NCBI GenBank assembly: GCA_030653365.1
Contig: JAURZL010000019.1
Span: forward strand, 186,001 to 250,000
DNA length: 64,000 bases
Reading direction: 5' to 3'
Origin: Anaerolineaceae bacterium
GTDB taxonomy: Bacteria > Chloroflexota > Anaerolineae > Anaerolineales > Anaerolineaceae
Shown here: positions 1-64,000 of the stretch, piece after piece
Layout: each line of letters starts with the position of its first letter
Position numbering within the stretch: position 1 is the stretch's first letter
Program-made: the position numbers and the translations under genes
The notes under the pieces: generated by a model
Told to the model about the DNA's origin: nothing
The model's database searches: none
Seen by the model: only the letters and a program-made list of their open reading frames with translations

Positions 1-249
1 TCCCCAGGAGATGACATTAAGAGTTGCCAACAATAGAAACGTGCCAATCAATGTCATAAGCAATGGTCCTACCCAGGCACGTAATCGGCTGACAAATAAT
101 TGGTAGAGACCAAGAATGATTAAAATTGCTGGCAGGTATTTCCAGAAAGAATAATCCTTAATATAACCAAGATTCTGTGCCAGGAACAGCACACCGACAA
201 CCATAATCACCAAGCCCCAAAAAATTTGATTAAAATTACTTCTTCGCAT
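1..249 (-). CDS. LiaF/DUF5668-like membrane protein, C-terminus outside window
   Basis: The gene runs off the left edge, so only the first 83 residues are visible. The ATG at 247–249 is preceded by AGGAG with a 5-nt spacer. Three hydrophobic segments are seen at about residues 9–24, 36–53 and 60–80, with a short basic N-terminus. This resembles the N-terminal membrane part of LiaF-type cell-envelope stress proteins and DUF5668-like proteins, which often occur as tandem paralogues. The next gene on the same strand has the same character and lies 50 bp upstream, so the two are probably co-transcribed. Family assignment is by general resemblance only; the part that would carry a C-terminal LiaF domain is not visible. 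Confidence 0.6.
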   Translation of the reverse strand, partial: MRRSNFNQIFWGLVIMVVGVLFLAQNLGYIKDYSFWKYLPAILIILGLYQLFVSRLRAWVGPLLMTLIGTFLLLATLNVISWG

Positions 250-299
250 TTCAACTCCTAACTTAATATTTGATCTAAAAACAATATAATGCATCTTTG

Positions 300-695
300 T
301 TATTGGATGGATTTATTTTCTTTTGAACCCTTATCAAATAGCGGTTGAATTAATAACTTCGCACCAATGATAATTAATAAAATTGGAAAAAATGGAAGGT
401 CGACTTTAAAAAAGTCAGAAATACCTAAGACCAAAGCGATACCTCCAAGAATGAGGGAAAACCAGCTCATTGGAATATTATTTAGGTGGCGGGCAATGTT
501 CAAACCAAATAAAATAAAGGCTGTTCCAATCATCCAGGTACCTTCCGGCACAATTTGATCAGGGATCAGCCATAATCCACCGATCATAATCATAAAAAGA
601 CCCCAACCAATATTTTCAAAGCGTTTGTTTAATGCTTCTTCTTTTGAAGCCTGAGGATGAATCATTTCGTTTGACATAAGTTTCATTCCAATCAT
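300..695 (-). CDS. LiaF/DUF5668-like four-helix membrane protein
   Basis: A 131-residue protein with a hydrophilic N-terminus followed by four hydrophobic segments at about residues 29–45, 52–67, 77–93 and 100–117, and a charged Lys/Glu-rich tail. The 'GWGLFMIMIG' segment is typical of LiaF-type or DUF5668 membrane modules. It lies upstream of, and on the same strand as, a second protein of this type, so the pair is probably a small envelope operon. The start is uncertain: ATG codons occur at residues 1, 4 and 7, and only the third (start at 677) has a weak GGA upstream. Its exact role cannot be read from the sequence. Confidence 0.65.
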   Translation of the reverse strand: MIGMKLMSNEMIHPQASKEEALNKRFENIGWGLFMIMIGGLWLIPDQIVPEGTWMIGTAFILFGLNIARHLNNIPMSWFSLILGGIALVLGISDFFKVDLPFFPILLIIIGAKLLIQPLFDKGSKENKSIQ

Positions 696-973
696 AATAA
701 ATTTTGATAAATTTTACAAACAATTCGTATCCTTCTCATCCCAGTAGTCAAGGTGTTTTTGGTGGTAATATTCACCAAATACACTTGCCAACCGCGGATT
801 ATTAAGATGAACCAATAATTTTATATCTGACTACTTTATATACGAGGATTTTCAAATTTGGTTTCAACATTGAGATTTGATGATTTTTCTTGCAAGAAAC
901 TTTTAAACCGACTTATAATCTAAGGACGTAAGATGTAAAACTTAATGCCAATTCAACCAGGGTCAATATAGGG

Positions 974-1885
974 ATGCCAAAACTGTCGATTGACAAGATA
1001 TTATTTTCTCCTTTCATCAACCGAATCGGTCTCAATTTGGGTGAAATCTTATCACCCAGGTATGGAAATTGGGTTGTAAAGCTGATTACCAATAGGATCG
1101 CTCGTCGTATAAATAATGAACAAGTGAAAGCTGTCATAAAAAATCAATGGATTGTCAGTGGAAAGCAATTAAGCGGAAAAGAACTCGATGATCGGGTCTG
1201 GCAGGTGTATTATTCCAGCGCGAAAAGCCTATATGATTATTTTCATTGTTTGCGCAAAGAAGATCGTATTCGTGAATTAATTCAATTTGATGACAATCTT
1301 CAATACTTTTTAAGACGTGTAAAAAGTGAAAAAGAGAGAACCCTTGGCCTTGTTTTGCATATGGGGGCGTTTGATTTAAGTGGTTATGCAATTGCGCTAC
1401 AGGGTGCCAGACCATTGGTTTTGTCTTATCCCAATCCGAATCCAGGTTATCAGTGGCATAATGATTTGCGTAAGAAAGCGGGATTAAGTGTGGAACCATT
1501 AAGCATGGAATCCTTCCAACTGGCCACAAAATATTTACGTCAGGGTGGCACGGTTATCACCGGTGTTGACAGACCCTGGCCAGGGGGGCAATATCAACCA
1601 ATGTTTTTTGGACATCCCAGTGCAATTCCTGTGACTACAATACAAATGGCTATTCGTACCGAAACACCGGTAATGTTACTTGCGTGTATACGTCAAGCAG
1701 ATGAAAACTACATCCTGCATGCATCAGACTTAATTGAAATGACCAAACATTCAGATCGTGATGTAGAATTAGTGATGAACATGGAACGCGTTTTATCGTT
1801 TGCTGAAAAGTTTATTTACAGCGCTCCGGAACAATGGGCAATGTTTTATCCTGTATGGCCACAAACACTTATAGAAAACCCGTAG
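974..1885 (+). CDS. LpxL/HtrB-type lysophospholipid acyltransferase
   Basis: A 303-residue protein of the LpxL/HtrB-like acyltransferase family, which also includes the mycobacterial PIM acyltransferases. The catalytic HX4D motif is H129–D134 within 'HMGAFD', and a second family block is seen around residues 196–215 ('GVDRPWPGG', then 'MFFGHPSAIP'). The enzyme should move an acyl chain onto a lipid at the inner face of the membrane. The next gene, a CDP-alcohol phosphatidyltransferase, starts 12 bp downstream with a strong ribosome site, so the pair probably builds one class of phospholipid or glycolipid. Because this lineage lacks classic lipid A, a phosphoglycolipid product is more likely than LPS; that is inference. 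No good ribosome site precedes the ATG. Confidence 0.8.
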   Translation: MPKLSIDKILFSPFINRIGLNLGEILSPRYGNWVVKLITNRIARRINNEQVKAVIKNQWIVSGKQLSGKELDDRVWQVYYSSAKSLYDYFHCLRKEDRIRELIQFDDNLQYFLRRVKSEKERTLGLVLHMGAFDLSGYAIALQGARPLVLSYPNPNPGYQWHNDLRKKAGLSVEPLSMESFQLATKYLRQGGTVITGVDRPWPGGQYQPMFFGHPSAIPVTTIQMAIRTETPVMLLACIRQADENYILHASDLIEMTKHSDRDVELVMNMERVLSFAEKFIYSAPEQWAMFYPVWPQTLIENP

Positions 1886-1897
1886 GAGGAGAAAAAA

Positions 1898-2575
1898 ATG
1901 ACACAAGAAGACCAAAAACACACACGGGTAAACAAAGCTTTATTATCAAGATTAGAGGGATCAACACTTGCCTGGTTTTCTAAGAAAATGCCGCCCTGGG
2001 TCACACCGGACCTGTTGACAATCTTCGGTTTTTTGGGAACGTTACTAATCGGTGTCAGTTATTATCTGACCAATCATAACCCAGCATTTTTATGGTTAGC
2101 CAGTTTGGGTTTGGTGATCAATTGGTTTGGAGATAGCCTGGATGGCACTTTAGCGCGCTTCAGAAAAATTGAACGTCCCCGGTATGGTTTTTTTATTGAT
2201 CACGCAATTGACGGGATAGGCGAAGTAATTATCATGGTTGGTATTGGCCTTTCTCCCTATGTTGATTTTCGAATAGCAATGATTGCCCTCGTTGGATACT
2301 TACTCCTTGCGAATCTGGTTTATATTCTCACCTATATCCGTAATGAATTCAGAATTTCCTATATCGGTTTGGGACCAACAGAGGTAAGATTGATTTTAAT
2401 TGTTACCAATGCTATGGTATTCTTCCTGGGAAATTCTCATATCCAAACAAGATTCGGTGTGTTTACTGGTTATGATTTTGTGATCATGGTTTTGTCTGTG
2501 CTCTTGTTTAGTATTTGTATAGCTATAACTTTTATTAATGGTTCCCAGCTGGCAAAACTTGAGGGAAAAAAATAA
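1898..2575 (+). CDS. CDP-alcohol phosphatidyltransferase
   Basis: A 225-residue polytopic membrane enzyme. It carries the CDP-alcohol phosphotransferase signature: D79, D82, G83, A86, R87, then G97, D101 and D105, the aspartates that bind divalent metal and the CDP moiety. About six hydrophobic segments follow the usual arrangement for the family. It should transfer a phosphatidyl or similar group from a CDP-activated lipid to an alcohol acceptor, for example inositol phosphate, glycerol phosphate or another polyol; the acceptor cannot be told from the sequence. The start has an excellent AGGAGG-like site, and the gene follows the acyltransferase by 12 bp. It is convergent with the following GNAT gene, with only 9 bp between the stops. 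Confidence 0.88.
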   Translation: MTQEDQKHTRVNKALLSRLEGSTLAWFSKKMPPWVTPDLLTIFGFLGTLLIGVSYYLTNHNPAFLWLASLGLVINWFGDSLDGTLARFRKIERPRYGFFIDHAIDGIGEVIIMVGIGLSPYVDFRIAMIALVGYLLLANLVYILTYIRNEFRISYIGLGPTEVRLILIVTNAMVFFLGNSHIQTRFGVFTGYDFVIMVLSVLLFSICIAITFINGSQLAKLEGKK

Positions 2576-2584
2576 TAACAACCA

Positions 2585-3025
2585 TTAACGGTTAATTTCT
2601 ACCGATTGGTTGATATCTATTGATAATAACAACAACTCCGGACGCAGGAACCAGCCATTCTTCTGCCAGAATTTGAGACCCTGTTGGTTATCGGCATAAA
2701 CATGAATATGACAGCGTTCGATCCCAACCTGCTTGAAACCTTCCAGGCATCGGTCAAGCAGAAATTTGCCAATATTTTTCCCACGATATTCTTTTTGAAC
2801 TGCCAGATGATAAATCGCACCACGCCGTCCATCATGCCCACCGAGGACCGCACCCATTATGAAATGATCATCTTCTGCCACAAAACTTAATCCCGGATTT
2901 CGCTTCAGGAATAATTCCAGATTGTCAATTGAGTCAGCAGAACTAATACCGATATTTTCGGTTTTTTCCCATAGTGCGATTACTTGGGGATAATCCTCCA
3001 TTGCAAGTTCACGAATCGTGATCAT
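2585..3025 (-). CDS. GNAT family N-acetyltransferase
   Basis: A 146-residue protein of the GNAT superfamily, about the usual length for a single domain. Motif A is clear at about residues 72–90: a beta strand 'HLAV' followed by 'EYRGKNIG', the R/Q-x-x-G-x-G/A-type loop that holds the acetyl-CoA pyrophosphate. The C-terminal strand 'CHIHVYADN' and 'GLKFWQKNGW' match the end of RimI/YpeA-like members. It should move an acetyl group from acetyl-CoA to an amine; the substrate is unknown. The stop lies in a short palindrome shared with the convergent gene's end. The neighbour 9 bp upstream on the same strand is a membrane protein with no obvious link. Confidence 0.85.
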   Translation of the reverse strand: MITIRELAMEDYPQVIALWEKTENIGISSADSIDNLELFLKRNPGLSFVAEDDHFIMGAVLGGHDGRRGAIYHLAVQKEYRGKNIGKFLLDRCLEGFKQVGIERCHIHVYADNQQGLKFWQKNGWFLRPELLLLSIDINQSVEINR

Positions 3026-3034
3026 TTAAAAAAC

Positions 3035-3805
3035 TTACTCCACAAGAACTGGTATCTCTTCTTCTAGTGGCATCACTTCGCGATAGGCTTGCGCGAATAA
3101 TGGAATTGTCCATAAGCCCAACAGGAAAGATAATGGTGCCAATGCAAATGGTATCGCTAAACAAAGGACTATGGACAAATAGAGTGCTGAGAAGACCATC
3201 ATCATGAGATAGTAAAATCCAAAAAGGAAAATAATTGCGACCAAAAAGCCCAGGAAATTCTTCTTCAGTATCTGCCACCATTGTTTAAATTGAAAGGCAG
3301 CAGAGAAATTACCGGTATGTACCACGTGCATCAAACCTGCTGGTAAAATCATCATTTCAAATAAAGAAAGAAAGATTCCAATGAAGATGGTAAGGAATAA
3401 TACAGCCATGCCAAAAAAAGGCAGGAGTATGGCAAAAACAGGAGGATTGGCAGTCTCTTCAACGGCTGCGATGCCGATAAAACTAAGGAAATAGACGAAA
3501 TACCCGATAGAGAAGATGATGATCAAAGGTAGGGAGTAGATTAATAAAGCAGCAAACCATTTGAAACCATCTCTTAAGTATTCACTCCAATTGTCCCATT
3601 CTGGTAAACTGAGTTGACCATCCCCATCGATTATTCGTTTGGCAATTTTCATGATATATCCGAGGACGATCATCAATGGCAAAATGGGGATAATGGATGC
3701 AAAAAAAATGAGCAAACTACCGATTAGAATTTTTGAGCCTGATTTATTATCTTTAAAGGGATAAGCCAGCAGGTTCTTGAAATTCATTAATGAGGGAGAT
3801 TCCAT
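3035..3805 (-). CDS. DUF4013-like membrane protein
   Basis: A 256-residue hydrophobic protein with about six membrane segments. The opening 'FKNLLAYPFKD', followed by a Gly/Pro-rich hydrophobic block and then 'LPEWDNWSEYLRDGFKWF', is the pattern of DUF4013 proteins, integral membrane proteins of unknown function. The start is set at the ATG at 3803–3805, which has AAGGA six bases upstream; an in-frame extension of 18 codons has no ribosome site. The charged C-terminus 'EVMPLEEEIPVLVE' should be cytoplasmic. No functional role can be deduced from the neighbours, a GNAT enzyme and a sugar kinase. Confidence 0.72.
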   Translation of the reverse strand: MESPSLMNFKNLLAYPFKDNKSGSKILIGSLLIFFASIIPILPLMIVLGYIMKIAKRIIDGDGQLSLPEWDNWSEYLRDGFKWFAALLIYSLPLIIIFSIGYFVYFLSFIGIAAVEETANPPVFAILLPFFGMAVLFLTIFIGIFLSLFEMMILPAGLMHVVHTGNFSAAFQFKQWWQILKKNFLGFLVAIIFLFGFYYLMMMVFSALYLSIVLCLAIPFALAPLSFLLGLWTIPLFAQAYREVMPLEEEIPVLVE

Positions 3806-3861
3806 ATTCAAATCCTTTTTGGGTTTATATATCGGTAAAATACATTGTAATACAATCATGG

Positions 3862-4797
3862 TTAAAAAGGGATTTTTATGGGAGATATCCGATGCTGATG
3901 TTCCTGGTAAAGGGTAGATAAGGCCTGCATGTCGATGAACCCTTCTGCAGCCCCAATACTACCGATTTTGTAGGAGGAAAACAGAACGGCTTTTTGCAAA
4001 GATAGGATCGGGTCTTTGGTCGTTTGGTAAGTGTGCAAGAAGGCTGAGAAAAGAGCATCTCCAGCACCGATGGTATTCAGGATAGGCTGGGTCTGAATGG
4101 CTGGAATTTGAATAACGGATTGGGTTTCCAATATACCCAGCATAGCGCCCTGATCTCCCATACCGATAACTATGATTGGATTTTTATAGCGATTCCAAAG
4201 TGATTGAATGAAGTTCTGTGGTGGAATCGATAAATTCTCATGACTCAGGAAGAGAATATCTGCTGCAGCCATAAAATCGCGATTATAAGGATCATCCACA
4301 TCCTGGACGGCATGGACATCAGTGGCGATTATTTTCTTTTTGGAACGGGTTGCTGCCAACAAAGGTCGATTGAAATTGATGTTACAAAGAATACAGAGAT
4401 CACAATTATCGACTGCCTGAGAAAAAATTTCGAGTGGATAATCCTGATCCTGAATATTTTTCAGGTCGGTATGAATTTGCCGTCGGCCACCTTTTTCGAA
4501 AATAATGATTGATTGGGCTGTTTGTGGGAGTATTGACAGAAAAAATCGATCGTGAATTTCCAGAGTTGCCAGTTCTGCACGGATGATTTGATTGTAGATA
4601 TCATTCCCGATAAGAGATAAAAAATTTACCTGATTCCCCAGGATCGTGAGTGCTTTCGCCAAATTAAAACCAACGCCCGATACAGTGCTTTGAATACCAT
4701 CAAAAGGAAAAGTAACCGGAAAATAATTGAGGGGAAATTGATCAATTCGGAGAGTTGTTTCAATATTGATCAATCCTGAAACAAGAATTTTATTCAT
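3862..4797 (-). CDS. PfkB-family carbohydrate kinase
   Basis: A 311-residue kinase of the PfkB (ribokinase-like) family, the usual length. The C-terminal signature 'NTIGAGDALFSAF' contains the catalytic Asp and the anion hole. The N-terminal sugar-binding region shows 'STVSGVGFNLAKALTILG', equivalent to the GG-x-x-x-N-x-A block of family members, with the first glycines replaced by S-G-V-G. It should phosphorylate a small sugar or nucleoside with ATP in the cytosol; the substrate is not clear. The start at 4797 is preferred because the longer form would run into the upstream zinc-ribbon gene, and because the beta strand 'KILVSGLINIE' begins right after this Met. Confidence 0.82.
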   Translation of the reverse strand: MNKILVSGLINIETTLRIDQFPLNYFPVTFPFDGIQSTVSGVGFNLAKALTILGNQVNFLSLIGNDIYNQIIRAELATLEIHDRFFLSILPQTAQSIIIFEKGGRRQIHTDLKNIQDQDYPLEIFSQAVDNCDLCILCNINFNRPLLAATRSKKKIIATDVHAVQDVDDPYNRDFMAAADILFLSHENLSIPPQNFIQSLWNRYKNPIIVIGMGDQGAMLGILETQSVIQIPAIQTQPILNTIGAGDALFSAFLHTYQTTKDPILSLQKAVLFSSYKIGSIGAAEGFIDMQALSTLYQEHQHRISPIKIPF

Positions 4798-4829
4798 AGG
4801 TTTTAAGAGTGATTTATTTTTTCTTCGGA

Positions 4830-5486
4830 TCAGGGGACCGGAATCACCCAATAACTGTTTCTATCACCTTCCGCTGTCCAGCCTTCCAGGGTGGTCTCAA
4901 TTTCGCGTACCTTCCACCAAATCCAGCCTTCTTCACAGGCAGGACCTTCGAGAATTTCTACAAGACCACCAGGATCAATATAACCAGCAATCGTGCCAGA
5001 AGTGGATGGTTGCAAGCGAACACGGTTTGGTAAAGCGGGTTCAAGGGCGATTTGCGCCTGCATTCCGGTTCTTAGTTGGGATTGGTATTCATATCCCGGA
5101 CAGGCATCCCATTTAGCAGGAGTAGCGGATGGTTCTGGTGTTGCCGTTTCTACAATCAGCACTTCGGTTGCTGTTGGTACCGGTGTATTATTTTCTGCGA
5201 AGCGGGTCTCCAGAGGTGCCAGGGTAAGCGAAGGTACCATGACAGGTTGCTGTTGACCAGGAGAGAAGTTGCCACTCAGGAATCTTGGAAGGACAAAAAT
5301 AGCCAGTAAAAGACACGCAATTAAAACCAAGACTCCGGCAGCCACTGCCAACCAGACCAGAATTTTGTTATCGCGCTGCGGTTCGGGTTTGGTGGTTATA
5401 TAGACGGGTAATCCAGTCTCTGGGCAATATTCTAATGTAGCTTGATGATAATGACCACAATGTGGGCAACGAACAAGTGGATTCAT
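4830..5486 (-). CDS. Zinc-ribbon, membrane-anchored SH3-like domain protein
   Basis: A 218-residue protein of three parts. Residues 1–30 hold a zinc ribbon ('CPHCGHYH' and 'YCPETG'). Residues about 43–70 form one membrane helix. After a Pro/Thr-rich linker (about 85–125), residues 130–218 form a bacterial SH3-like domain, with 'GTIAGYIDPGG', 'VEILEGPAC' and 'WWKVR'. The ribbon should lie in the cytosol and the SH3 domain outside, where such domains often bind cell-wall or protein ligands. The ATG has a GGAGAGG site. The protein has no catalytic motif. It may couple a cytosolic signal to the envelope, which is inference. Confidence 0.78.
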   Translation of the reverse strand: MNPLVRCPHCGHYHQATLEYCPETGLPVYITTKPEPQRDNKILVWLAVAAGVLVLIACLLLAIFVLPRFLSGNFSPGQQQPVMVPSLTLAPLETRFAENNTPVPTATEVLIVETATPEPSATPAKWDACPGYEYQSQLRTGMQAQIALEPALPNRVRLQPSTSGTIAGYIDPGGLVEILEGPACEEGWIWWKVREIETTLEGWTAEGDRNSYWVIPVP

Positions 5487-5682
5487 CTTGTTCCTCTCCA
5501 GTAATTCGTAAATTTCTTAAGAAAGAATATATTAATTGTACAGGAATTTCAATTGAAAGGATAACCCTATCATGGCGAAAGATTCATTCAATCTTTATTT
5601 TTCCCTCCAAAATAATTTGAGAATAAAAAAAATAGAAAGCAAGGAAATTTAATAAATCATGTCTGCTTCGCGCCTTGCATGT

Positions 5683-5724
5683 CATTAAATAATAAGGGAT
5701 ACACAATTCATATTTGTGCATCCC
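5683..5724 (-). terminator. Rho-independent terminator after the ribonuclease J gene
   Basis: An imperfect hairpin with outer arms GGGAT (5696–5700) and ATCCC (5720–5724) and an inner ACACAA/TTGTG stem. Read on the minus strand, it is followed by a T-rich run opposite 5683–5695. It lies 26 bp after the stop of the ribonuclease J gene. Confidence 0.6.
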
Positions 5725-5749
5725 AGGAAAATCCTTTGTTGGTTTTGCG

Positions 5750-7393
5750 TTACTCGAGTTCGTTCACTGAGACCAGGACTAATGGTTTTCGTCTGGTTTC
5801 CGTATAAATCACATTGCGAACTGCTTTTTCGACATCCTTTTGTAAATGACCATTGGCATATAACACGGCATCTACAATTTTGCTGCGAGTGAGCGATTTG
5901 AATTCCTCTTCATCACGTGTCATGAGAAAACCGCTGGTGACAATATTTGGATTACCAACGATATCGCCATCCTTTGTCAGGGTAAGATTGATCATCACAA
6001 CCCCTTCCTGAGACATCATTTCACGTTCACGCATAACATCCGGGCTGATATCACCGACATTCGATCCATCCACAAAAATATAACTGGAAGGTACATTGTT
6101 TCCGCGTTTTATTCTATGCTCAGTTAATTCAATCGTTTGCCCATTTAGAATTACTTCGATATTATTAGAAGAGATTCCCACTTCCTGTGCAATCCGGGCA
6201 TGTTGTTTGAGATGTTTCAATTCACCATGGATGGGAATGAAGAATTTTGGTTTGGTCAGATGCATGAGTAATTTCATTTCCTCCTGGCTGGCATGACCGG
6301 AAACATGAACGGCAGCGATGGCTTCATAGATGACATTGGCACCGCGTTCAAATAATTTATTGATGGTTCGGCTGACACTCTCTTCATTTCCAGGAATGGG
6401 ATGTGAAGAAAGCACAATCGTATCGCCTGGGATGACGTCAAATTGACGATTTTTTCCTACGGCAAGACGTCCCAGAATGGAAGTTGGTTCGCCCTGGGAT
6501 CCGGTACACATGATCACTACCTTGGATTTTGGCATATTAAGTGCCTGTTCTACAGGAACAAGGAGATCATCATCCACATTCAGATATTTTAGAGTTCGGG
6601 CAATTTTTGCATTGTCTACCATGCTCATACCAGCAAAAGCCAGTTTACGACCATACCGTTCAGACGTGTTGGCAACTTGCTGCATCCTGGAAATCAGGGA
6701 AGCAAAGCTGGCAATTATGATACGTTCTTTGGCATCCTGGAAGACCTTATCAAATGCGCTGTCAATGGTCTTCTCTGAGGGAGTCCAGCCAGCACGTTCT
6801 GCATTGGTGGAATCAGCAAGCAAAGCAAGCACACCACGTTTTGAGAATTCAGCCAGTTTTGCATAGTCGGTTGGCCAGCCATCCACAGGTGTGTGGTCAA
6901 ATTTGTAATCCCCAGAATGGACAATTAATCCGACTGGAGTCTGGATACCCAGCCCAATGCCATCCGGAATGGAGTGGCAAACATGGAAGGTTTCCACGGA
7001 AAAATAGCTGCCGACCTGAACGATGTCTCCAGCTTTGATCGTATGAATCTCGGCACGATCCATCATCCCACCACGGGTAAGTTTGTTTTCCAACAAACCA
7101 CTGGTGAGCGGTGTGGCATAGATTGGTGCCTGGATTTCATCCAGAATATGACGGATTGCGCCGGTATGATCTTCATGACCGTGAGTGATAAAGATACCTT
7201 TGACCCAATCTTTTTTATCTTTGAGATATGAAATATCCGGGATGATATAGTCAATCCCAAGCATATCGTTTTCGGGGAACATCAGTCCGGTGTCAACAAT
7301 CAGGATTTCCCGATTATATTCATAGACCATCATGTTACGTCCGACTTCCCCCATACCTCCCAGGGGAATGATTCTTAAAGGTGTAGAATTCAT
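5750..7393 (-). CDS. rnj: Ribonuclease J
   Basis: A 547-residue protein of the RNase J family (about 550–560 residues is usual). It combines a metallo-beta-lactamase fold with a beta-CASP domain. The metal-binding 'HGHEDHTGAI' is near residue 75, and later motifs include 'HVCHSIPDG', 'GDYKFDH', 'TGSQGEP' and 'HVSGHASQEE'. It should act as an endonuclease and 5'-to-3' exonuclease in mRNA decay and RNA maturation. The start is the ATG at 7391–7393 with AAGGAAA somewhat upstream. It lies downstream of dnaA on the same strand but after a 291-bp gap, so it likely has its own promoter. All catalytic motifs are present. Confidence 0.95.
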   Translation of the reverse strand: MNSTPLRIIPLGGMGEVGRNMMVYEYNREILIVDTGLMFPENDMLGIDYIIPDISYLKDKKDWVKGIFITHGHEDHTGAIRHILDEIQAPIYATPLTSGLLENKLTRGGMMDRAEIHTIKAGDIVQVGSYFSVETFHVCHSIPDGIGLGIQTPVGLIVHSGDYKFDHTPVDGWPTDYAKLAEFSKRGVLALLADSTNAERAGWTPSEKTIDSAFDKVFQDAKERIIIASFASLISRMQQVANTSERYGRKLAFAGMSMVDNAKIARTLKYLNVDDDLLVPVEQALNMPKSKVVIMCTGSQGEPTSILGRLAVGKNRQFDVIPGDTIVLSSHPIPGNEESVSRTINKLFERGANVIYEAIAAVHVSGHASQEEMKLLMHLTKPKFFIPIHGELKHLKQHARIAQEVGISSNNIEVILNGQTIELTEHRIKRGNNVPSSYIFVDGSNVGDISPDVMREREMMSQEGVVMINLTLTKDGDIVGNPNIVTSGFLMTRDEEEFKSLTRSKIVDAVLYANGHLQKDVEKAVRNVIYTETRRKPLVLVSVNELE

Positions 7394-7560
7394 TATTACA
7401 ATAATTTCCTTTTCTATTTGTAAAGTTCTAAATTTTCATCACAGGTGTACTGTGTTAAAGTCTTCTAATTGTGAGAATAAAAAAATCCCACGGTGGTTTT
7501 CGTCCGGGGGATTGCGCATCGATAAAACCCAATAATGGAACCAATAAACTTTCTCACGTC

Positions 7561-7577
7561 AAAAGCCGCTCTGCGGC
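7561..7577 (-). terminator. Possible weak terminator after dnaA
   Basis: A short GC hairpin, GCCGC/GCGGC with a 3-nt loop (7565–7577), followed on the minus strand by only four T residues. It lies about 108 bp after the dnaA stop. The short T run makes it a weak candidate. Confidence 0.3.
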
Positions 7578-7684
7578 GAATTACCACTTTTAATTAACTA
7601 AGGTAAGTTTAACACAGGTAAAGGGTTTTGTCAAAAGTTTGTATTTTGTTGTTATCTGAAAAAATTTCTCAAATACCAATCAGG

Positions 7685-9040
7685 TTACACTGCTACGCGT
7701 TGTCTACCATAGAGCTGCTCGCGGATCTGGATCAGCTGGCGGCGCAGGCGGTCATCCCTTTCGATCAGATCTGCCACTTTGTCGCAGCCATACATCACGG
7801 TAGTGTGATCACGGCCTCCGAGGGCTTCACCGATTTGTGGGAGCGAAATATTGGCTTCTTCCCGCAGCAGATACATGGCAACCTGTCTTGGCAAAGCTAC
7901 TTCGCGGGTGCGTTCGCGTCCTAATATTTTCTCGGGTGAGATGCCAAAGGCATTGGCAACAGCATAAAGCACCTGGTCAGGTAATAATTTTTCTCGTCTT
8001 GGGAGTAAATCGGAGAGCGCAGCATTCACGAGGGGCATTGTTAATGGCAGGTTACTTAATTCTGCATAAGCGAGCACTCTGGTAAGTGCCCCTTCCAGTT
8101 CACGAATGTTTGATTGAATCTGGCGAGCAATCAAATCCAGGATTTCATTGGGAACCTGTCTACCGCTGCGTTCGGCTTTTGAGCGCAGGATGGCGGTGCG
8201 GGTTTCCAAATCAGGCGGTTGAATATCCACGATCAGTCCCCATTCGAAGCGTGAACGCAAGCGCTCTTCGAGGGTGTTCATGGCTTTAGGAGGACGATCA
8301 GAGGAGATAACGATTTGTTTATCCTGTCCATGAAGGGTGTTGAAGGTATGGAAAAATTCTTCCTGGGTGGACTCTTTACCGGCAATAAACTGAATATCAT
8401 CGATCAGCAATACATCAATATTGCGATAGCGATCACGGAAGGACTGCGTATTGTGAGACCGGATGGCGTTGATCAGATCATTGGTGAATTCTTCGGAGGA
8501 AACATATAGGACACTCAATCCATTATTGAGTGCGGTGTTGCCAATGGCATGCAGGAGGTGGGTTTTACCCATCCCAACGCCACCATACAGGAAGAGCGGG
8601 TTATAAGATTTGGCGGGGTTTTCTGCAACTGCCAGGCAGGCTGCGTGTGCCAGCCGGTTGGAGGGACCTACGACAAAATTGTTGAAGGAATAGCGCGCAT
8701 TTAAGTAACTACACTGATCGTTACCTTCTGACAGGTTTATTTTTTGTGGAGGAGGAGTTGTAATGGTGGTTTGAATGGTCTGGGGTGAAGAATCTTTATG
8801 CCAAACAATAAATTTTACATCAACTTTCTCATTCATTATCCCGGTGAGGTGGCGGGTAATAGTACTTGACAAACGGCTTTCGAGCCAGTCACGAGCGTAT
8901 GCATTCTGCACACCGATTGTGAAGTTATTTTCCTCAAATTCTACCAGTTCAGCGTTTCTTACCCAGGTATCAAATGCGGCTTTGGACATCTCCATTTGTA
9001 ACTGACCGATGAGACTCTGCCATGCTTGATGAGCGTTCAT
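7685..9040 (-). CDS. dnaA: Chromosomal replication initiator protein DnaA
   Basis: A 451-residue DnaA of normal length. Domain I opens with 'AWQSLIGQLQMEMSKAAFDTW'-type sequence (residues 5–25). A short linker reaches about residue 110. The AAA+ domain carries Walker A 'GGVGMGKTHL' (about residue 154), Walker B 'LLIDDIQF' and the arginine-finger region 'LRSRFEWG'. The C-terminal helix-turn-helix has the DnaA signature around 'LPQIGEALGGRDHTTVMYG', which reads the DnaA box. It melts the origin and loads the helicase. The ATG is preceded by a strong GGAGG site. A long structured leader and AT-rich region lie upstream. Usual neighbours such as dnaN and rpmH are not next to it. Confidence 0.97.
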   Translation of the reverse strand: MNAHQAWQSLIGQLQMEMSKAAFDTWVRNAELVEFEENNFTIGVQNAYARDWLESRLSSTITRHLTGIMNEKVDVKFIVWHKDSSPQTIQTTITTPPPQKINLSEGNDQCSYLNARYSFNNFVVGPSNRLAHAACLAVAENPAKSYNPLFLYGGVGMGKTHLLHAIGNTALNNGLSVLYVSSEEFTNDLINAIRSHNTQSFRDRYRNIDVLLIDDIQFIAGKESTQEEFFHTFNTLHGQDKQIVISSDRPPKAMNTLEERLRSRFEWGLIVDIQPPDLETRTAILRSKAERSGRQVPNEILDLIARQIQSNIRELEGALTRVLAYAELSNLPLTMPLVNAALSDLLPRREKLLPDQVLYAVANAFGISPEKILGRERTREVALPRQVAMYLLREEANISLPQIGEALGGRDHTTVMYGCDKVADLIERDDRLRRQLIQIREQLYGRQRVAV

Positions 9041-9109
9041 ACACGCTACCTCCTCCGTTGGGTGATGCTATAATCTGGAGACGCTCAGTACAGGTAACAG
9101 GTAAGCAAG

Positions 9110-9132
9110 CCCACTGCCGATTGCACAGTGGG
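9110..9132 (-). other. Hairpin in the dnaA leader
   Basis: Perfect inverted repeat CCCACTG (9110–9116) and CAGTGGG (9126–9132) with a 9-nt loop. It lies about 70 bp upstream of the dnaA start and inside the predicted 5' untranslated region. It is not followed by a T run on the minus strand, so it is not a simple terminator. Confidence 0.5.
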
Positions 9133-9210
9133 AGAGAATGCCCGTTAACTTTTTATTCGTCGAAAAAGACGAGAATAATTTCTGTAGGGGTTGCCCCGAT
9201 TACAATCATA

Positions 9211-9239
9211 ATTCTATCAGAAAAAGAAACCCCAAACAA
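9211..9239 (-). promoter_or_regulatory. Predicted dnaA promoter with extended -10
   Basis: On the minus strand, TTGTTT (opposite 9234–9239), a 17-nt spacer and TAGAAT (opposite 9211–9216) are seen. TGA directly before the -10 gives an extended -10 element. Transcription would begin near 9204 and leave a leader of about 165 nt. This is read by eye; the -35 is poor but the -10 matches at five of six positions. Confidence 0.5.
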
Positions 9240-9625
9240 GCTGAAAACATGACGATAGCTTTAAAGATTCTAAAAATTTAAGAATTTTAATGTTAAAAAA
9301 AGTTGGAAGATTATTGATTTTTTCATTATTTGTTCAGTCAACTTTATCCCCATATATGTGGGTTAAGACTTGAAATAAAACACCACATATAGTGGTTCAA
9401 ATCATTTTTTATTATTTTTGACTAAATACGGGGCAAATCCAAAAATTTTTCGGAGGATTCTATCTTGTGATTCGAAGACTCTTAATGTTGAATCCTGAAT
9501 CTTATTTCTATTTAAAAATTTAAGGTTTTTAATCCTTCTTATTCGTACCATGGTTCACCCATAAATGTTGGTGGATTCATTCTGGTATTGAAAACTGACT
9601 TACCTTTGCAACGAGGAAGTGGTGA

Positions 9626-10930
9626 TTATTCCTGGTTATCAGCTTTGACCATAAGATTTACAGCCCTTTGTGCAATTTCGACTGCAAAATTTGTTCCGCG
9701 ATCCCATGGATATACCTGGCTCATGCTCGCAAAAAATAATCCTGGTATTGGTGTGCGAATATCGGGGATGTTTTTGGAATGGTTGACAAACGGTACTGGT
9801 TGTGCGTATTGGGTGCGGTATAACCAGGCATTTTTGATCCAGTCAGGTTTGAAATCCGGGTTAATGCGTTGCAAACTGGGTGTAAATCGCTGGATAATCT
9901 CATCCTGAGAGAGCTGGAAGTATTCATGATCAGTTTCCAGATAGTCTCCACAATATAAAATATGATCACCACCAAAATAGTCGGGGGATAGATAGTTGGT
10001 GTGTTCCACCAGGGCAAGGAATGGAAAACCTGCTTTTTTCGGTAGGTTAAACCAGTAATAACCTTCTTTGGAGAGTTGCTGTTTGATCGCAAGGGTCAGC
10101 ACGACGGCACCAAGGCTTTTCAAATTGAGTAAACCTTCCAGATATTCTTTTGGAAGGTCTGGTGCCATACGTGCCATCAATGAGGGAGAACTGGTCACCA
10201 GACATTGATCGAATTGAAGATTTCTATCTGATGTTGTCACGAGAATTCCTTGCTCTGAGGATTTGCGAATTTGCTGAACCGGAGTATTGAGAAGGATCTG
10301 AACCCCTTTTAACCGTAATAATGAGGCTAATTTATCGCTGAATGCCTGAAAACCACCAGTAAATGTTCCAAGACGCGGTGTGCGAGCCTTTAAGCGTGCC
10401 CACATCCAGGCCATGTTGACCTGCCGGGCATACCGTTCTCCGAATTTTCCAATAACCATTGGTTCCCAAACAGCTTCATATGCTTTGACGCCGGCATATT
10501 TCCGCATCCATTCATCAACGGTAAATTTCTCAAGAGCCCGCCAGTTGTTGGTAAAACGGATGGCCATATTTACCAGACCGAAACGGCTTTTATTGATACC
10601 CCATCCCAAACCAGGATATAGTAGCGCTGACGGAATTGAATCGAACGGATAGAATTTATCCTTGTGAAACATGACTGTCACCGGACGGGGAAAGAGGACC
10701 TGGTCTGACCAGCCTAATTCATCGATTAAACCCAGAATTGCTGAATCAGACTGGAACCAGTGATGATAAAAACGCTCCACCGACCAATCCCAATGGCTTT
10801 CCTTGAAACCTGCTGCCAGACCACCGACATAACCAGCTGCTTCAAATATGGTAATTTGATGACCTTGTTTGCAAAGTCTGTAAGCTGCCGAAAGACCAGC
10901 AATTCCAGCACCCACGATCGCAATTTTCAT
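9626..10930 (-). CDS. FAD-dependent amine-oxidase-like oxidoreductase
   Basis: A 434-residue flavoprotein. Residues 4–35 form the dinucleotide-binding fold 'IAIVGAGIAGLSAAYRL' ending in the acidic 'IFEAAG', followed by the 'YVGGLA' motif of the amine oxidase, protoporphyrinogen oxidase and phytoene desaturase group. The C-terminal 'GLFFASMSQVYPWDRGTNFAVE' is the second FAD-binding block. The substrate is unknown; relatives act on protoporphyrinogen, carotenoids or UDP-sugars. Its ATG overlaps the stop of the upstream flippase-like gene by 4 bp (ATGA), which indicates translational coupling and perhaps a shared role in lipid or polyprenyl chemistry. Confidence 0.82.
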   Translation of the reverse strand: MKIAIVGAGIAGLSAAYRLCKQGHQITIFEAAGYVGGLAAGFKESHWDWSVERFYHHWFQSDSAILGLIDELGWSDQVLFPRPVTVMFHKDKFYPFDSIPSALLYPGLGWGINKSRFGLVNMAIRFTNNWRALEKFTVDEWMRKYAGVKAYEAVWEPMVIGKFGERYARQVNMAWMWARLKARTPRLGTFTGGFQAFSDKLASLLRLKGVQILLNTPVQQIRKSSEQGILVTTSDRNLQFDQCLVTSSPSLMARMAPDLPKEYLEGLLNLKSLGAVVLTLAIKQQLSKEGYYWFNLPKKAGFPFLALVEHTNYLSPDYFGGDHILYCGDYLETDHEYFQLSQDEIIQRFTPSLQRINPDFKPDWIKNAWLYRTQYAQPVPFVNHSKNIPDIRTPIPGLFFASMSQVYPWDRGTNFAVEIAQRAVNLMVKADNQE

Positions 10931-11952
10931 GTAGGATCTCCTGAACTAGTTTCCTGAATTGTTTTAATTTCCTTTGATCCCCAACGCATGGGTTGGCGCA
11001 GGTAATAATAAGCACCCAGGACTGTAATAGGAAACCATAAAGCGGCATGTAATACCAGGGTATAACCGGTTGCCATTTCTGGTGGAACGCCATAAGCGCT
11101 CAATAATGCAATGCCTGGAGCGTCAAAAGTACCCAGATAACCGGGTGCAGAAGGAATGGTGGTTGCCAGATTGACGATCCCGTTCATTAACATCAAAGCA
11201 AAGAAACTGACCTCGAAGTCAAAAGCATGCATGACAAACCAGTATTTACCGGTTTCCAACAGCCAGATGATAACGGATGTAAAGAAAATCATCAGTGCTT
11301 CTTGAGGGGAACGCAGAGATTCAAGCCCGGTTAGAAATCGCTGTGAGATTTGACTCGTTTTTTCCCGCAAGCGCAAGGGCAGAAATTTCTGAATTCCCCA
11401 ATCAACGATTTTTTGTGTGATTTGGGGAAACATTGCTGCCAACAGGAAAACAAGCAATGCGCCAATAAAAACTATCGCTCCCCAAAAAGCAACCTGTTGA
11501 ATGTTGCCAATGATCCCTGAATCGGAGGTGAGTTTTGCCAGCTCACCCAGATTAAGAAAAACGAATGCCAACATTACCACCCCATCAAAGACGCGTTCGA
11601 CAATCACTGTCGCAAGCGAAGCAGAAACAGGCACATCTTCACGTTGCTTCAGAATGACTGCCCGCAGAATTTCTCCAGCACGAGCAGGATAAATGTTGTT
11701 GCCCATATAACCAATGGTGACGACCGGGAACATACTTCTGGTAGAGATCTTCTTCAATGGCCGCAACATGTAATGCCACCGCCAGGACCGAACCCAGACA
11801 CCTAGAAAATAAACTGCAATTCCGGGGATCAACCAGATATAATGAGCACCTTTAAGGGAATCCCACACCAACTCCAGTTGTAAACCACGCAAAGCCAGAT
11901 AAAGCAATACTGCGCTAATAAGAATTCCCAACCAAAGCTGCCAACGTTTCAT
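10927..11952 (-). CDS. Lysylphosphatidylglycerol-synthase-TM / flippase-like membrane protein
   Basis: A 341-residue integral membrane protein of the UPF0104/LPG-synthase transmembrane family, related to AglD and YbhN, with about eight hydrophobic segments. Typical stretches are 'YFLGVWVRSWRWHYMLRP', 'GYMGNNIYPARAGEILRA' and 'PSAPGYLGTFDAPGIALL'. Members are thought to move or help make lipids or glycolipids in the membrane; the substrate here is unknown. The gene opens a two-gene operon, overlapping the FAD oxidoreductase by 4 bp. It has no Shine–Dalgarno site. Instead TAAAAT sits exactly 7 nt before the ATG, with TGG in front, so the mRNA may be leaderless. Confidence 0.85.
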   Translation of the reverse strand: MKRWQLWLGILISAVLLYLALRGLQLELVWDSLKGAHYIWLIPGIAVYFLGVWVRSWRWHYMLRPLKKISTRSMFPVVTIGYMGNNIYPARAGEILRAVILKQREDVPVSASLATVIVERVFDGVVMLAFVFLNLGELAKLTSDSGIIGNIQQVAFWGAIVFIGALLVFLLAAMFPQITQKIVDWGIQKFLPLRLREKTSQISQRFLTGLESLRSPQEALMIFFTSVIIWLLETGKYWFVMHAFDFEVSFFALMLMNGIVNLATTIPSAPGYLGTFDAPGIALLSAYGVPPEMATGYTLVLHAALWFPITVLGAYYYLRQPMRWGSKEIKTIQETSSGDPT

Positions 11953-11959
11953 CAGTTGG

Positions 11960-11968
11960 ATTTTACCA
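11960..11968 (-). promoter_or_regulatory. Extended -10 seven bases before the flippase-like ATG
   Basis: On the minus strand TGG-TAAAAT ends 7 nt before the ATG at 11952. Transcription would begin at or next to the start codon, giving a leaderless mRNA. The same layout occurs at four other genes in this window. Confidence 0.5.
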
Positions 11969-12013
11969 TGTTAAGACGCCTGAGATGAAAAATGAACAAT
12001 CAGGTTTGTTCCA

Positions 12014-13627
12014 TCAATCCATAAATAAATCCGCCCAAGCACAATAATAGGTTTCGCTATCTATCATTACAAAATTTTGGAAACCATTCTCATCCTGTTC
12101 AACCGGATATTGTAACCAGAGTTTTTGATTCTGTTCGAGCAAGTTTTTGGCCCTGGAAAATGAAAGGTTAAATGATTGCCAGGGACGAGTCTCCTGGTTT
12201 TGCATGGTATGCCACCGGCAGGCAAGATCAGCTCCCAGTAGGTCTCTGGTAGGTGAAGTGGTTGTACGAAAACCATCCAAAATGACCGGAACTGCATCGC
12301 TACTGAGCTCGGAAATATAGTAAAAGTCCAATGCATACCCTTCCTGTTCGGATAAGGTGGCACGTTGGATATTTTGGCGGGCGATGAAACCATCGATATT
12401 GAAAGCAATACTGGTGACCACAAAACCTGCAGCAACAGCAAGGATCGTAAAAGCTAAATGTCCCTGCCGCTGCAAAATTTCAAGGATGATCACAAAGACA
12501 ATTAAGACTGCCAGCCAGGGAAGGAAGAGGTGAGAATAGGTTCTTAATCTTGAGAAACCATATGCATTTTCATACAAAACCAGACGTTGAAAACTGGAAA
12601 CAAGCATTACCAACACTTGCAGGAAAATCAGGATACTCAAACCAGAGAATCTTCTTTTTTGGTTATTTGATTCCAATCGGGTAATGCTATGAAACAAGTA
12701 ATAAATAATCAAACTGAGAACCGCAACGGTAATCAATTCACCAAAACCGCGACGGGCATATTCTGAATAAGTGAAACCAGTCTCGCTGATATTTGCTTCT
12801 CCCCCAAAAAAGTATCGAAACTGTATGACCAGAAAGGCAGCAAATAAGAGATTAATACTGCCAAAAACGATACTTGTTTCCATGGATCCCAGGAATTTTT
12901 TTATGGAAGGTTGGTTTGGATGTGGGCGTGGATCTTGTTTGGCAGGGTAAATTGCCTGAACGAGTACACCGATAAACAGATATGCCATAAATAGTATGTT
13001 CGATGTACGGAATACGTATTCTGCCAGATTTTCTATCCGGAATATTTCCAAAAATTTATTGAGTCCTTGTTCAAAAATTGGATCAGCTCCTGCCAATAGG
13101 GCAGCCAGGACCAGAATAATAGGCAAAGCTAACAACAAACCTCGCAGCACAGGCCAAAGGGTTTTGTTTTTTTGTGGCACAGGTTCTGATGAATCAGTGT
13201 TGTTTTCTGTTTTAGTTTTCTTTTGACCCTGGAAAATCAATGGCCATCCCCGAGAAAAGATCATAACAAGCCATTTCAAACCTTGAATAATGTAATCCAG
13301 CAGACGGAAAAATGGCCAATTCCCATTTCGGAAGGTAATCGTGATCAGAATTAATAAGGCCAGACTTGCCAATGCTGAAACTACCAGGGTGAATGGTTCC
13401 TGTCGTATAAAACTTGCTGTCGAGATGGCGATGGTTATTCCAGTCAGCAGGATGGATAACCAGTGTGGTCTGATTTTTTCAAGCCAGCTAACTAAAAACA
13501 AACAACCAGCGGCAATGAAGATCCAGATACTGAATGCAATGCCAAACGGCTTATTAAAGAAGAAGAAATCTACCAACCAGGCAATGATTAAGCCTGCTAT
13601 CAAAAATCGGGAAGTATTTTTTATCAT
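12014..13627 (-). CDS. DUF4173-like multi-spanning membrane protein
   Basis: A 537-residue protein with about twelve hydrophobic segments spread over its first 430 residues, then a soluble C-terminal part of about 110 residues. The opening 'DFFFFNKPFGIAFSIW', the central 'GFGELITVAVLSLIIYY' and 'VLYENAYGFSRLRTYSHLF' resemble DUF4173 membrane proteins. 'FNIDGFIARQNIQRA' leads into the soluble tail. No catalytic motif is seen. The ATG follows AAAGGAG, part of which can pair with CTCC just upstream. A 46-residue membrane protein is encoded 19 bp upstream on the same strand and is probably co-transcribed. Confidence 0.72.
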   Translation of the reverse strand: MIKNTSRFLIAGLIIAWLVDFFFFNKPFGIAFSIWIFIAAGCLFLVSWLEKIRPHWLSILLTGITIAISTASFIRQEPFTLVVSALASLALLILITITFRNGNWPFFRLLDYIIQGLKWLVMIFSRGWPLIFQGQKKTKTENNTDSSEPVPQKNKTLWPVLRGLLLALPIILVLAALLAGADPIFEQGLNKFLEIFRIENLAEYVFRTSNILFMAYLFIGVLVQAIYPAKQDPRPHPNQPSIKKFLGSMETSIVFGSINLLFAAFLVIQFRYFFGGEANISETGFTYSEYARRGFGELITVAVLSLIIYYLFHSITRLESNNQKRRFSGLSILIFLQVLVMLVSSFQRLVLYENAYGFSRLRTYSHLFLPWLAVLIVFVIILEILQRQGHLAFTILAVAAGFVVTSIAFNIDGFIARQNIQRATLSEQEGYALDFYYISELSSDAVPVILDGFRTTTSPTRDLLGADLACRWHTMQNQETRPWQSFNLSFSRAKNLLEQNQKLWLQYPVEQDENGFQNFVMIDSETYYCAWADLFMD

Positions 13628-13646
13628 AGTACTCCTTTAGAGGAGC

Positions 13647-13787
13647 TTACAGCACAGCAATCATCGAGGCAATCCAGGAGATGATCAACACCGCTGCGAA
13701 GATACCAAACATAATTTGACGTCTCCGCCTTGAGCGTTCTTCTGCTGTAAGACGTGGTGGTTTTTTGGTTTCAACTTTTTTGCTCAT
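13647..13787 (-). CDS. 46-residue single-pass membrane protein
   Basis: A short gene that is easily missed. It encodes a basic N-terminus rich in Lys and Arg (residues 3–23, including 'RSRRRRQ') followed by one hydrophobic helix at about residues 25–46. The ATG at 13785–13787 has GAGG five bases upstream, and the stop lies 19 bp before the ribosome-bound start of the DUF4173-like gene. The positive-inside rule places the N-terminus in the cytosol. It may be a small partner of the large membrane protein. No family is recognised. Confidence 0.6.
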   Translation of the reverse strand: MSKKVETKKPPRLTAEERSRRRRQIMFGIFAAVLIISWIASMIAVL

Positions 13788-13939
13788 TCAAACCTCGTTC
13801 AGGATAATGGGGCTACCCGTGCAATGTCTATCAAAATGGTTGGAAATTACTATCAAAAACTATCATTTGCTAACTAAATCTTCCCGATTTAGAAGTGACC
13901 GTTCCAAATTCCCTGTCATGGATGATACCAGATTATTAC

Positions 13940-13968
13940 CAATAATAAAACCCGGTCAAACCGGGTTT
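13940..13968 (-). terminator. Terminator after the FmdB-type gene
   Basis: Perfect 8-bp stem AAACCCGG (13948–13955) and CCGGGTTT (13961–13968) with a 5-nt loop. On the minus strand it is followed by TTTTATTATT. It lies 27 bp after the stop of the zinc-ribbon gene. Confidence 0.8.
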
Positions 13969-13995
13969 ATCAAATTCATATTTACGAATGACTGG

Positions 13996-14334
13996 TTATT
14001 TTGAGTTTTCACTTTTTATTGATGTGGATTTCTCGGTACTTTTCTCTGTACTTTCATTGGATGTGGTGCTGGTTTCACTGGATGAAGATTCGTTACTGCC
14101 AGAAGTAGATGATTTTTCTTCATGGGAGGTTTTACTCTTATTCTGCCCAGAAGGAGAGCGATGATCGGTGGCATAAAAACCTGAACCTTTGAAAACGATA
14201 CCTACAGGTGTATAGACCTTATGTAAGGCTTTTTTCCCACAGTCTGGGCAAACCTTCAACAAAGGATCTGTGAATAATTGTCTTCTATCAAATTGCACGC
14301 CACAGTTATCACACCGATAGGTATATACTGGCAT
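13996..14334 (-). CDS. FmdB-family zinc-ribbon protein
   Basis: A 112-residue protein. Residues 1–45 are the FmdB-type regulatory zinc ribbon: 'MPVYTYRCDNCG', then 'CPDCGKKALHKV', giving four metal-binding cysteines, followed by the family's 'GIVFKGSGFYATD'. The rest (about residues 60–112) is a low-complexity Ser/Thr/Glu/Lys tail, longer than in most members and probably unfolded. FmdB proteins are widespread and thought to be regulatory, but the target is unknown. The ATG has a GAGGT site, and a strong terminator follows, so the gene appears monocistronic. Confidence 0.88.
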   Translation of the reverse strand: MPVYTYRCDNCGVQFDRRQLFTDPLLKVCPDCGKKALHKVYTPVGIVFKGSGFYATDHRSPSGQNKSKTSHEEKSSTSGSNESSSSETSTTSNESTEKSTEKSTSIKSENSK

Positions 14335-14699
14335 TTTTTACCTCAATCAATAATCAGTTCATTTCGATTTGAAATTGTAACACTTTAAAAGGAAAAAACA
14401 AGATGCCAACGAGGATTTTAATAATAAATTTATAATAGGAGGGGTAAATTAGAATAGGTCAGCTTTCCTAATTAAGCGAAAACGGTATCTTTTCATCAGA
14501 ATGCAAGTGATTTTGTGGGTATCACCACCTAACATACACGCCATTCCCGGACTATTGAGATGGGACCGAAAAGGGATGTTAAAAAGTGAAATATTCTCTA
14601 AAAGTATCAAACAAAATTCACCATTTTCCCTGATTACTTCAGGCGTAGTATACTTAAATTTGTACAAAACCACTTGATAAACGTTTATAGGAGTTCGTA
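14335..14699. other. 365-bp divergent intergenic region
   Basis: This space separates the FmdB-type gene (minus) from the D-aminopeptidase gene (plus), so it should hold both promoters. A TATACT box is seen at about 14649–14654 on the plus strand, without a good -35. An open stretch at 14449–14673 on the minus strand has no ribosome site and no recognisable protein features, and is not called. Nothing else is recognised. Confidence 0.35.
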
Positions 14700-15521
14700 A
14701 TGAAATTGTTAATCAGCGTTGACATGGAAGGAATCAGCGGGGTTGTGAACTGGGAACAGGTTAAACCAGGTACTTCTGAGTGGCAACGTTTTCGACGTAT
14801 CATGACAGAAGATGTCAATGCAGCAATTGGTGGCGCGATGGATGCGGGGGTCAACGAAATCCTCGTTTCTGATGGACATTGGAACAGTGACAATATTATG
14901 ATTGACTTACTGGATTCACGAGCCCGATTTAATTGTGGTAAACCCAGTCCATTTGCAATGATTCAGGGGGTTGATCAGCAAGTTGATGCAGCTTTTTTCA
15001 TCGGTTTTCATGCACGTGCTGGAACCCAGACGGCTGTTCTGGATCATACCTGGTCTAATGCCACAATCGCGAATGTCTGGTTGAATGATCTTTTGGTGGG
15101 AGAGACCGGAATAAATGCAGCTGTTTGTGGATTTTTTGATGTACCGGTTTTATTGCTTTCGGGAGATCAATCAGTTGCCCGTGAGGCAAAAGATTTAATT
15201 CCAGGGATTCATACTGTAATAGTTAAAGAAGCCACAGGAAGGTTTGCAGCCAATTGTCTGCATCCTAAAGAAGTACAGAGCCTGATCCGAGAAGGTGCAA
15301 AATTTGCTATCCAATCCTATCAGAACGGACAGGGATCACAGGTGTTAAAAATAAAACAACCTGTTGAAGTAAAAGTTGAATTTAAATCCACGGAGATGGC
15401 GGACCGTACTCAGATAATCCCTGGCATACAACGATTATCCGGAAAAGAAATAATTTTTACCTCCGAGGATATGCCAACCGCGTATCAAATGTTTCGAACT
15501 GTGGCTGGCTTGGCGGGATAA
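14700..15521 (+). CDS. M55-family D-aminopeptidase, DppA-like
   Basis: A 273-residue protein of the M55 (DppA) peptidase family, the usual length. It begins with 'LLISVDMEGISGVVNW', in which the Asp and Glu are zinc ligands, followed by 'VSDGHWN' near residue 60 and 'FIGFHARAG' near 103, which give the His ligands. The nucleophile region corresponds to 'HTWSNATIANVWLND' (about 118–132), and 'GDQSVAREAK' follows. Members form a decamer and release D-amino acids, such as D-Ala, from short peptides, usually for cell-wall peptide recycling. The ATG has a TAGGAG site. A Nudix hydrolase starts 3 bp after the stop, so the two share an operon. Confidence 0.92.
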   Translation: MKLLISVDMEGISGVVNWEQVKPGTSEWQRFRRIMTEDVNAAIGGAMDAGVNEILVSDGHWNSDNIMIDLLDSRARFNCGKPSPFAMIQGVDQQVDAAFFIGFHARAGTQTAVLDHTWSNATIANVWLNDLLVGETGINAAVCGFFDVPVLLLSGDQSVAREAKDLIPGIHTVIVKEATGRFAANCLHPKEVQSLIREGAKFAIQSYQNGQGSQVLKIKQPVEVKVEFKSTEMADRTQIIPGIQRLSGKEIIFTSEDMPTAYQMFRTVAGLAG

Positions 15522-15524
15522 GTC

Positions 15525-16151
15525 ATGATCGAAAAAGTAATCGCATTCATTATTAGGAAAAAAGGGCAACACCCTCAATTATTGATATTTAAACACCCCG
15601 CTAATGGATTCCAATTGCCAGCCGGAACGGTTGAAGAAAATGAACAGCTGGAGGTGGCATTACGCAGAGAGATTGCTGAAGAGACAGGTTTGACAAACCT
15701 TAAGATCATGCAGAAATTAGGAGAGCAGACCATCTTTCTGGATCAGAAACAAGCAGTGTTAACACAAACCTTGAGGTTCTTTTCCTGGCCAGCACAGGCA
15801 GCGAAACGCCATGGGCCATTGTGTACCCGCGGCTTGAAGGTGAATACTTTCGAAAGGAAAGTGGGATTTACTCGTGTTCGTTATGAGGAATTTGACACCA
15901 GCAAAGAATCCCAAACCCTCTTATGGAATAGTGAGGGGTGGCTACCTAGCGAATTTTTGACCCGGGAAGTCAAACGCTATTTTTATATCTTAACTGTTGT
16001 TGATGAAGATCGAGATAATTGGAAAATCCTATCAGATTTTGGTCATACGTTTGAATGCCAGTGGGTTGATTTAGATGCTATTCCGGACTTAAGTTGGGGT
16101 CAATCTGAATGGCTTACCTATTTGGACGACATCGATTTAGAATCAATCTGA
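15525..16151 (+). CDS. Nudix hydrolase
   Basis: A 208-residue protein. The Nudix box is perfect: a Gly at about residue 32, five residues, Glu, seven residues, then 'REIAEETGL', the helix that binds magnesium and cleaves a nucleoside diphosphate linked to another group. The Nudix fold should fill roughly residues 3–140. The C-terminal part, with 'FGHTFECQWVDLDAIPDLSWGQ', looks like the strand that closes the fold rather than a second domain. The substrate is unknown. It lies 3 bp behind the D-aminopeptidase gene and is probably translated from the same mRNA. Confidence 0.88.
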   Translation: MIEKVIAFIIRKKGQHPQLLIFKHPANGFQLPAGTVEENEQLEVALRREIAEETGLTNLKIMQKLGEQTIFLDQKQAVLTQTLRFFSWPAQAAKRHGPLCTRGLKVNTFERKVGFTRVRYEEFDTSKESQTLLWNSEGWLPSEFLTREVKRYFYILTVVDEDRDNWKILSDFGHTFECQWVDLDAIPDLSWGQSEWLTYLDDIDLESI

Positions 16152-16159
16152 AATCCATC

Positions 16160-16837
16160 CTAGGATTGTGCCTGGTAGTAATCACATAAATCTGTCAGGG
16201 GACAGAGGTCGCATTTAGGTTTGCGTGCCAGACAGATCTCCCGTCCTAATCTGATCAGATTAAGGTGCGCGGGACCATAGGATTCTGGCTGAAAACAACC
16301 TGCCAGGTGAGGATGAGCCTGATCTGCGGTCATCTTTTCCGGACGCAAACCCAACCTTCCACTGACCCTGTATATATGAGTATCAACCGGAAAAGCCGGA
16401 ATACCCAGAGCGAATTGCAGAACAATGGATGCTGTTTTCGGCCCAACACCATTGAAACGGGTCAACCAGGCCTGTGCATCATCTGCTGAATAGCTTTTGA
16501 GGAAATCAAGGTTCAAATTCCCACATTCCTCCGTGATTTGCTTTAATACCTGTTGAATCCGGGGACCTTTTTGATTTGCCAGACCGGCAGTTCTGATCTC
16601 TTTGACCACATCTTCAGGATTTGCATCACGGATTTCTTCCCAGGTGGGAAAACGGGCTCGTAGTGCATGGAATGCGACATCACGATTGCGATCATTTGTG
16701 TTTTGCGAAAGAATCGTAGACACCAATTCATCAATCGCAGGTAATGGATCACGCCATTCTGGGAAACCAAACAAATCCAGTAATCGTTCGTAAATCGTTG
16801 CGGCTTTATTAATTAATGAATCTTGGTCTTCGTGCAT
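16160..16837 (-). CDS. nth: Endonuclease III-type DNA glycosylase/lyase
   Basis: A 225-residue DNA repair enzyme of the HhH-GPD superfamily. The helix-hairpin-helix 'FNGVGPKTASIVL' carries the catalytic Lys (about residue 132), and 'FPVDTHIYR' (about 150) the catalytic Asp. The C-terminal iron–sulphur loop is complete: C-x6-C-x2-C-x5-C in 'CLARKPKCDLCPLTDLC'. It should remove oxidised pyrimidines and nick the abasic site. The ATG is preceded by AGGAG, although the spacer is about 10 nt. It is convergent with the Nudix gene, with only 8 bp between stops. Some relatives act on other mismatches, so the exact base preference is not certain. Confidence 0.92.
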   Translation of the reverse strand: MHEDQDSLINKAATIYERLLDLFGFPEWRDPLPAIDELVSTILSQNTNDRNRDVAFHALRARFPTWEEIRDANPEDVVKEIRTAGLANQKGPRIQQVLKQITEECGNLNLDFLKSYSADDAQAWLTRFNGVGPKTASIVLQFALGIPAFPVDTHIYRVSGRLGLRPEKMTADQAHPHLAGCFQPESYGPAHLNLIRLGREICLARKPKCDLCPLTDLCDYYQAQS

Positions 16838-16883
16838 AAGGATTAAGCTCCTGTAGATCGCGCCAGGAATTTTGAATGTCTAC

Positions 16884-17969
16884 TTAATGAAACTTAAGCT
16901 GAAAAACAGGTTTTAATTGGCCAACTTCCAGTTTTCTCCAATTTTGAATCGGTCTGGAATCAAAAGATGCCAATGCTTCGATTTGTTGTGAGTCGAGGGC
17001 ACCTAACTGGCGCAAAATTTCGATTCCTACAAGAGGACGAGCGCGGCCAATGCTGTCACCATCTGCAATTTTGAAAACAATCCCCAAAGCTGGACTGTTC
17101 TCTCCAAAAGCACCTGGTAACAAACCAATACTCTGGTATCCTTCTGCACCACCTTTTGCGATGATTTTTCCTCTACCAACTTTCATTAATTCAGTATCAA
17201 ATTGTCCCGGTCCGGAGACCATATCCGGTGCCTGAGTCATTGCTTTGGTAATTACATGACAGGCTTCTGCTCTCTGAAGAGAAAGCTCACTGGGGTCACA
17301 TAAGCTGGCGAAACTCCAGCCTGCATTCCGCAAGGGAACCCCAAAGACGGGTACGGAACAACCATCAATGCCAATGATGATCTCCTCTTCCGAGATATGC
17401 GACATTTCTGCGAAGGTCTTCAAAACAAGTGACTGAACTGGATGATCCAGATTAATATAATCTGCCTTCGGTTTTTCTCTTAGGATTGCCTGTGCCAGAA
17501 ATCCGGTGTGTTTTCCGGAACAATTATGTCGGTTTTGGCCTGGCAATTCTCCCCGTAATATCATTGCTTCGGCTGTGGATTTATCACTGATTGGATGGGT
17601 GCCACAAAGCAAATCTGTCTCCTGCACACCGATCTTCGCCTGTATCTTTTGTAGGACTTCCATGTGCATATCCAGGCCTCTGTGAGATGCACACATTAAG
17701 GAAATTTCTTCATCGGAGAGATTGAATTGCTCCACACCACCTAGCTCAATTAATGGTAGTGCCTGAATAGGTTTCGAAGAGGAGCGCAAATAGGCGACCA
17801 ATTCGGGATTCCCATAGGATGCTACCAATCGTCCAGAATGATCGACCACAGCAATAGCTCCCCAATGGGTCGATTCAACCAGGTTTCCACGGGTTGCATA
17901 CACAACAGGTAAAAATGAACTGGTATCAATAACCAGTTCATTATGTACTACTTTATTTGAAAGAATCAA
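16884..17969 (-). CDS. Asparaginase II family protein, R. etli type
   Basis: A 361-residue protein of the asparaginase_II family, which is unrelated in fold to EcAI/EcAII. The serine-type motif 'RSSSKPIQALP' lies near residues 62–72, and 'NCSGKHTGFL' near 146 contains the Cys and Lys of the zinc and active-site region. 'GIDGCSVPVFGVPL' follows near 198. It should hydrolyse asparagine to aspartate and ammonia. The start is the ATG that overlaps the stop of the MBL-like gene by 4 bp, so the two are translationally coupled. A histidine kinase gene lies upstream in the same run. Confidence 0.88.
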   Translation of the reverse strand: MILSNKVVHNELVIDTSSFLPVVYATRGNLVESTHWGAIAVVDHSGRLVASYGNPELVAYLRSSSKPIQALPLIELGGVEQFNLSDEEISLMCASHRGLDMHMEVLQKIQAKIGVQETDLLCGTHPISDKSTAEAMILRGELPGQNRHNCSGKHTGFLAQAILREKPKADYINLDHPVQSLVLKTFAEMSHISEEEIIIGIDGCSVPVFGVPLRNAGWSFASLCDPSELSLQRAEACHVITKAMTQAPDMVSGPGQFDTELMKVGRGKIIAKGGAEGYQSIGLLPGAFGENSPALGIVFKIADGDSIGRARPLVGIEILRQLGALDSQQIEALASFDSRPIQNWRKLEVGQLKPVFQLKFH

Positions 17970-18829
17970 ATTACCTCTTTTTTGGAGGGCTTATCCATAA
18001 ATCGATGTGCATAATACATTTGCAAACCATAGGTTAGCCGTTTTTCATTCAATTCGTATTGTTTGGAAGGGATATTGATTAACTTTTTCATCAGATCGGG
18101 AACCAATTTTCCAACTGCATCCAGGCTGGACTTTTGGACAGCGAGATCCTGAATTTTCTCGTTTACATCAATGAGAAAATCAATCTGTTTGTGAATATCT
18201 TCAAGGGTTACCAAACCATCTCTGCCACTGACGAAAAAATACTCTTGATATTTTTTTGAAAAGAGAGTTTTTAGATGTTCAATCCACAAAGGTAGATTGG
18301 CATCACCGAGGAAAGGAGATTGTTTACTGACGACAGCATCACCTAAAAAGAGCACCTTCTCTTCTGGCAAATCAACCCAAATCGAGCCATCCGCAATTCC
18401 GGGACGATGTCCCAATTCCACTGTTTTTTCATCCCAATGCAGGTAAATATGATCACTGAAAGTGATATGCGGGGTGCCCCAACGAATGCTGCCAAGCCCA
18501 TTATAATTTTCCCATTCAGCTCCGGCATCTACTGTTTGAGCTTTGATGGAAGCCGGGCGGTTCTGAAAGACATTGGCGGCATCTATGTGACTGAGAATGG
18601 TACATTCCATCGCTTTTGCGCCCATTGAACGATCTATATGGGCATCCATTTGCACCAGAATACGGGCCACTCCACCACCCAGATTGAGCAGGGAAGCACG
18701 CCAGGAACGCGTATCATCCTGTCGAAATGGGGAATCCACCAGGATTAAACCGTGGTCACGGCTGATAGCACCCAGAGTAACCCCTGGATAAAGGGTTTCA
18801 ATAAAGATTCGATTTACAATTTCCTGCAT
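17966..18829 (-). CDS. MBL-fold protein with an altered metal site
   Basis: A 287-residue metallo-beta-lactamase-fold protein. The fold is seen from 'GAISRDHGLILVDSPF' (18–36), 'GHRPGIADGSIWV' (about 139–151) and 'VLFLGDAVV'. The usual HxHxDH metal motif is changed to D62-A-H64-I-D66-R67, so the first and last His are lost. The usual late His is replaced in 'VSGRDG'. It may bind one metal through D62, H64 and D66, or it may no longer be an enzyme. It starts 3 bp after the histidine kinase stop and overlaps the asparaginase start by 4 bp, so the three genes form one operon. The C-terminal 90 residues are helical. Confidence 0.8.
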   Translation of the reverse strand: MQEIVNRIFIETLYPGVTLGAISRDHGLILVDSPFRQDDTRSWRASLLNLGGGVARILVQMDAHIDRSMGAKAMECTILSHIDAANVFQNRPASIKAQTVDAGAEWENYNGLGSIRWGTPHITFSDHIYLHWDEKTVELGHRPGIADGSIWVDLPEEKVLFLGDAVVSKQSPFLGDANLPLWIEHLKTLFSKKYQEYFFVSGRDGLVTLEDIHKQIDFLIDVNEKIQDLAVQKSSLDAVGKLVPDLMKKLINIPSKQYELNEKRLTYGLQMYYAHRFMDKPSKKEVI

Positions 18830-18832
18830 GTA

Positions 18833-20416
18833 TTACCTCAACGTTTCAGGTTGTTTTTCTTCTTTTTTCAATGGCAAAAGGATATTAAATTGGCTTCCTT
18901 TTCCAATCGTACTTTCTACCCAGATTTTACCATCATGTGCATTGACTGCCAGCTTACAAAAAGCAAGACCCAACCCAATCCCTTTTGGAAATGTTTTTGC
19001 ATCCAGACGAGTAAATTTGGTGAATATTCGATCCTGGGCTTCGTCGGGGATCCCAGGGCCACTATCTTTTATGGATATAAGTACCTGTTCACCGTCAGGT
19101 CTGGCTGATAGGATAATTTTTCCATCCAGAGGAGAGAATTTTATCGCATTTTCCAATAAATTGATAACCACCCTTTTAATCATTCCTTCATCTGCGAATA
19201 ATTCAGGTAAATTCGGTTCGATATCCAATTCGATGGTTTGCCGCTTGCTATTATAAGTAGGTGACAATATCTCATTCGATTCATTTAGAATTGAATTCAT
19301 GTTCACAAATTTTGGGTTGGTGATCGGTTGTCCAGCTTCCAACCTTTTTATATCCAATAAAGAATTTATGAGACGCTGCATACGGTCCGTCGAACGAATT
19401 GCAATTTGAAATACAGGCGTTATGGATGTATCTTTTGGCAGAAGGGTATCCAGGATGTCCAGGCTCGAAATGATATTTGCCAAAGGGGAACGTAAATCAT
19501 GATAAATCATTGACATTAAATCTTCCCGTAAAGCATCCAGCGCTTTTCGCTCAGAAATATCACGAAGGGTCCACTGAATTAAAGGTGATTCATTGATAAT
19601 TACCTTGCGTACGTGAATTTCCACCGGGACAACCTTCGAATCGAGGCTGTGAAATTCTGATTCGTAATTGGCAGTATCCCCATCAAGTAACTTAGAAAAA
19701 TTATCACCTGCTTCCTCCCAGTTGACCTGATGAAAATCCTGCATGGAAAGTTTTAATGAATCATCATAACTGGCACCGATCCACTGCCGGGCCTGGCGGT
19801 TTGCTACAATAATTTTTCCGTCCCAATCGGTGATGATGATTGGATCAATGCTGTCATCGAATAACTCTTGATAACGCTGGTTGCTCTCATCCAGGGAATC
19901 ATAAAGAATCGCATTGTGGATCGTGATCCCAGCCAGATCAGCAATGGTTTGCAACAGGTCAAATTGATTTTGATTAAAGAAATCTGGTTTGGGGTGAACA
20001 ATGGTTAGAACGCCTACCAGTTGATCCCGCGCCTTCAAGGCAATACAAATAGCAGATTTTGCTCCGGTTTTATTGGCTGCGTCATCTGGCCGCCTTAACC
20101 AACGTTCATCTTTACTGGTATCTACGATCCATACAGGTTCTTGATTTTTGATCACCTGACCAGCAAGTCCGTAACTAAGAATTGTGCGTACCTGGTCTAT
20201 GGTGTATGGGACCAGACGCCCATCTGCAAAGATTGCAGCAACGATTGGTTCGTGGTTATTGTTTACCGCAATCAGACTCCCACGCTCAGCACCAACGTTT
20301 TCCATGGATAATTGAATCACTTTGGAAAGTGCTTCTTTTAGTTCTAATGTGGTAGCCAATTCACGGCTGATTTGTAGAATTAATTCCAACGATGTTTGGG
20401 TGTTATCAAGGCTCAT
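18833..20416 (-). CDS. Cytosolic sensor histidine kinase, GAF–PAS–HisKA–HATPase
   Basis: A 527-residue kinase without membrane helices. Residues about 20–170 form a GAF domain, and about 180–292 a PAS domain followed by the PAC-like 'LIQWTLRDISERKALD'. The phospho-acceptor H306 lies in 'MIYHDLRSPLANI'. The ATP-binding domain has 'NLLENAIKFSP' (N box), 'DSGPGIP' (G1) and 'KGIGLGLAF' (G2). It should sense a cytosolic ligand or redox cue and phosphorylate an unlinked response regulator. No receiver gene lies beside it. It leads the operon containing the MBL-like protein and asparaginase. The ATG has AGGA six bases upstream. Confidence 0.93.
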   Translation of the reverse strand: MSLDNTQTSLELILQISRELATTLELKEALSKVIQLSMENVGAERGSLIAVNNNHEPIVAAIFADGRLVPYTIDQVRTILSYGLAGQVIKNQEPVWIVDTSKDERWLRRPDDAANKTGAKSAICIALKARDQLVGVLTIVHPKPDFFNQNQFDLLQTIADLAGITIHNAILYDSLDESNQRYQELFDDSIDPIIITDWDGKIIVANRQARQWIGASYDDSLKLSMQDFHQVNWEEAGDNFSKLLDGDTANYESEFHSLDSKVVPVEIHVRKVIINESPLIQWTLRDISERKALDALREDLMSMIYHDLRSPLANIISSLDILDTLLPKDTSITPVFQIAIRSTDRMQRLINSLLDIKRLEAGQPITNPKFVNMNSILNESNEILSPTYNSKRQTIELDIEPNLPELFADEGMIKRVVINLLENAIKFSPLDGKIILSARPDGEQVLISIKDSGPGIPDEAQDRIFTKFTRLDAKTFPKGIGLGLAFCKLAVNAHDGKIWVESTIGKGSQFNILLPLKKEEKQPETLR

Positions 20417-20548
20417 AGATCATCCTGTAAAATTAGAGACATTGGGGATTAAAACCAGGTAAAATCACAAATTTGATGATCAATATCATTGAAAAAAAGC
20501 CTGAAAGATTGATCCGATTCTCTGTGAATTAGTATAGCATAAAGATTT

Positions 20549-21364
20549 TTACTCATTTGTTTGGTCAATCATTTGCTTATTGTGTTCCCGAACAGCATCG
20601 CAGCGTGGACAATTCTCTTTTTCACATAGAAGGGCTAAAGGATCGTTCTGAATCAAACCTACCAGATTAGGGATCATTTCGTTAAGAGGTAAAGCATGTA
20701 CTTCGGATAGTCCAACCTGAATAGATTTGGTCTGTCCCATCAAATTGGGCAATGCTTTTTGGAAGCCTGCTGAACAGCCAGGAAAATTTGGACATTCATA
20801 AACAGCTCCAGGGGTGAGTGCCCAACGAATGAATGATTTACGTCCTGCGATTTGTTCTGCCAGATGAATGCTTGTGTTGACCGTATGATCGACACCTAAT
20901 AGTAGAACGAACCCCTCGTGATCCATAAGCCACTGGATGGGTGCCATCGCTTCCTCCAAGGTTTGTTGCTCAATTGCTTCGTTCAGGTTTATTCCAGCAA
21001 ATGAAAGGATGGGATGGGTGGAACGGGTTGCCAGAGGATGGGTACGTATCTTCTCGGATAAGGTGCCCATCAATCGATCGACAGGCATATCCTGGGTATA
21101 GAATTCAGCCATACGGTTCTGATCCCGACAAGTGCCATAGATTATCCCATTATTTTCAGGGCCGGTCTCCGGAGTCAGCATGCTTTTATAGGTGAAAGTA
21201 GGAGCCATCACAGAATGAAAACTGGCAAGAATTGCACCCAATAAAGTGTCCGCGCCTCCCCGTATTTCTCCAAAGGATGATAAGGAAGCGTGAACAATGA
21301 CCGGTCTTTTTTGATCAATGTCGAATTTCTTAAAGCCTGCAGTTAAATCACGATATGAAAGCAT
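20549..21364 (-). CDS. AAC(3)-family acetyltransferase-like protein
   Basis: A 271-residue member of the aminoglycoside N3-acetyltransferase family (YokD/AAC(3) fold). Family blocks are 'VIVHASLSSFGEIRGGADT' near residue 22, 'APTFTY' near 54, 'STHPILSFAG' near 115 and 'LLLGVDHTVNTSIHLAE' near 154. It should use acetyl-CoA to modify an amine. Chromosomal members are often not resistance genes, so no resistance is claimed. The C-terminus carries 'CEKENCPRC' (C-x4-C-x2-C), a possible metal or disulphide site. The start has GGAGGATGA directly upstream of the ATG. Confidence 0.85.
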   Translation of the reverse strand: MLSYRDLTAGFKKFDIDQKRPVIVHASLSSFGEIRGGADTLLGAILASFHSVMAPTFTYKSMLTPETGPENNGIIYGTCRDQNRMAEFYTQDMPVDRLMGTLSEKIRTHPLATRSTHPILSFAGINLNEAIEQQTLEEAMAPIQWLMDHEGFVLLLGVDHTVNTSIHLAEQIAGRKSFIRWALTPGAVYECPNFPGCSAGFQKALPNLMGQTKSIQVGLSEVHALPLNEMIPNLVGLIQNDPLALLCEKENCPRCDAVREHNKQMIDQTNE

Positions 21365-21470
21365 TCATCCTCCCGCCTGGAGAGCAATTTTCAGGCTGCG
21401 CTTATAGGATTAATTATAAATCAAATCAGTATCTTTTCAATTTTTAGTGGTCAGGAAATTAATTGTCAGT

Positions 21471-22172
21471 TCAGGGGCAGACAGGAATTTCAGGTGGGGA
21501 TAAATTGGCATTCAACGTGATATTGAAATAAGGTGAGGGGTCTATTGTGTTTTCAATAATCGTTTCATTTAAGAATTGTCCATTTCCATCGTCTTTCACA
21601 ATTGAGAAATGTAAATGAACTCCTGTGGGGTTACCAGGTGTTCCGGAATAGTTTCCCTGATAGCCAAGCAAAGTACCAGCTTTTACAAACACCTCGCTTG
21701 TGCCAGGTGGAAAATCTTCTGAGACAAATGAATTTCCCTTTTCATCAGCCATATGTGTGTAATACGTCCAGATCTGTCTGCCTGGCTGGAGTGGATCGGA
21801 TGGAATACGGATAATGACTGTTGATTTCCAATCTATCTCGCGCGTCAGGAAACCATCATAGGTAGCATGTATTGGAGTAATGCCGATTTCAGTGCCGCTA
21901 AAGATATCCAGGCCGGAATGATGATGACCTGGTCGGAAGGAATCATCCCAAAGAAATCCGATATATCCATCTGTAGGCATGCTGAAAGGAGCATCCCCAC
22001 AACGTTCACCAACTTTTATTGCCCACTCGGGATTTTTTCCAGGGTTACGGATCCAATCCATCACGCGGGTTAACCGGACCGTCGAATCTGGACGTTTGAT
22101 CAGAAAGAAATAAACAAAAATGGTTGACGCAATGATCAACCCGGAGAAGATTATAAAAAGGACTTTTTTCAA
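21471..22172 (-). CDS. M23-family (LytM) peptidase, membrane-anchored
   Basis: A 233-residue protein with an N-terminal membrane anchor (about residues 4–25) and an M23 peptidase domain. Zinc ligands are seen in 'HHHSGLDIF' (H-x3-D) and in 'GVHLHFSI' (H-x-H); 'YYTHMADEKGN' is the usual intermediate block. It should cut peptidoglycan cross-links or act in wall remodelling outside the membrane. The start is set at TTG 22172, which overlaps the miaB stop as TTGA and places Lys–Lys directly before the anchor. A second TTG at 22211 would add 13 residues. Neither has a clear ribosome site, so translation probably depends on miaB. Confidence 0.82.
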   Translation of the reverse strand: MKKVLFIIFSGLIIASTIFVYFFLIKRPDSTVRLTRVMDWIRNPGKNPEWAIKVGERCGDAPFSMPTDGYIGFLWDDSFRPGHHHSGLDIFSGTEIGITPIHATYDGFLTREIDWKSTVIIRIPSDPLQPGRQIWTYYTHMADEKGNSFVSEDFPPGTSEVFVKAGTLLGYQGNYSGTPGNPTGVHLHFSIVKDDGNGQFLNETIIENTIDPSPYFNITLNANLSPPEIPVCP

Positions 22173-23488
22173 GGAATGAGATGACCCAACATTGACCAGG
22201 GACCTGTCCAATCAATCGTAACATTCAATAATTGACCATGCAGGTCTTGTTCGCTTTCTGCAAAAACCAGTTTATTAGTCTCAGTGCGACCACGCCATCG
22301 GCCTTTCTTACTTTTCTCTTCAAACAAAACTGGCACCGATTGATTTTGATAGGTTGCATGAATTCCGGTAGCAATACCTTCCTGTAATTCCTCGAGCAAA
22401 CGGAATCGGCGCCATTTTTCTTCATCCGGCACATCATCTTCCATTCGACGGGCAGAAACAGTTCCTTCCCGGGGAGAATAGCGCGCGAGATGTGCTACAT
22501 CCAATTTAAGATCTGCCAGTAGATCAACGGTATCCTGAAATTGTTGTTCTGTTTCACCCGGGAATCCAACAATGATGTCGGTCGCGATTGAAACACCTGG
22601 GATTCGATTTTTAATCTTTTCGATCAGGTCGCGATATTGTTGATTGGTATAGCCACGACGCATATTTTCCAAAACCTGATCATTACCAGCCTGAATGGGC
22701 ACTTCAATATGAGGCATCACTTTTGGATATTCAGCCACCACATCCAGTAATTCATCGGTCATATAATTGGGGTGTGATGTCAGAAAACGGATACGTTCCA
22801 GTCCATCAATCGAGTGCAAACGACGAAGAATTCCGGCCAGCGTGGGGTAATCAGGTTGATCGGCACCATATCGATCAACGATTTGGCCTAACAGGGTAAT
22901 TTCCTTAACACCTTGATGTATCAGTGCTTGTGCTTCCCCCAGAATTTCGTGCGGGGGACGGCTTTTTTCGATACCGCGGCGATAAGGGATGATGCAGTAG
23001 GTGCAGGCATGTGAACATCCTAGAACCACAGGTACAAAGCTGGAAATCAGATTGCCCTGATCTGTATCCGGAATAACCAGGTCCCCATCCATGTAAGCAA
23101 AACGTGCCAAAGTCTCGTCCAATTCATGTATTCTGCCTTCTTTTTCGAGCAGATGATGGATGAGAGGAACAGGATCTGACGGTGGCGAGAAAACATCAAC
23201 AAAAGGAAAGCGCGTCTTTAATTTCGGGTTATCCTTCACCCCAACCATACAACCCATCAAATTGATAACCAATTCCGGATTCTTTGTTTTTAGCGGTTTT
23301 AGTGAACTTAGCCTGCCAATGGCTTTGTCTTCGGCACTTTGACGAACGACACAGGTATTGAGGATGATTACATCCGCCTCGGCTGGTTTTTCGGTTGTGT
23401 GATAGCCTAATTTTTCTAATGAGGAAGCCACCCGCATCGAATCGGCGACATTCATCTGACAACCTTCAGTCCAAATATGATATTTCAT
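22169..23488 (-). CDS. miaB: tRNA-2-methylthio-N6-dimethylallyladenosine synthase MiaB
   Basis: A 439-residue radical-SAM methylthiotransferase, the usual length. The N-terminal UPF0004 domain has three cluster cysteines in 'TEGCQMNVADS', 'LNTCVVRQSAEDK' and 'NLMGCMVG'. The radical-SAM CxxxCxxC is 'CSHACTYCIIPYRRG' (about residue 153), and a TRAM domain closes the protein (about 370–437). It should add a methylthio group to i6A37 of tRNAs reading U-starting codons; the sister enzyme MtaB is an alternative, but the first cysteine motif fits MiaB better. The gene has no Shine–Dalgarno site; TATAAT lies exactly 7 nt before the ATG. Confidence 0.92.
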   Translation of the reverse strand: MKYHIWTEGCQMNVADSMRVASSLEKLGYHTTEKPAEADVIILNTCVVRQSAEDKAIGRLSSLKPLKTKNPELVINLMGCMVGVKDNPKLKTRFPFVDVFSPPSDPVPLIHHLLEKEGRIHELDETLARFAYMDGDLVIPDTDQGNLISSFVPVVLGCSHACTYCIIPYRRGIEKSRPPHEILGEAQALIHQGVKEITLLGQIVDRYGADQPDYPTLAGILRRLHSIDGLERIRFLTSHPNYMTDELLDVVAEYPKVMPHIEVPIQAGNDQVLENMRRGYTNQQYRDLIEKIKNRIPGVSIATDIIVGFPGETEQQFQDTVDLLADLKLDVAHLARYSPREGTVSARRMEDDVPDEEKWRRFRLLEELQEGIATGIHATYQNQSVPVLFEEKSKKGRWRGRTETNKLVFAESEQDLHGQLLNVTIDWTGPWSMLGHLIP

Positions 23489-23495
23489 GAGGGCT

Positions 23496-23504
23496 ATTAT
23501 AACA
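23496..23504 (-). promoter_or_regulatory. Extended -10 seven bases before the miaB ATG
   Basis: On the minus strand TGT-TATAAT ends 7 nt before the ATG at 23488. The -10 is a perfect consensus with the extended TGn. Transcription would begin at the start codon, so miaB mRNA is predicted to be leaderless. Confidence 0.6.
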
Positions 23505-23700
23505 AGGATTCAAAAAATAAGTTTACTAAAATTGTCCAATTTAGCTCTCCAAGATTGATTTTTCTGCATTTTGAAAGAGAAAAGAAAAACAAAGTCTATA
23601 ATTAATCCATCAGTCAATTCAATTAAAAATCCATATGCTTGTATTGGAATTACCAATCATTGATTGATATTTACCTATTTGATCCACCATGTTAGGAACT

Positions 23701-24648
23701 ATGAACTCAAAGAAATTATTAAAATTCTTCCTTGTCTTCGATCTGTTGATCCTGATCATTTTGTTTGCTTATTTCTATCTGAATCAGGAGAAATTAAAAA
23801 TTAATCAGTCAGTAAGGGCTTCCGTAGCAGGCGAATTTGTGGAATTGTCAGATGGTTATGTTCATTACGAACAGAAAGGTCCACTGGATGGTGAATTGGT
23901 GGTACTGGTGCATGGATTTTCAGTGCCATATTATGTGTGGGATCCAATAGTCGAGGAGCTGGTTTCACAGGGGTATCAGGTAATTCGATATGATTTATTT
24001 GGACGTGGTTATTCTGACCGACCGAATGTCGAATATGATTTGAATTTCTTTGTCCATCAATTGGATGAATTAACAACCAGTTTGATTCCTGGAAAGAGCT
24101 TTCATTTGATGGGTCTCTCCATGGGTGCTCCCATTGTGGCAACCTATGCTCATCAGAATCCTGAAAAAGTGATCAGTCTGAGTTTGATTGCGCCAGAAGT
24201 GTTACCTGTCGTCGAGAAGGATATTTTCCCCATGAATGTACCATTGCTGGGAGAATTGATTGTGGGAGTTTATCTGGTTCCTTTCCATTTACCACAATCA
24301 CAGATTGACGATTTTTACCAACCAGAGAAAATTTCAGGTTGGGAAGATCAATACAGGGTGCAGATGCAATACAAGGGATTTAAAAATGCGATTTTTTCCA
24401 CCATTCGCAATCTGGTAAAAATAGATCCTTTACCTGAATATGAAAAAGTTCATCAAACAGGCATACCGATTATGTTGATTTGGGGAAGAGAAGATCAAAG
24501 TGTCTCTTATGAAGCTATTGAAAAATTAGTGCAGGTAATTCCAGGAGCTGAAATTTTGTTTGTGGAAGAAGCCGGGCATTTACCTCATTACGAAAAACCT
24601 GCGTTTGTTACGCCGGAAATGATTGAATTCCTAAAGTCCCAACCTTGA
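23701..24648 (+). CDS. Alpha/beta hydrolase with N-terminal membrane anchor
   Basis: A 315-residue alpha/beta hydrolase. Residues about 8–25 form one membrane helix, so the catalytic domain should lie outside the membrane. The oxyanion-side 'VLVHGFSVP' is near residue 81, the nucleophile Ser is in 'GLSMGAP' near 146, the Asp in 'WGREDQSV' near 270 and the His in 'EAGHLPH' near 296, a complete triad. The substrate may be an ester or lipid. The start is set at the second in-frame ATG (23701), which has AGGA just upstream, though with a short spacer. The following exported proteins point to an extracytoplasmic degradative cluster. Confidence 0.87.
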   Translation: MNSKKLLKFFLVFDLLILIILFAYFYLNQEKLKINQSVRASVAGEFVELSDGYVHYEQKGPLDGELVVLVHGFSVPYYVWDPIVEELVSQGYQVIRYDLFGRGYSDRPNVEYDLNFFVHQLDELTTSLIPGKSFHLMGLSMGAPIVATYAHQNPEKVISLSLIAPEVLPVVEKDIFPMNVPLLGELIVGVYLVPFHLPQSQIDDFYQPEKISGWEDQYRVQMQYKGFKNAIFSTIRNLVKIDPLPEYEKVHQTGIPIMLIWGREDQSVSYEAIEKLVQVIPGAEILFVEEAGHLPHYEKPAFVTPEMIEFLKSQP

Positions 24649-24726
24649 AATTTTCTTTTATTATCTTACGATAACCGTCGTTTTTAATCCGGGATTGTAA
24701 ATACTCATCTTTTTTTCATAAAATCC

Positions 24727-24735
24727 TGTTAGAAT
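24727..24735 (+). promoter_or_regulatory. Extended -10 seven bases before the C39 peptidase ATG
   Basis: TGT-TAGAAT (24727–24735) is followed by exactly 7 nt and then the ATG at 24743. No Shine–Dalgarno site is present. A leaderless mRNA is predicted, as for miaB on the other side of the same cluster. Confidence 0.55.
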
Positions 24736-24742
24736 CGAGCCC

Positions 24743-26008
24743 ATGACAAAGTGGACTCCAAGGAAAATCTATGGATTAGCCGTATTAATGATAATTATGG
24801 CAGTCCTTCTAATACTATTACTACCCGGTTTTCAAAGCAGATTCACCTGGCGTTGGGAGGTGTTTCAAACCTATGTGCGCGGAGTTCTTAATCCGGTTGG
24901 ATCGATTCCAACAGCAGTTCAGGCAGCACCATTACAAAACAATACACCTATTGCAGTAAGGCCAACCCCGACAATAACCGCCACCCATCCTGCTGCAACA
25001 AATACCGCGGTAGTGATTGAAACTGCTCTGCCAACACCCACCAGCACACCAATTCCGGAAAGGGTTATTTTGATATCTCCAGCCTACGAAAAGCAGGATA
25101 TCAACAATTGTGGACCTGCGACGCTGGCAATGTATTTGCGTTATTATGGATGGGAAGGTGACCAATTCACGATTTCGGATCTTATCAAACCCATTCCACA
25201 AGATCGCAATGTCAATGTCGAAGAATTGGACCATTATGTGCGAAATTATGCTGGCTGGCTGCATACAATTTATCGGGTGGGTGGAGATATCGAACTATTG
25301 AAAGAATTAATCGCAGCTGGGATTCCAGTGATGATTGAAGAGTCGTTTACTTTTGAAGAAAGTTATTGGCCTAATGATGATAAATGGGCTGGACATTATT
25401 ATCTGTTGAATGGTTATGATGATCAGCGACAGTCTTTCTTTGGACAGGATTCCTTTTACGGTGGCGACCGTTGGGTTGAATATGAAAAACTGCAAATCCA
25501 ATGGCAATCGTTTAATTATGTTTACACAATTGTTTTTTTGCCCGGACAGGAAGAAACTGTGCGTTTAATTCTGGGTGAAAATTGGGATCGGGAGATAAAT
25601 CGTCAAAATGCCCTGGACAAAGCCCGAATGGAAACCGAAGAAGATCCGGGGAATGTTTTTGCATGGTTTAATCTTGGTTCTAATCTGGTTTATTTTGGTG
25701 AGTACCAGGATGCCACCCTGGCTTATGACCGTGCCCGTGAAATTGGATGGCCGCAACGTATGCTGCGGTACCAGTTCAGTCCATTCATGGCATATTTTCA
25801 CTCCTTAAGAACCGAAGATTTAATGACCCTGGTTAATTATGCTTTGGATAGAACCCCCAATTCAGAAGAAGCATTGCTTTGGAAAGGTTGGGGATTGTAT
25901 CGCACCGGGAATAAACAAGAAGCAATGGATTCGTTCCTCGCAGCTTTGGAAGCGCAGCCAGGTTATGAAGATGCGATTTATGCAATTAATTATGTGAATC
26001 AAAATTAG
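24743..26008 (+). CDS. Exported C39-like peptidase with C-terminal TPR repeats
   Basis: A 421-residue protein. One helix at about residues 10–28 anchors or exports it, and a Pro/Thr-rich linker reaches about residue 105. The C39-like domain has the catalytic Cys123 in 'NNCGPATLAM' and His218 in 'GHYYLLNGYD', with an Asp nearby. C-terminal residues about 285–421 form tetratricopeptide-like helices ('AWFNLGSNLVYFGEYQDATLAYDRA', split here by function: helix A then helix B). It should cleave peptides outside the cell, perhaps on a partner held by the TPRs. Stop and next start are 8 bp apart. It is not fused to an ABC exporter, unlike bacteriocin-processing C39 enzymes. Confidence 0.85.
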   Translation: MTKWTPRKIYGLAVLMIIMAVLLILLLPGFQSRFTWRWEVFQTYVRGVLNPVGSIPTAVQAAPLQNNTPIAVRPTPTITATHPAATNTAVVIETALPTPTSTPIPERVILISPAYEKQDINNCGPATLAMYLRYYGWEGDQFTISDLIKPIPQDRNVNVEELDHYVRNYAGWLHTIYRVGGDIELLKELIAAGIPVMIEESFTFEESYWPNDDKWAGHYYLLNGYDDQRQSFFGQDSFYGGDRWVEYEKLQIQWQSFNYVYTIVFLPGQEETVRLILGENWDREINRQNALDKARMETEEDPGNVFAWFNLGSNLVYFGEYQDATLAYDRAREIGWPQRMLRYQFSPFMAYFHSLRTEDLMTLVNYALDRTPNSEEALLWKGWGLYRTGNKQEAMDSFLAALEAQPGYEDAIYAINYVNQN

Positions 26009-26016
26009 GAATTAAC

Positions 26017-27471
26017 ATGGAAAAGAAAAATATCTGGATAGTTGGAATAGTCGTTCTGGTAATGGTTGTTTTATGTTGTTGTGCAATTTTTGTCGTTTCT
26101 GGTATTACTTATGCCACCTTTATGCCTCAAGCATCCTCTCAAAGTATAGAAGAATCTACTGCACCAAACGAGTCAACACCACGTGAAATAATCACTATGC
26201 CGACCGATACTCCCATCCCCAATGTTGAGCCGGGTAGCGTCGATTCTGCTCCGACACAAGAAAAAATGGGAATTGACTCTGCGATCCTGGCTCAAATGGA
26301 AAAGATTGAGCGCGAAGTGGAAGGAATTCGCGGATTGCCAACTGCCAACGATCTTGTCCGCAAGACCTTATCACAAGAGCAGTTAAGGCAACATGTGATG
26401 GAGGATTTCTTTGTGGATTACACCGAAGAAGAAGTGCGGCAGGATGCTTTGATTTTGAATTTATTTGGTTTGATTGATAGGGATTATGACCTCTATGAAT
26501 TGTTTGTAGAATTATACAGCGAGCAGATCGCTGGCTTTTATGATGATGAAACCAAAGAAATGGTGATTGTTCAGGGAAAAGAATTTGCTGGTCCTGAACG
26601 AATGACTTATGCACATGAATATACCCATGCGTTGCAGGATGCACAATATGATCTGGAAGATGGTTTGAAATTGCAAGATGAATTCTGTGAACTGGATTCA
26701 GAATATTGTGGAGCAGTCACTGCACTGATCGAAGGCGATGCTTCTTTTACTGAGACACAATGGTTTTTAAAGCATTCCAGTTTAAAGGATAAACAAGAAG
26801 TTTTGCAATACTATCAGGAATATGACAGTCCGATTTTTGATACCACACCAGCTTTCTTACAGGAAGATTTGATATTCCCATATGTGAAAGGTCTTGAATT
26901 TGTCACCTATTTATATGAAAAAGGTGGATACGATGCCATAGATGAAGCATATTTGAAACCACCTGCTTCCACTGAACAAATTTTGCATCCGGAGCGATAC
27001 CCGAACGATAAACCGATAAAGATTGAACTGGAGGACTTCACCAGTTTCTTAGGAGATGGTTGGGAAGAAATTGAACGAAATGCATTGGGTGAGTGGTATA
27101 CCTATTTGATGCTTGCCAAACCTTTAAATGAAGATTGGGCTTTATCGGAAGATATCGCACTTTCAGCTTCTGAAGGTTGGGGGGGAGATTTGTATCTGGT
27201 GTACCAGCATTTGACCAATGACGATGTTGTTTTAATTTCTGTCAGCCAATGGGACACACAGTTGGATGCAGATGAATACTGGCAGGCTTTCACGGATTAT
27301 GCTGTTTTGCGCTGGGGAAATACCACCCAGAATAGTTCAAATCGTTTCGTTTGGGAATTGGACTCAGAAACTATTATGATCAGTCGTCAAACAAATCAAA
27401 TTTTGTGGATCATTGCACCCAATCTGGGTATGGTTCAGGAACTGGCTATTGAGTTCTCATTATTCCAATAG
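26017..27471 (+). CDS. Membrane-anchored HExxH metallopeptidase-like protein
   Basis: A 484-residue protein with an N-terminal helix (about 6–30) containing three Cys in a row, then a Pro/Thr/Ser-rich linker to about residue 85. The zinc motif is 'HEYTH' at 200–204, followed by 'ALIEGDAS', in which E239 fits the third ligand of gluzincin-type enzymes. C-terminal residues about 370–484 look like a separate beta-rich domain with no catalytic motif. It should be an extracytoplasmic protease whose substrate is unknown. It follows the C39 peptidase by 8 bp and is followed by a HAD gene after 10 bp, so all three share a transcript. Confidence 0.72.
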   Translation: MEKKNIWIVGIVVLVMVVLCCCAIFVVSGITYATFMPQASSQSIEESTAPNESTPREIITMPTDTPIPNVEPGSVDSAPTQEKMGIDSAILAQMEKIEREVEGIRGLPTANDLVRKTLSQEQLRQHVMEDFFVDYTEEEVRQDALILNLFGLIDRDYDLYELFVELYSEQIAGFYDDETKEMVIVQGKEFAGPERMTYAHEYTHALQDAQYDLEDGLKLQDEFCELDSEYCGAVTALIEGDASFTETQWFLKHSSLKDKQEVLQYYQEYDSPIFDTTPAFLQEDLIFPYVKGLEFVTYLYEKGGYDAIDEAYLKPPASTEQILHPERYPNDKPIKIELEDFTSFLGDGWEEIERNALGEWYTYLMLAKPLNEDWALSEDIALSASEGWGGDLYLVYQHLTNDDVVLISVSQWDTQLDADEYWQAFTDYAVLRWGNTTQNSSNRFVWELDSETIMISRQTNQILWIIAPNLGMVQELAIEFSLFQ

Positions 27472-27481
27472 GAGCGAATGA

Positions 27482-28159
27482 ATGACCTTGGATATTGACC
27501 GTATACAGGCAATTTGCTTTGATGTAGATGGTACACTCAGTGACACGGATGATGCTTGGGTGAGTAATTTTTCGAGGAGGCTTTCCTTTGTAAAATTTCT
27601 GACACCCCAAAAAGATATGAGATCTTTGGCCCGCTGGTTGGTGATGGCGCTTGAAACGCCTGGAAATCTTGTGTATGAAGTTCTGGATCGACTGCATCTG
27701 GATGATGAAGTTGCTCATTTGTATAACTGGATTGCTCACCATAAAACTGGACTCAATCCAAAAATGTTTTGGATAGTGCCCCATGGTTTGGAATTAATTC
27801 ATTTTTGTCACCAACGCTATCCTCTCTCGGTTGTCAGTGCCCGGGATGAGAAAAGCACAATGGCATTTTTAAATCAATTTGAGATCACTGATTTTTTTAA
27901 AAGCATCGTGACTTCACAGACCTGCACTTACACCAAACCTTTTCCAGATCCGATTTTGTTTGCAGCCAAAGCAAAAGGAATTGCCCCTGAGCATTGTCTT
28001 ATGGTGGGGGATACCACTGTTGACATACGTGCAGGTAAAGCAGCTGGTGCGCAAACAGTTGGGGTGCTTTGCGGGTTTGGCACAGAAAGAGAATTACGTC
28101 GCGCTGGTGCGGATTTAATACTTGATAATACACATGAATTAATGGGCATTCTGAAATAA
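27482..28159 (+). CDS. HAD-family phosphatase
   Basis: A 225-residue HAD hydrolase. Motif I is 'CFDVDGTLSDTD' (catalytic Asp near residue 14), motif II is 'SVVSARD', motif III the Lys in 'TYTKPFPDP', and motif IV 'MVGDTTVDIRAGKAAG'. A helical cap lies between motifs I and II, as in phosphoglycolate phosphatase and pyrophosphatase PpaX-like enzymes. It should remove phosphate from a small cytosolic metabolite. The ATG has AGGAG upstream, and the gene ends the operon, with a very strong terminator 25 bp downstream. The link to the upstream exported peptidases is unclear. Confidence 0.9.
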   Translation: MTLDIDRIQAICFDVDGTLSDTDDAWVSNFSRRLSFVKFLTPQKDMRSLARWLVMALETPGNLVYEVLDRLHLDDEVAHLYNWIAHHKTGLNPKMFWIVPHGLELIHFCHQRYPLSVVSARDEKSTMAFLNQFEITDFFKSIVTSQTCTYTKPFPDPILFAAKAKGIAPEHCLMVGDTTVDIRAGKAAGAQTVGVLCGFGTERELRRAGADLILDNTHELMGILK

Positions 28160-28183
28160 TTCATAGGGTAGTGATTATTGATG

Positions 28184-28224
28184 AATTGATAAAAGAGCTC
28201 ACTCGCTGAGCTCTTTTATCAATT
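28184..28224. terminator. Bidirectional terminator with an 18-bp perfect stem
   Basis: Arms at 28184–28201 and 28207–28224 are exact reverse complements over 18 bp with a 5-nt loop (CTCGC). The core is GAGCTC and the outer part A/T rich, which gives a T-rich end on both strands. It lies between the convergent HAD gene and a membrane protein gene and should stop both transcripts. Confidence 0.88.
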
Positions 28225-28234
28225 GTTGAAAAAA

Positions 28235-28717
28235 CTAAAAAACTATTCCGAAAAGACGGAATAATGGTCTGGCTGATGTCATACCTGGCCACGGAATAGA
28301 TGCCAGCATTAATAAAAGAGCAATCGAAAACCAAATGGCAGCACGTTTGTATTTTTTCAGGCTTTCTGTTACCTTTTTTAATTGTGCGGAGCCGATGTGA
28401 ATAATAACAGCAGCAAGGATCATCATCATCCAATGCTCCACAGCGAAGTAGCGTAACGAAGCCGTTTTCATCACATCTCCTGGTGCGTTCATCAAAACAC
28501 CTCCCCACCCTTTGGTGAAGTATAGGATGAGTCCAATCAAAATCTGCATGTCGAAAACACCAGTAAAAAATGGAATCAATTTCTGATCACGTTCCCGATA
28601 TTCCCATTTTTTAAACCAGCCCAAAAATGAGCGTACAACCACGACTATTCCAAGGATTAAAACAACCCAGCGAATGATGTTGTGTAGCGTTAATAAAACT
28701 TGATTTACTGCTTCCAT
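28235..28717 (-). CDS. Four-helix membrane protein, cytochrome-b-like layout
   Basis: A 160-residue protein with four hydrophobic segments at about residues 13–32, 50–68, 85–105 and 122–140. Histidines are placed near membrane faces: 'LHNIIRW' (helix 1), 'VEHWMMM' and 'IIHIGSAQ' (helix 3). This resembles small di-haem cytochrome-b-type membrane proteins, but haem binding is inference. The start is the ATG at 28717, which has a textbook AGGAGGT site; a 15-codon extension has none. A long leader with a strong hairpin precedes it. It is convergent with the HAD gene, sharing the terminator. Confidence 0.7.
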   Translation of the reverse strand: MEAVNQVLLTLHNIIRWVVLILGIVVVVRSFLGWFKKWEYRERDQKLIPFFTGVFDMQILIGLILYFTKGWGGVLMNAPGDVMKTASLRYFAVEHWMMMILAAVIIHIGSAQLKKVTESLKKYKRAAIWFSIALLLMLASIPWPGMTSARPLFRLFGIVF

Positions 28718-28734
28718 TCTGACCTCCTGGTTAA

Positions 28735-28777
28735 CAATCAAACGCCAAGGTGAGGGGGGCACCCAGGCGTTTGATTG
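28735..28777 (-). other. Stem-loop at the 5' end of a leader
   Basis: Perfect 12-bp arms CAATCAAACGCC (28735–28746) and GGCGTTTGATTG (28766–28777), with an inner GGTG/CACC stem. The predicted -10 on the minus strand ends 5–6 nt before the 28777 end, so the mRNA would start at the base of this hairpin. Such 5'-terminal hairpins commonly protect mRNA from decay. Confidence 0.55.
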
Positions 28778-28782
28778 ATATT

Positions 28783-28810
28783 ATTTTACATGATTTTAAA
28801 AAAAATACAA
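28783..28810 (-). promoter_or_regulatory. Predicted promoter of the four-helix membrane protein gene
   Basis: On the minus strand TTGTAT (opposite 28805–28810), a 16-nt spacer and TAAAAT (opposite 28783–28788). The start would be near 28776, just at the leader hairpin. Read by eye; the -35 matches at three of six positions. Confidence 0.4.
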
Positions 28811-28897
28811 GGGGCAATTTGATTAATCTTTTCTAATATTTGGCTCATGATTTTTCATGAAACCAGCTAAAAATTGGTGAATACCTCATCTCTTCGA

Positions 28898-28906
28898 TGC
28901 TACAAT
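28898..28906 (+). promoter_or_regulatory. Extended -10 upstream of the Gfo/Idh/MocA gene
   Basis: TGC-TACAAT (28898–28906) would start transcription near 28913, leaving a leader of about 30 nt that contains AAAGGA. No convincing -35 is seen. Confidence 0.35.
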
Positions 28907-28942
28907 AACCATAGAATGATTTCAATATAAAGGAAAATAAAT

Positions 28943-30109
28943 TTGAAAAACTTGACGAGAGATTCAATAGGTGTAGGAATTGTTGGTACTGGATTAATGG
29001 GGGTTGCCCATACCAGTGCACTAAGAGAAAATGAGATTCAAGTTCATGGAATTCTTGGCAGCAGTGTAGAAAAAGCACAAAAATTTGCGGAAGATATGAA
29101 CATCGATTGTATTTATGAATCTTTTGAAGATATGCTGGCTGACGACACCATTGATGTTATCCACCTGACAACACCCAACCATTTGCATTATGTACATGCC
29201 AAAGCAGCTTTTCTGGCAGGAAAACATGTAGCTTGTGAGAAACCATTAACCATGAATCCTGAGGAGTCCAGAGAATTATTTTTCCTGGCTAAAGAGAAGA
29301 ACCTGGTAAATGTTGTTAATTTCAATGTCCGCATGTATCCAATGGTACAAAAGGCTCGCAGCATGGTTCAAAAACGAGAAATTGGCGACCTTTTTATCAT
29401 ACAAGGATCATACTTGCAGGATTGGTTACTCTTTCCCAATGATTGGAATTGGAGACTTGACCCCAAAATGGGCGGACAATCGCGGACAGTTGGAGACATT
29501 GGCTCCCATTGGATCGATTTGGTCTCATATATCAGTGGATTACGAATTACTGAAGTATTCGCGGACTTTAAAACTTTTCATCAGAAACGCATGAAACCAA
29601 TCCAATCCCCATCCAATTCACTGCTTCCTGGATATCAGGAAATTAAAATTAATTCTGAAGATTACGCATCGATATTGTTCCATTTTGAAAATGGGGTGCA
29701 GGGTGTTCTCACAATTTCTCAAATGTGTGCTGGGCACAAGAATAAAATTTCCTTTAACATGAATGCCAGTCATTCGTCTCTGATTTGGAATGGGGAAAAG
29801 GCTGATGAATTATGGGTAGGTCATCGTGATCAGCCCAACCAGATTCTTCTGGCAGATTCCATGCTGAATATTGAAAAGAATGCAAAAAATGACTTAGCAC
29901 CAGAATTTCACAATCAAGTCTTTTCAAATACATTTAAAGAATTGTATGGGAGTGTTTATCGGTACATACTCGCAGGCGATTTTACTCAAAAACCTGATTT
30001 TCCAACCTTTGAAGATGGCCATTATGGCATGTTGGTTCTGGATGCGATTGAAACAAGCGCAAGAGAAAAATCCTGGAAAAAGGTGTGTTTGGAAGACCTG
30101 AATTATTAA
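28943..30109 (+). CDS. Gfo/Idh/MocA-family oxidoreductase
   Basis: A 388-residue NAD(P)-dependent oxidoreductase. The Rossmann motif 'GIVGTGLMGVAHTSAL' lies at residues 12–27, and the family signature 'EKPLTMN' near 99 contains the catalytic Lys. 'GDIGSHWIDLVSYISG' near residue 190 has the conserved Asp and His of the C-terminal domain. It should oxidise or reduce a sugar or inositol-like compound. The start is TTG at 28943, with AAAGGA seven to eight bases upstream; no ATG lies nearby in frame. It stands alone between a membrane protein gene and the RSH gene, so the substrate cannot be guessed from context. Confidence 0.9.
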   Translation: MKNLTRDSIGVGIVGTGLMGVAHTSALRENEIQVHGILGSSVEKAQKFAEDMNIDCIYESFEDMLADDTIDVIHLTTPNHLHYVHAKAAFLAGKHVACEKPLTMNPEESRELFFLAKEKNLVNVVNFNVRMYPMVQKARSMVQKREIGDLFIIQGSYLQDWLLFPNDWNWRLDPKMGGQSRTVGDIGSHWIDLVSYISGLRITEVFADFKTFHQKRMKPIQSPSNSLLPGYQEIKINSEDYASILFHFENGVQGVLTISQMCAGHKNKISFNMNASHSSLIWNGEKADELWVGHRDQPNQILLADSMLNIEKNAKNDLAPEFHNQVFSNTFKELYGSVYRYILAGDFTQKPDFPTFEDGHYGMLVLDAIETSAREKSWKKVCLEDLNY

Positions 30110-30266
30110 AACAAGGAGATCGATCCAATCCCAACTCAATATCTACTGTTTCCAATTTAACAGATGGACCTACATGGATATGCTGTTAATTTGACTTCCG
30201 AAAAAGGCTGATTCTCGGTATACTTGAATCTACCCCTTTTTAAAAAAGGTTTTTCAGGAGAAATCG

Positions 30267-32126
30267 ATGGTTCGGATAGAGGCCATACAAGAAATACGCC
30301 CCAGCTTTGATGATGAGTTTTCCCCAGGCACTTTCATACCCAGAACGGAAGCGATCGCAGAAGCTTACCGCTGGGGAAAAGATCTGCACCATGGTCATTT
30401 ACGTATGAGTGGTGAGCCTTATTTTGAAACACATTGTGCCTGGGTTGCAGGACTGATTGATAAGTTGGCTGGGGTGGAAGCATGGACGATTGCTGCTTTG
30501 TTACATGATAGTGTCGAGGACAGGGAAGGTAGTTTTGATATGATCCGCCAGCATTTTCCTGGTATGCTGGGGATGGAAGTTGCTCATATCGTCGATGGGG
30601 TGACTAAGATCAGTAATCCGCGCGATGGTAGCTCTCGCGGTCTGGAAACCCTGCGGAAAATCGCCCGTTTTCGTGACCCGGGTGTATTTCTGGTAAAGCT
30701 GGCAGATAAAAGTCACAATGTGCTGACGTTGGAACACATGCCTGTATATAAGCGAATTTTGAAAGCCAGTGAAGCGATCCGGGCTTATGGAAAATTGGCG
30801 GGAATTCTAAACTGTTATCGCTGGCGTAGATGGCTGGAAGATATGGCATTTCCGCATGCCGAACCAGACACGTATGCTTTTGTACGCCAACGCATTGATA
30901 GCGATAGCCGTCTGGAACTGAAATTTGTCAATAGCATGCTTGAGCAGCTGGCTTCATTGATGGAGAAGGCTGGGTTAAGCGGAAAAGTGTCGATTACAGT
31001 GAATGGTTACTGGCAATCCTGGCAGAAGATTCGCCGAATGGCACGGCTGCGTAAGTCTTCGATGGATTCGTTTCAAGCTTTAAATGACCTTGTGAGTTTT
31101 CGCATGATCCTCGATGACCCCGATCCGGTGCATGCTTATACGTTGCTTTCGCATGTCAATCGTTTTTTTGGTCCATATCTCGATCAGAATCGCTTTGATG
31201 ATTACATTGCACATCCACAGAATGGATATAGTGCTTTACAGGTAACCATCTGGTTGCCCGAATACGGTGCAATCGAAGTGGCAATTTCAACAGAAGAGAT
31301 GGAAGGGGAGAATACATGGGGCGTTATTTACGCCTTAAAAAAAGGAAAAGATATCAGCGATTATAGGCCGGTGGAGATTTTTACGCCAACCGGAGGTGCC
31401 CGCTTTTTACCGGAAGGCTCTTCTGTTCTGGATGCTGTAGCGTCCATCCAGCAGGATTTTTTGTTGGACAAAATCAGTGGTGTAAAAGTCAATGGGAATC
31501 TGGCGATGTTATCCGATAAGGTAAAACCTGGTGATGTTGTTGAGGTGATTACCAGTACGACGAGAATTGTGCCGGAAATCGGGTGGCTGAAATTTGTCAA
31601 CCCGGCAACGGCCAGACTCTTACGATCTGTTTTGGCTGTGGAAGATTTAAGACAGGCTGCAGAAACCGGGAAAAAACACTTAAAAATCTTATTAAGTGAA
31701 CGGGGAATACTGGCTTTGGAAGATGTACAAGCGCTCTATCCGGAAAAGATCAATCATTTATTAGAAACAACCAGTGCAGCCAATCTTCAGGATCTCTATT
31801 CTGCGATTGGAAGTGGAGCTGTTCGAATTGCGGAAATGGCCGGCAATCTGGACGAGATTGGCTTATCCAGCGAAAAATTAAATTGGACAACCATCAATAT
31901 TCAATCAGGTTTGTACGCCAATCGACCCGGTGTTCTGGCAAAGCTCGCTGGCCTGATATCGGATTCAGGTGGAAATATTGTTCGTTCCGTCAATAACACC
32001 ATGCCAGATGGCGGATTCTATTTGCGCCTGGTTGTTGAAAATATGAAAACCGATAAAAAAGCCCTTATGGAACAAGCCTCAGAAATTTCCGGGATCAATA
32101 TCATTGAAATTGATATCGTTCCATAA
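30267..32126 (+). CDS. RelA/SpoT homologue with intact HD and worn synthetase region
   Basis: A 619-residue protein, shorter than a typical long RSH (about 730). The ppGpp hydrolase HD domain looks intact: H56, H80–D81, 'HDSVED', and 'LVKLADKSHNVLTLEHMP' near 142–159. The synthetase region (about 240–350) is degraded: 'NGYSALQ' and 'DLVSFRM' remain, but the 'EVQIRT' strand reads 'EVAIST' and the H-x-x-A-E block after it is missing. A TGS domain (about 368–430) and a C-terminal ACT domain (about 545–619) follow. It probably hydrolyses (p)ppGpp and may not make it. The ATG has a CAGGAGA site. A tRNA-Phe gene lies 65 bp downstream. Confidence 0.88.
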   Translation: MVRIEAIQEIRPSFDDEFSPGTFIPRTEAIAEAYRWGKDLHHGHLRMSGEPYFETHCAWVAGLIDKLAGVEAWTIAALLHDSVEDREGSFDMIRQHFPGMLGMEVAHIVDGVTKISNPRDGSSRGLETLRKIARFRDPGVFLVKLADKSHNVLTLEHMPVYKRILKASEAIRAYGKLAGILNCYRWRRWLEDMAFPHAEPDTYAFVRQRIDSDSRLELKFVNSMLEQLASLMEKAGLSGKVSITVNGYWQSWQKIRRMARLRKSSMDSFQALNDLVSFRMILDDPDPVHAYTLLSHVNRFFGPYLDQNRFDDYIAHPQNGYSALQVTIWLPEYGAIEVAISTEEMEGENTWGVIYALKKGKDISDYRPVEIFTPTGGARFLPEGSSVLDAVASIQQDFLLDKISGVKVNGNLAMLSDKVKPGDVVEVITSTTRIVPEIGWLKFVNPATARLLRSVLAVEDLRQAAETGKKHLKILLSERGILALEDVQALYPEKINHLLETTSAANLQDLYSAIGSGAVRIAEMAGNLDEIGLSSEKLNWTTINIQSGLYANRPGVLAKLAGLISDSGGNIVRSVNNTMPDGGFYLRLVVENMKTDKKALMEQASEISGINIIEIDIVP

Positions 32127-32150
32127 TGACGATTTCTCAACTCGATTTGC

Positions 32151-32179
32151 TTGACATTCTTAGATTCAACGGTTAGAAT
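32151..32179 (+). promoter_or_regulatory. Promoter of tRNA-Phe
   Basis: TTGACA (32151–32156), a 17-nt spacer and TAGAAT (32174–32179). Transcription would begin about 32186, six bases before the mature 5' end. The -35 is perfect. Confidence 0.75.
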
Positions 32180-32191
32180 CTTGGTCACTAA

Positions 32192-32264
32192 GCCGAGTTA
32201 GCTCAGTTGGTAGAGCACACGACTGAAAATTGTGGTGTCCACAGTTCGATTCTGTGACTCGGCA
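32192..32264 (+). tRNA. tRNA-Phe (GAA)
   Basis: A 73-base cloverleaf. The 7-bp acceptor stem is GCCGAGT/ACTCGGC with discriminator A. The D arm reads GCTCAGTTGGTAGAGC, the anticodon loop carries GAA, and the T arm has GTTCGATTC. CCA is not encoded. Its own promoter and terminator enclose it. It is the effector expected for the T-box in front of pheST, found in this window at about 54.1–54.4 kb. Confidence 0.96.
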
Positions 32265-32266
32265 CA

Positions 32267-32297
32267 CAGGCGCCAGAAATGGCGCCTGATTTTTTTT
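32267..32297 (+). terminator. Terminator after tRNA-Phe
   Basis: Stem CAGGCGCC (32267–32274) and GGCGCCTG (32281–32288) with a 6-nt loop, followed by a run of eight T residues. It separates tRNA-Phe from the YabE-like gene. Confidence 0.9.
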
Positions 32298-32306
32298 GGA
32301 TTTATC

Positions 32307-32315
32307 TGTTAGAAT
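32307..32315 (+). promoter_or_regulatory. Extended -10 seven bases before the YabE-like ATG
   Basis: TGT-TAGAAT (32307–32315), then exactly 7 nt, then the ATG at 32323. There is no Shine–Dalgarno site, and the tRNA terminator lies directly upstream, so the box is probably the real promoter of a leaderless mRNA. Confidence 0.6.
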
Positions 32316-32322
32316 CGGTTCT

Positions 32323-33705
32323 ATGAACAATCGAAAAATGCAATTAATTGGAATTGCTTTGGTGATCGGATCAATCCTTGGATTGATCAGCATCCCGAGA
32401 AGCATTCCGGTGACGATAAATGGGGAAACACAGTATTTAAATACCAATGCACTCACCGTGTCGGCTGCATTGGAACGGGATGGATTTTCATTCGAAGAAA
32501 ATGACGAGATTACACCATCAGATAGCAGTTTGTTGTTGGGTGTTGAAGAAATAAAAGTTGAGCTTGCCAGACCAGTCAATATCAAAATTTATCCGGAAAA
32601 CCAGGAAATAAGCCTAATTACTGCAGAACGAATACCAGAGAAATTGTTGGCAGAAGCTGATATTGAAATCGGGGAAAAAGACCAGGTTTTGATCGAGGGT
32701 AAACCTGCCAACATGGTAGAACCACTGCCATACCTGGGTGATTACCAGCTGGTCGTTCGGCATGCTGTGCAAATAAGTGTGGATGATGTCGGGCAATCAA
32801 GCATGATTTCATCAAGCGCTGAAAACCTTGGTCAGGCTCTGGAAGAAAATGATATCCGTTTGAATCAGGGAGATCGGATTTCGCCAGAACTGGACACAAC
32901 TTTGAGTAGTGATATAGATGTGATCATCCAACGAGCCAGACCCGTGGAAATCCAGATTCAAGATCAAAAGATCGATATCCAGACGGCTGCTGATACTGTT
33001 GCAGAAGCGATGGCTGAAGCGGGATTAGGTTTACAGGGTTCTGATTACAGTATCCCCGATTCTGATCAGCCTATTCCAGAGGATGGACAGATTCGATTGG
33101 TGCGGGTGCGAGAAGAAGTATTGTTAACTCAATCTACTATCGCTTACACCAATGAATATATCCAATCGGATCAGGTTGAATTGGATAATTCCGAGGTTGT
33201 TCAACCGGGTGAGTTTGGTGTGGAAGTCACGCGTACCCGTGTCATATATGAAGATGACCAGGAAGTTAGCCGGATCGAAGAAATCACCTGGGTGGCAAAA
33301 GAACCAAAGACGCAGTTGACAGGCAGAGGTACCAGGGTGCAGGTGCGAACACTGGACACACCGCAGGGTCCAATTGAGTATTGGCGCGCGGTGAACGTTT
33401 ATGCCACATCATATTCTCCCTGTCGGTCGGGGGTTGACCGTTGTTATTATGGCACAGCCAGTGGTCTGCCAGCTGCTTATGGTGCAATTGGTGTGACTCG
33501 TGCCTGGTATAACCTGATGGTTGGTCAGAGATTGTATGTGCCTGGATATGGGATTGGCACCGTTGCAGATATTGGCGGTGGTGTTCCAGGGCAATATTGG
33601 ATCGACCTGGCTTATTCCGATGACGATTATGTAGCCTGGCATCATAATATAACCATCTATTTTCTCACACCGGTGCCGGATAACATTCCATGGATCCTGC
33701 CTTAA
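32323..33705 (+). CDS. YabE/RpfB-like exported protein: DUF348 repeats, G5 and 3D domains
   Basis: A 460-residue exported protein. After an N-terminal helix (about 7–23) come three DUF348 (ubiquitin-like) units at roughly residues 27–75, 125–190 and 195–260, then a G5 domain (about 262–345). The C-terminal 3D domain (about 360–460) holds 'NVYATSYSPC', 'GAIGVT', 'GTVADIGGG' and 'WIDLAYSDDD', with the three conserved aspartates. Such proteins bind or cut cell wall; the 3D domain is the catalytic part in lytic relatives. It overlaps rsmA by 16 bp. The start at 32323 is supported by the -10 box 7 nt upstream and by the helix that follows. Confidence 0.87.
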   Translation: MNNRKMQLIGIALVIGSILGLISIPRSIPVTINGETQYLNTNALTVSAALERDGFSFEENDEITPSDSSLLLGVEEIKVELARPVNIKIYPENQEISLITAERIPEKLLAEADIEIGEKDQVLIEGKPANMVEPLPYLGDYQLVVRHAVQISVDDVGQSSMISSSAENLGQALEENDIRLNQGDRISPELDTTLSSDIDVIIQRARPVEIQIQDQKIDIQTAADTVAEAMAEAGLGLQGSDYSIPDSDQPIPEDGQIRLVRVREEVLLTQSTIAYTNEYIQSDQVELDNSEVVQPGEFGVEVTRTRVIYEDDQEVSRIEEITWVAKEPKTQLTGRGTRVQVRTLDTPQGPIEYWRAVNVYATSYSPCRSGVDRCYYGTASGLPAAYGAIGVTRAWYNLMVGQRLYVPGYGIGTVADIGGGVPGQYWIDLAYSDDDYVAWHHNITIYFLTPVPDNIPWILP

Positions 33706-34544
33706 TCCCAACCCCATTAAATGTCCGCAATCTGTTACGGCAACACGATCTCAGACCACGCAAAAGTCTGGGTCAGAATTTTCTGGTAGATCATGGTGCC
33801 TTGGAAAAAGTGGTGGATGTGGCTGAAATTGAACCAGTTGATGTTGTACTTGAGATTGGAGCTGGATTAGGCTCATTAACCCGCTTTTTGTCCAATGCAG
33901 CTCGTAAGGTAGTGGCAGTAGAATTGGATGCCAAACTGATTCCAATTCTGGAGACGGTCCTGGGACCGGAAGGAAATGTTGAGTTGGTATTTGGTGATAT
34001 CTTAAAATTGGATCCAACGCGATTAATCTCAGTGGATCAATATCTGGTGGTTGCCAATATTCCCTATTACATCACATCTGCAATATTCAGACACTTGCTG
34101 GAAGCAAAAAGAAAACCACGCCGGATTGTGATGACGATCCAGAAAGAAGTGGCACAACGTATCTGTGCACTCCCTGGAGATATGAGTCTACTGGCTTTAA
34201 GTGTACAGGTTTTTGGTACTCCAAGAATTGTTGCAAGGATTCCCGCCAGTTCATTCTACCCGTCACCTAAAGTGGATTCAGCCGTGATTCGGGTTGATTT
34301 ATACCCCACACCCTTGGTTGAAACTGATTACCTTGATTCATTTTTTCAGCTGACAAAATCTGGTTTTGGACAAAAACGCAAGATGCTGCGGAAATCTCTT
34401 TCTGCTGGATTAGCCTGGACAGTTCCACAGGTGGAAGAAATGCTGATTAAAAATGATGTTGATCCCACGCGCCGGGCTGAAACACTCAGCCTGGATGAAT
34501 GGCAGCGGTTGACCACCTACTATCACAGGGAAAAACAATCATAA
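33690..34544 (+). CDS. rsmA: 16S rRNA (A1518/A1519) dimethyltransferase RsmA
   Basis: A 284-residue KsgA/RsmA methyltransferase. It shows 'KSLGQNFLVD' at the N-terminus, the SAM motif 'VLEIGAGLGSLTRFL' near residue 54, the acidic 'VAVELD', and the catalytic 'VANIPYYITS' (the N-I/L-P-Y/F motif). 'SSFYPSPKVDSAV' and 'FGQKRKMLRKSL' mark the C-terminal domain. It dimethylates two adjacent adenines near the 3' end of 16S rRNA during 30S maturation. The start overlaps the YabE-like gene by 16 bp, so translation is coupled. The same gene order occurs in Bacillus, where rnmV lies between. Confidence 0.95.
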   Translation: MDPALIPTPLNVRNLLRQHDLRPRKSLGQNFLVDHGALEKVVDVAEIEPVDVVLEIGAGLGSLTRFLSNAARKVVAVELDAKLIPILETVLGPEGNVELVFGDILKLDPTRLISVDQYLVVANIPYYITSAIFRHLLEAKRKPRRIVMTIQKEVAQRICALPGDMSLLALSVQVFGTPRIVARIPASSFYPSPKVDSAVIRVDLYPTPLVETDYLDSFFQLTKSGFGQKRKMLRKSLSAGLAWTVPQVEEMLIKNDVDPTRRAETLSLDEWQRLTTYYHREKQS

Positions 34545-34575
34545 TTCCCCCTGACCGCTTATTATTGAAAAAACA

Positions 34576-35307
34576 CTAAATTGTCCGTTTGTTTTTAAGG
34601 TCGGTATAAAGACCTAATAACAGCCAGGTGCGGTAGGCTGCTTCGAGTTGAATCCGAAGGGACATTTTAGATTGTCCCCAACGCCGGTCAGCAAAATAGA
34701 TGGGGGTTTCCAGACATTGAAAGCCAAGCAGCGTTGCAACATACGACATTTCGACCTGAAAAATATATCCATTGGATTTAACACGTTCCAGGGGCATGGC
34801 TGATAATGTTTCTTTACGCCATAACCGAAAACCACCGGTTACATCTTGAATCTTCAACCCCAATATGGTGCGGGCATAAAAATTTCCAAATCCTGAAAGC
34901 CACTTGCGCCAGAATGGCCAGTTATCATCAAGTTTTCCTCCAGTCACGTAGCGTGATCCAATCACAAAATCGCAATTTTCCAATGTGCTCATCAGAACCT
35001 GGATTTTATCGATTGGATGGGAGAAATCAGCATCCATTTGACCGATAAAGTCAGCACCTTCCTGGATTGCTTGTCTGAATCCTAGAATATAGGCACTGCC
35101 TAGTCCTAGTTTTCCCTTCCGATGCACCACCTGAATTCGCCCGGGATGATCTCTTTTCAATTGTTCAGCAATTTCCCCAGTGCCATCCGGACTATTGTCG
35201 TCGACGATTAATAAATTTATGGCAACTGGTAAACTAAAAACCGCCTGGACAAGTTTCTGGATATTCTCAGCTTCATTGTATGTGGGAATGACGAATGTTG
35301 TGTTCAA
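34576..35307 (-). CDS. Dolichol/polyprenol-phosphate mannosyltransferase-like GT2
   Basis: A 243-residue family 2 glycosyltransferase without a C-terminal membrane domain. The GT-A motifs are 'VIPTYNEAENI' at the N-terminus, 'IVDDNSPDGTG' near 35 and 'DADFSHP' near 92 (the DXD-type metal site), then 'GSRYVTGG' and 'VTGGFRLWRKE'. This is the pattern of DPM1-type enzymes that load mannose, or another hexose, onto polyprenyl phosphate at the inner membrane face. The start is TTG at 35307 with AGGTGG three bases before it. It lies 7 bp after the response-regulator gene on the same strand, so it may share its transcript. Confidence 0.9.
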   Translation of the reverse strand: MNTTFVIPTYNEAENIQKLVQAVFSLPVAINLLIVDDNSPDGTGEIAEQLKRDHPGRIQVVHRKGKLGLGSAYILGFRQAIQEGADFIGQMDADFSHPIDKIQVLMSTLENCDFVIGSRYVTGGKLDDNWPFWRKWLSGFGNFYARTILGLKIQDVTGGFRLWRKETLSAMPLERVKSNGYIFQVEMSYVATLLGFQCLETPIYFADRRWGQSKMSLRIQLEAAYRTWLLLGLYTDLKNKRTI

Positions 35308-35314
35308 TTTCCAC

Positions 35315-36166
35315 CTACTGTATCAGTCGTTCTAAGTCGATGATGATTTTTTGGAGGCTTTCACTCCGCTGATTAACGATTTTTTTGTAAATGCGTAAAC
35401 CTAATTGCTGATCCATTCTACCAGCAAGAGTATCTTTCAAGGGGTAAATTTTCTCAAGTTTAGGAAAAAGATTCTGGTATATTGTTTTTTCAAATCCATC
35501 TGTTTGTTCAGCATTCGTCAGTACAACAAAGTTAGAATTTCCCCATTGGGCCAGATAGGGTGGCTGTTCTTCTTTTGAAAATGTTTCCTTCAGAATCATC
35601 ACAATGTTTCTTAATATTTCATTGGTTGCGACAAAGCCATACAAGTCGCGATATGCATCCAGTTTCTGAAGGGAGATCAGAATGAGACCAAATCTTCCTT
35701 TTTGCAGATGTTCTTCAATAGTTTCGATCAATAATTGTTTTTCGGGAAGTGTGGTGATGGCGTTGGTTAGCGAGCTGCGTCGTGTCCGCATTAAGACATT
35801 ACGGACGCGTAGACGCAATTCCTGTATATCAAATGGCTTTGTGATGTAATCTTCTACTTCCATAGATAACCCGCGTAACCTGTCTTCCCGCTGGCGTTTT
35901 TCTGTCAGGAAAATGATGGGAACAGCCTGTGTGCGGCGGTTATTCTTTAACCTTTTGACAATCTCGTACCCATCCAAATCTGGTAAGCGAATATCCAGCA
36001 GAACAATATCCGGCGTTTTTTCCAAACAGCTTTTTAATCCATCCTCACCCCAATTGATTGTCGATACCTGATAACCCTGTACCTCAAAATATGAGTTCAG
36101 CATTTCACCGATTTCCTGATCATCATCGATGATGAGAATGGATGCATTTGATTGATTAATTACCAA
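35315..36166 (-). CDS. Response regulator with a degenerate GGDEF-like domain
   Basis: A 283-residue protein. Residues about 9–128 form a receiver domain: 'LIIDDDQEIGE' (acidic pocket), 'VLLDIRLPD' (phospho-acceptor Asp near 58), 'IFLTEK' and 'YITKPFD' with the conserved Lys. Residues about 135–283 are folded like a GGDEF domain, but the active-site loop reads 'QWGNSNFVVL' where a cyclase has R-Y-G-G-D/E-E-F. It should therefore not make cyclic di-GMP. The start is TTG at 36166, with AGG upstream. It follows the V4R gene by 3 bp and forms a three-gene set with V4R and Roadblock proteins. Confidence 0.85.
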   Translation of the reverse strand: MVINQSNASILIIDDDQEIGEMLNSYFEVQGYQVSTINWGEDGLKSCLEKTPDIVLLDIRLPDLDGYEIVKRLKNNRRTQAVPIIFLTEKRQREDRLRGLSMEVEDYITKPFDIQELRLRVRNVLMRTRRSSLTNAITTLPEKQLLIETIEEHLQKGRFGLILISLQKLDAYRDLYGFVATNEILRNIVMILKETFSKEEQPPYLAQWGNSNFVVLTNAEQTDGFEKTIYQNLFPKLEKIYPLKDTLAGRMDQQLGLRIYKKIVNQRSESLQKIIIDLERLIQ

Positions 36167-36169
36167 CGT

Positions 36170-36802
36170 CTAGCCTACTGGTTCTTTCATAATCGTAAAT
36201 TCACAAGCAACATTGCCAACAGCAATACATTTTGTTTCAACCACACGGAAATCATATCCGCCTGATACCCATTTTAATCCTTCCTGAATTAAACCGGTAG
36301 CTATATGACAGCCGGGTTTTTCAATATGCCTGCCATAACAAACCGGACATTTATGAATGATATAAATAAAATGATCACCTTTATCTTCTACGGTTGAATG
36401 TTGGTCGCTCGTCTGTGTAAAAATTCTAGCCATGGCAGGTAAACCGATCTTGATTTTTGTGTGTAATGGTAAGACTTTAAATGCAAGATCGCCAGCGCCG
36501 GCAAGGGCACCAAAATTCCTTAATCCTTCTGCAAAAGTTGCCCTGCCAGCTCTGAGAGCCAGACCACGCCCACCGCGTGGCCCATACATTTCTTCTAAAG
36601 CACCCCAAATGGCGGAAAAGTAAGCAAAATCGAATTCCCGATTGAGATTCGGCGGTGGGTAATTGTCGATCAGGTGTCGAAGATTGGCGAGATTAAGAAT
36701 GGCATTCACACCATTCTTCCCCATCACATCTTCCAGTGCTTTTAGAGCTATATTGGCAATTTTGTTTGGATAATAAAGACCGCTGACTGGAATGGGTTCC
36801 AT
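36170..36802 (-). CDS. V4R-domain protein
   Basis: A 210-residue protein. The C-terminal V4R domain (about 120–205) has its conserved cysteines in 'HKCPVCYGRHIEKPGCHI', 'ETKCIAVGN' and 'ACEF', with the family block 'GLIQEGLKWVSGG'. V4R domains bind small hydrophobic or aromatic ligands and perhaps metal. The N-terminal half (about 10–110) is helical, with 'GPRGGRGLALRAGRATFAEG', as in other Chloroflexota V4R sensors. It lies 13 bp after the Roadblock gene and 3 bp before the receiver gene. No ribosome site is seen, which suggests coupled translation. It is likely the sensory part of the set. Confidence 0.85.
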   Translation of the reverse strand: MEPIPVSGLYYPNKIANIALKALEDVMGKNGVNAILNLANLRHLIDNYPPPNLNREFDFAYFSAIWGALEEMYGPRGGRGLALRAGRATFAEGLRNFGALAGAGDLAFKVLPLHTKIKIGLPAMARIFTQTSDQHSTVEDKGDHFIYIIHKCPVCYGRHIEKPGCHIATGLIQEGLKWVSGGYDFRVVETKCIAVGNVACEFTIMKEPVG

Positions 36803-36815
36803 ATCAAACCAGAGC

Positions 36816-37187
36816 TTAAATAAGCTTGGTTAGGTCTTCGGTTGCGCGACGCATATCGAGGAAAATTAAACCAAGTTTTGCCTGTTCACGCGCCAGGGCA
36901 GTCAAAACCGCTTCCTCACCAACAGACATCAACACAACATAACCTTGTTTACCTTTAATGTAAACCTGTTCCAGGTTTCCACGCCCTAATTCTGTGGCTA
37001 TTCTTTCGCCCAGTGAAAGCATGGCGGCCGACATTGCTGAAACGCGATCCTCTTCCACTCCTTGAGGTAAAGCTGAAGCAATGGTTAACCCATCCACGCT
37101 GACAATTGCTGAAGCTTCGATATCCGGTGAAGATGCTTGCAGCTCTCTTAACCTTTCTACCATGAGTTGAGTTCTTGATTTAGTCAA
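36816..37187 (-). CDS. Roadblock/LC7-domain protein
   Basis: A 123-residue protein that is almost entirely one Roadblock/LC7 domain: 'EASAIVSVDGLTIASALP' near 24–41, 'SAMSAAMLSLGERIATELG' near 50–68, and a final 'GLIFLDMRRATEDL'. These domains dimerise and often regulate small Ras-like GTPases, as MglB does for MglA. No GTPase gene lies next to it here. The start is TTG with GGAG seven bases before it; an ATG at residue 9 is an alternative. It is the first gene of the Roadblock–V4R–receiver set, and the promoter must lie in the 174 bp shared with the divergent BchI-type gene. Confidence 0.88.
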   Translation of the reverse strand: MTKSRTQLMVERLRELQASSPDIEASAIVSVDGLTIASALPQGVEEDRVSAMSAAMLSLGERIATELGRGNLEQVYIKGKQGYVVLMSVGEEAVLTALAREQAKLGLIFLDMRRATEDLTKLI

Positions 37188-37361
37188 AATAATGCTCCTT
37201 GAGGGATTTCTAGCTGAATATCTGAATGTTAATTAATGTAGCATAGTCAAAAAACACTGTCAAGCAAACTTTCAGTTATTGAAAGAATATGGTCATAAAT
37301 CCTTACAAAATCTCGTCAGATGACAAATAGGAGTAGAGATAAAATCAGGTAAAATGGTATT

Positions 37362-38507
37362 GTGATGATCGATAAAAAATCGGAGCGAACGATTTTTCCT
37401 TTCACTGCCATTGTTGGTCAGGAAGAAATGATTTTGGCGTTGGTGTTAAATGCGATCAATCCCAGAATCGGCGGCGTTTTGATTCAGGGAGAGCGGGGAA
37501 CAGCCAAATCCACAGCCGTACGTGCATTGGCTGCCTTATTACCAAAAATACAGGTGATTCAAAATTGCCGATTTGGTTGCCATCCACGGATATCCAGTAC
37601 CTGGTGCAGTGAATGTCATCAGCGCTTTATTGTTGGTGAAAAGCCTGAAATCCTGGAAAAAAACACTCCATTTGTTAACTTACCCATATCCGCCACAGAA
37701 GATCGGGTGATTGGTACTTTGGATATTGAAAAAGCGATTCGTTTGGGTATGCGTGCTTTTGAAGCAGGTGTTCTGGCAGAAGCGAACCGGGGATTGTTAT
37801 ATATCGATGAAGTAAATCTGCTGGATGATCATGTTGTGGATGTGTTGTTGGATGTAGCGGCTATGGGGGTTAATATCATAGAGCGGGAAGGAATATCGTT
37901 TTCACATCCTGCAAGATTCATGTTGGTAGGGACGATGAATCCGGAAGAAGGAAGTTTACGTCCACAACTAATTGACCGTTTTGGATTATCAGTATCAGTC
38001 AAAACGATCACGGATCTCAGACGCAGAATCTTAGTGCTTCAGCGTGTTTTGGAATTTGAGAACAATCCGGAACAATTTTCAAAAGTGTGGGAAAATTGCG
38101 AAAAAATACTTTCCAATAGAATTGTTCAGGCACAACAACTGCTTCCACGGGTGAAAATTTCGCGAGAGAATCTTGAAATGATTGCAGAAGTGACCAGTCA
38201 ATTCAAAATTGAAGGTCACAGAGCCGACCTTGTCATTCAAAAAACAGCGATTGCGCATGCAGTTTTTAACAATCGTACACATATTGAACCCAGTGACGTT
38301 CATGTTGCAGCACAATTGGCTTTGCCACATCGTTTGAAACACAGACCTTTTGACCAGCCGCTTGAATTACCGGTGTTGGAAGAGACAGTGAAAAAAATCA
38401 TTTATCCAGAAAGAGCAGCAAAATTACAGGAAATCCTGAATGACAAGCGAGATCCGGCCACCATCCAGGATCTAGCTAACGAATGTGGCTTTTATATCGT
38501 TGGATAA
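37362..38507 (+). CDS. Magnesium-chelatase-type AAA+ ATPase (BchI/ChlI-like)
   Basis: A 381-residue AAA+ ATPase. Walker A is 'GERGTAKSTAV' near residue 44, Walker B 'LLYIDEVNLLDDH' near 148, sensor 1 'LVGTMNPEEG' and the arginine-finger 'LRPQLIDRFGLSV'. A cysteine-bearing insert ('CRFGCHP' and 'CSECHQR') lies near 68–86, as in other BchI-like proteins. In chlorophyll pathways the family drives metal insertion with BchD and BchH; neither is nearby, so the client may be a cobalt chelatase or a VWA-type protein. The start is uncertain: GTG 37362 lies 6 nt after TAAAAT, and ATG 37365 lies 9 nt after it. Confidence 0.85.
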   Translation: MMIDKKSERTIFPFTAIVGQEEMILALVLNAINPRIGGVLIQGERGTAKSTAVRALAALLPKIQVIQNCRFGCHPRISSTWCSECHQRFIVGEKPEILEKNTPFVNLPISATEDRVIGTLDIEKAIRLGMRAFEAGVLAEANRGLLYIDEVNLLDDHVVDVLLDVAAMGVNIIEREGISFSHPARFMLVGTMNPEEGSLRPQLIDRFGLSVSVKTITDLRRRILVLQRVLEFENNPEQFSKVWENCEKILSNRIVQAQQLLPRVKISRENLEMIAEVTSQFKIEGHRADLVIQKTAIAHAVFNNRTHIEPSDVHVAAQLALPHRLKHRPFDQPLELPVLEETVKKIIYPERAAKLQEILNDKRDPATIQDLANECGFYIVG

Positions 38508-38540
38508 CATCCCCTCAAAAATAAGGAAAAATCCTTTCTG

Positions 38541-38998
38541 ATGGCGAGAGCACCTTTTCAAGTTTTAGTTATTCCGTATCGCATCAATTTGCATAACCAA
38601 TTAGAATTCGCCGTGTTGAAAAGAGCGGATGATGGGTTCTGGCAAGGGATTGCTGGTGGGGGTGAGGATGAAGAGACTCCGTTTGAGGCAGCCAGAAGAG
38701 AGACCTTTGAAGAAACCGGGATCGAACCTACATCGAATTTTTTACGATTGGACACTTTAGACTCAGTTCCTGTAACAGCCTTCAAAGACAGCTTACTATG
38801 GGGCGAGGATGTTTTTTTTGATCCCACTCTTGTTTTGGGGTTTTAGCATCCAATTTCGAAATCAAGATATCTCAGGAGCACAGCGCTTTTGGCTGGTTCC
38901 TGTATGACCAGGCACATCAGATCCTTAAATTCGATGGTAATAAAACCGCTTTATGGGAGTTGAACCAGAAACTGAAGGGAATTGGTCCGAGAGGTTAA
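38541..38998 (+). pseudogene. Nudix hydrolase interrupted by a frameshift
   Basis: The first part (to the stop at 38844–38846) gives 101 residues with a perfect Nudix box ending in 'RETFEETGI'. The protein then ends in mid-fold. In the frame one base earlier, the following DNA reads 'CFGVLASNFEIKISQEH' and 'LYDQAHQILKFDGNKTALWELN', which is the normal C-terminus of this Nudix group, up to TAA at 38996–38998. The whole span is 458 bp, one base short of 153 codons. One missing base after about 38819, perhaps in the CCC at 38822–38824, explains it. It is either a real mutation or a sequencing error. A short AAGGA/TCCTT hairpin covers the ribosome site. Confidence 0.8.
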
Positions 38999-39031
38999 TA
39001 CAACTTACATTTAATAATTAATTACCTGATC

Positions 39032-39089
39032 AACAAGGTTGTTTTTTGTGTATTTAAATTTTAACTCTCGTCGTTGAAAGAACCTTGTT
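39032..39089 (+). other. Inverted repeat in the gap before the B12-binding gene
   Basis: Arms AACAAGGTT (39032–39040) and AACCTTGTT (39081–39089); after one mismatch, three further pairs extend the stem. The loop is about 30 nt. No T run follows on the plus strand. It may be an RNA structure after the broken Nudix gene; no known riboswitch is recognised. Confidence 0.3.
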
Positions 39090-39238
39090 TCAAGATTGAC
39101 AATATGCTATATTTTAATTACTTCTGGTCAAGAGGATTCAGGTTGTCATCCCAATCGTCAAAATACGAACTCAGATGAAACCATCATTGATCCTTATTTA
39201 TTGTTTTATTCATTGATCTACTACAACTTAAATAATTC

Positions 39239-39266
39239 ATCATTGTTATATCTAATAGACAATGAT
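39239..39266 (+). promoter_or_regulatory. Operator-like inverted repeat before the B12/opine operon
   Basis: Perfect 8-bp arms ATCATTGT (39239–39246) and ACAATGAT (39259–39266) with a 12-nt A/T-rich spacer. It ends 11 bp before the AGGAG site of the first gene. The size and symmetry fit a dimeric repressor. No regulator gene lies in the operon. Confidence 0.5.
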
Positions 39267-39287
39267 CTATCTTTATAAGGAGATTGG

Positions 39288-40925
39288 TTGAAAACTATCA
39301 TTGCTGGTGCTCTAGGAGAATGTGTACATGTGGCAGGTGTCAGTAATTTCCTGCGTTTGGCGGAGCTGGCTGGATGGCGCACCATATTTCTTGGTCCGGC
39401 TGTTTCAATTGAAGATATGATTTCAGCAGCCATCAAAGAAAAAGCGGATATGGTTGGTGTTTCTTACCGGTTGACACCAGAAACCGGTGAACGATTACTG
39501 GCAGAATTTACTGAAGCTGCTGATGAATTGCGGGATCACGGAGTACGCTTTGTTTTTGGAGGCACTCCCCCGGTCGCAGATAAAGCTCAAGCAAGCGGTT
39601 TTTTTGAAAAGGTATTCTCTGGTAAAGAAAGTGATGCAGAAGTTGTACGATTTTTACGTGATGAAGAAACTGAACAGGAGAATGAAGTAAATTTTCCTAA
39701 AACTACCATTGAAAGAATCAAATGGAAAACACCTTACCCTTTATTGCGCCATCATTTTGGATTGCCTACCATGCAAGCCACCATTGATGGTATTCAAAAA
39801 ATTTCTGAAGCTCAAGTATTGGATGTGATTTCATTGGGGATCGATCAGGATGCCCAGGAAAATTTCTTCCATCCAGAGAGGCAGGATCCACGAAGGAAAG
39901 GCGCTGGTGGTGTCCCGGTTAGGTCAGCAGAGGATTATCAGCTCCTATATGAAGCCAGTCGGTGTGGAAATTTTCCAATGGTGCGTACGTATTCCGGAAC
40001 AGATGATTTTATCCAACACGCAGAAATTGCTAACAAAACAATCAACAATGCCTGGTGTGCCATTCCTTTGTTCTGGTTCAATCAAATGGATGGTCGCGGA
40101 CCCTGGGATTTGGAAGGATCGATTAGAGAACACCAAAAAGTCATGGCATGGTATGGAGAAAGAAATATTCCAGTGGAATTAAATGAACCGCATCATTGGG
40201 GAATGCGTGATGCCCCTGATGTTATATATGTGGTCGCTGCTTACCTTTCGGCTTACAATGCCAGAGCTATGGGGGTTAAGGATTATATCGCCCAGTTTAT
40301 GTTTAACAGTCCTCCCGGATTATCGGATGCGATGGATCTGGCAAAAATGCTTGCCATTCTGGAAATGATTCAACCTCTTGAGAATGAAAATTTCAAGATA
40401 TGGCGCCAGACCAGGACCGGGTTGTTGAGTTATCCGGTGAATCCAATCGCAGCCATAGCACAACTGGCAACCAGTGTATATCTTCAGATGGCACTCAAAC
40501 CGCATATTGTGCATGTGGTTGGGTATTGTGAAGCGGATCATGCAGCCACAGCTAAAGACGTAATCGAATCCTGTCAACTGGCACAACGGGCAATAGAGAA
40601 TTCAATAAATGGTGCCCCAGATATGACTTTTGATCCAGCAATCCAGTCAAGGATAAAAAAGCTCGTATCAGAAGCTTCTTTAATTCTTGAAGAGATTAAA
40701 AAAATAAAATCTGACTCAGATGGTGGGTTGGTAGATCCTCAGGTTCTGGCAACCTCAGTATTACAAGGCATTCTGGATGCGCCACAGTTAAAAAATAACC
40801 GCTTTGGGCGTGGAGCCATTCGTACTCAAATTGTCAATGGATGTTGCGAAGCGATCAATTTAGAAGGAAATATCATTTCTGAGACAAAACGGCTACATCA
40901 AATTAGAAAAGGAAACACAACATGA
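39288..40925 (+). CDS. B12-binding-domain protein with mutase-like C-terminal domain
   Basis: A 545-residue protein. Residues 1–110 look like a cobalamin-binding Rossmann domain: 'ECVHVAGV' gives the H-x-x-G core with His14 as possible cobalt ligand, although the usual Asp two residues before it is Cys12; 'LGPAVSIEDMI', 'ADMVGVSYRL' and 'FVFGGTPP' follow. Residues about 165–470 resemble the TIM-barrel of B12-dependent amino-acid mutases such as the glutamate mutase epsilon subunit, with 'FMFNSPPGLSDAMDLAKMLA'. The substrate is unknown. The start is TTG at 39288 after AAGGAG. Its stop overlaps the opine-dehydrogenase start by 4 bp. Confidence 0.72.
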   Translation: MKTIIAGALGECVHVAGVSNFLRLAELAGWRTIFLGPAVSIEDMISAAIKEKADMVGVSYRLTPETGERLLAEFTEAADELRDHGVRFVFGGTPPVADKAQASGFFEKVFSGKESDAEVVRFLRDEETEQENEVNFPKTTIERIKWKTPYPLLRHHFGLPTMQATIDGIQKISEAQVLDVISLGIDQDAQENFFHPERQDPRRKGAGGVPVRSAEDYQLLYEASRCGNFPMVRTYSGTDDFIQHAEIANKTINNAWCAIPLFWFNQMDGRGPWDLEGSIREHQKVMAWYGERNIPVELNEPHHWGMRDAPDVIYVVAAYLSAYNARAMGVKDYIAQFMFNSPPGLSDAMDLAKMLAILEMIQPLENENFKIWRQTRTGLLSYPVNPIAAIAQLATSVYLQMALKPHIVHVVGYCEADHAATAKDVIESCQLAQRAIENSINGAPDMTFDPAIQSRIKKLVSEASLILEEIKKIKSDSDGGLVDPQVLATSVLQGILDAPQLKNNRFGRGAIRTQIVNGCCEAINLEGNIISETKRLHQIRKGNTT

Positions 40926-42019
40926 CAAAGAAAACTCATTTCACTGTGATAGGCGCTGGCCATGGTGGGCGTGCAATGGCTGCTCATTTAGGGTTGATTG
41001 GATTTCCAACAGTTCTATACAATCGAACAATGGATCATATTGCAGCAATTAAGGAATTAGGTGGAGTTGACCTGGAAAGCAATAATGGTGATTTAAGAGG
41101 ATTTGGAAAATTAGAGAAAGTAACCTCCAACATCGCAGAAGCATTAGAATTAGCTGAAATGATAATGGTAGTTGTTCCTTCTTCTGCTCATGTAGATATT
41201 GCTACTGCATGCGCTCCTCATTTGAAGGATGGACAAATTGTTGTTTTGCATCCAGGACGAACTTGTGGTGCAATAGAGTTTGCAAAAGTTATCCGTGATA
41301 ATGGGTGCACCGCTGATGTGACCATCGCAGAAGCTGAGACATTTATTTACGCCTCTCGATCTGATGGACCAGCCCAAGCCCGAATTTTTCGCATTAAAGA
41401 GGCAGTACCCTTAGCTGCATTACCAGCTTCAAAAACCGCCATGGTATTAGAAAAAATTCATAAGGCTTATCCTCAATTTATTGATGGGGGAAATGTCCTA
41501 CAGACAGGATTAAATAATATGGGTGCTATTTTTCATCCAGCCATCAGCTTGTTAAACGCTGGTTGGATTGAATCGACACACGGTGATTTTCAGTTCTACA
41601 TCAATGGTGTTACTCCTTCGGTTGCCAGGGTTTTGGAAGCTTTGGATCGGGAACGAGTAACAGTTGCCTCATCCCTTGGGATTAGAGCTCGAACAGCGAT
41701 GGAATGGTTAACGCTGGCTTATAACGCAACAGGGGATACGCTGGAAGAAGCAATTCATAATCAACCTGGGTATTACGGTATTAAAGCACCCCCAATCTTA
41801 AACCATCGTTATTTGTTTGAGGATGTACCGATGAGTCTGGTGCCCATTGCCTCCATTGGACAGCGTTTTGGCGTCTCTGTGAGAGGGATCGACTCCATCA
41901 TTCGCCTGGCCTGTATCATCCATCGTACTGATTATTGGCGTAGGGGACGTACGATTGAAAAGCTTGGATTGGATGTGCTGGATGTGGATGAATTAACCCA
42001 TTATGTCATGGAAGGTTAG
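40922..42019 (+). CDS. Octopine/opine dehydrogenase-family oxidoreductase
   Basis: A 365-residue protein of the NAD/NADP octopine/nopaline dehydrogenase family. The Rossmann motif 'FTVIGAGHGGRAMAAHL' (residues 7–23) and 'TVLYNRT' start the cofactor domain, and 'VVVPSSAH' and 'LHPGRTCG' follow. The C-terminal domain has 'LNNMGAIFHPAISLLNAG' near 200, where the conserved Asn and His of opine dehydrogenases lie. Such enzymes join an amino acid and a 2-oxo acid by reductive amination. The ATG overlaps the B12-binding gene's stop (ATGA), so the two are translated together. A nucleotidyltransferase follows after 4 bp. Confidence 0.85.
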   Translation: MTKKTHFTVIGAGHGGRAMAAHLGLIGFPTVLYNRTMDHIAAIKELGGVDLESNNGDLRGFGKLEKVTSNIAEALELAEMIMVVVPSSAHVDIATACAPHLKDGQIVVLHPGRTCGAIEFAKVIRDNGCTADVTIAEAETFIYASRSDGPAQARIFRIKEAVPLAALPASKTAMVLEKIHKAYPQFIDGGNVLQTGLNNMGAIFHPAISLLNAGWIESTHGDFQFYINGVTPSVARVLEALDRERVTVASSLGIRARTAMEWLTLAYNATGDTLEEAIHNQPGYYGIKAPPILNHRYLFEDVPMSLVPIASIGQRFGVSVRGIDSIIRLACIIHRTDYWRRGRTIEKLGLDVLDVDELTHYVMEG

Positions 42020-42023
42020 AAGA

Positions 42024-42830
42024 ATGGTTAATGGAATTTCGGGTATTAAAGAACATACCAGGGAAGAACGATGGATTGTTGTTGAAAAATTAATTCCACT
42101 ATGGAAAAAGAAGTTTGGCGAAAATCTCCTGGGCATCGCTGTCAGCGCGTCTGTTGCCAGGGGTGAAGATCTGGCTTATTCTGATCTGGAACTGGACGTG
42201 TTTCTACGTGAAAAACCAGAAAAAAGGGAAGAACAGTATCTACAGCGGGTATTCGATGGAATGTTGATTGAAGCCATTTATCATACACCTGAAGAATTTC
42301 TCAGGGAAAGAGAAACAATTCCCCCGCATTGGCACCTCTCTGCTTCTGACCGGTGGCTGGTTGTTTACAATCAAGAATTTTTTGATGATTTATTGATGAA
42401 ATTACAGAAAATTCAACATAGCCGAAATGATTTTTTGGAAGCTGCAACGCGAGGAAGGTACGAGTTGCAAGAGTCTTTCTGTAAAGTATTGAATGCTATT
42501 GAGATGAAGAACCATAAAGGTATCAGTCTATTGTTGATGGATGCTGTTCTGCACTTACTGCAGATTCTGTCATTAATTAATCAACAGCCATTTACTACAT
42601 TCAGTCAATTAATTTCCCAGGCTGGAGAATTCAAGATAAAACCTGATAGATTTAATGATTTATTAGACCTGCTTGTAAATGGGACATACCAGGATTTGGA
42701 GAAGGTGAGAGAGATTTGTCTGGTTGTGTTTGGAAGCTTGGAGAACATATTCAGGCAAAATGGAATTGACTTATATAAAGATAAATTGGATCCTAACCTG
42801 CCAAATCGTACTGTGGTTTGGCCTATCTGA
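42024..42830 (+). CDS. Nucleotidyltransferase-domain protein, kanamycin-NTase-like
   Basis: A 268-residue protein. The nucleotidyltransferase core is 'SASVARGEDLAYSDLELD' near residues 39–56, in which the Ser–Asp–Leu–Glu replaces the usual D-x-D metal pair of KNTase-like enzymes. The C-terminal half (about 135–260) is helical, like the KNTase C-terminal domain. It may add a nucleotide to a hydroxyl group of a small molecule. The ATG at 42024 is chosen because GGAAGG lies eight bases upstream; an ATG at 42003 would overlap the dehydrogenase. The 4-bp gap implies one operon. It is not called a resistance gene. Confidence 0.78.
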   Translation: MVNGISGIKEHTREERWIVVEKLIPLWKKKFGENLLGIAVSASVARGEDLAYSDLELDVFLREKPEKREEQYLQRVFDGMLIEAIYHTPEEFLRERETIPPHWHLSASDRWLVVYNQEFFDDLLMKLQKIQHSRNDFLEAATRGRYELQESFCKVLNAIEMKNHKGISLLLMDAVLHLLQILSLINQQPFTTFSQLISQAGEFKIKPDRFNDLLDLLVNGTYQDLEKVREICLVVFGSLENIFRQNGIDLYKDKLDPNLPNRTVVWPI

Positions 42831-42848
42831 TTCGATAGAAGGTTTGAC

Positions 42849-43109
42849 ATGTACAACAGAAAAAAGCTAGATCACGAGCGGTTGGAACTAATTCTTGTAC
42901 AAATTTTAATGAAGATTCGCCTGATCATACTGGTGCTTGGGATTTTAATATTTTTGTATGCATTGGCAATCATGCTGAATTCACTGATTGCTGGAATATT
43001 GATTGGCGTGCTGGGTCTATTATTATCGCTTTTGGGAACCTCGTTTTGGATGATCACCAAAACAGCCCAGTTTTTGACCTGGATTGCATTGGTGGGAAAG
43101 AAGGAGTAG
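42849..43109 (+). CDS. Small two-helix membrane protein
   Basis: An 86-residue protein with a charged N-terminus (residues 1–20) and two hydrophobic segments at about 24–43 and 47–70. The ATG has GAAGG six bases upstream. It starts 18 bp after the nucleotidyltransferase stop and is probably part of the same transcript. No family is recognised. It is convergent with the putative anti-sigma gene, with 8 bp between the stops and no obvious terminator between them. Confidence 0.6.
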   Translation: MYNRKKLDHERLELILVQILMKIRLIILVLGILIFLYALAIMLNSLIAGILIGVLGLLLSLLGTSFWMITKTAQFLTWIALVGKKE

Positions 43110-43117
43110 AGGGGGTT

Positions 43118-43540
43118 TTACAATAAAGAAAACAAATTTCGTTTTTCTTGGGCATGGCGCATTAACCCCTGCATTCCTTTAACGCCTGCGATCAATGCGC
43201 CAATTGCAAATAACACAACCCCAAAGGATAGAAATATTCCAGGCAGATTGAAGACTGCTTTTGTCAATAAATACCCTCCCCATTGCAATACCCATTGCAT
43301 CCAGGGGGATAATTGTTCCGGTAGGAGAAAAGGGATCAGGAATACGATCCCGATGGCAAAAGCAACAACCAGACTGATCAGGAGATCCAACCAGGAAATA
43401 AGCCTGAATCGAGGTTTTTCTTCCATAGAAATTTGTTGCAGTACAAGCATGCTGAAATCAACCGGTAAAGCAGAAAGAGGCTCATTGCGCAGGGCATCCT
43501 CCATATATTCATCCCATAATGTAGTATTCAAGCGATCCAT
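43118..43540 (-). CDS. Putative membrane anti-sigma factor
   Basis: A 140-residue protein with a soluble N-terminus of about 45 residues, then two or three hydrophobic segments (about 48–68, 80–95 and 98–120). The N-terminus 'TTLWDEYMEDALRNEPLSALP' is helical and acidic, as in membrane anti-sigma factors. It lacks the His-x3-Cys-x2-Cys zinc motif, so it would be a non-zinc type. It overlaps the end of the ECF sigma gene by 13 bp, the arrangement expected of a sigma/anti-sigma pair. The function is inferred from this overlap and the topology, not from a recognised domain. Confidence 0.6.
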   Translation of the reverse strand: MDRLNTTLWDEYMEDALRNEPLSALPVDFSMLVLQQISMEEKPRFRLISWLDLLISLVVAFAIGIVFLIPFLLPEQLSPWMQWVLQWGGYLLTKAVFNLPGIFLSFGVVLFAIGALIAGVKGMQGLMRHAQEKRNLFSLL

Positions 43541-44100
43541 AAACTCACCTCCTGATGAGATAGAAAACGTTCTTTCAATTGAGCTTTGGCTCGATAAATT
43601 GTTGTTTTTACAGTACCAATTGGCATATCCATAATTTCCGCTATTTCCTGATAAGAGAGTTCTTGTTGGAATCGCATCGATAAGACCAACCGGTAAACCT
43701 CTGGCAGACTCTGGAGTTGTTCATGAACAAATCTGTATAGTTCTTCTTGATCCACATACTGGTCCATCCGATTAGGGACAGGTAAATCAAACTCTTCTTC
43801 TTCAATTGACAGACTTTGATAATCTCGTTGTAAACGTGGATAGCGGTCATAACACAGGTTCATTAATATACGGGACAACCAGGTGCGGAAACTGGACTCT
43901 GAGCGGAAATTTTTTATACTTCTCCAGGCACGAATAAAGGTCTCTTGCGAAATATCTTGCGCTTCCTGTTGATTGGATACTGCCCGTAATGCAAGGTTGT
44001 ATAGAAATAATTGATGCAGGTTTACCAATTCAGAAAATGAAGTTGGGTCTCCAGCGATCGCTTTTTTTATAAGGAGAGATTCGTTGATTGTTTCCGACAT
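43528..44100 (-). CDS. ECF-type RNA polymerase sigma factor
   Basis: A 190-residue ECF sigma factor. Region 2 spans about residues 20–90, with 'DISQETFIRAWRSIKNFRSESSFRTWLSRI' split by function into the polymerase-binding helix and the -10-reading helix. Region 4 spans about 125–178, with 'LPEVYRLVLSMRFQQELSY' and the helix-turn-helix 'IAEIMDMPIGTVKTTIYRA' for the -35. A linker rich in Glu lies between. Its own promoter region carries TGAAAC-N17-CGTC, and the same motif drives the divergent DUF4097 gene, so it is probably autoregulated. The putative anti-sigma gene overlaps its end. Confidence 0.93.
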   Translation of the reverse strand: MSETINESLLIKKAIAGDPTSFSELVNLHQLFLYNLALRAVSNQQEAQDISQETFIRAWRSIKNFRSESSFRTWLSRILMNLCYDRYPRLQRDYQSLSIEEEEFDLPVPNRMDQYVDQEELYRFVHEQLQSLPEVYRLVLSMRFQQELSYQEIAEIMDMPIGTVKTTIYRAKAQLKERFLSHQEVSLWIA

Positions 44101-44117
44101 TGTAACCTGATTATTTA

Positions 44118-44144
44118 GACGGTTCTATTCATGAAAAGGTTTCA
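44118..44144 (-). promoter_or_regulatory. ECF-type promoter of the sigma-factor gene
   Basis: On the minus strand TGAAAC (opposite 44139–44144), a 17-nt spacer and CGTC (opposite 44118–44121). This is the form known for SigW-like ECF promoters. Spacing and core match the divergent promoter exactly. Confidence 0.75.
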
Positions 44145-44196
44145 AATTCATATAATATATGTTTTTCAATCAAAATAAAATCCAAAGTTGAAATTT

Positions 44197-44223
44197 TGAA
44201 ACAAATTTATTCATCAACCCGTC
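44197..44223 (+). promoter_or_regulatory. ECF-type promoter of the DUF4097 gene
   Basis: TGAAAC (44197–44202), a 17-nt spacer and CGTC (44220–44223). The start would be near 44230, leaving a leader of about 60 nt ending in a GGAGG ribosome site. Confidence 0.75.
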
Positions 44224-44288
44224 AAAGTATATAACAACAGATAAATCTGAAAAATTTTGTTGCGAAATTACGCAACTCAGGAGGTAGT

Positions 44289-45647
44289 ATGAAACTAAAG
44301 TGGTTATGGATCGTTTTATTAGTAATGGCGCTTGTCGTAGTTTGTGGATTGATTGTGTCAGTTCTGGGTATTGGTTTATATTCTTTTTCAACGGGATCCC
44401 AGGGGTCAAATATCTCTGGTTCCGTTGTGGATCAGATATTTAACCAGCCAAATTTCTCAAATCCAACGATTTCAATAGACACTACCGAGGAAAAGACATT
44501 TCTTGTAGGTAGTGAAGAGATAACTCTCGTTGTTGAAAATCAATTCGGAGATGTTTTTGTTCAAGGCAATGACACTGATCAAATGTATATGACCGTGCAC
44601 AAAACCGCCTGGGGATTAACGGATGAGGAAGCATTACAAAATATGGAGTTATTGAAGTATGAGGTCATTGAAGAACCCGGAAAACTAACCATTCGTGTTC
44701 TCAATCCCGAAAAGAACCTCAATCGCCCTGGATCAATTGATTTCAAAATGGATATCCCAATTAATACAAATGTAAAATTATCAACCAAAAATGGAGACTT
44801 GTATGCGGGAAATCTTCAAGGCAATGTTGCACTGGATACAAGTTTTGGAAATCTTGAAATAAAAGATGTGCAAGGGGGGGATGTAAATGCTGAAAATAAA
44901 AATGGTGGGATTAAATTACGTGGAATTAATGCTGTTGATCACAGCATCACTGTAATTTCAGAATTTGGTGATGTCAGCATTTTTCAAGCAAATGCAATGA
45001 CATTAAACGCCAAAACCGTGAACGGGAGGATGGATGTTGAAAATTTAATGGTTTCTGGTGATATTGATCTTTCCAATAATTTTGGCAATGTGACGTATCG
45101 AAACGGTAAGGCAGAAAACTTACAAGTAATTTCATTAAATGGAACAATTACATTGAATGGTGTAACTGTCGATAAGAAATTAATTGCTCATACTGATTTT
45201 GGCAGTTTGGATCTGGATGATACTTTGGCAGTGGATTATGATTTACTGACTAAGAATGGACGAATTAATCTGAATGGTGCTGATCAGGCAACAATAACAG
45301 CAGTAACCGATTTTGGCGATATTGACCTGATTAATATCAATGATTCCATTATTGATGCTGAAACTCGCAACGGTGCCATCATGGTCAACGGCAGCCTGGC
45401 AGAAGGCAATCATCGTCTCATTTCAGATTTTGGCAGTATTACGGTGAGAATGCCCGCCAGTCAATCAGTAGATTGTGATTTGAAGACTAGTTTTGGGAGA
45501 ATTAACTCCGAGTTCGATATGACGGTCAGTGGTTCGATTGATGAAAAACACTTTGTTGGTAAGATTAATGATGGTGGTGGTTTGCTCACAATCGAGACTC
45601 AGAATGGAAACATTAATGTAGAGAAAACAATCGTAGCGGAGGAATAA
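44289..45647 (+). CDS. DUF4097-like exported beta-helix protein with alternating NG/FG turns
   Basis: A 452-residue protein with one N-terminal helix (about 5–30), then an extracytoplasmic domain. From residue 160 on, turns with Asn–Gly and Phe–Gly alternate: NG at 169, 206, 246, 285, 324 and 362, and FG at 187, 227, 266, 305, 343 and 382, about 19–20 residues apart, with further turns at 403 (FG) and 440 (NG). This is the pattern of a right-handed beta-helix of the DUF4097 'putative adhesin' type. Its role is unknown; it may sense or bind at the envelope. A TGAAAC/CGTC promoter links it to the divergent ECF sigma factor. A membrane protein follows with a 1-bp overlap. Confidence 0.82.
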   Translation: MKLKWLWIVLLVMALVVVCGLIVSVLGIGLYSFSTGSQGSNISGSVVDQIFNQPNFSNPTISIDTTEEKTFLVGSEEITLVVENQFGDVFVQGNDTDQMYMTVHKTAWGLTDEEALQNMELLKYEVIEEPGKLTIRVLNPEKNLNRPGSIDFKMDIPINTNVKLSTKNGDLYAGNLQGNVALDTSFGNLEIKDVQGGDVNAENKNGGIKLRGINAVDHSITVISEFGDVSIFQANAMTLNAKTVNGRMDVENLMVSGDIDLSNNFGNVTYRNGKAENLQVISLNGTITLNGVTVDKKLIAHTDFGSLDLDDTLAVDYDLLTKNGRINLNGADQATITAVTDFGDIDLININDSIIDAETRNGAIMVNGSLAEGNHRLISDFGSITVRMPASQSVDCDLKTSFGRINSEFDMTVSGSIDEKHFVGKINDGGGLLTIETQNGNINVEKTIVAEE

Positions 45648-46120
45648 TGAATGCTGCAATGACCTTGATTCTGGCTTGTTTAGGGATATTCGGTTTTTTT
45701 ATCATCCTGTTTGGGTTCTTGTTATTGATGCGTTATCTCAATTATCGTGAGAATCTAAAACTGGCTGAAAAAGGAATTTTTCCACATAAAAAACAAGTTT
45801 CAAAACCCAAAAAAGGATTTTTGACCGCTGGAGTGATCCTCACGATTGTTGGCTTTCTAAGTACTTTGATATTCTGGTTTTTAGGAATTCGGGTTTTTTA
45901 TCTTGGCGGAAATTTTCCGCTTGGTTTGGGACCCTGGGTGTTACTGGGTCTTATTCCTTTCTTCGTCGGCTTGGTGTTTTTGCTGATTTTTGTGATCAAT
46001 TCTCCTTCCAATGGGAGAGGAAAAGATGAAAAGCAGGATTATGTTCAAATGTATGAAATAAAAAACCAGAAATTTGAAGTTGGTTTTGAAAACGATGAGT
46101 CAGTGGTAACGGATAAGTAA
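45647..46120 (+). CDS. Membrane protein coupled to the DUF4097 gene
   Basis: A 157-residue protein with a first helix at about 5–28, a basic loop ('HKKQVSKPKKG'), then two or three helices between about 58 and 118 and a soluble, acidic C-terminus of about 35 residues. The ATG overlaps the previous stop by one base (TAATG) and has GGAGG upstream. It is therefore in the ECF-controlled operon. It resembles small multi-pass proteins found beside DUF4097 genes, but no named family is certain. A strong terminator follows about 90 bp downstream. Confidence 0.7.
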   Translation: MNAAMTLILACLGIFGFFIILFGFLLLMRYLNYRENLKLAEKGIFPHKKQVSKPKKGFLTAGVILTIVGFLSTLIFWFLGIRVFYLGGNFPLGLGPWVLLGLIPFFVGLVFLLIFVINSPSNGRGKDEKQDYVQMYEIKNQKFEVGFENDESVVTDK

Positions 46121-46147
46121 GTGAATGATACAAATTAAGGGTTAAAT

Positions 46148-46258
46148 GTGGATGAAAAATGGAACAGCATTGAAATTGTAGACGAAATTCCGCAAGATTT
46201 GAAAAGATCCCAGGTCACAACCAGACCTGGGATTTTGTTTGTACGAAAAGGAGAATAA
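46148..46258 (+). CDS. Possible 36-residue small protein
   Basis: A GTG at 46148 with AGGG about seven bases upstream opens a reading frame of 36 residues that runs through a terminator hairpin and ends at TAA 46256–46258. The product would be acidic at first and basic later ('LKRSQVTTRPG'), with no membrane segment. The hairpin's perfect arms argue that the DNA is kept for termination, so coding is doubtful. Confidence 0.25.
   Translation: MDEKWNSIEIVDEIPQDLKRSQVTTRPGILFVRKGE
46207..46240 (+). terminator. Terminator of the ECF-controlled operon
   Basis: Stem ATCCCAGGTC (46207–46216) and GACCTGGGAT (46224–46233), perfect over 10 bp with a 7-nt loop, followed by TTTGTTT. Confidence 0.85.
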
Positions 46259-46313
46259 ATAATTTAAATTTGTATAATGATTATCTACATTGTCATAAAT
46301 CAGGAGGAAAAGA

Positions 46314-48587
46314 ATGAATTATCAACAGAATGAGCAGAGAAACCATCGGATGAAAATCGGTTTGGGTATGATGATTTTAATTTTAATTCTTTCCGCCTGT
46401 AGTTTTGGTTCTTTTTTCAACAATCGACAAAATGAAATTAGTTCAACACCCACTTCATTTTCGAATGATGTTTCAGCTGGCAATGAAGAATCTGAGACTT
46501 TTTCACCAGAGGAAGAAAAAGTGGAACCTGAACAAACTATTGAAACAATAACAGTTTTTCGCATGGATGGGACTGAAGAAGAGATTCCAATTTCTTACAC
46601 CAGTTCAACTGATTTATTAGAGGCAAAAATTTCTTCAGGAGAATGGACTGAAGGGGAAGGATTGGTGATTTTATTAAAATTGTTCACTGGTGAAACCAAT
46701 ATGGATGAAGTGCCTGGATCTGATCTTGTTCTTGAATTTAGCGGAACTGGAGCAGTTAGTTGGGGGCAGGATTATGTTGCTGATGAAGGCAACGATGTGG
46801 AAATTCGAACTGAAATAGAGCGTTTATTATCAAAAATATTTCCATCGGATGAAATCCTTGATTTGATCAGCAAGCCTTCCGGTCGAACTAGCGATATTGG
46901 TGCGGGAAAGACTGCAATGTTGAACAAACAGGCTTCATCCAGTTGTCAGGATCTGGCAATAAATGGATTTCAAAGCGAATTTTTCGATGGTGGAGATTGT
47001 TATTTATATGATGAAGTGAATATAAATGGTTTTTCATATCGTATTTATTATCCCTCCTCCTGGCAAGGTGATGAGGAAAAAGAAAATCTTGTAGATGTTG
47101 CGTTTGCTGGGTTAACCGAAAGTGTAGTGGTATTTTCTGATTATGGTGATATGGAGGATATCAATATGATGTTCAGCCTATTACCTGATACAGATAATCC
47201 AACAACCCTGGCTTTCGCTCAATATGTACCAAAGGGAACTACCTGCTCATTAACTTACCTTCCGAGTTCCTACATTGGCAGTATGGATATTTTTAAGCAA
47301 ACTATTGCACATGAAGTCTTTCATTGCTTCCAATATTGGAATTTTGTTTCACCTCCATTAAGGGCACATTCATGGTGGATGGAAGGTTCAGCTGAATACT
47401 TCAGTAATGTTGTATATCCCGCAGTAAATGATGAACATCGATTTTTGAGTCAATTTGATATTCGTTCAATAAATGATTCATTACAAATGATGAAATATGA
47501 AAATTTCATTTTTTTTCAACATGCAGCAAATACTTATGGGGATACTGCTATTATTGAATTATTACGATCATTAGGGAATGCTGGAGGATCAGCCTCCGTC
47601 CTGGCAGAATATCAAGGTATGGACACCACTTTTCTGGAATTTGTTATTGCATATATGAGCACTGGTATTCAGGATACAGGTGGTTCCATGATAAAAGTGG
47701 ACGAATTTCAAGTCAGGGTTATACCAATTGAAGAAGAAGGTGAAGAAAAATTTTCGACAACTGCATTTGTTGCGAATCGTTATGCCATAAAATATGAGAA
47801 AGAAAAGAGGTTTTTACAGACCCCAAAACAAGATGAAAATGGAAAATACTCCGCTGTAATGAATAATGAACGCTTAGATCCTTCAAAATGGAGTGCATTA
47901 CCACCAGAAATCAGATCTACTTGCAATGATGATTTATGGTATGCAATGGCAGTAACAACAACTGATTCAAGTACCAATTATGAGGTCATCGCATTGATTG
48001 ATACAGTAGAAAAAGCAGAATGTGATCCCTGTTTGTTAGGTGTCTGGGAAGTGGATAACTCAAGCTTTGAGGATTACATATTAAGACTTATGGACTCCCA
48101 GGGTGGTTATGATGATTTACCACCAGGTGTGGAATTCAGTATTCAGATTAATGGTCACTACTATGTTGAATTCAAAGAAAATAGTGAAATGCTGACTCGA
48201 CGAGATAATTTTAGCATTACATCAGGAGCAATTGGTTATCCTCGGTTGACAACCATCATTGATTCTCAAGGAAGCGGAGAATACACAACAGTGGATGGAA
48301 AGAAACTTGATCTTTATGATGTTGTTGATTATGTAAACAAGGTAGAAGCCAATATGAATGGCTTACCTCTCACAGTAAGTATGATACCAGGTTCTGGTAC
48401 TTATAGCATGTTTGGAGTATCTGCTTCCGGACCAGGATATGATAATGACAATTCGACCGATTCAGTCACGTCACCTTATGTGTGTGATAAAGATGTGTTA
48501 ATCATCGATCATCCGGAATATGGAAAGTTATTATATAACCGGGTTGAAAAAATCTTACCGACCCCGGTGCCAACCATGAGCCCTTGA
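46314..48587 (+). CDS. Lipoprotein with HExxH metallopeptidase-like site
   Basis: A 757-residue lipoprotein. The signal sequence (residues 13–28) ends in 'LILSAC', with Cys29 as lipid site. A Ser/Thr/Glu-rich linker is followed by a zinc motif 'HEVFH' at 333–337 and by 'WWMEGSAEYF', in which E357 fits the third metal ligand of gluzincin enzymes. The region after residue 540 carries paired cysteines and looks like a separate beta-rich domain. It may be a surface protease. GGAGG lies seven bases before the ATG. It follows the terminator of the ECF operon, so it likely has its own promoter. It has no close relative in the window, but the HEYTH protein at 26 kb has the same metal-site logic. Confidence 0.75.
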   Translation: MNYQQNEQRNHRMKIGLGMMILILILSACSFGSFFNNRQNEISSTPTSFSNDVSAGNEESETFSPEEEKVEPEQTIETITVFRMDGTEEEIPISYTSSTDLLEAKISSGEWTEGEGLVILLKLFTGETNMDEVPGSDLVLEFSGTGAVSWGQDYVADEGNDVEIRTEIERLLSKIFPSDEILDLISKPSGRTSDIGAGKTAMLNKQASSSCQDLAINGFQSEFFDGGDCYLYDEVNINGFSYRIYYPSSWQGDEEKENLVDVAFAGLTESVVVFSDYGDMEDINMMFSLLPDTDNPTTLAFAQYVPKGTTCSLTYLPSSYIGSMDIFKQTIAHEVFHCFQYWNFVSPPLRAHSWWMEGSAEYFSNVVYPAVNDEHRFLSQFDIRSINDSLQMMKYENFIFFQHAANTYGDTAIIELLRSLGNAGGSASVLAEYQGMDTTFLEFVIAYMSTGIQDTGGSMIKVDEFQVRVIPIEEEGEEKFSTTAFVANRYAIKYEKEKRFLQTPKQDENGKYSAVMNNERLDPSKWSALPPEIRSTCNDDLWYAMAVTTTDSSTNYEVIALIDTVEKAECDPCLLGVWEVDNSSFEDYILRLMDSQGGYDDLPPGVEFSIQINGHYYVEFKENSEMLTRRDNFSITSGAIGYPRLTTIIDSQGSGEYTTVDGKKLDLYDVVDYVNKVEANMNGLPLTVSMIPGSGTYSMFGVSASGPGYDNDNSTDSVTSPYVCDKDVLIIDHPEYGKLLYNRVEKILPTPVPTMSP

Positions 48588-48612
48588 CGATTCAAATTCA
48601 AAGTGCTAAAAT
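48584..48612 (+). promoter_or_regulatory. Promoter of tRNA-Gly/tRNA-Cys
   Basis: TTGACG (48584–48589), a 17-nt spacer and TAAAAT (48607–48612). The -35 overlaps the stop codon of the preceding lipoprotein gene. Confidence 0.7.
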
Positions 48613-48640
48613 AACGGTCACGATCGAAAGATTCGTATAT

Positions 48641-48713
48641 GCGGGCATGGTTCAGCTGGTAGAATGTCTCCTTGCCAAGGAGAAGGTCACGGGTTCGAAT
48701 CCCGTTGCCCGCT
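48641..48713 (+). tRNA. tRNA-Gly (GCC)
   Basis: A 73-base cloverleaf with acceptor stem GCGGGCA/TGCCCGC, discriminator T, anticodon stem TCTCC/GGAGA with anticodon GCC, and T arm GGGTTCGAATCCC. CCA is not encoded. Confidence 0.96.
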
Positions 48714-48729
48714 CAGAAAAACATTTCGC

Positions 48730-48801
48730 GGCGACGTGGCCAAGTTGGCAAGGCAAGGGTCTGCAAAACCCTCATCACGAGTTCGAGTCTCGTCGTCGCC
48801 T
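48730..48801 (+). tRNA. tRNA-Cys (GCA)
   Basis: A 72-base cloverleaf with acceptor stem GGCGACG/CGTCGCC, discriminator T (usual for tRNA-Cys), anticodon stem GGGT/ACCC with anticodon GCA, and T loop GTTCGAGTC. It lies 16 bp behind tRNA-Gly, so both come from one precursor. CCA is not encoded. Confidence 0.96.
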
Positions 48802-48824
48802 CTTCGAGAAAGAAGACCTGGATT

Positions 48825-48850
48825 AAAAACGCCGTAAAAGGCGTTTTTTT
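48825..48850. terminator. Terminator shared by the tRNA pair and the convergent lipoprotein gene
   Basis: Stem AAAAACGCC (48825–48833) and GGCGTTTTT (48840–48848) with a 6-nt loop and T residues to 48850. The A run on the other side supplies a T run for the minus strand, where it begins at the stop of the solute-binding protein gene. Confidence 0.88.
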
Positions 48851-50307
48851 CATTCCCAGCTCAAAGATGCGGGTTGGGTACTTATTTCAGCGATGATCGT
48901 ATCCAGCATCGCGATGATTTGTGGATACTGATCAGGTGTGATATTAGCCAGATAGATTTGAAAGGCAGCATCTGGTAAAACAAATCGGGCAACGCGCCAA
49001 TCTGCTGTCCTTGGCGTTGATTTGGCCGTATCCAATAAGCTAACAACTTGATTCCATTGATCACTGCGATCCGTTGATAATTCTGAAATGATCGATTGGC
49101 TTACCGGTAATCCCGGGTTTATTTCAGAGATCTCACTTTGTTGTTCCAGACCGGATAACCAACGTACAAAAAGCCAGGCAGCCAATTCCTGCGCAGGATC
49201 TGATTTCATAATACCTATAGAGTCGCCATGGGTGAGTAGTACTGGTTTACCATTTTTATCTGGATAAGGAATTATCTGCCATTGATCTTCACTTTCCGAT
49301 AGGGCAAATGCTTTCTGGAGATAAACCAGATCGTAGATGTCTGCACTAATGTAAAGTGCCTGGCGATTGATCATGTATTCATAATGGGTCGGATTACGGG
49401 CATTCCAGGAACAATCTTCGTCGAAAATCTGGCGTAGAAAAGTGAATCCTTCCAGCGTGGCTGGCTGATCGAAAGCGTAGGACTCTTGATTGATGGGAAA
49501 TTCATTTAAATGGAATGTGTTCAACCAGCTCAGGATGGTATATTCGTCCTGCTTCACAATCCAGCCTCCCATGCCATTATTGCGCCAGTCATTGTCGTTT
49601 ATTAGTTCATCTCGAGCAGTACAAACATGATTACGGAAAATTTGAGGAGACATCGGAGGAATGTTGAACCCCAGTTCCTTTGCCCAGCTTGTATTTTGAA
49701 CCAGAAAGTTTGCATTCCTCGAAACCGGTATTCCTAATCTGTGTTCATCCAAAACATCCTGTTCCCAAAAAAGCGGAATAAAATCTTCAATTATTTTCTC
49801 TTCCAGGCCATAGGTCACATCATTGAGATATTCATCCAGTAAAACAAGGTTTTCAATGGCATGCCAATAAGCGAGTTCTTCAATCGGAGCGATGACCACA
49901 TCAGGTCCCTTTTCATTCCTTAAAGCAGCTTCGCTTTGTTGAAAAACCTGCTGGGCACTGCCAGGAGCATCGACTTTGACAAAGATACTGAATTCATTGG
50001 TCTGATTGAAATTATCTACCAACTCATCGATCGTGTGTGCAAGGTCACCCGTCCAGGGATGAACAAACTCCAATTCGATTTCTTCCAATTCAGTCAACGG
50101 AACCAGCCATTCAGGAGTTGGTGTGTTAGTGGGGGTTGCTGTTGGAATTGGTGTAGTTGTTTTCGTAGCAGTTTTTTGCGAGGTTACTGTCACTGATGGC
50201 TGAACAGTATCCGGTTGATCAGATTGACAGGCAGTCAGTAATATAGTGAAGATCAGGATGATAATGGTAGTAATTGTCGTTCGTTTTCGCATGCAAAGGT
50301 TTACCAT
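48850..50307 (-). CDS. ABC-type solute-binding lipoprotein
   Basis: A 485-residue family 1 extracellular solute-binding protein. The signal ends in 'TILLTACQS', with the Cys as lipid site near residue 27, then a Thr/Pro-rich linker to about 65. The binding domain shows 'FVHPWTG', 'GPDVVIAPIEELAYW' and 'LAAWLFVRWLSG', as in sugar-binding proteins of ABC importers. No permease or ATPase gene lies next to it, so it must use partners elsewhere. The ATG at 50307 is favoured because TGA-TAATTT lies exactly 7 nt upstream, a leaderless arrangement; an internal ATG at 50292 is possible. Confidence 0.85.
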   Translation of the reverse strand: MVNLCMRKRTTITTIIILIFTILLTACQSDQPDTVQPSVTVTSQKTATKTTTPIPTATPTNTPTPEWLVPLTELEEIELEFVHPWTGDLAHTIDELVDNFNQTNEFSIFVKVDAPGSAQQVFQQSEAALRNEKGPDVVIAPIEELAYWHAIENLVLLDEYLNDVTYGLEEKIIEDFIPLFWEQDVLDEHRLGIPVSRNANFLVQNTSWAKELGFNIPPMSPQIFRNHVCTARDELINDNDWRNNGMGGWIVKQDEYTILSWLNTFHLNEFPINQESYAFDQPATLEGFTFLRQIFDEDCSWNARNPTHYEYMINRQALYISADIYDLVYLQKAFALSESEDQWQIIPYPDKNGKPVLLTHGDSIGIMKSDPAQELAAWLFVRWLSGLEQQSEISEINPGLPVSQSIISELSTDRSDQWNQVVSLLDTAKSTPRTADWRVARFVLPDAAFQIYLANITPDQYPQIIAMLDTIIAEISTQPASLSWE

Positions 50308-50314
50308 TTCTTAA

Positions 50315-50323
50315 AAATTATCA
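50315..50323 (-). promoter_or_regulatory. Extended -10 seven bases before the solute-binding protein ATG
   Basis: On the minus strand TGA-TAATTT ends 7 nt before the ATG at 50307. This is the weakest -10 of the five genes with this layout, but spacing and TGn agree. Confidence 0.4.
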
Positions 50324-50382
50324 AAACCAGAAAGGTTATGTGGTTCAAGAATTATAGTAGATTTATGTTACTTTCCAAAGGT

Positions 50383-50427
50383 AAAATAAAAAAAGGGATT
50401 TTCTGCTGTCAATTTAGAGAATCCCTT
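50383..50427 (-). terminator. Terminator of the pheST operon
   Basis: Stem of 12 bp with one G–U pair: AAGGGATTTTCT (50393–50404) against AGAGAATCCCTT (50416–50427). On the minus strand it is followed by a long T-rich run (50383–50392). The plus strand also has a T run, so it could act in both directions. Confidence 0.85.
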
Positions 50428-50450
50428 CTTTTTTTGCGAGTTTTCATTGA

Positions 50451-52988
50451 TTAATTATCGCGTAAGACAGCTCCTAATTCGCGTTCCAAACGACGGACGA
50501 TTTTGTTGCGTAGGGCGGTGGATTCACCAGACTCGATGGTGTGATCCTGTGCCTGGTAGGTCAGACTATAGGCCAGGCTTTTCTTTCCAGTTCCAATTCG
50601 CTCTCCCCGGTACACATCGAAAAGACGAACATCTGCCAGAAGTTTCCCGCCAGTCTGTTGGATGAGTGCTTCAATCTTATCAGCTGGTATACCTTCCTCA
50701 ACAATGATGGCAATATCTTCTAATACGGGTGGAAAAACTGACACGGGTTGGGATTCGAAGCGTAAGGGAACCAGAGGTAATAAAACTTCTAAATCAATTT
50801 CGGCGACATAAACAGCCGGTGTAAGAAGATCATAATTCTGTTTTACGCGTGGATGTAATTCTCCCAGAACACCAATGGGAGTCTGTGCTACAAGAATTTG
50901 AGCGGACTTTCCGGGATGTAATGAGGGGTGCTCTGTTGGTTGGAAGATAACACCTTCCAGATGCAGATTTTCCAAAAGTTTTTCCAGAATCCCTTTCAAA
51001 TCAAAGAAATCCAGATTGTCTCCATTTTTCAGATCCCAGGATTCGTTAATGCGTTTACCGCTCATGCCAATCACTAGTTTTCGAGGTTCATCCGGAAGTG
51101 ATTCATCTGCCTGGGTGAGGAAGATGGATCCAATTTCGAAGAAAGCCAGGCGTTCCCGAATGCGGGAATTCTTTTCCAGCACTTCCAGAACCGAAGCCAG
51201 CAGACTCTGACGCATGACAGAACGCTCTGTGGCGATGGGATTGAGTAAACGCACATAGTTTTCAGGATCGACAGTCTGACCCTGCAGATAAGCTCTGGTT
51301 TCTCTTTCGATGGATGTCAACCGATAGGTGATGACTTCCTGTAAACCTAAACCAGCCAGGAGATCCTTGACCTTTTCTTCATTGGCTAACTCGAGGTTAT
51401 TGCGTTGTGGGGGTAACTCGTCAGCTAGATTTGTCTCAGGAATGTTATTGTAGCTGAAAATACGCGCGATCTCCTCCATGAGATCAGCTTTTCCGATCAC
51501 ACCTTCCCCAATATCCAATCGGTGCGGAGGAGTTTGGGCTTGAACGATATCTCCATCGACTTTGCAGGTGAATTCAAGCCGGGTCAGGATCACTGCGATT
51601 TGTTGGGCAGAGAGGGTAACACCTAATTTTCGTTGGACATCCTGTACACTAATCGTTACTAAGGGGTCAACGGGCGGTTGGGGGTAATTGTCCACCAATC
51701 CTTGCGCGATGGTGCCGCCACTCCAGGCAGCCATGCGCTCCAGACACAGATCAACAGCCCAGGAAGCCAATGCTGGATGCACGCCGCGTCCGAAACGGTA
51801 ACCTGCTTCAGAGTTGAGGTGCAGCCTGGATGAGGTACGGCGGACATTGATAAAGTTCCAGCTCGCACCTTCCAGCAATACATTGCGAGTCTGTTCGGTG
51901 ACCTCACTCTCAAGACCACCCATAATCCCAGCCAAAGAGAGCGGTCCTGCGGTATCACAAACCAGAATAGTGTCTTGATCTAATTTGCGTTCCACCTCAT
52001 CCAGCGTGGTGAGAATCTCACCTTTGCGGGCTGCACGGGTAATGATAGTAGGGGGCTTTCCACCAGCTCGTTTGACAAGCACATCGTAATCAAAAGCATG
52101 TAATGGTTCACCGGTTTCCAGCATGACATAATTGGTGGCATCCACGATGGAATTGATCGGCCGCATACCTGCGAGTCGTAAACGTCGTTGGACCCAATAG
52201 GGACTGGTTTTGGGTTCCAATCCCTGTATTAACCCAACTACAAAGTGAGGATTAAGGGATGGGTCATTGATCTCGATGGCAGCCAGTCCTTCGATTTTTG
52301 GTCCCGTTGATACAACTTGACGTTGTGGCGTTTTTAAAGTTTTTCCGGTAACGGCTGATAATTCACGGGCTACGCCAACCAGGCTGGCATCACGGATCAT
52401 GTTGGGTAGAATCGCCACTTCATAGACTGCGTCACCCATATAATCCGAGAGAGGAGTACCGGTCGGTGCATTCGGATCCAGGATGATCACACCTTCATGT
52501 TCATCCGAAATACCCAGTTCTTTCTCCGAGCAGACCATCGAGAAAGATTCGATTCCACGGATCTTCGTCCGTTTTAGTTTGGTCAATTCATAACCCGGTT
52601 TGTGTCCATCATACAGAATGGCACCTTCGCGTGCATATGCAACCTTAAGTGGTTGCGCTAATGTGCCCAGTCCTTTGTATGGAAACAGATTTGGCGCACC
52701 AGTGAGTACAATCAATTCCTTCGTCCCGTCATCCAAACGACAGAGGGTCAAACGATCAGCATCGGGATGCGGCAAGACTTCATTAATTTGGGCAACAATG
52801 AATTTATCCAGATCCCAGTGAAGGCCGCTGAATTTGAATTCCTGCCGTCCATTGTTCTCTGGAAGCGGTAATCCAACTACCTGGATTTCTTCCACTTCCA
52901 ACCCAACCATTGTTAAAGTGCGTGCCAGATCCTCTAAAGAGAGGTCAATATCAATATAGTCTTTTAGCCATGAAAGAGGGATTTTCAT
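50451..52988 (-). CDS. pheT: Phenylalanine–tRNA ligase beta subunit
   Basis: An 845-residue PheT, a little longer than the usual 790–810. It starts with 'MKIPLSWLKDYIDI', has the tRNA-binding (EMAP-like) domain near 50–165, the B3/4 editing domain near 215–400 ('RPINSIVDATNYVMLETG' and 'LHAFDYD'), B5 near 415–490 and the C-terminal FDX-ACB domain ('VFPPVLEDIAIIVEE'). Together with PheS it forms the alpha2-beta2 enzyme that charges tRNA-Phe; the beta subunit edits Tyr-tRNA-Phe. The ATG has GGAGG with an 11-nt spacer. It follows pheS by 41 bp. Confidence 0.96.
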   Translation of the reverse strand: MKIPLSWLKDYIDIDLSLEDLARTLTMVGLEVEEIQVVGLPLPENNGRQEFKFSGLHWDLDKFIVAQINEVLPHPDADRLTLCRLDDGTKELIVLTGAPNLFPYKGLGTLAQPLKVAYAREGAILYDGHKPGYELTKLKRTKIRGIESFSMVCSEKELGISDEHEGVIILDPNAPTGTPLSDYMGDAVYEVAILPNMIRDASLVGVARELSAVTGKTLKTPQRQVVSTGPKIEGLAAIEINDPSLNPHFVVGLIQGLEPKTSPYWVQRRLRLAGMRPINSIVDATNYVMLETGEPLHAFDYDVLVKRAGGKPPTIITRAARKGEILTTLDEVERKLDQDTILVCDTAGPLSLAGIMGGLESEVTEQTRNVLLEGASWNFINVRRTSSRLHLNSEAGYRFGRGVHPALASWAVDLCLERMAAWSGGTIAQGLVDNYPQPPVDPLVTISVQDVQRKLGVTLSAQQIAVILTRLEFTCKVDGDIVQAQTPPHRLDIGEGVIGKADLMEEIARIFSYNNIPETNLADELPPQRNNLELANEEKVKDLLAGLGLQEVITYRLTSIERETRAYLQGQTVDPENYVRLLNPIATERSVMRQSLLASVLEVLEKNSRIRERLAFFEIGSIFLTQADESLPDEPRKLVIGMSGKRINESWDLKNGDNLDFFDLKGILEKLLENLHLEGVIFQPTEHPSLHPGKSAQILVAQTPIGVLGELHPRVKQNYDLLTPAVYVAEIDLEVLLPLVPLRFESQPVSVFPPVLEDIAIIVEEGIPADKIEALIQQTGGKLLADVRLFDVYRGERIGTGKKSLAYSLTYQAQDHTIESGESTALRNKIVRRLERELGAVLRDN

Positions 52989-53029
52989 TTTTTATTTATC
53001 CTCCTTGAAATTTTCTTGTTTTATCATTG

Positions 53030-54073
53030 TTAGAACTGCTCCAGGAAGCGGGCATCGTTTCCCCAGAAGTAGCGAATATCCTCGATTTTATGCAGTAGCA
53101 TACTGATACGTTCCGGTCCCATTCCAGCTGCAAAACCGGAATAGACCTCAGGATCATATCCACCATTTCTCAACACAGTTGGGTGCACAATACCACATCC
53201 CATGATCTCCAGCCAGCCGCTGCCCTTACAGACTGAGCAGCCTTTTCCACCACAGACAAAACATTCCACATCCATCTCAGCGCTGGGTTCCGTGAAGGGG
53301 AAGTAGGATGGACGCAAGCGTGTACGCACATCTGCGTTGAATAAGCGTCGAACAAACCCATTCAGAGTGCCTTTCATATCTCCAAAAGTAATGTTCTTGC
53401 CGACTGCTAGAACTTCTACCTGATTGAATTGAATCTCAGAGCGGGCACTGATCTGCTCATAGCGGTAACACATACCCGGTAGAATGACCCGAATGGGATT
53501 TGGTGCCTGCTCACGCATGACTCGAATTTGTCCAGGGGAAGTGTGGGTTCGTAACACAACACCTGGCTGGTCAATGTGGAAGGTGTCCCACATATCACGG
53601 GCAGGATGATGAGCCGGGATGTTGAGCAATTCAAAGTTGAATTCATCACTTTCTACATCACGAGAACGATAAACCTGAAATCCCATCTCGGCAAATATGG
53701 AAAAAATCCTGCGCAAAACCAGGGTTTGTGGATGAAGTCCACCATTTAATGGTTTTCGGCCAGGTAACGTTACATCAATTTTTTCTGTTGTTAGCTTTCG
53801 AGAAAGAGCTGCCATACTGACTACTCCGGACCGCTCCTCCATCGCTGCCTCCAACGCTTGTTTTACCTGATTGGCTACCTGTCCCACCTGGGGGCGAAAT
53901 TCTTTTGGTTGTTGCCCAATGCTGCTGAAAGCAGACATTACGGTTGATGTTTTTCCAAGGTATTCACGCCGCCAGGCTTGCAATGGTTCTTCATCCTGAA
54001 TTCCTTTCAAAACGGACAAAGCTATTTGCCTGGTCTGTTCCAATTCTTCGAGGATACTTGGCTTTTCTAACAT
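53030..54073 (-). CDS. pheS: Phenylalanine–tRNA ligase alpha subunit
   Basis: A 347-residue PheS of normal length. An N-terminal coiled coil (about 5–85) is followed by the class II catalytic core: motif 2 near 'RTHTSPGQIRVM', then 'GMCYRYEQISARSEIQFNQVE' as two adjacent blocks, and motif 3 'GFAAGMGPERISMLLHKI'. A C-x2-C pair lies in 'CFVCGGKGCSVCKGSG', which is seen in several bacterial PheS proteins. The start at 54073 is set by AGGAGGT three bases upstream; a longer frame runs back into the T-box. Expression should depend on uncharged tRNA-Phe through the leader. Confidence 0.96.
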   Translation of the reverse strand: MLEKPSILEELEQTRQIALSVLKGIQDEEPLQAWRREYLGKTSTVMSAFSSIGQQPKEFRPQVGQVANQVKQALEAAMEERSGVVSMAALSRKLTTEKIDVTLPGRKPLNGGLHPQTLVLRRIFSIFAEMGFQVYRSRDVESDEFNFELLNIPAHHPARDMWDTFHIDQPGVVLRTHTSPGQIRVMREQAPNPIRVILPGMCYRYEQISARSEIQFNQVEVLAVGKNITFGDMKGTLNGFVRRLFNADVRTRLRPSYFPFTEPSAEMDVECFVCGGKGCSVCKGSGWLEIMGCGIVHPTVLRNGGYDPEVYSGFAAGMGPERISMLLHKIEDIRYFWGNDARFLEQF

Positions 54074-54090
54074 ATAACCTCCTGTAAAAA

Positions 54091-54387
54091 GTAAACCCGT
54101 CCCTGATTCAGGGACGGGCGAAATTGACCCGTGGTACCACCCACATTCACCATTTCTGGTGCACTCCACCCTGACAGCAGCGTATTAAATCGCACGATCA
54201 GGTTGCCTGTTAACGGTGGCTGTCCGGCTCGGACTATTGGTTCTTCTGAACGTTCACCTGAGCAGCTCAGGAGGGAACTTCCTACGGTTTCCATTGTGCG
54301 GGGGTTTCAGTCTGTGCCCCTGCTTCCCTGTCAACTTTCGCCGTACTACTTTCCTCCGTCAAAGCTGATGTCAAATTTAAACTTGTA
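54091..54387 (-). promoter_or_regulatory. T-box riboswitch (Phe) controlling pheST
   Basis: The minus-strand leader has all main T-box parts. Stem I is closed by GGAGG/CCTCC, with an internal loop carrying AGTA on one side and GAAGTTC on the other; the specifier codon TTC (Phe) is opposite 54275–54277. The T-box sequence GGGTGGTACCACGGG (opposite 54128–54142) follows. The terminator has a 10-bp stem (54096–54105 with 54109–54118) and a T run. Uncharged tRNA-Phe should pair with TTC and the T-box bulge and prevent the terminator from forming. The matching tRNA-Phe gene is in this window at 32192–32264. Confidence 0.93.
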
Positions 54388-54393
54388 CTCATA

Positions 54394-54421
54394 ATTATGC
54401 CCAAAAGAGAGCGCTTGTCAA
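54394..54421 (-). promoter_or_regulatory. Promoter of the pheST transcript
   Basis: On the minus strand a perfect TTGACA (opposite 54416–54421), a 16-nt spacer and CATAAT (opposite 54394–54399). Transcription would begin near 54387, just before the T-box. Confidence 0.75.
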
Positions 54422-54424
54422 GAG

Positions 54425-54452
54425 TGAATTAAGAGTGTGTGAATTAAGAGTG
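54425..54452. repeat. 13-bp tandem direct repeat
   Basis: TGAATTAAGAGTG occurs at 54425–54437 and again at 54440–54452. The pair lies between the pheS promoter and the cut end of an ABC ATPase gene, so it may mark a deletion junction. Confidence 0.6.
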
Positions 54453-54470
54453 ATAAGAAATAAAACCAAT

Positions 54471-54656
54471 CTATTCATTAATTAGCAGCGGCTCCTCCAA
54501 TCCCAGCAGCAGGCGGATTGTGGTGGTTTTTCCGGCGCCGTTGAATCCGAGAAAGCCAAATAATGATCCAATATCTACCTCTAAACTTGTTTGATCGACA
54601 GCTCGCAAATTTCCGAAATCTTGGGTTAATTGGTTTGTCTGAATAGCAATACTCAT
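54471..54656 (-). pseudogene. Truncated ABC transporter ATPase
   Basis: Only 61 residues remain. They contain the start of an ABC-2-type ATPase: '[19 protein letters not shown]' and Walker A '[17 protein letters not shown]'. After that the frame has nine unrelated residues and stops. The Q-loop, signature, Walker B and any permease are absent; the next DNA is the pheS promoter. The gene probably lost its 3' part and its partner by deletion. It lies 44 bp after a winged-helix regulator gene and once belonged to that operon. Confidence 0.85.
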
Positions 54657-54700
54657 AATTTTGTACCCTTATTTAAGTAAGTTTAAAAGGTTTAAATTTC

Positions 54701-55003
54701 CTATGAACGTTTTAAGAATTGATTAATTTGTTTACGATATTTCTCAAATGCTTCCTGACCGTTAGATGTTAGCGAACAAAGCGTTTGCGGAATTTTTCCT
54801 CGATATGTTTTTTCGATTTCCACATAACCAACTGATTCCAATTTGGAAAGATGAGTAGATAAATTTCCTCGAGTCAGCCCTGTTTTATTTAACAAGAATA
54901 AGAAATCTGCTTTTTCAGCGGTGAACAGAATTGTAATGATCAGGAGGCGGGCAGGTTCATGAATGATTCGATCAACATCCAAAATTGGCAGATTATCGCT
55001 CAT
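54701..55003 (-). CDS. Winged-helix transcriptional regulator
   Basis: A 100-residue protein consisting of one winged helix-turn-helix of the type found next to ABC genes in Anaerolineae: 'IIHEPARLLIITILF', 'LLNKTGLTRGNLSTHLSKLESVGYV' as helix 2, recognition helix and start of the wing, and 'LTSNGQEAFEKYRKQI' as final helix. It probably binds an operator upstream of its own operon. The ATG at 55003 overlaps the stop of the upstream membrane protein gene (ATGA). The ABC ATPase it should have controlled is truncated. Confidence 0.85.
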   Translation of the reverse strand: MSDNLPILDVDRIIHEPARLLIITILFTAEKADFLFLLNKTGLTRGNLSTHLSKLESVGYVEIEKTYRGKIPQTLCSLTSNGQEAFEKYRKQINQFLKRS

Positions 55004-55638
55004 GATTCCTCTGTTAATGGATTCGTGTTCCGAAGATAGTGGAATAAGGTTATCAATCCGGAAAAGATCCATAAGGTGCCCATGCCGCTGAACAAAAGCA
55101 TATAGGGAAGTGCCCCAGTTGGGTTGAGCCATGAAATGACGCCACCCAATATGAGGATCAGTAGCCCTGTCCAATAAAAACGAGGGACAGCGACCTGATA
55201 CCCAATATAAATAGAGAAAACGGTTAAGAAGAAACTTGAGAAAAGTGGTATAAAACGCTGCGGTAATCCGTTGTAAACCATGCCAACCAAAGCGGCTATG
55301 ATCGATGCAATTAAGCCAGCGAATAATGCTCGACGCATTCTTTTGTTTCGGTCTGGTTTTTTAAATGTAAGATAACCTGAGCGTGGATATGTTAATTTTT
55401 CTTTAATTATTGGCAGAATTAATCGAACCAGATATGCACCTAAAATAATGACTACTGGCTGGGCAATAATTAATAGCAGATATTTAAAAGCACTGTTTTC
55501 CATCGAGTAGACCAACCAATAGGATAATCCAGTAAAAAAAATAACCAGGCCACCAGCAATTTCAGCCAACCCATCCACATACCAATACCGCCGGGTATTG
55601 CGGATAATATCATTTATGTTGATATTTTCTTCAGTCAT
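55000..55638 (-). CDS. Multi-spanning membrane protein of a broken ABC operon
   Basis: A 212-residue protein with about six hydrophobic segments (from about residue 22 to 205) and a central basic loop ('KKPDRNKRMRRA'). The N-terminus 'IIRNTRRYWYVDGLAEIAGG' is typical of a family found next to winged-helix regulators in this group of bacteria; its function is unknown. The ATG at 55638 has GGAG six bases upstream. It heads the remaining operon: membrane protein, regulator and ATPase fragment. Confidence 0.72.
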   Translation of the reverse strand: MTEENININDIIRNTRRYWYVDGLAEIAGGLVIFFTGLSYWLVYSMENSAFKYLLLIIAQPVVIILGAYLVRLILPIIKEKLTYPRSGYLTFKKPDRNKRMRRALFAGLIASIIAALVGMVYNGLPQRFIPLFSSFFLTVFSIYIGYQVAVPRFYWTGLLILILGGVISWLNPTGALPYMLLFSGMGTLWIFSGLITLFHYLRNTNPLTEES

Positions 55639-55764
55639 AAAAATCTCCATACAAATAAGTTTGTAATGCAAACATGTATTTCAATATTTTACAATGTTTC
55701 CACCACCTGTCAAGAGGAAATTCGATCATTTATCAAAAAACTGGTCATATGGATAGTTATTTAT

Positions 55765-55788
55765 AAAAAGCCTGCTGATAAAAGCAGG
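55765..55788 (-). terminator. Terminator after the SWIM-protein gene
   Basis: Stem CCTGCT (55771–55776) and AGCAGG (55783–55788) with a 6-nt loop. On the minus strand a T run opposite 55765–55769 follows after one base. Confidence 0.7.
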
Positions 55789-55825
55789 TCTTCATATATA
55801 AAATCAGGAAACAGACATTTTTTTC

Positions 55826-57007
55826 CTAGTCACCATCACCATTTCCATTTGATAAGCCGCCGGACGTGTCTGCGTAGGCAATCATAATGGCAAATTGGCT
55901 GATCGAATCATACGATTCTTCCAACTGGCCTTGCAACGTTAATTGCGATGAAAATTCGGGTTCTCCAAGGCGTTTGAGCAAAGGCTGGGGGATAGTAGGC
56001 ATTCTCACCTGAACGTTCACCTGTGCCAGGTCTTGCTGCACCTCCCAGAAATGTTCCAGTGTCTCAGGAAAACGGGGAACTTCGGGTGTAGTGATGCGTG
56101 TTGGGGTTTCGTTATAGTCAATATCAAGGTCAGCTTCTGCTCCGCGGCGTTGCCTTAATGCCTCAAGAATCTGATCCTGTGAACGTCCTCTCATACGAAA
56201 TATCAGGAAAGGATCTTCATCAAAGCGGTCACCGAGAATGTAATGGGTAGCGGCAACATGTTTGCATGGTGTTATCTTATCCGGACAGGTGCACCTGGTT
56301 TGAAGGTCGATTGAATGTTCCGGGAAGAGGCTGACACCAGCTTGATTGAACACCGTTTCGATATCGTGTGGCATTTCTCCAACCAGTAACTTTGCCATAT
56401 AAATTGATTTTTCAGAAAGAAGATCAAAAACCTTTTCCCACTGTTTGTTGTTGAAAGGGGTAAGTTGAATGGTGACGCGATAAGGTTTTGGGCGAGAACC
56501 CTGTACCCGCGCCAGCATGCCACCTTTTATTTCCTCCAACGAGACAATTTGCCCCATTCGAGCATAATATTGCCCACGCGATAGGCGCACACCCTGCATT
56601 AATCGCTCAAGCGCTTCCAACCAACGGCGAGCCCACCAGTTCTTAGCGAACTCTCCGCGCTGGCTGCGGGTTTGAATGCCGGTTTGTGTGGGTAATGGAT
56701 TCATTCCCCATGGAGAGTTATTGTTATTGCGTTGATTGTTGTCTGATCGATTAACGGTTCTTAATTCACCATTTTTTTGAATAGGTTGTTTCGGATTCTG
56801 GCTACTGTTTTGTGACTGGTTGCTGCGCTGGTTTCTTTGATTGGGTCTGCGGCGCCGTTGTGACTGATTTCGGTTTTGAGATCGCTCTTTATTTTGTCCT
56901 TTGTGCGTCTGATCTTTAGCTGAACCAAGACTATTATTTTCTGAGGATGAATCGTTATCATTGATCGGTGATTTCTCAAATTCTGAATTTTTTTCCATTT
57001 CGTCCAT
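55826..57007 (-). CDS. SWIM zinc-finger protein
   Basis: A 393-residue protein. The first 100 residues are low-complexity, rich in Asn, Gln, Arg and Ser, and probably unfolded. The SWIM motif is complete: C239-x-C241, C248-x-H250. Around it lie 'RWLEALERLMQGVRLSRGQYYAR' (two helices; about 125–147) and 'VFNQAGVSLFPE', usual for SWIM proteins that travel with SNF2 helicases. It should bind nucleic acid or a protein partner. The ATG has GGAG six bases upstream and lies 9 bp after the SNF2 gene, so both are made together. Confidence 0.88.
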   Translation of the reverse strand: MDEMEKNSEFEKSPINDNDSSSENNSLGSAKDQTHKGQNKERSQNRNQSQRRRRPNQRNQRSNQSQNSSQNPKQPIQKNGELRTVNRSDNNQRNNNNSPWGMNPLPTQTGIQTRSQRGEFAKNWWARRWLEALERLMQGVRLSRGQYYARMGQIVSLEEIKGGMLARVQGSRPKPYRVTIQLTPFNNKQWEKVFDLLSEKSIYMAKLLVGEMPHDIETVFNQAGVSLFPEHSIDLQTRCTCPDKITPCKHVAATHYILGDRFDEDPFLIFRMRGRSQDQILEALRQRRGAEADLDIDYNETPTRITTPEVPRFPETLEHFWEVQQDLAQVNVQVRMPTIPQPLLKRLGEPEFSSQLTLQGQLEESYDSISQFAIMIAYADTSGGLSNGNGDGD

Positions 57008-57016
57008 TTCAGACTC

Positions 57017-60000
57017 CTAATCCTGATAACGCAGGCGCACAAGGTCCTGTAATTCTTCTGTGGATAGATCGGTAATCCAGGCTTCACCAGCACCAAGCAC
57101 TGATTCTGCCAAACCTTTTTTGGATTCGATCATTTCATCGATTTTTTCTTCCAGAGTACCTACGGTGACAAATTTATGTACCTGAACATTGCGATTTTGC
57201 CCTATCCGGAATGCTCGATCAGTCGCCTGATCTTCTACAGCTGGGTTCCACCAACGGTCGAAATGAATTACATGGTTAGCGCGGGTGAGGTTGAGTCCAA
57301 TTCCACCTGCTTTTAAAGATAATATAAAAATTTGTGGACCATTTTCATCTTCCATAAAGCGTTTGATCATTTGATCACGCATCTTCACCGGTGTGTTGCC
57401 ATACAAAAAGAGCGTTTGTGTGTTTAGCGTGGTTGCCAGATAACTGTTCAATAGTTTTCCCATTTCCGCAAATTGGGTGAAAATTAATACCCGGTCACCG
57501 ACAGCCACAATTTCTTCCAGCATTTCCACCAGACGTTTGAGTTTACCGGATCGATCATGCATTTCACGTGCAGGTGGTACGTGTCCATTGATTTTTTGAA
57601 GGAATTGAAGGGGATGATTGCAGATTTGTTTTAACTTGGTTAACATCGCTAATACCAGACCATGGCGTTCGATGCCTTCACTCTCGGCAATCTTCTTCAT
57701 CACATCATTGATCAATTTCTGGTAAAGACTTGCCTGTTCTTCTGTGAGATGGCAATATGCCTTGACTTCAATTTTTTCCGGCAAGTCGGTAATTACATTT
57801 GGATCGGTTTTCAGACGGCGGAGGATGAAAGGCGAAACCAATTCTTTTAGTTGACCGGTTATTTCAGGATCGTGGAAACGTTCGATGGGGATTGCAAATT
57901 CGCGACGGAAACGTTCACGTGTTCCCAGGTAGCCCGGGTTAAGGAATTGCATGATTGACCATAGTTCCATCAGGCGGTTTTCTACCGGGGTGCCGGTCAA
58001 AGCAAAACGGAAACTGGCTTTCAATGCACGCACTGCCTGGGTTTGTTTGGCGGCTGGATTCTTGATATTCTGTGCTTCATCCAGAATGACGCCATGCCAT
58101 TGAATGGATTGCAATTCTTCGAGATCCTGACGGATCAACGGGTAACTGGTGATAAATAATTCGGTTTCATTCGCATTTTGGATCATTTCATGGTTACGAT
58201 AACGGGTTGGTCCCTGGTGTTTGTAAATCTTTAGATCAGGTGCAAAACGACGGGTCTCACGCTGCCAGTTGGTTACAACCGATGTTGGACATACTAATAA
58301 AACCGGTCCAGGCAATTTTCCGCCATTATTTTCTTTTTCATGTGCAAGTAAGGCCAATGCCTGTATGGTTTTACCTAAACCCATATCATCCGCCAGGATC
58401 GCTCCCAATCCCCAGCGTTGGAAAAATGAAAGCCATGAAAAACCGTAGGTTTGATAGGGCCGTAGTTTTCCTCTCAAGGTTTGGGGTTGTGGTAACACGA
58501 TCATTTTCTCATGACCATCAAGGCCATCCAGCCACTCCTGCACCCAACCTTCAGCATCGACACCATCAATGGGCAGACCTTCTGCGCCGGTCTGACCACC
58601 CAATACATATTGAGCAGCCTGCATCAAGCCCATTTGTCCGCCCTGGCCTTCGGCATCCCAGAAGCGGCGGGCAGCTTGAACCTGTTCACTATCCAACTGA
58701 ACCCATTTTCTGTTTAATTGCACCAAAGGTTCATTCAGAGAGGTTAAAGCGTCAAATTCAGCTCTTGAAAGGCGGGTGTCCCCTAATGATAATTCCCAGC
58801 GATAATTTACCAGCGAATTGACATTGAGTCCCCCAGCTTTCAAACGGACTTGAGAACTGGACATCGGCGGAGATAGTTGCAAGCGAACACCCAGACGGGC
58901 ACCACTGGTATCCCACCAGTCAGGAGCCAAAATACCAAATCCAGCTTCATCCAACAAAAGGGCTGTGGTACGCAGGAATTGATAAGCCTCATGCGTATTT
59001 ATTTTGACATCGGTCGGATATCGATTTTGTAAACTTTCTGCGATTGGTTCAAAATGACGAGCGGTATAACCCAATCCCATCAGGATTTTTTCTTGCGGCA
59101 TATCACAGCGTTTCCCATCCACAACAAGTGTTGTTGTGCGAGTATTCCAAATCTGATCAGCACTAATCAGGAGACTGGGATCATCGCGTGATTGTAATAA
59201 ATATCGAATTTGCCAGTCGGGATCTTTCAGGGAAGCGATTTGATCTTCAGGGGAAATCAATTGAAAAGCCACACGGAAATAATTATCTCCTGCAGCCTGC
59301 AGATTACGCATCCAGGCACGCACACTGCTATATAATGCAGTTGCCTGTACCGCAGAAATCTTTATAGTTGCGTCAGAACTGAATAATGCCTTAACCCAGG
59401 CTTCAAAGGGGGTAGGATTCTCCGGAATCAGACGAATTGCCTCGGAACTGCTGCCCCAGGAGCGTGCCAAAGCATCACAAATTGTGTTTAAGAAACTGTC
59501 CAACAAAGCCCGCGCTGGCGGAAGCGATCCTGGATAGATACGATCACCATGTAATGATTCCGACCGGCAAATAGGCGGCATTGCTGAAACTAATTTTGCC
59601 ATGCGGGGTCCATCATCTTTCCCATCCAGTACAGGCTGCCAGCGTGCATGGAAGGCATCTTTGGTTGGGCTGATGGGTACCATGATAGGCATCATCTTTT
59701 GTTCGGAGAGAATTTCTAATGCCAGGCTGGAAACATTTTGCCAGTAGATTGCATCCTGACCGAGGACGAAATCACTGAATGGGCTTTCCTGTGGTAAATT
59801 GATCAAAACACTGAAAGCAGTTGAAGCAGGTAAAAAGAGGCCATCAATGCGCCAGGGTGCGAGGAAGGGATCCGTTTCCAGATCCAGTTCCCAGATATGG
59901 TTAAGAACGGGTGAAGGAATTGGACCTGTTCGGGTGGATGGCATATGCAACGTGATCAGATTGGGTTTCGCACTTTCCAACGGTGTACCCAGCCCAATAC

Positions 60001-60178
60001 GGTCCTGTATTAAATCAGGCATTAACGCATACGGATGTTCATTTGGTTTGGGCGATTCAGGAATTTCGCCTTCCAAATAGGGGGGAGCAGGGCTCTCGTC
60101 TGTTTCTGCCCAGAATAAGATCCCACCCTGGTCAGATGGTTTTCGTGGCGGTTGCCAATGTGAATGGATTACCCACAT
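57017..60178 (-). CDS. SNF2-family DEAD/H-box helicase (SWI2/SNF2 type)
   Basis: A 1053-residue protein. The N-terminal 450 residues are a DUF3670-like region found in bacterial SNF2 proteins. The ATPase has 'LADDMGLGKT' (Walker A Lys near 602), 'ILDEAQNIKN' (DEAQ, near 697) and 'ALTGTPVENRLMELWSI'. The second lobe has 'ILSLKAGGIGLNLTRANHVI' and 'DQATDRAFRIGQ' (motifs V and VI, near 960–990). It should move along double-stranded DNA or displace proteins from it. The start codon lacks a ribosome site; TAATCT lies 6 nt upstream, so a leaderless mRNA is possible. A SWIM protein follows after 9 bp. Confidence 0.93.
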   Translation of the reverse strand: MWVIHSHWQPPRKPSDQGGILFWAETDESPAPPYLEGEIPESPKPNEHPYALMPDLIQDRIGLGTPLESAKPNLITLHMPSTRTGPIPSPVLNHIWELDLETDPFLAPWRIDGLFLPASTAFSVLINLPQESPFSDFVLGQDAIYWQNVSSLALEILSEQKMMPIMVPISPTKDAFHARWQPVLDGKDDGPRMAKLVSAMPPICRSESLHGDRIYPGSLPPARALLDSFLNTICDALARSWGSSSEAIRLIPENPTPFEAWVKALFSSDATIKISAVQATALYSSVRAWMRNLQAAGDNYFRVAFQLISPEDQIASLKDPDWQIRYLLQSRDDPSLLISADQIWNTRTTTLVVDGKRCDMPQEKILMGLGYTARHFEPIAESLQNRYPTDVKINTHEAYQFLRTTALLLDEAGFGILAPDWWDTSGARLGVRLQLSPPMSSSQVRLKAGGLNVNSLVNYRWELSLGDTRLSRAEFDALTSLNEPLVQLNRKWVQLDSEQVQAARRFWDAEGQGGQMGLMQAAQYVLGGQTGAEGLPIDGVDAEGWVQEWLDGLDGHEKMIVLPQPQTLRGKLRPYQTYGFSWLSFFQRWGLGAILADDMGLGKTIQALALLAHEKENNGGKLPGPVLLVCPTSVVTNWQRETRRFAPDLKIYKHQGPTRYRNHEMIQNANETELFITSYPLIRQDLEELQSIQWHGVILDEAQNIKNPAAKQTQAVRALKASFRFALTGTPVENRLMELWSIMQFLNPGYLGTRERFRREFAIPIERFHDPEITGQLKELVSPFILRRLKTDPNVITDLPEKIEVKAYCHLTEEQASLYQKLINDVMKKIAESEGIERHGLVLAMLTKLKQICNHPLQFLQKINGHVPPAREMHDRSGKLKRLVEMLEEIVAVGDRVLIFTQFAEMGKLLNSYLATTLNTQTLFLYGNTPVKMRDQMIKRFMEDENGPQIFILSLKAGGIGLNLTRANHVIHFDRWWNPAVEDQATDRAFRIGQNRNVQVHKFVTVGTLEEKIDEMIESKKGLAESVLGAGEAWITDLSTEELQDLVRLRYQD

Positions 60179-60605
60179 AGTTTTAGATTAAGAAATCCAG
60201 TATCCTTTCCTTGCGTTGATTACCCTATAAGAATTCAATTTTGATTTTTAAATCCGTCATGTAATTTTTAAATGATTATGTTTTTTTATTAATTGTTAAT
60301 AAGCGGTAAAGAAAAGCAAAAGTAGATAAGTTACCTGCAAATTTACTCAAATTTTTATAGAGATTTGTCGTTTTGTAAAATTTTGATAATGACGTATCCT
60401 TTTTTCCCCGCAGTTCTATTGTCGATTGTGCCAACCAATCCAGGGGATAATTGACCCTGAGAATTGTTGGGTTTTCTGAAGAAGAATTGCATGTGCCCGG
60501 GAAATGGAAGCCCGTTCACCTGATTTCAGAAAATCATGACAATGAGCTGCAATTCAGCTGAGCTGATGGTTAATTCTACCATGAATTTGTTTTTGTCAAG
60601 GGAAA
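60179..60605. other. 427-bp region without a gene
   Basis: No supported reading frame is present. The part near 60179 should hold the SNF2 promoter. At 60472–60533 a nested inverted repeat is seen: TTTTCTGAA (60472–60480) pairs with TTCAGAAAA (60525–60533), enclosing a smaller GGG/CCC stem. A CAGGG/CCCTG hairpin lies just before it at about 60441–60459. They may end the transcript of the ABM-type gene, but no clear T run follows. Confidence 0.35.
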
Positions 60606-60899
60606 TCAGACGCGTAGATAACGGCCAAATACATGATATTCATTGCGGTATGGAGATGAACCAGCATTACAGAACAAATCGATGCAAGTATTGGAAAGCT
60701 TCTGTTCATGTGCATTTTTGAATATCTCTTCACTCTCCCAGGTGGTGATGATCTGCCAGAGCTTGGGTTCTGCCTGACACTGGATTAACATCGAGGATAA
60801 GATACCCTTGGGGGCTGTTCGAATGGCTCGTTCGTAAGATTTCTCAAGAATGCGCCAATTTTCTTCCGCAACACGACCGGATAAAATAGTGACGAACAT
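60606..60899 (-). CDS. ABM-fold (antibiotic biosynthesis monooxygenase-like) protein
   Basis: A 97-residue protein with the layout of a dimeric alpha–beta barrel: 'MFVTILSGRVAEENW', a helix to about 35, 'SSMLIQCQAEPKLWQIITTWES' as two strands, then 'EEIFKNAHEQ'. ABM-domain proteins are small monooxygenases or haem-binding proteins, and many have no known substrate. The start at 60899 is set by GGGAGG four to five bases upstream. It stands alone on the minus strand between the sdh operon and the SNF2 gene. Confidence 0.72.
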   Translation of the reverse strand: MFVTILSGRVAEENWRILEKSYERAIRTAPKGILSSMLIQCQAEPKLWQIITTWESEEIFKNAHEQKLSNTCIDLFCNAGSSPYRNEYHVFGRYLRV

Positions 60900-61024
60900 A
60901 TGCCCTCCCTTCAATAACTCAATCTCTCAAAGAACTGAAGAGATCTGATAACTATATGATACACAGTTTGCTACCATTTTTATAGTATTAATTTTTGTAT
61001 CATCCCAATAAAACGGGGTCGTCT

Positions 61025-61058
61025 TGTATTTTTGGCGGGTATCACTGCCAAAAATACA
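61025..61058 (-). terminator. Hairpin at the 3' end of the sdh operon
   Basis: Perfect 12-bp arms TGTATTTTTGGC (61025–61036) and GCCAAAAATACA (61047–61058) with a 10-nt loop, 37 bp after the sdhB stop. No T run follows on the minus strand, so it may protect the mRNA end rather than terminate on its own. Confidence 0.5.
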
Positions 61059-61095
61059 CTGATCGCTAAGATGAAAAGATACTTATTTTATATAA

Positions 61096-61806
61096 TTATT
61101 CTATTTTTCCACTATTTATTACTTGTTTTACCTCAGCGATTGCCTTGGTGATTTCAATTTCACGTGGGCAAGCTTCAGTACAGTTAAAGGCTGTCCGGCA
61201 ACGCCAGACACCACTGTCTTCATTCATAATTTCCAGTCTTTCTGTTGCTGCGGTATCACGGCTGTCAAATATGAAGCGGTGTGCATTGACGATGGCCGCC
61301 GGACCGACATATTTTCCATTTGCCCAGAAGGATGGACAGGAAGTAGTGCAGGCGGCACAAAGGATGCATTTTGTGGTGTCATCAAACCGTTCGCGTTGAC
61401 TGGGGCTTTGCAGTCGTTCTTTACCATCTTCTGGAAGTGGTTCATCATTTACAAAGTAAGGCATCACAGACCGGAAATGTTCAAAAAATGGTTCCATGTC
61501 AACAATGAGATCGCGCAATACTTTGAGACCCAGAATTGGTTCAACTGTAATTTGAGAGCTTTTCAGATCCTTCACCAATATCTTACAAGCTAATGCATTT
61601 CTCCCGTTTATTCGCATCGCATCCGAGCCACACACGCCATGCGCACAGGATCGGCGGTAACCGAGCCCAGGATCAACATCCGCCCGGACTTGTTCGAGCA
61701 CATCCAACACACGGTCATTGGGATCAACATCCATTTCATAGGTATCATAATGAGGTTTGTTACCTGTGTGGGGAAGATAGCGAAAAACTTTTAATTTGAT
61801 CTGCAT
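61096..61806 (-). CDS. sdhB: Succinate dehydrogenase/fumarate reductase iron–sulphur subunit
   Basis: A 236-residue SdhB. The [2Fe-2S] site is 'CAHGVCGSDAM', with Asp in place of the third Cys as in E. coli SdhB, and a later Cys in 'NALACKILV'. 'CILCAACTTSCPS' and 'CRTAFNCTEACPREI' hold the [4Fe-4S] and [3Fe-4S] ligands. It passes electrons from the flavin subunit to quinone at the membrane anchor. The order here is anchor, flavoprotein, then iron–sulphur protein. The ATG has AAGGAG upstream with normal spacing, 62 bp after sdhA. Confidence 0.95.
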   Translation of the reverse strand: MQIKLKVFRYLPHTGNKPHYDTYEMDVDPNDRVLDVLEQVRADVDPGLGYRRSCAHGVCGSDAMRINGRNALACKILVKDLKSSQITVEPILGLKVLRDLIVDMEPFFEHFRSVMPYFVNDEPLPEDGKERLQSPSQRERFDDTTKCILCAACTTSCPSFWANGKYVGPAAIVNAHRFIFDSRDTAATERLEIMNEDSGVWRCRTAFNCTEACPREIEITKAIAEVKQVINSGKIE

Positions 61807-61868
61807 AAGGTACTCCTTAAGTGCTCTTATGTTTTTTAGTATTCACCAACACTAATGAGACAATGAGT

Positions 61869-63662
61869 CTAATATTTACGTTCTTTAGGCTCAAATTGTG
61901 TTACCGTAACCGGTTTATAACCCAGCCGTACCTTCTCATCTTCCAACCATGCAAAGGTGTGTTTCATCCAATCCTGATCGTTTCGATTGGGGAAATCTTC
62001 ACGGGCATGTGCTCCCCGGCTTTCTTTACGGGCTAATGCAGATTCGGCAGTGACCAAAGCCAAATCCAGCATATTTCCCAATTCCCACGTGTTTAATAGT
62101 TCCATGTTGTAAATGGTGCTGGCATCCTGGGTGCGGACTTCGCTGTAACGTTGTCGTAATTCTTTCACTTTCTCCACAGCAAGAGCAAGTCCCTCTTCTG
62201 TGCGAAATACACCGACATGGTCCATCATGACTGTTCGCATTTCCTGGCCGATTTTGGCAGGATTTTCTTTTCCACTTCCATTCCGCAAACGGTCAATCTG
62301 TTCCTGTGTGAAAGCTATGGTATCCTCGGGCAGAACAGGATAATCAACACCTTTCGCATATTCAGCGGCTTTTATGCCGGCGTGTTTTCCAAACACTACC
62401 AGGTCAACCAATGAGTTTGTCCCCAGACGGTTGGCACCATGCACCGAGACACAGGCGCACTCACCTGCAGCATACAAGCCTGGTACTATTGTGCCATTTT
62501 CATCCATTAGCACCTCACCGAATTTATTTGTAGGAATACCTCCCATGGCATAATGGGCGGTTGGTTGCACAGGCATAGGATCTTTCACCGGGTCGACACC
62601 CAGATATGTTCGACAGAAATCGGTAATATCCGGAATTTTGCTGGTAATTTCATCTGCAGTGACCCGATAAGGGCTGCCATCTGGGCGGGTGCGACCATCC
62701 AGGGCTGCATATTTATTGATTACATCCGGGCGCGCATCCAGATAAACATAATTTTTGCCATCGATGCCATTCCCCGCTTTAACTTCTAAATATAAAGCCC
62801 TGCTGACCACATCACGAGAAGCCAAATCCTTGATATTTGGTGCGTAGCGCTCCATGAAGCGTTCCCCCTTACCATTGATCAAGACCCCGCCTTCTCCGCG
62901 CACTGCTTCCGTGATCAGAATGCCCAGTTTGATAATGCCGGTGGGGTGGAATTGGAAGAATTCCATATCCTCCATCGGTATTCCCCGGCGGGCTAACACG
63001 GCAGCACCATCTCCGGTGTAAGCATATGCGTTGGAAGTGATATCCCAGATTCGCCCATGCCCACCGGTGGCAAAAATGACCGCTTTGGCGTGAAACACAT
63101 GGATTTCACCGGTCGCCAGCTCCAGCGCTACCACGCCAGCGGTTTTGCCATCCTGCAGAATCAAATCCATGACATGAAACTCATTATAGAATTGGGTGTC
63201 ATTTTTAACGCATTGTTGAAACAGAGTTTGAAGGATCATATGACCCGTTCGGTCAGCTGCATAACAGGACCGGTGAACGGATTTACCAGTCTTATTGTTT
63301 GTGTGACCGCCAAATGGACGTTGGGTAATACGTCCTTCAGGTGTTCGCGAAAACGGCAAGCCAAAATGTTCGAGGTCATATACAGACTGAACAGCCTGTT
63401 CGCACATAAACTCGATCGCATCCTGATCACCGAGATAATCACTGCCTTTGACTGTATCATAGGCATGCCATTCCCAATGATCCTCTTCAATGTTTCCGAG
63501 AGCTGCACCAATTCCACCTTGCGCAGCCCCTGTATGTGATCGAATTGGGTATAGCTTGCTTACAACAGCTGTTTTTGCGTTTTGAGAGGCATACAGAGCA
63601 GCCATCAAACCTGCTCCACCACCTCCAACAATGATGACATCATAGTTATGGGTTTGTGACAT
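61869..63662 (-). CDS. sdhA: Succinate dehydrogenase/fumarate reductase flavoprotein subunit
   Basis: A 597-residue SdhA. It opens with '[17 protein letters not shown]', carries the covalent FAD His in '[16 protein letters not shown]' near residue 42, and has '[14 protein letters not shown]' near 130. The active-site region contains '[14 protein letters not shown]' and '[19 protein letters not shown]'. It oxidises succinate to fumarate in the TCA cycle, or runs in reverse during anaerobic growth; sequence alone does not decide this. The ATG has GGAGG five bases upstream and lies 9 bp after the sdhD stop. Confidence 0.96.
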
Positions 63663-63671
63663 TGACCCTCC

Positions 63672-64000
63672 TCAGGACATTGGACGAACGCCGCCGATCA
63701 GTGCAATGGCACCAATCGCGGTGATGATAAACCAGAATAAAAACAAGCCCCAGTGCATGAATTTTCTACCACGTTCACTATGAATAAAATCATTGAGAAC
63801 CTGACGGATACCATTGACTCCATGGGCAAAGGCAAATGCCAATAGCAATGCATCATAAATGCGCCAGCCAATACTCGCCCAACGCATCGCCACATAATCC
63901 AGGTCAATGCGATGGACTCCAACGATTACATCCTGCAGGATCAGATGTCCAAATACCAAAGGAATCAGCAACACAGCACTGTAGCGCATAAATGACCAGG
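63672..64000 (-). CDS. sdhD: Succinate dehydrogenase membrane anchor, N-terminus outside window
   Basis: The frame stays open to the right edge, and the visible start 'WSFMRYSAVLLIPLVFGHL' matches the middle of the first helix of SdhD-type anchors, so the true start lies beyond 64000. About 109 residues are seen, with three helices (near the window edge, about 35–60 and about 80–103 of the visible part). His residues in 'FGHL' and 'FAFAHGVNGIR' fit the haem-b axial positions. It holds SdhAB at the membrane and forms the quinone site with SdhC, which should be just upstream. Stop and sdhA start are 9 bp apart. Confidence 0.82.
   Translation of the reverse strand, partial: WSFMRYSAVLLIPLVFGHLILQDVIVGVHRIDLDYVAMRWASIGWRIYDALLLAFAFAHGVNGIRQVLNDFIHSERGRKFMHWGLFLFWFIITAIGAIALIGGVRPMS

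Follow-up and report, generated by a model that had tools for sequence, protein, structure and literature searches.

A B12-binding, mutase-like protein and its opine dehydrogenase family partner in Chloroflexota

Background

To our knowledge, few adenosylcobalamin-dependent rearrangements have been described, and each of them marks a distinct pathway. The glutamate mutase of Clostridium consists of two chains, GlmS and GlmE, and has the cobalamin motif DxHxxG. Its substrate is bound by R66, R100, R149, E171 and Y177 (PMC10947579), the three arginines forming the so-called arginine claw, while Glu330 of GlmE is thought to hold the adenosyl ribose (PMC3958899). D-ornithine 4,5-aminomutase and lysine 5,6-aminomutase, also barrel enzymes, carry a pyridoxal phosphate (PLP) lysine.

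Zhang et al. (2009, BMC Genomics 10:78, PMC2667541) predicted a B12-dependent family with an N-terminal B12-binding domain that was 'always adjacent' to a pfam02317 octopine/nopaline dehydrogenase. Their text on this family reports it from 11 bacteria in Firmicutes, Chloroflexi and Thermotogae, with genes for D-Ala-D-Ala ligase and asparagine synthase nearby in several organisms. The same text mentions a predicted TIM-barrel-like part at the N-terminus and a link to COG5012, and assigns no reaction. Our literature search found no characterisation of this predicted family.

Results

Organization of the locus

The window, i.e., the whole 64,000-nucleotide stretch of Anaerolineaceae DNA that was analysed, contains three consecutive forward-strand genes, here called A, B and C. 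Gene A (39288..40925) encodes a single-chain, B12-binding, mutase-like protein of 545 aa, as judged from a Pfam profile, an AlphaFold2 model and fold matches; it starts with TTG at 39288, preceded by a probable ribosome-binding site, AAGGAG, at 39277..39282. Gene B (40922..42019) encodes a 365-aa member of the opine dehydrogenase family, and its start overlaps the end of gene A by the sequence ATGA. After a gap of 4 bases, gene C (42024..42830) encodes a kanamycin-nucleotidyltransferase-like protein of 268 aa from an ATG at 42024, with an alternative in-frame ATG at 42003. These coordinates bear out the three tightly coupled genes of the initial annotation. No riboswitch was found at the gathering threshold in the window or in the nine type II/III loci scanned; among nine type I loci scanned, one SAM riboswitch was located, beyond gene B of locus L046. 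In the promoter and terminator scan, matches were no more numerous than in shuffled sequences.

Domains and predicted fold of protein A

Protein A matches the Pfam B12-binding profile at residues 3-107 (E 9.3e-12, 45.3 bits, cut-off 32.1), and no other Pfam domain was found in it above cut-off. Its AlphaFold2 model (pLDDT 83.4; stretches 186-188, 205-210 and 267-269 below 50) shows a B12 domain at approximately residues 1-125, followed by a TIM-type barrel at approximately residues 133-538. The predicted B12 domain is GlmS-like (1cb7_A, TM 0.75 by target), which gives the cobalamin-fold match that the initial annotation had proposed to look for. The closest solved structure to the modelled barrel is GlmE (1cb7_B, Z 31.1, 3.1 Å over 368 residues), followed by lysine 5,6-aminomutase (Z 29.3), ornithine aminomutase (26.3) and methylmalonyl-CoA mutase (21.3); TIM barrels are common, and non-B12-mutase barrels score up to Z 18.8 in the same list. 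The barrel was detected by predicted fold and is invisible to sequence search. Since its hhalign alignments with GlmE were not significant (E 0.9 and E 0.53), the kinship of the two barrels, and with it the earlier suggestion of a C-terminal part like the barrel of B12-dependent amino-acid mutases, rests on the predicted fold.

The motif at 39321..39338 reads G-E-C12-V-H14-V-A-G17 (CxHxxG for its last six residues), with a Cys at the position where DxHxxG normally has Asp, as had been noticed at the outset; C12 aligns with the Asp of the OraE protein encoded in the same genome. This replacement is present in 90/90 type I rows, in 30/31 aligned A sequences and in 81/81 type I ORFs, while the type III copy has Asp. 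The genome also encodes a cobalamin adenosyltransferase (PF01923, E 1.8e-46).

Corrinoid proteins of methyltransferases carry an N-terminal helical cap. The B12 domain of protein A starts at residue 1-3 and leaves no space for one, which argues against protein A being a corrinoid methyltransferase or another non-mutase B12 protein. The same reading is disfavoured by the barrel, which ranks glutamate mutase and the aminomutases first, and by an A homologue that is fused to MutL, a family of mutase reactivases. In its favour, the B12 profile of protein A also matches corrinoid proteins (7xcn_M, E 1.3e-5), and the 2009 text links its predicted family to COG5012 (PMC2667541). On balance, we consider this reading unlikely.

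Comparison with glutamate mutase and the aminomutases

Glutamate mutase and protein A appear to have in common a GlmS-like B12 domain, a GlmE-like barrel and the ribose-binding glutamate: in an hhalign alignment that is not significant, the column of GlmE Glu330 corresponds to E415, which is invariant (31/31). In the same non-significant alignment (E 0.9), however, the columns of the arginine claw (R66, R100 and R149) hold H156, Q190 and Y235; that of E171 holds C257, or A258 after a shift of one made by eye, and that of Y177 holds F/Y264. Because the claw positions are His, Gln and Tyr in this alignment, protein A is probably not a glutamate mutase. It also differs in being a single chain with Cys for Asp, and no match to PF06368 was found in protein A or elsewhere in its genome. 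A fused glutamate mutase converting glutamate to 3-methylaspartate, on which B would then act, would account for the shared domain pair and the best fold match, and AsnB, which amidates aspartate, adjoins A-B in some genomes; given the aligned residues and the lack of a PF06368 match, we regard it as very unlikely.

The B12 domain of protein A is related to that of the OraE encoded in its own genome (hhalign E 1.1e-5), and its modelled barrel shares the aminomutase fold (Z 26-29). Nevertheless, the position of the PLP lysine, Lys629 in OraE, is occupied by Ala, Met or Leu in the A family (31/31), and a PLP aminomutase was rejected on the ground that this lysine is missing from the Rossmann domain.

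Protein B and its pairing with A

Protein B matches Octopine_DH (PF02317) with E 4.3e-48 and 163.6 bits (cut-off 30). The closest solved chain is 1bg6, an N-(1-D-carboxylethyl)-L-norvaline dehydrogenase (E 7.7e-74, B residues 5-353), so that the family assignment made earlier stands. The Rossmann glycines G11, G13 and G16 are kept in 23/23 B sequences, as is H205, which aligns with the His of the octopine dehydrogenase HP motif. Judging from its family, reductive condensation of an amino acid with a 2-oxo acid is the probable kind of activity of this candidate enzyme. Protein B is similar in sequence to the 1bg6 enzyme and to octopine dehydrogenase, but its gene adjoins a B12 mutase-like gene.

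Of 181 confirmed stretches, the search for relatives retained the best 80, all of them Chloroflexota by their titles. Gene B adjoins gene A (same strand, within 2.5 kb) in 90/90 type I rows, representing 88 distinct loci; in one of the 90 rows, AsnB lies between them. Since no type I locus examined lacks the pair, its recurrence goes beyond chance. An opine dehydrogenase is also kept in 17/20 type II loci and in the sole type III locus. The position of gene B varies, being downstream of A, upstream of A or beyond MutL, and the link has therefore survived rearrangement. Additionally, the distances of A and B co-vary (Spearman 0.41 over 74 loci, above all 999 permutations). A-type proteins match in 128/396 class genomes, and the cultured Anaerolineae with such loci include Bellilinea caldifistulae and Anaerolinea thermolimosa (L003 and L009); no match was obtained when plasmids were searched with A and with its homologue from type II. 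The proposed coupling of an amino-acid-mutase-like B12 protein to an opine dehydrogenase family enzyme thus held in every type I row. The neighbourhood check suggested for the trio had a divided outcome: A-B is conserved far beyond its own genome, and C is not.

Gene C

Gene C resembles the ANT(4')-I model NF033061 of NCBIfam (E 1.5e-16), although its 60.8 bits do not reach the cut-off of 350, and it scores 26.1 bits against KNTase_C, just under the cut-off of 26.4. The KNTase-like core noted initially is borne out at scores below the family cut-offs. Its D54-x-E56 aligns with the D-x-E of kanamycin nucleotidyltransferase (1kan, YSDIE), an acidic pair which we take to be metal-binding. Within the type I set of 90 rows, C lies beside A-B only in its own genome and in L005, where the copy is 70% identical and likewise tightly spaced. 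In 249 Anaerolineia genomes searched at E 1e-8, it matched its own genome and one 25%-identical copy (2/249).

The initial annotation had read the three genes as a pathway ending in nucleotidylation, for which the tight spacing at both loci and the aligned acidic residues speak. C was not found (E 1e-8) in 247/249 class genomes, against matches of A-type proteins in 128/396; membership of C in the A-B pathway was therefore rejected, and we consider a terminal nucleotidylation extremely unlikely. C looks like a local addition outside the conserved module.

A reactivase-fused branch and other neighbours

In a second branch (type II), the A homologue is fused to a MutL-type reactivase (PF13941, E 4.8e-80). 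The MutL family also adjoins OraE in an operon of the genome studied here. Near gene A of the window there is no MutL, and the genome has two MutL-family genes at other places; it is possible that MutL acts on A in trans. MutL exceeds the cut-off in 26/28 genomes with a strong A match (G184 through its fusion) vs 158/400, and was not found in the other two (G283 and G361). We did not use this co-occurrence as support, since in the cases listed same-order genomes without A mostly have MutL too.

Type II loci contain an RpiR-SIS regulator cluster (13/21, plus L124) and the parts of a dipeptide-type ABC importer, namely a family-5 solute-binding protein (13/21) and permeases (14/21 and 13/21). 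Single type II loci hold genes for a gamma-glutamyltranspeptidase, an ornithine-racemase-like protein, an amidohydrolase and an AAT-type hydrolase. All of these would suit a pair that is catabolic everywhere, with B oxidatively splitting an opine-type compound to yield an amino acid and a 2-oxo acid, and A rearranging the freed amino acid for central metabolism. Type I loci, however, do not have the importer set among their recurrent neighbours, and amide ligases occur in a minority of these and in the type III locus L125, where a Ddl-like (D-Ala-D-Ala-ligase-like) gene is directly behind A. We therefore regard general catabolism as plausible but rather unlikely.

A same-strand AsnB gene occurs within 2.6 kb in 21/90 type I rows, with none on either side in 69/90, and a Ddl-like gene in 7/90 (6 distinct loci). 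A short AsnB orthologue is present in 10/392 class genomes; of the seven orthologues with at least 53% identity, six have an A match no more than 1.5 kb away. No close AsnB was found in the genome of the window, and neither ligase gene is near A-B there. Given this and the 69 rows lacking a same-strand AsnB in that range, a ligase step does not apply generally. Few neighbours were named by eye as antiporter-like: cluster 9 in 7 loci and cluster 20 in 5, the latter directly before A in four loci (L036, L048, L060 and L069).

Discussion

By description, the A-B pair belongs to the family type already predicted by Zhang et al. (PMC2667541): it shares the N-terminal B12 domain, the pfam02317 neighbour and the occurrence in Chloroflexi, and the Ddl/AsnB vicinity is matched in relatives of A, though not at the window locus. 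The 2009 text on the predicted family makes no mention of glutamate mutase kinship, the Cys motif, a nucleotidyltransferase or a MutL fusion with an importer. The opinion that the combination was not a described one thus has to give way for the A-B pair, in print as a prediction, and may hold for the chemistry.

The domain make-up of A and B, the predicted fold, the conserved pairing and the fusion of a homologue to a reactivase are computational observations. Based on the B12 domain, the GlmE-like barrel, the apparently kept E415 and the MutL fusion of a homologue, we read A as a mutase. With moderate confidence, we propose that it is an adenosylcobalamin-dependent, PLP-free carbon-skeleton mutase that works with the opine dehydrogenase B. 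The B12 binding, mutase chemistry, order and direction of steps and substrate class that we infer would be as follows. The N-terminal Rossmann domain of A would hold B12 base-off, with His14 as the lower ligand, and in the glutamate-mutase-type barrel the adenosyl radical would start a 1,2-shift; the substrate would be an amino acid, or a related acid, but not glutamate. B, dependent on NAD(P), would join the amino group of the product of A, or of its partner, to a 2-oxo acid, so that an N-(carboxyalkyl)amino acid is formed. Where a relative has an AsnB-type or D-Ala-D-Ala-ligase-like gene next to the pair, this product would then probably be closed with an amide. For the MutL-fused branch, we think it probable that an imported compound undergoes the same chemistry.

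More speculatively, type I and type III Chloroflexota may use the mutase, the opine dehydrogenase and an AsnB- or Ddl-like ligase to make a single class of metabolites, in which a skeleton-rearranged amino acid is N-linked to a 2-oxo acid and amidated. Type II members would import and dismantle these compounds by means of the importer, hydrolases, opine dehydrogenase and reactivase-fused mutase, and the mutase would catalyse a new adenosylcobalamin rearrangement, its cobalt-ligating His being held by Cys rather than Asp; that this whole picture is correct we think improbable.

For the family flagged in 2009, there is now a likely class of fold, a set of candidate active-site replacements, a fixed partner enzyme and a reactivase-fused sister branch. 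Taken together, these bring a test of its substrate within reach in Anaerolineae available in culture, including Bellilinea caldifistulae and Anaerolinea thermolimosa.

The coupled genes A, B and C

Gene A (39288-40925, forward strand), which encodes a B12-binding, mutase-like protein, has a TTG start with AAGGAG upstream. It shares an ATGA overlap with gene B (40922-42019, forward strand), and gene C (42024-42830, forward strand) lies 4 bases behind B; the coupling of the three genes on one strand described in the initial annotation was thus borne out. Pfam scans located a B12-binding domain at residues 3-107 of A, with no other domain above cut-off, and placed B in the Octopine_DH family; the PDB protein closest to B is N-(1-D-carboxylethyl)-L-norvaline dehydrogenase. 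C resembles ANT(4')-I (E 1.5e-16), yet scores under the curated cut-offs. Matches to C were present in 2 of 249 genomes of the class (its own included, the second at 25% identity) and in L005, a relative's locus with all three genes. Nothing found points to C being part of the A-B module, and its proposed role in the pathway, nucleotidylation, was not supported.

The NUDIX gene 5' of A (38541-38998) carries a frameshift near a T run at about 38836, which may reflect either genuine decay or a fault in the assembly; its counterpart in L005 (9258-9716) is a single intact 152-aa frame. A hydrophobic 86-aa ORF (42849-43109) starts 18 bases 3' of C, and its first 19 residues alone were matched behind C in L005.

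Single-chain (type I) homologues of A

At E 1e-3, A matched 51 of 400 Chloroflexota genomes: 28, including its own, with barrel matches (E ≤2.1e-70; partial in genome G011) and 23 in the B12 domain only. The type I set, drawn largely from the best 80 of 181 confirmed stretches, comprised 90 rows (81 loci and nine further loci, L083-L091), of which 88 are distinct, the own locus included; L090 is L019 reversed and L091 is identical to L004. B was found near A in all 90 rows, extending the coupling beyond the window: in 87 no more than 450 bases downstream, in two upstream, and in the remaining one 2.4 kb downstream with an asparagine synthase (AsnB) gene in between. The divergences of A and B were correlated (Spearman 0.41 over 74 loci; best of 999 permutations, 0.25).

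In 21/90 rows an AsnB gene lay on the same strand within 2.6 kb, downstream in 18 and upstream in 3; Ddl-like ATP-grasp genes were found in 7/90 rows (six distinct loci) and DUF5698/DUF2179 genes in 11/90. The AsnB of L083, the single one scored against models, reaches 570.5 with the model for asparagine synthase B (cut-off 499) and matches 1ct9 (E 1.8e-89). AsnB of this type (E 1e-90) was present in 10 of 392 class genomes. Seven of these were at ≥53% identity, six of them (G018, G005, G112, G669, G377, G414) lying at most 1.5 kb from an A match, the position of A in the seventh, G467, being absent from the match listing; the three at 46-48% identity (G543, G618, G683) belong to genomes outside the A-match set. 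The own genome has no close AsnB copy.

Among other neighbours, a methyltransferase gene lies immediately 3' of B in five loci (L021, L027, L036, L051, L060), that of L036 scoring best with UbiE/MenG-type models, under cut-off. A gene resembling the NhaA antiporter by eye lies immediately 5' of A in four (L036, L048, L060, L069), and a SAM riboswitch (95.5 bits) occurs 3' of the A-B pair at L046:7277-7382.

Fused (type II) and type III homologues

In L082, the A homologue is a 1264-aa protein in which a MutL domain (E 4.8e-80) is fused to the B12 domain and barrel. A search with the mutase part of this protein gave matches in 128 of 396 Anaerolineia genomes, at least 30 of them with a piece at ≥60% identity, counted as type II; most other listed matches, at 36-43% identity, are type I. 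An opine dehydrogenase adjoins the fusion in 17 of 20 type II loci (12 before, 5 after), as a fragment at the contig end in L114; L107 has no adjoining one, and none was found in L109 and L121, whose contigs end near A. In the type III locus, L125, the order is opine dehydrogenase, mutase, Ddl-like ligase.

Clustering of the neighbours of these 21 loci, with identities from scans of sample members, showed an RpiR-SIS regulator and a family-5 solute-binding protein in 13 loci each (the regulator also in L124 by a separate scan), permeases in 14 and 13 loci, and ATPases, named by eye, in 10. Genes for an ornithine-racemase-like protein and a gamma-glutamyltranspeptidase, identified by scans in L122, also occur in both L122 and L123; L123 further has an amidohydrolase gene and L124 an AAT-type hydrolase gene. 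At L111:6408-10478, mutase and MutL, fused elsewhere, are two adjoining frames with one TAA stop between them.

The own genome also has a putative ornithine degradation operon with OraE-like and MutL genes (L104, C11:63000-82000; MutL from the search, other genes named by eye), which looks like its second B12 mutase system. A longer MutL-like protein (C14:320452-321777; frames of about 570-780 aa) occurs in most same-order genomes searched, with or without A.

Fold and active site of A

The AlphaFold2 model of A, built from 35 type I sequences (pLDDT 83.4), was compared with known structures by Foldseek and VIA-align. The top match was glutamate mutase E (1cb7_B; Z 31.1, 3.1 Å, 368 residues, 15% identity), followed by lysine 5,6-aminomutase (Z 29.3), ornithine 4,5-aminomutase (26.3) and methylmalonyl-CoA mutase (21.3); barrels other than those of B12 mutases reached at most 18.8. 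The N-terminal domain resembles GlmS (1cb7_A; TM 0.75 by target). Based on these two 1cb7 matches, A is modelled as GlmS-like and GlmE-like parts in a single chain, in line with the B12-type fold and mutase-like barrel first suggested for it. The barrel kinship was not visible in sequence-profile comparisons.

The replacement of the usual motif Asp by Cys, noticed initially in A alone, holds throughout type I (GECVHVAG in 81/81 ORFs and in L083-L091) and, as G(K/A/D)CVH(N/S)LG, in 19 of 20 type II loci, the contig of L109 stopping short of the motif; the type III copy has the usual Asp (GDDPHTQG). Among seven further B12-domain matches of the own genome, four have DxH (L127, L128, L129, L131) and two have Glu at the Asp position (L133, L134), while the motif pattern search gave none in L132.

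Across 31 aligned homologues (14 type I, 16 type II, 1 type III), H14, R61, R154, H156, Q190, Y235, N265, D268, R270, E297, N299, W304, R307, R376, H409, E415 and H418 are invariant. According to PMC10947579, glutamate mutase binds glutamate through R66, R100, R149, E171 and Y177. An hhalign alignment of A with GlmE, not significant (E 0.9) and used only as a guide, runs roughly in step with the structural alignment (133-538 on 41-444); it puts H156, Q190 and Y235 of A at the three arginine positions, C257 (A258 after a by-eye shift of one) at E171, F/Y264 at Y177, and E415 at Glu330, a residue suggested in PMC3958899 to hold the ribose. In ornithine aminomutase, PLP is bound by Lys629. We take its equivalent to be the lysine 11 residues past the cobalt-ligating His in the own genome's OraE; the homologues of A carry Ala, Met or Leu at this position. 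The apparently replaced glutamate-binding positions and the missing PLP lysine point to a PLP-free enzyme whose substrate is not glutamate.

A previously predicted family

A new B12-dependent family was predicted by Zhang et al. (2009; PMC2667541) in 11 bacteria belonging to the Clostridia, Lactobacillales, Chloroflexi and Thermotogae. Its members were reported to carry the B12 domain at the N-terminus and to be encoded, without exception, next to pfam02317, with D-Ala-D-Ala ligase and asparagine synthase nearby in several organisms. The A-B module shares the N-terminal B12 domain, the pfam02317-type neighbour and, in some loci, nearby Ddl or AsnB, a neighbour set obtained before the comparison; matched by description, not sequence, it is very probably this family. 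The initial view that the combination had not been described thus does not hold for the A-B pair as a prediction, but may hold for the chemistry. No later characterisation was found in the literature searched, which misses most subscription journals.

The A-B module belongs to an already predicted, uncharacterised kind. Its most likely mechanism would be an adenosylcobalamin-dependent carbon-skeleton rearrangement by A, linked with a reduction or oxidation of the opine type. The ligases near A at some type I loci (AsnB or Ddl-like) and at the type III locus (Ddl-like) would speak for synthesis, the importers and hydrolases at type II loci for breakdown.
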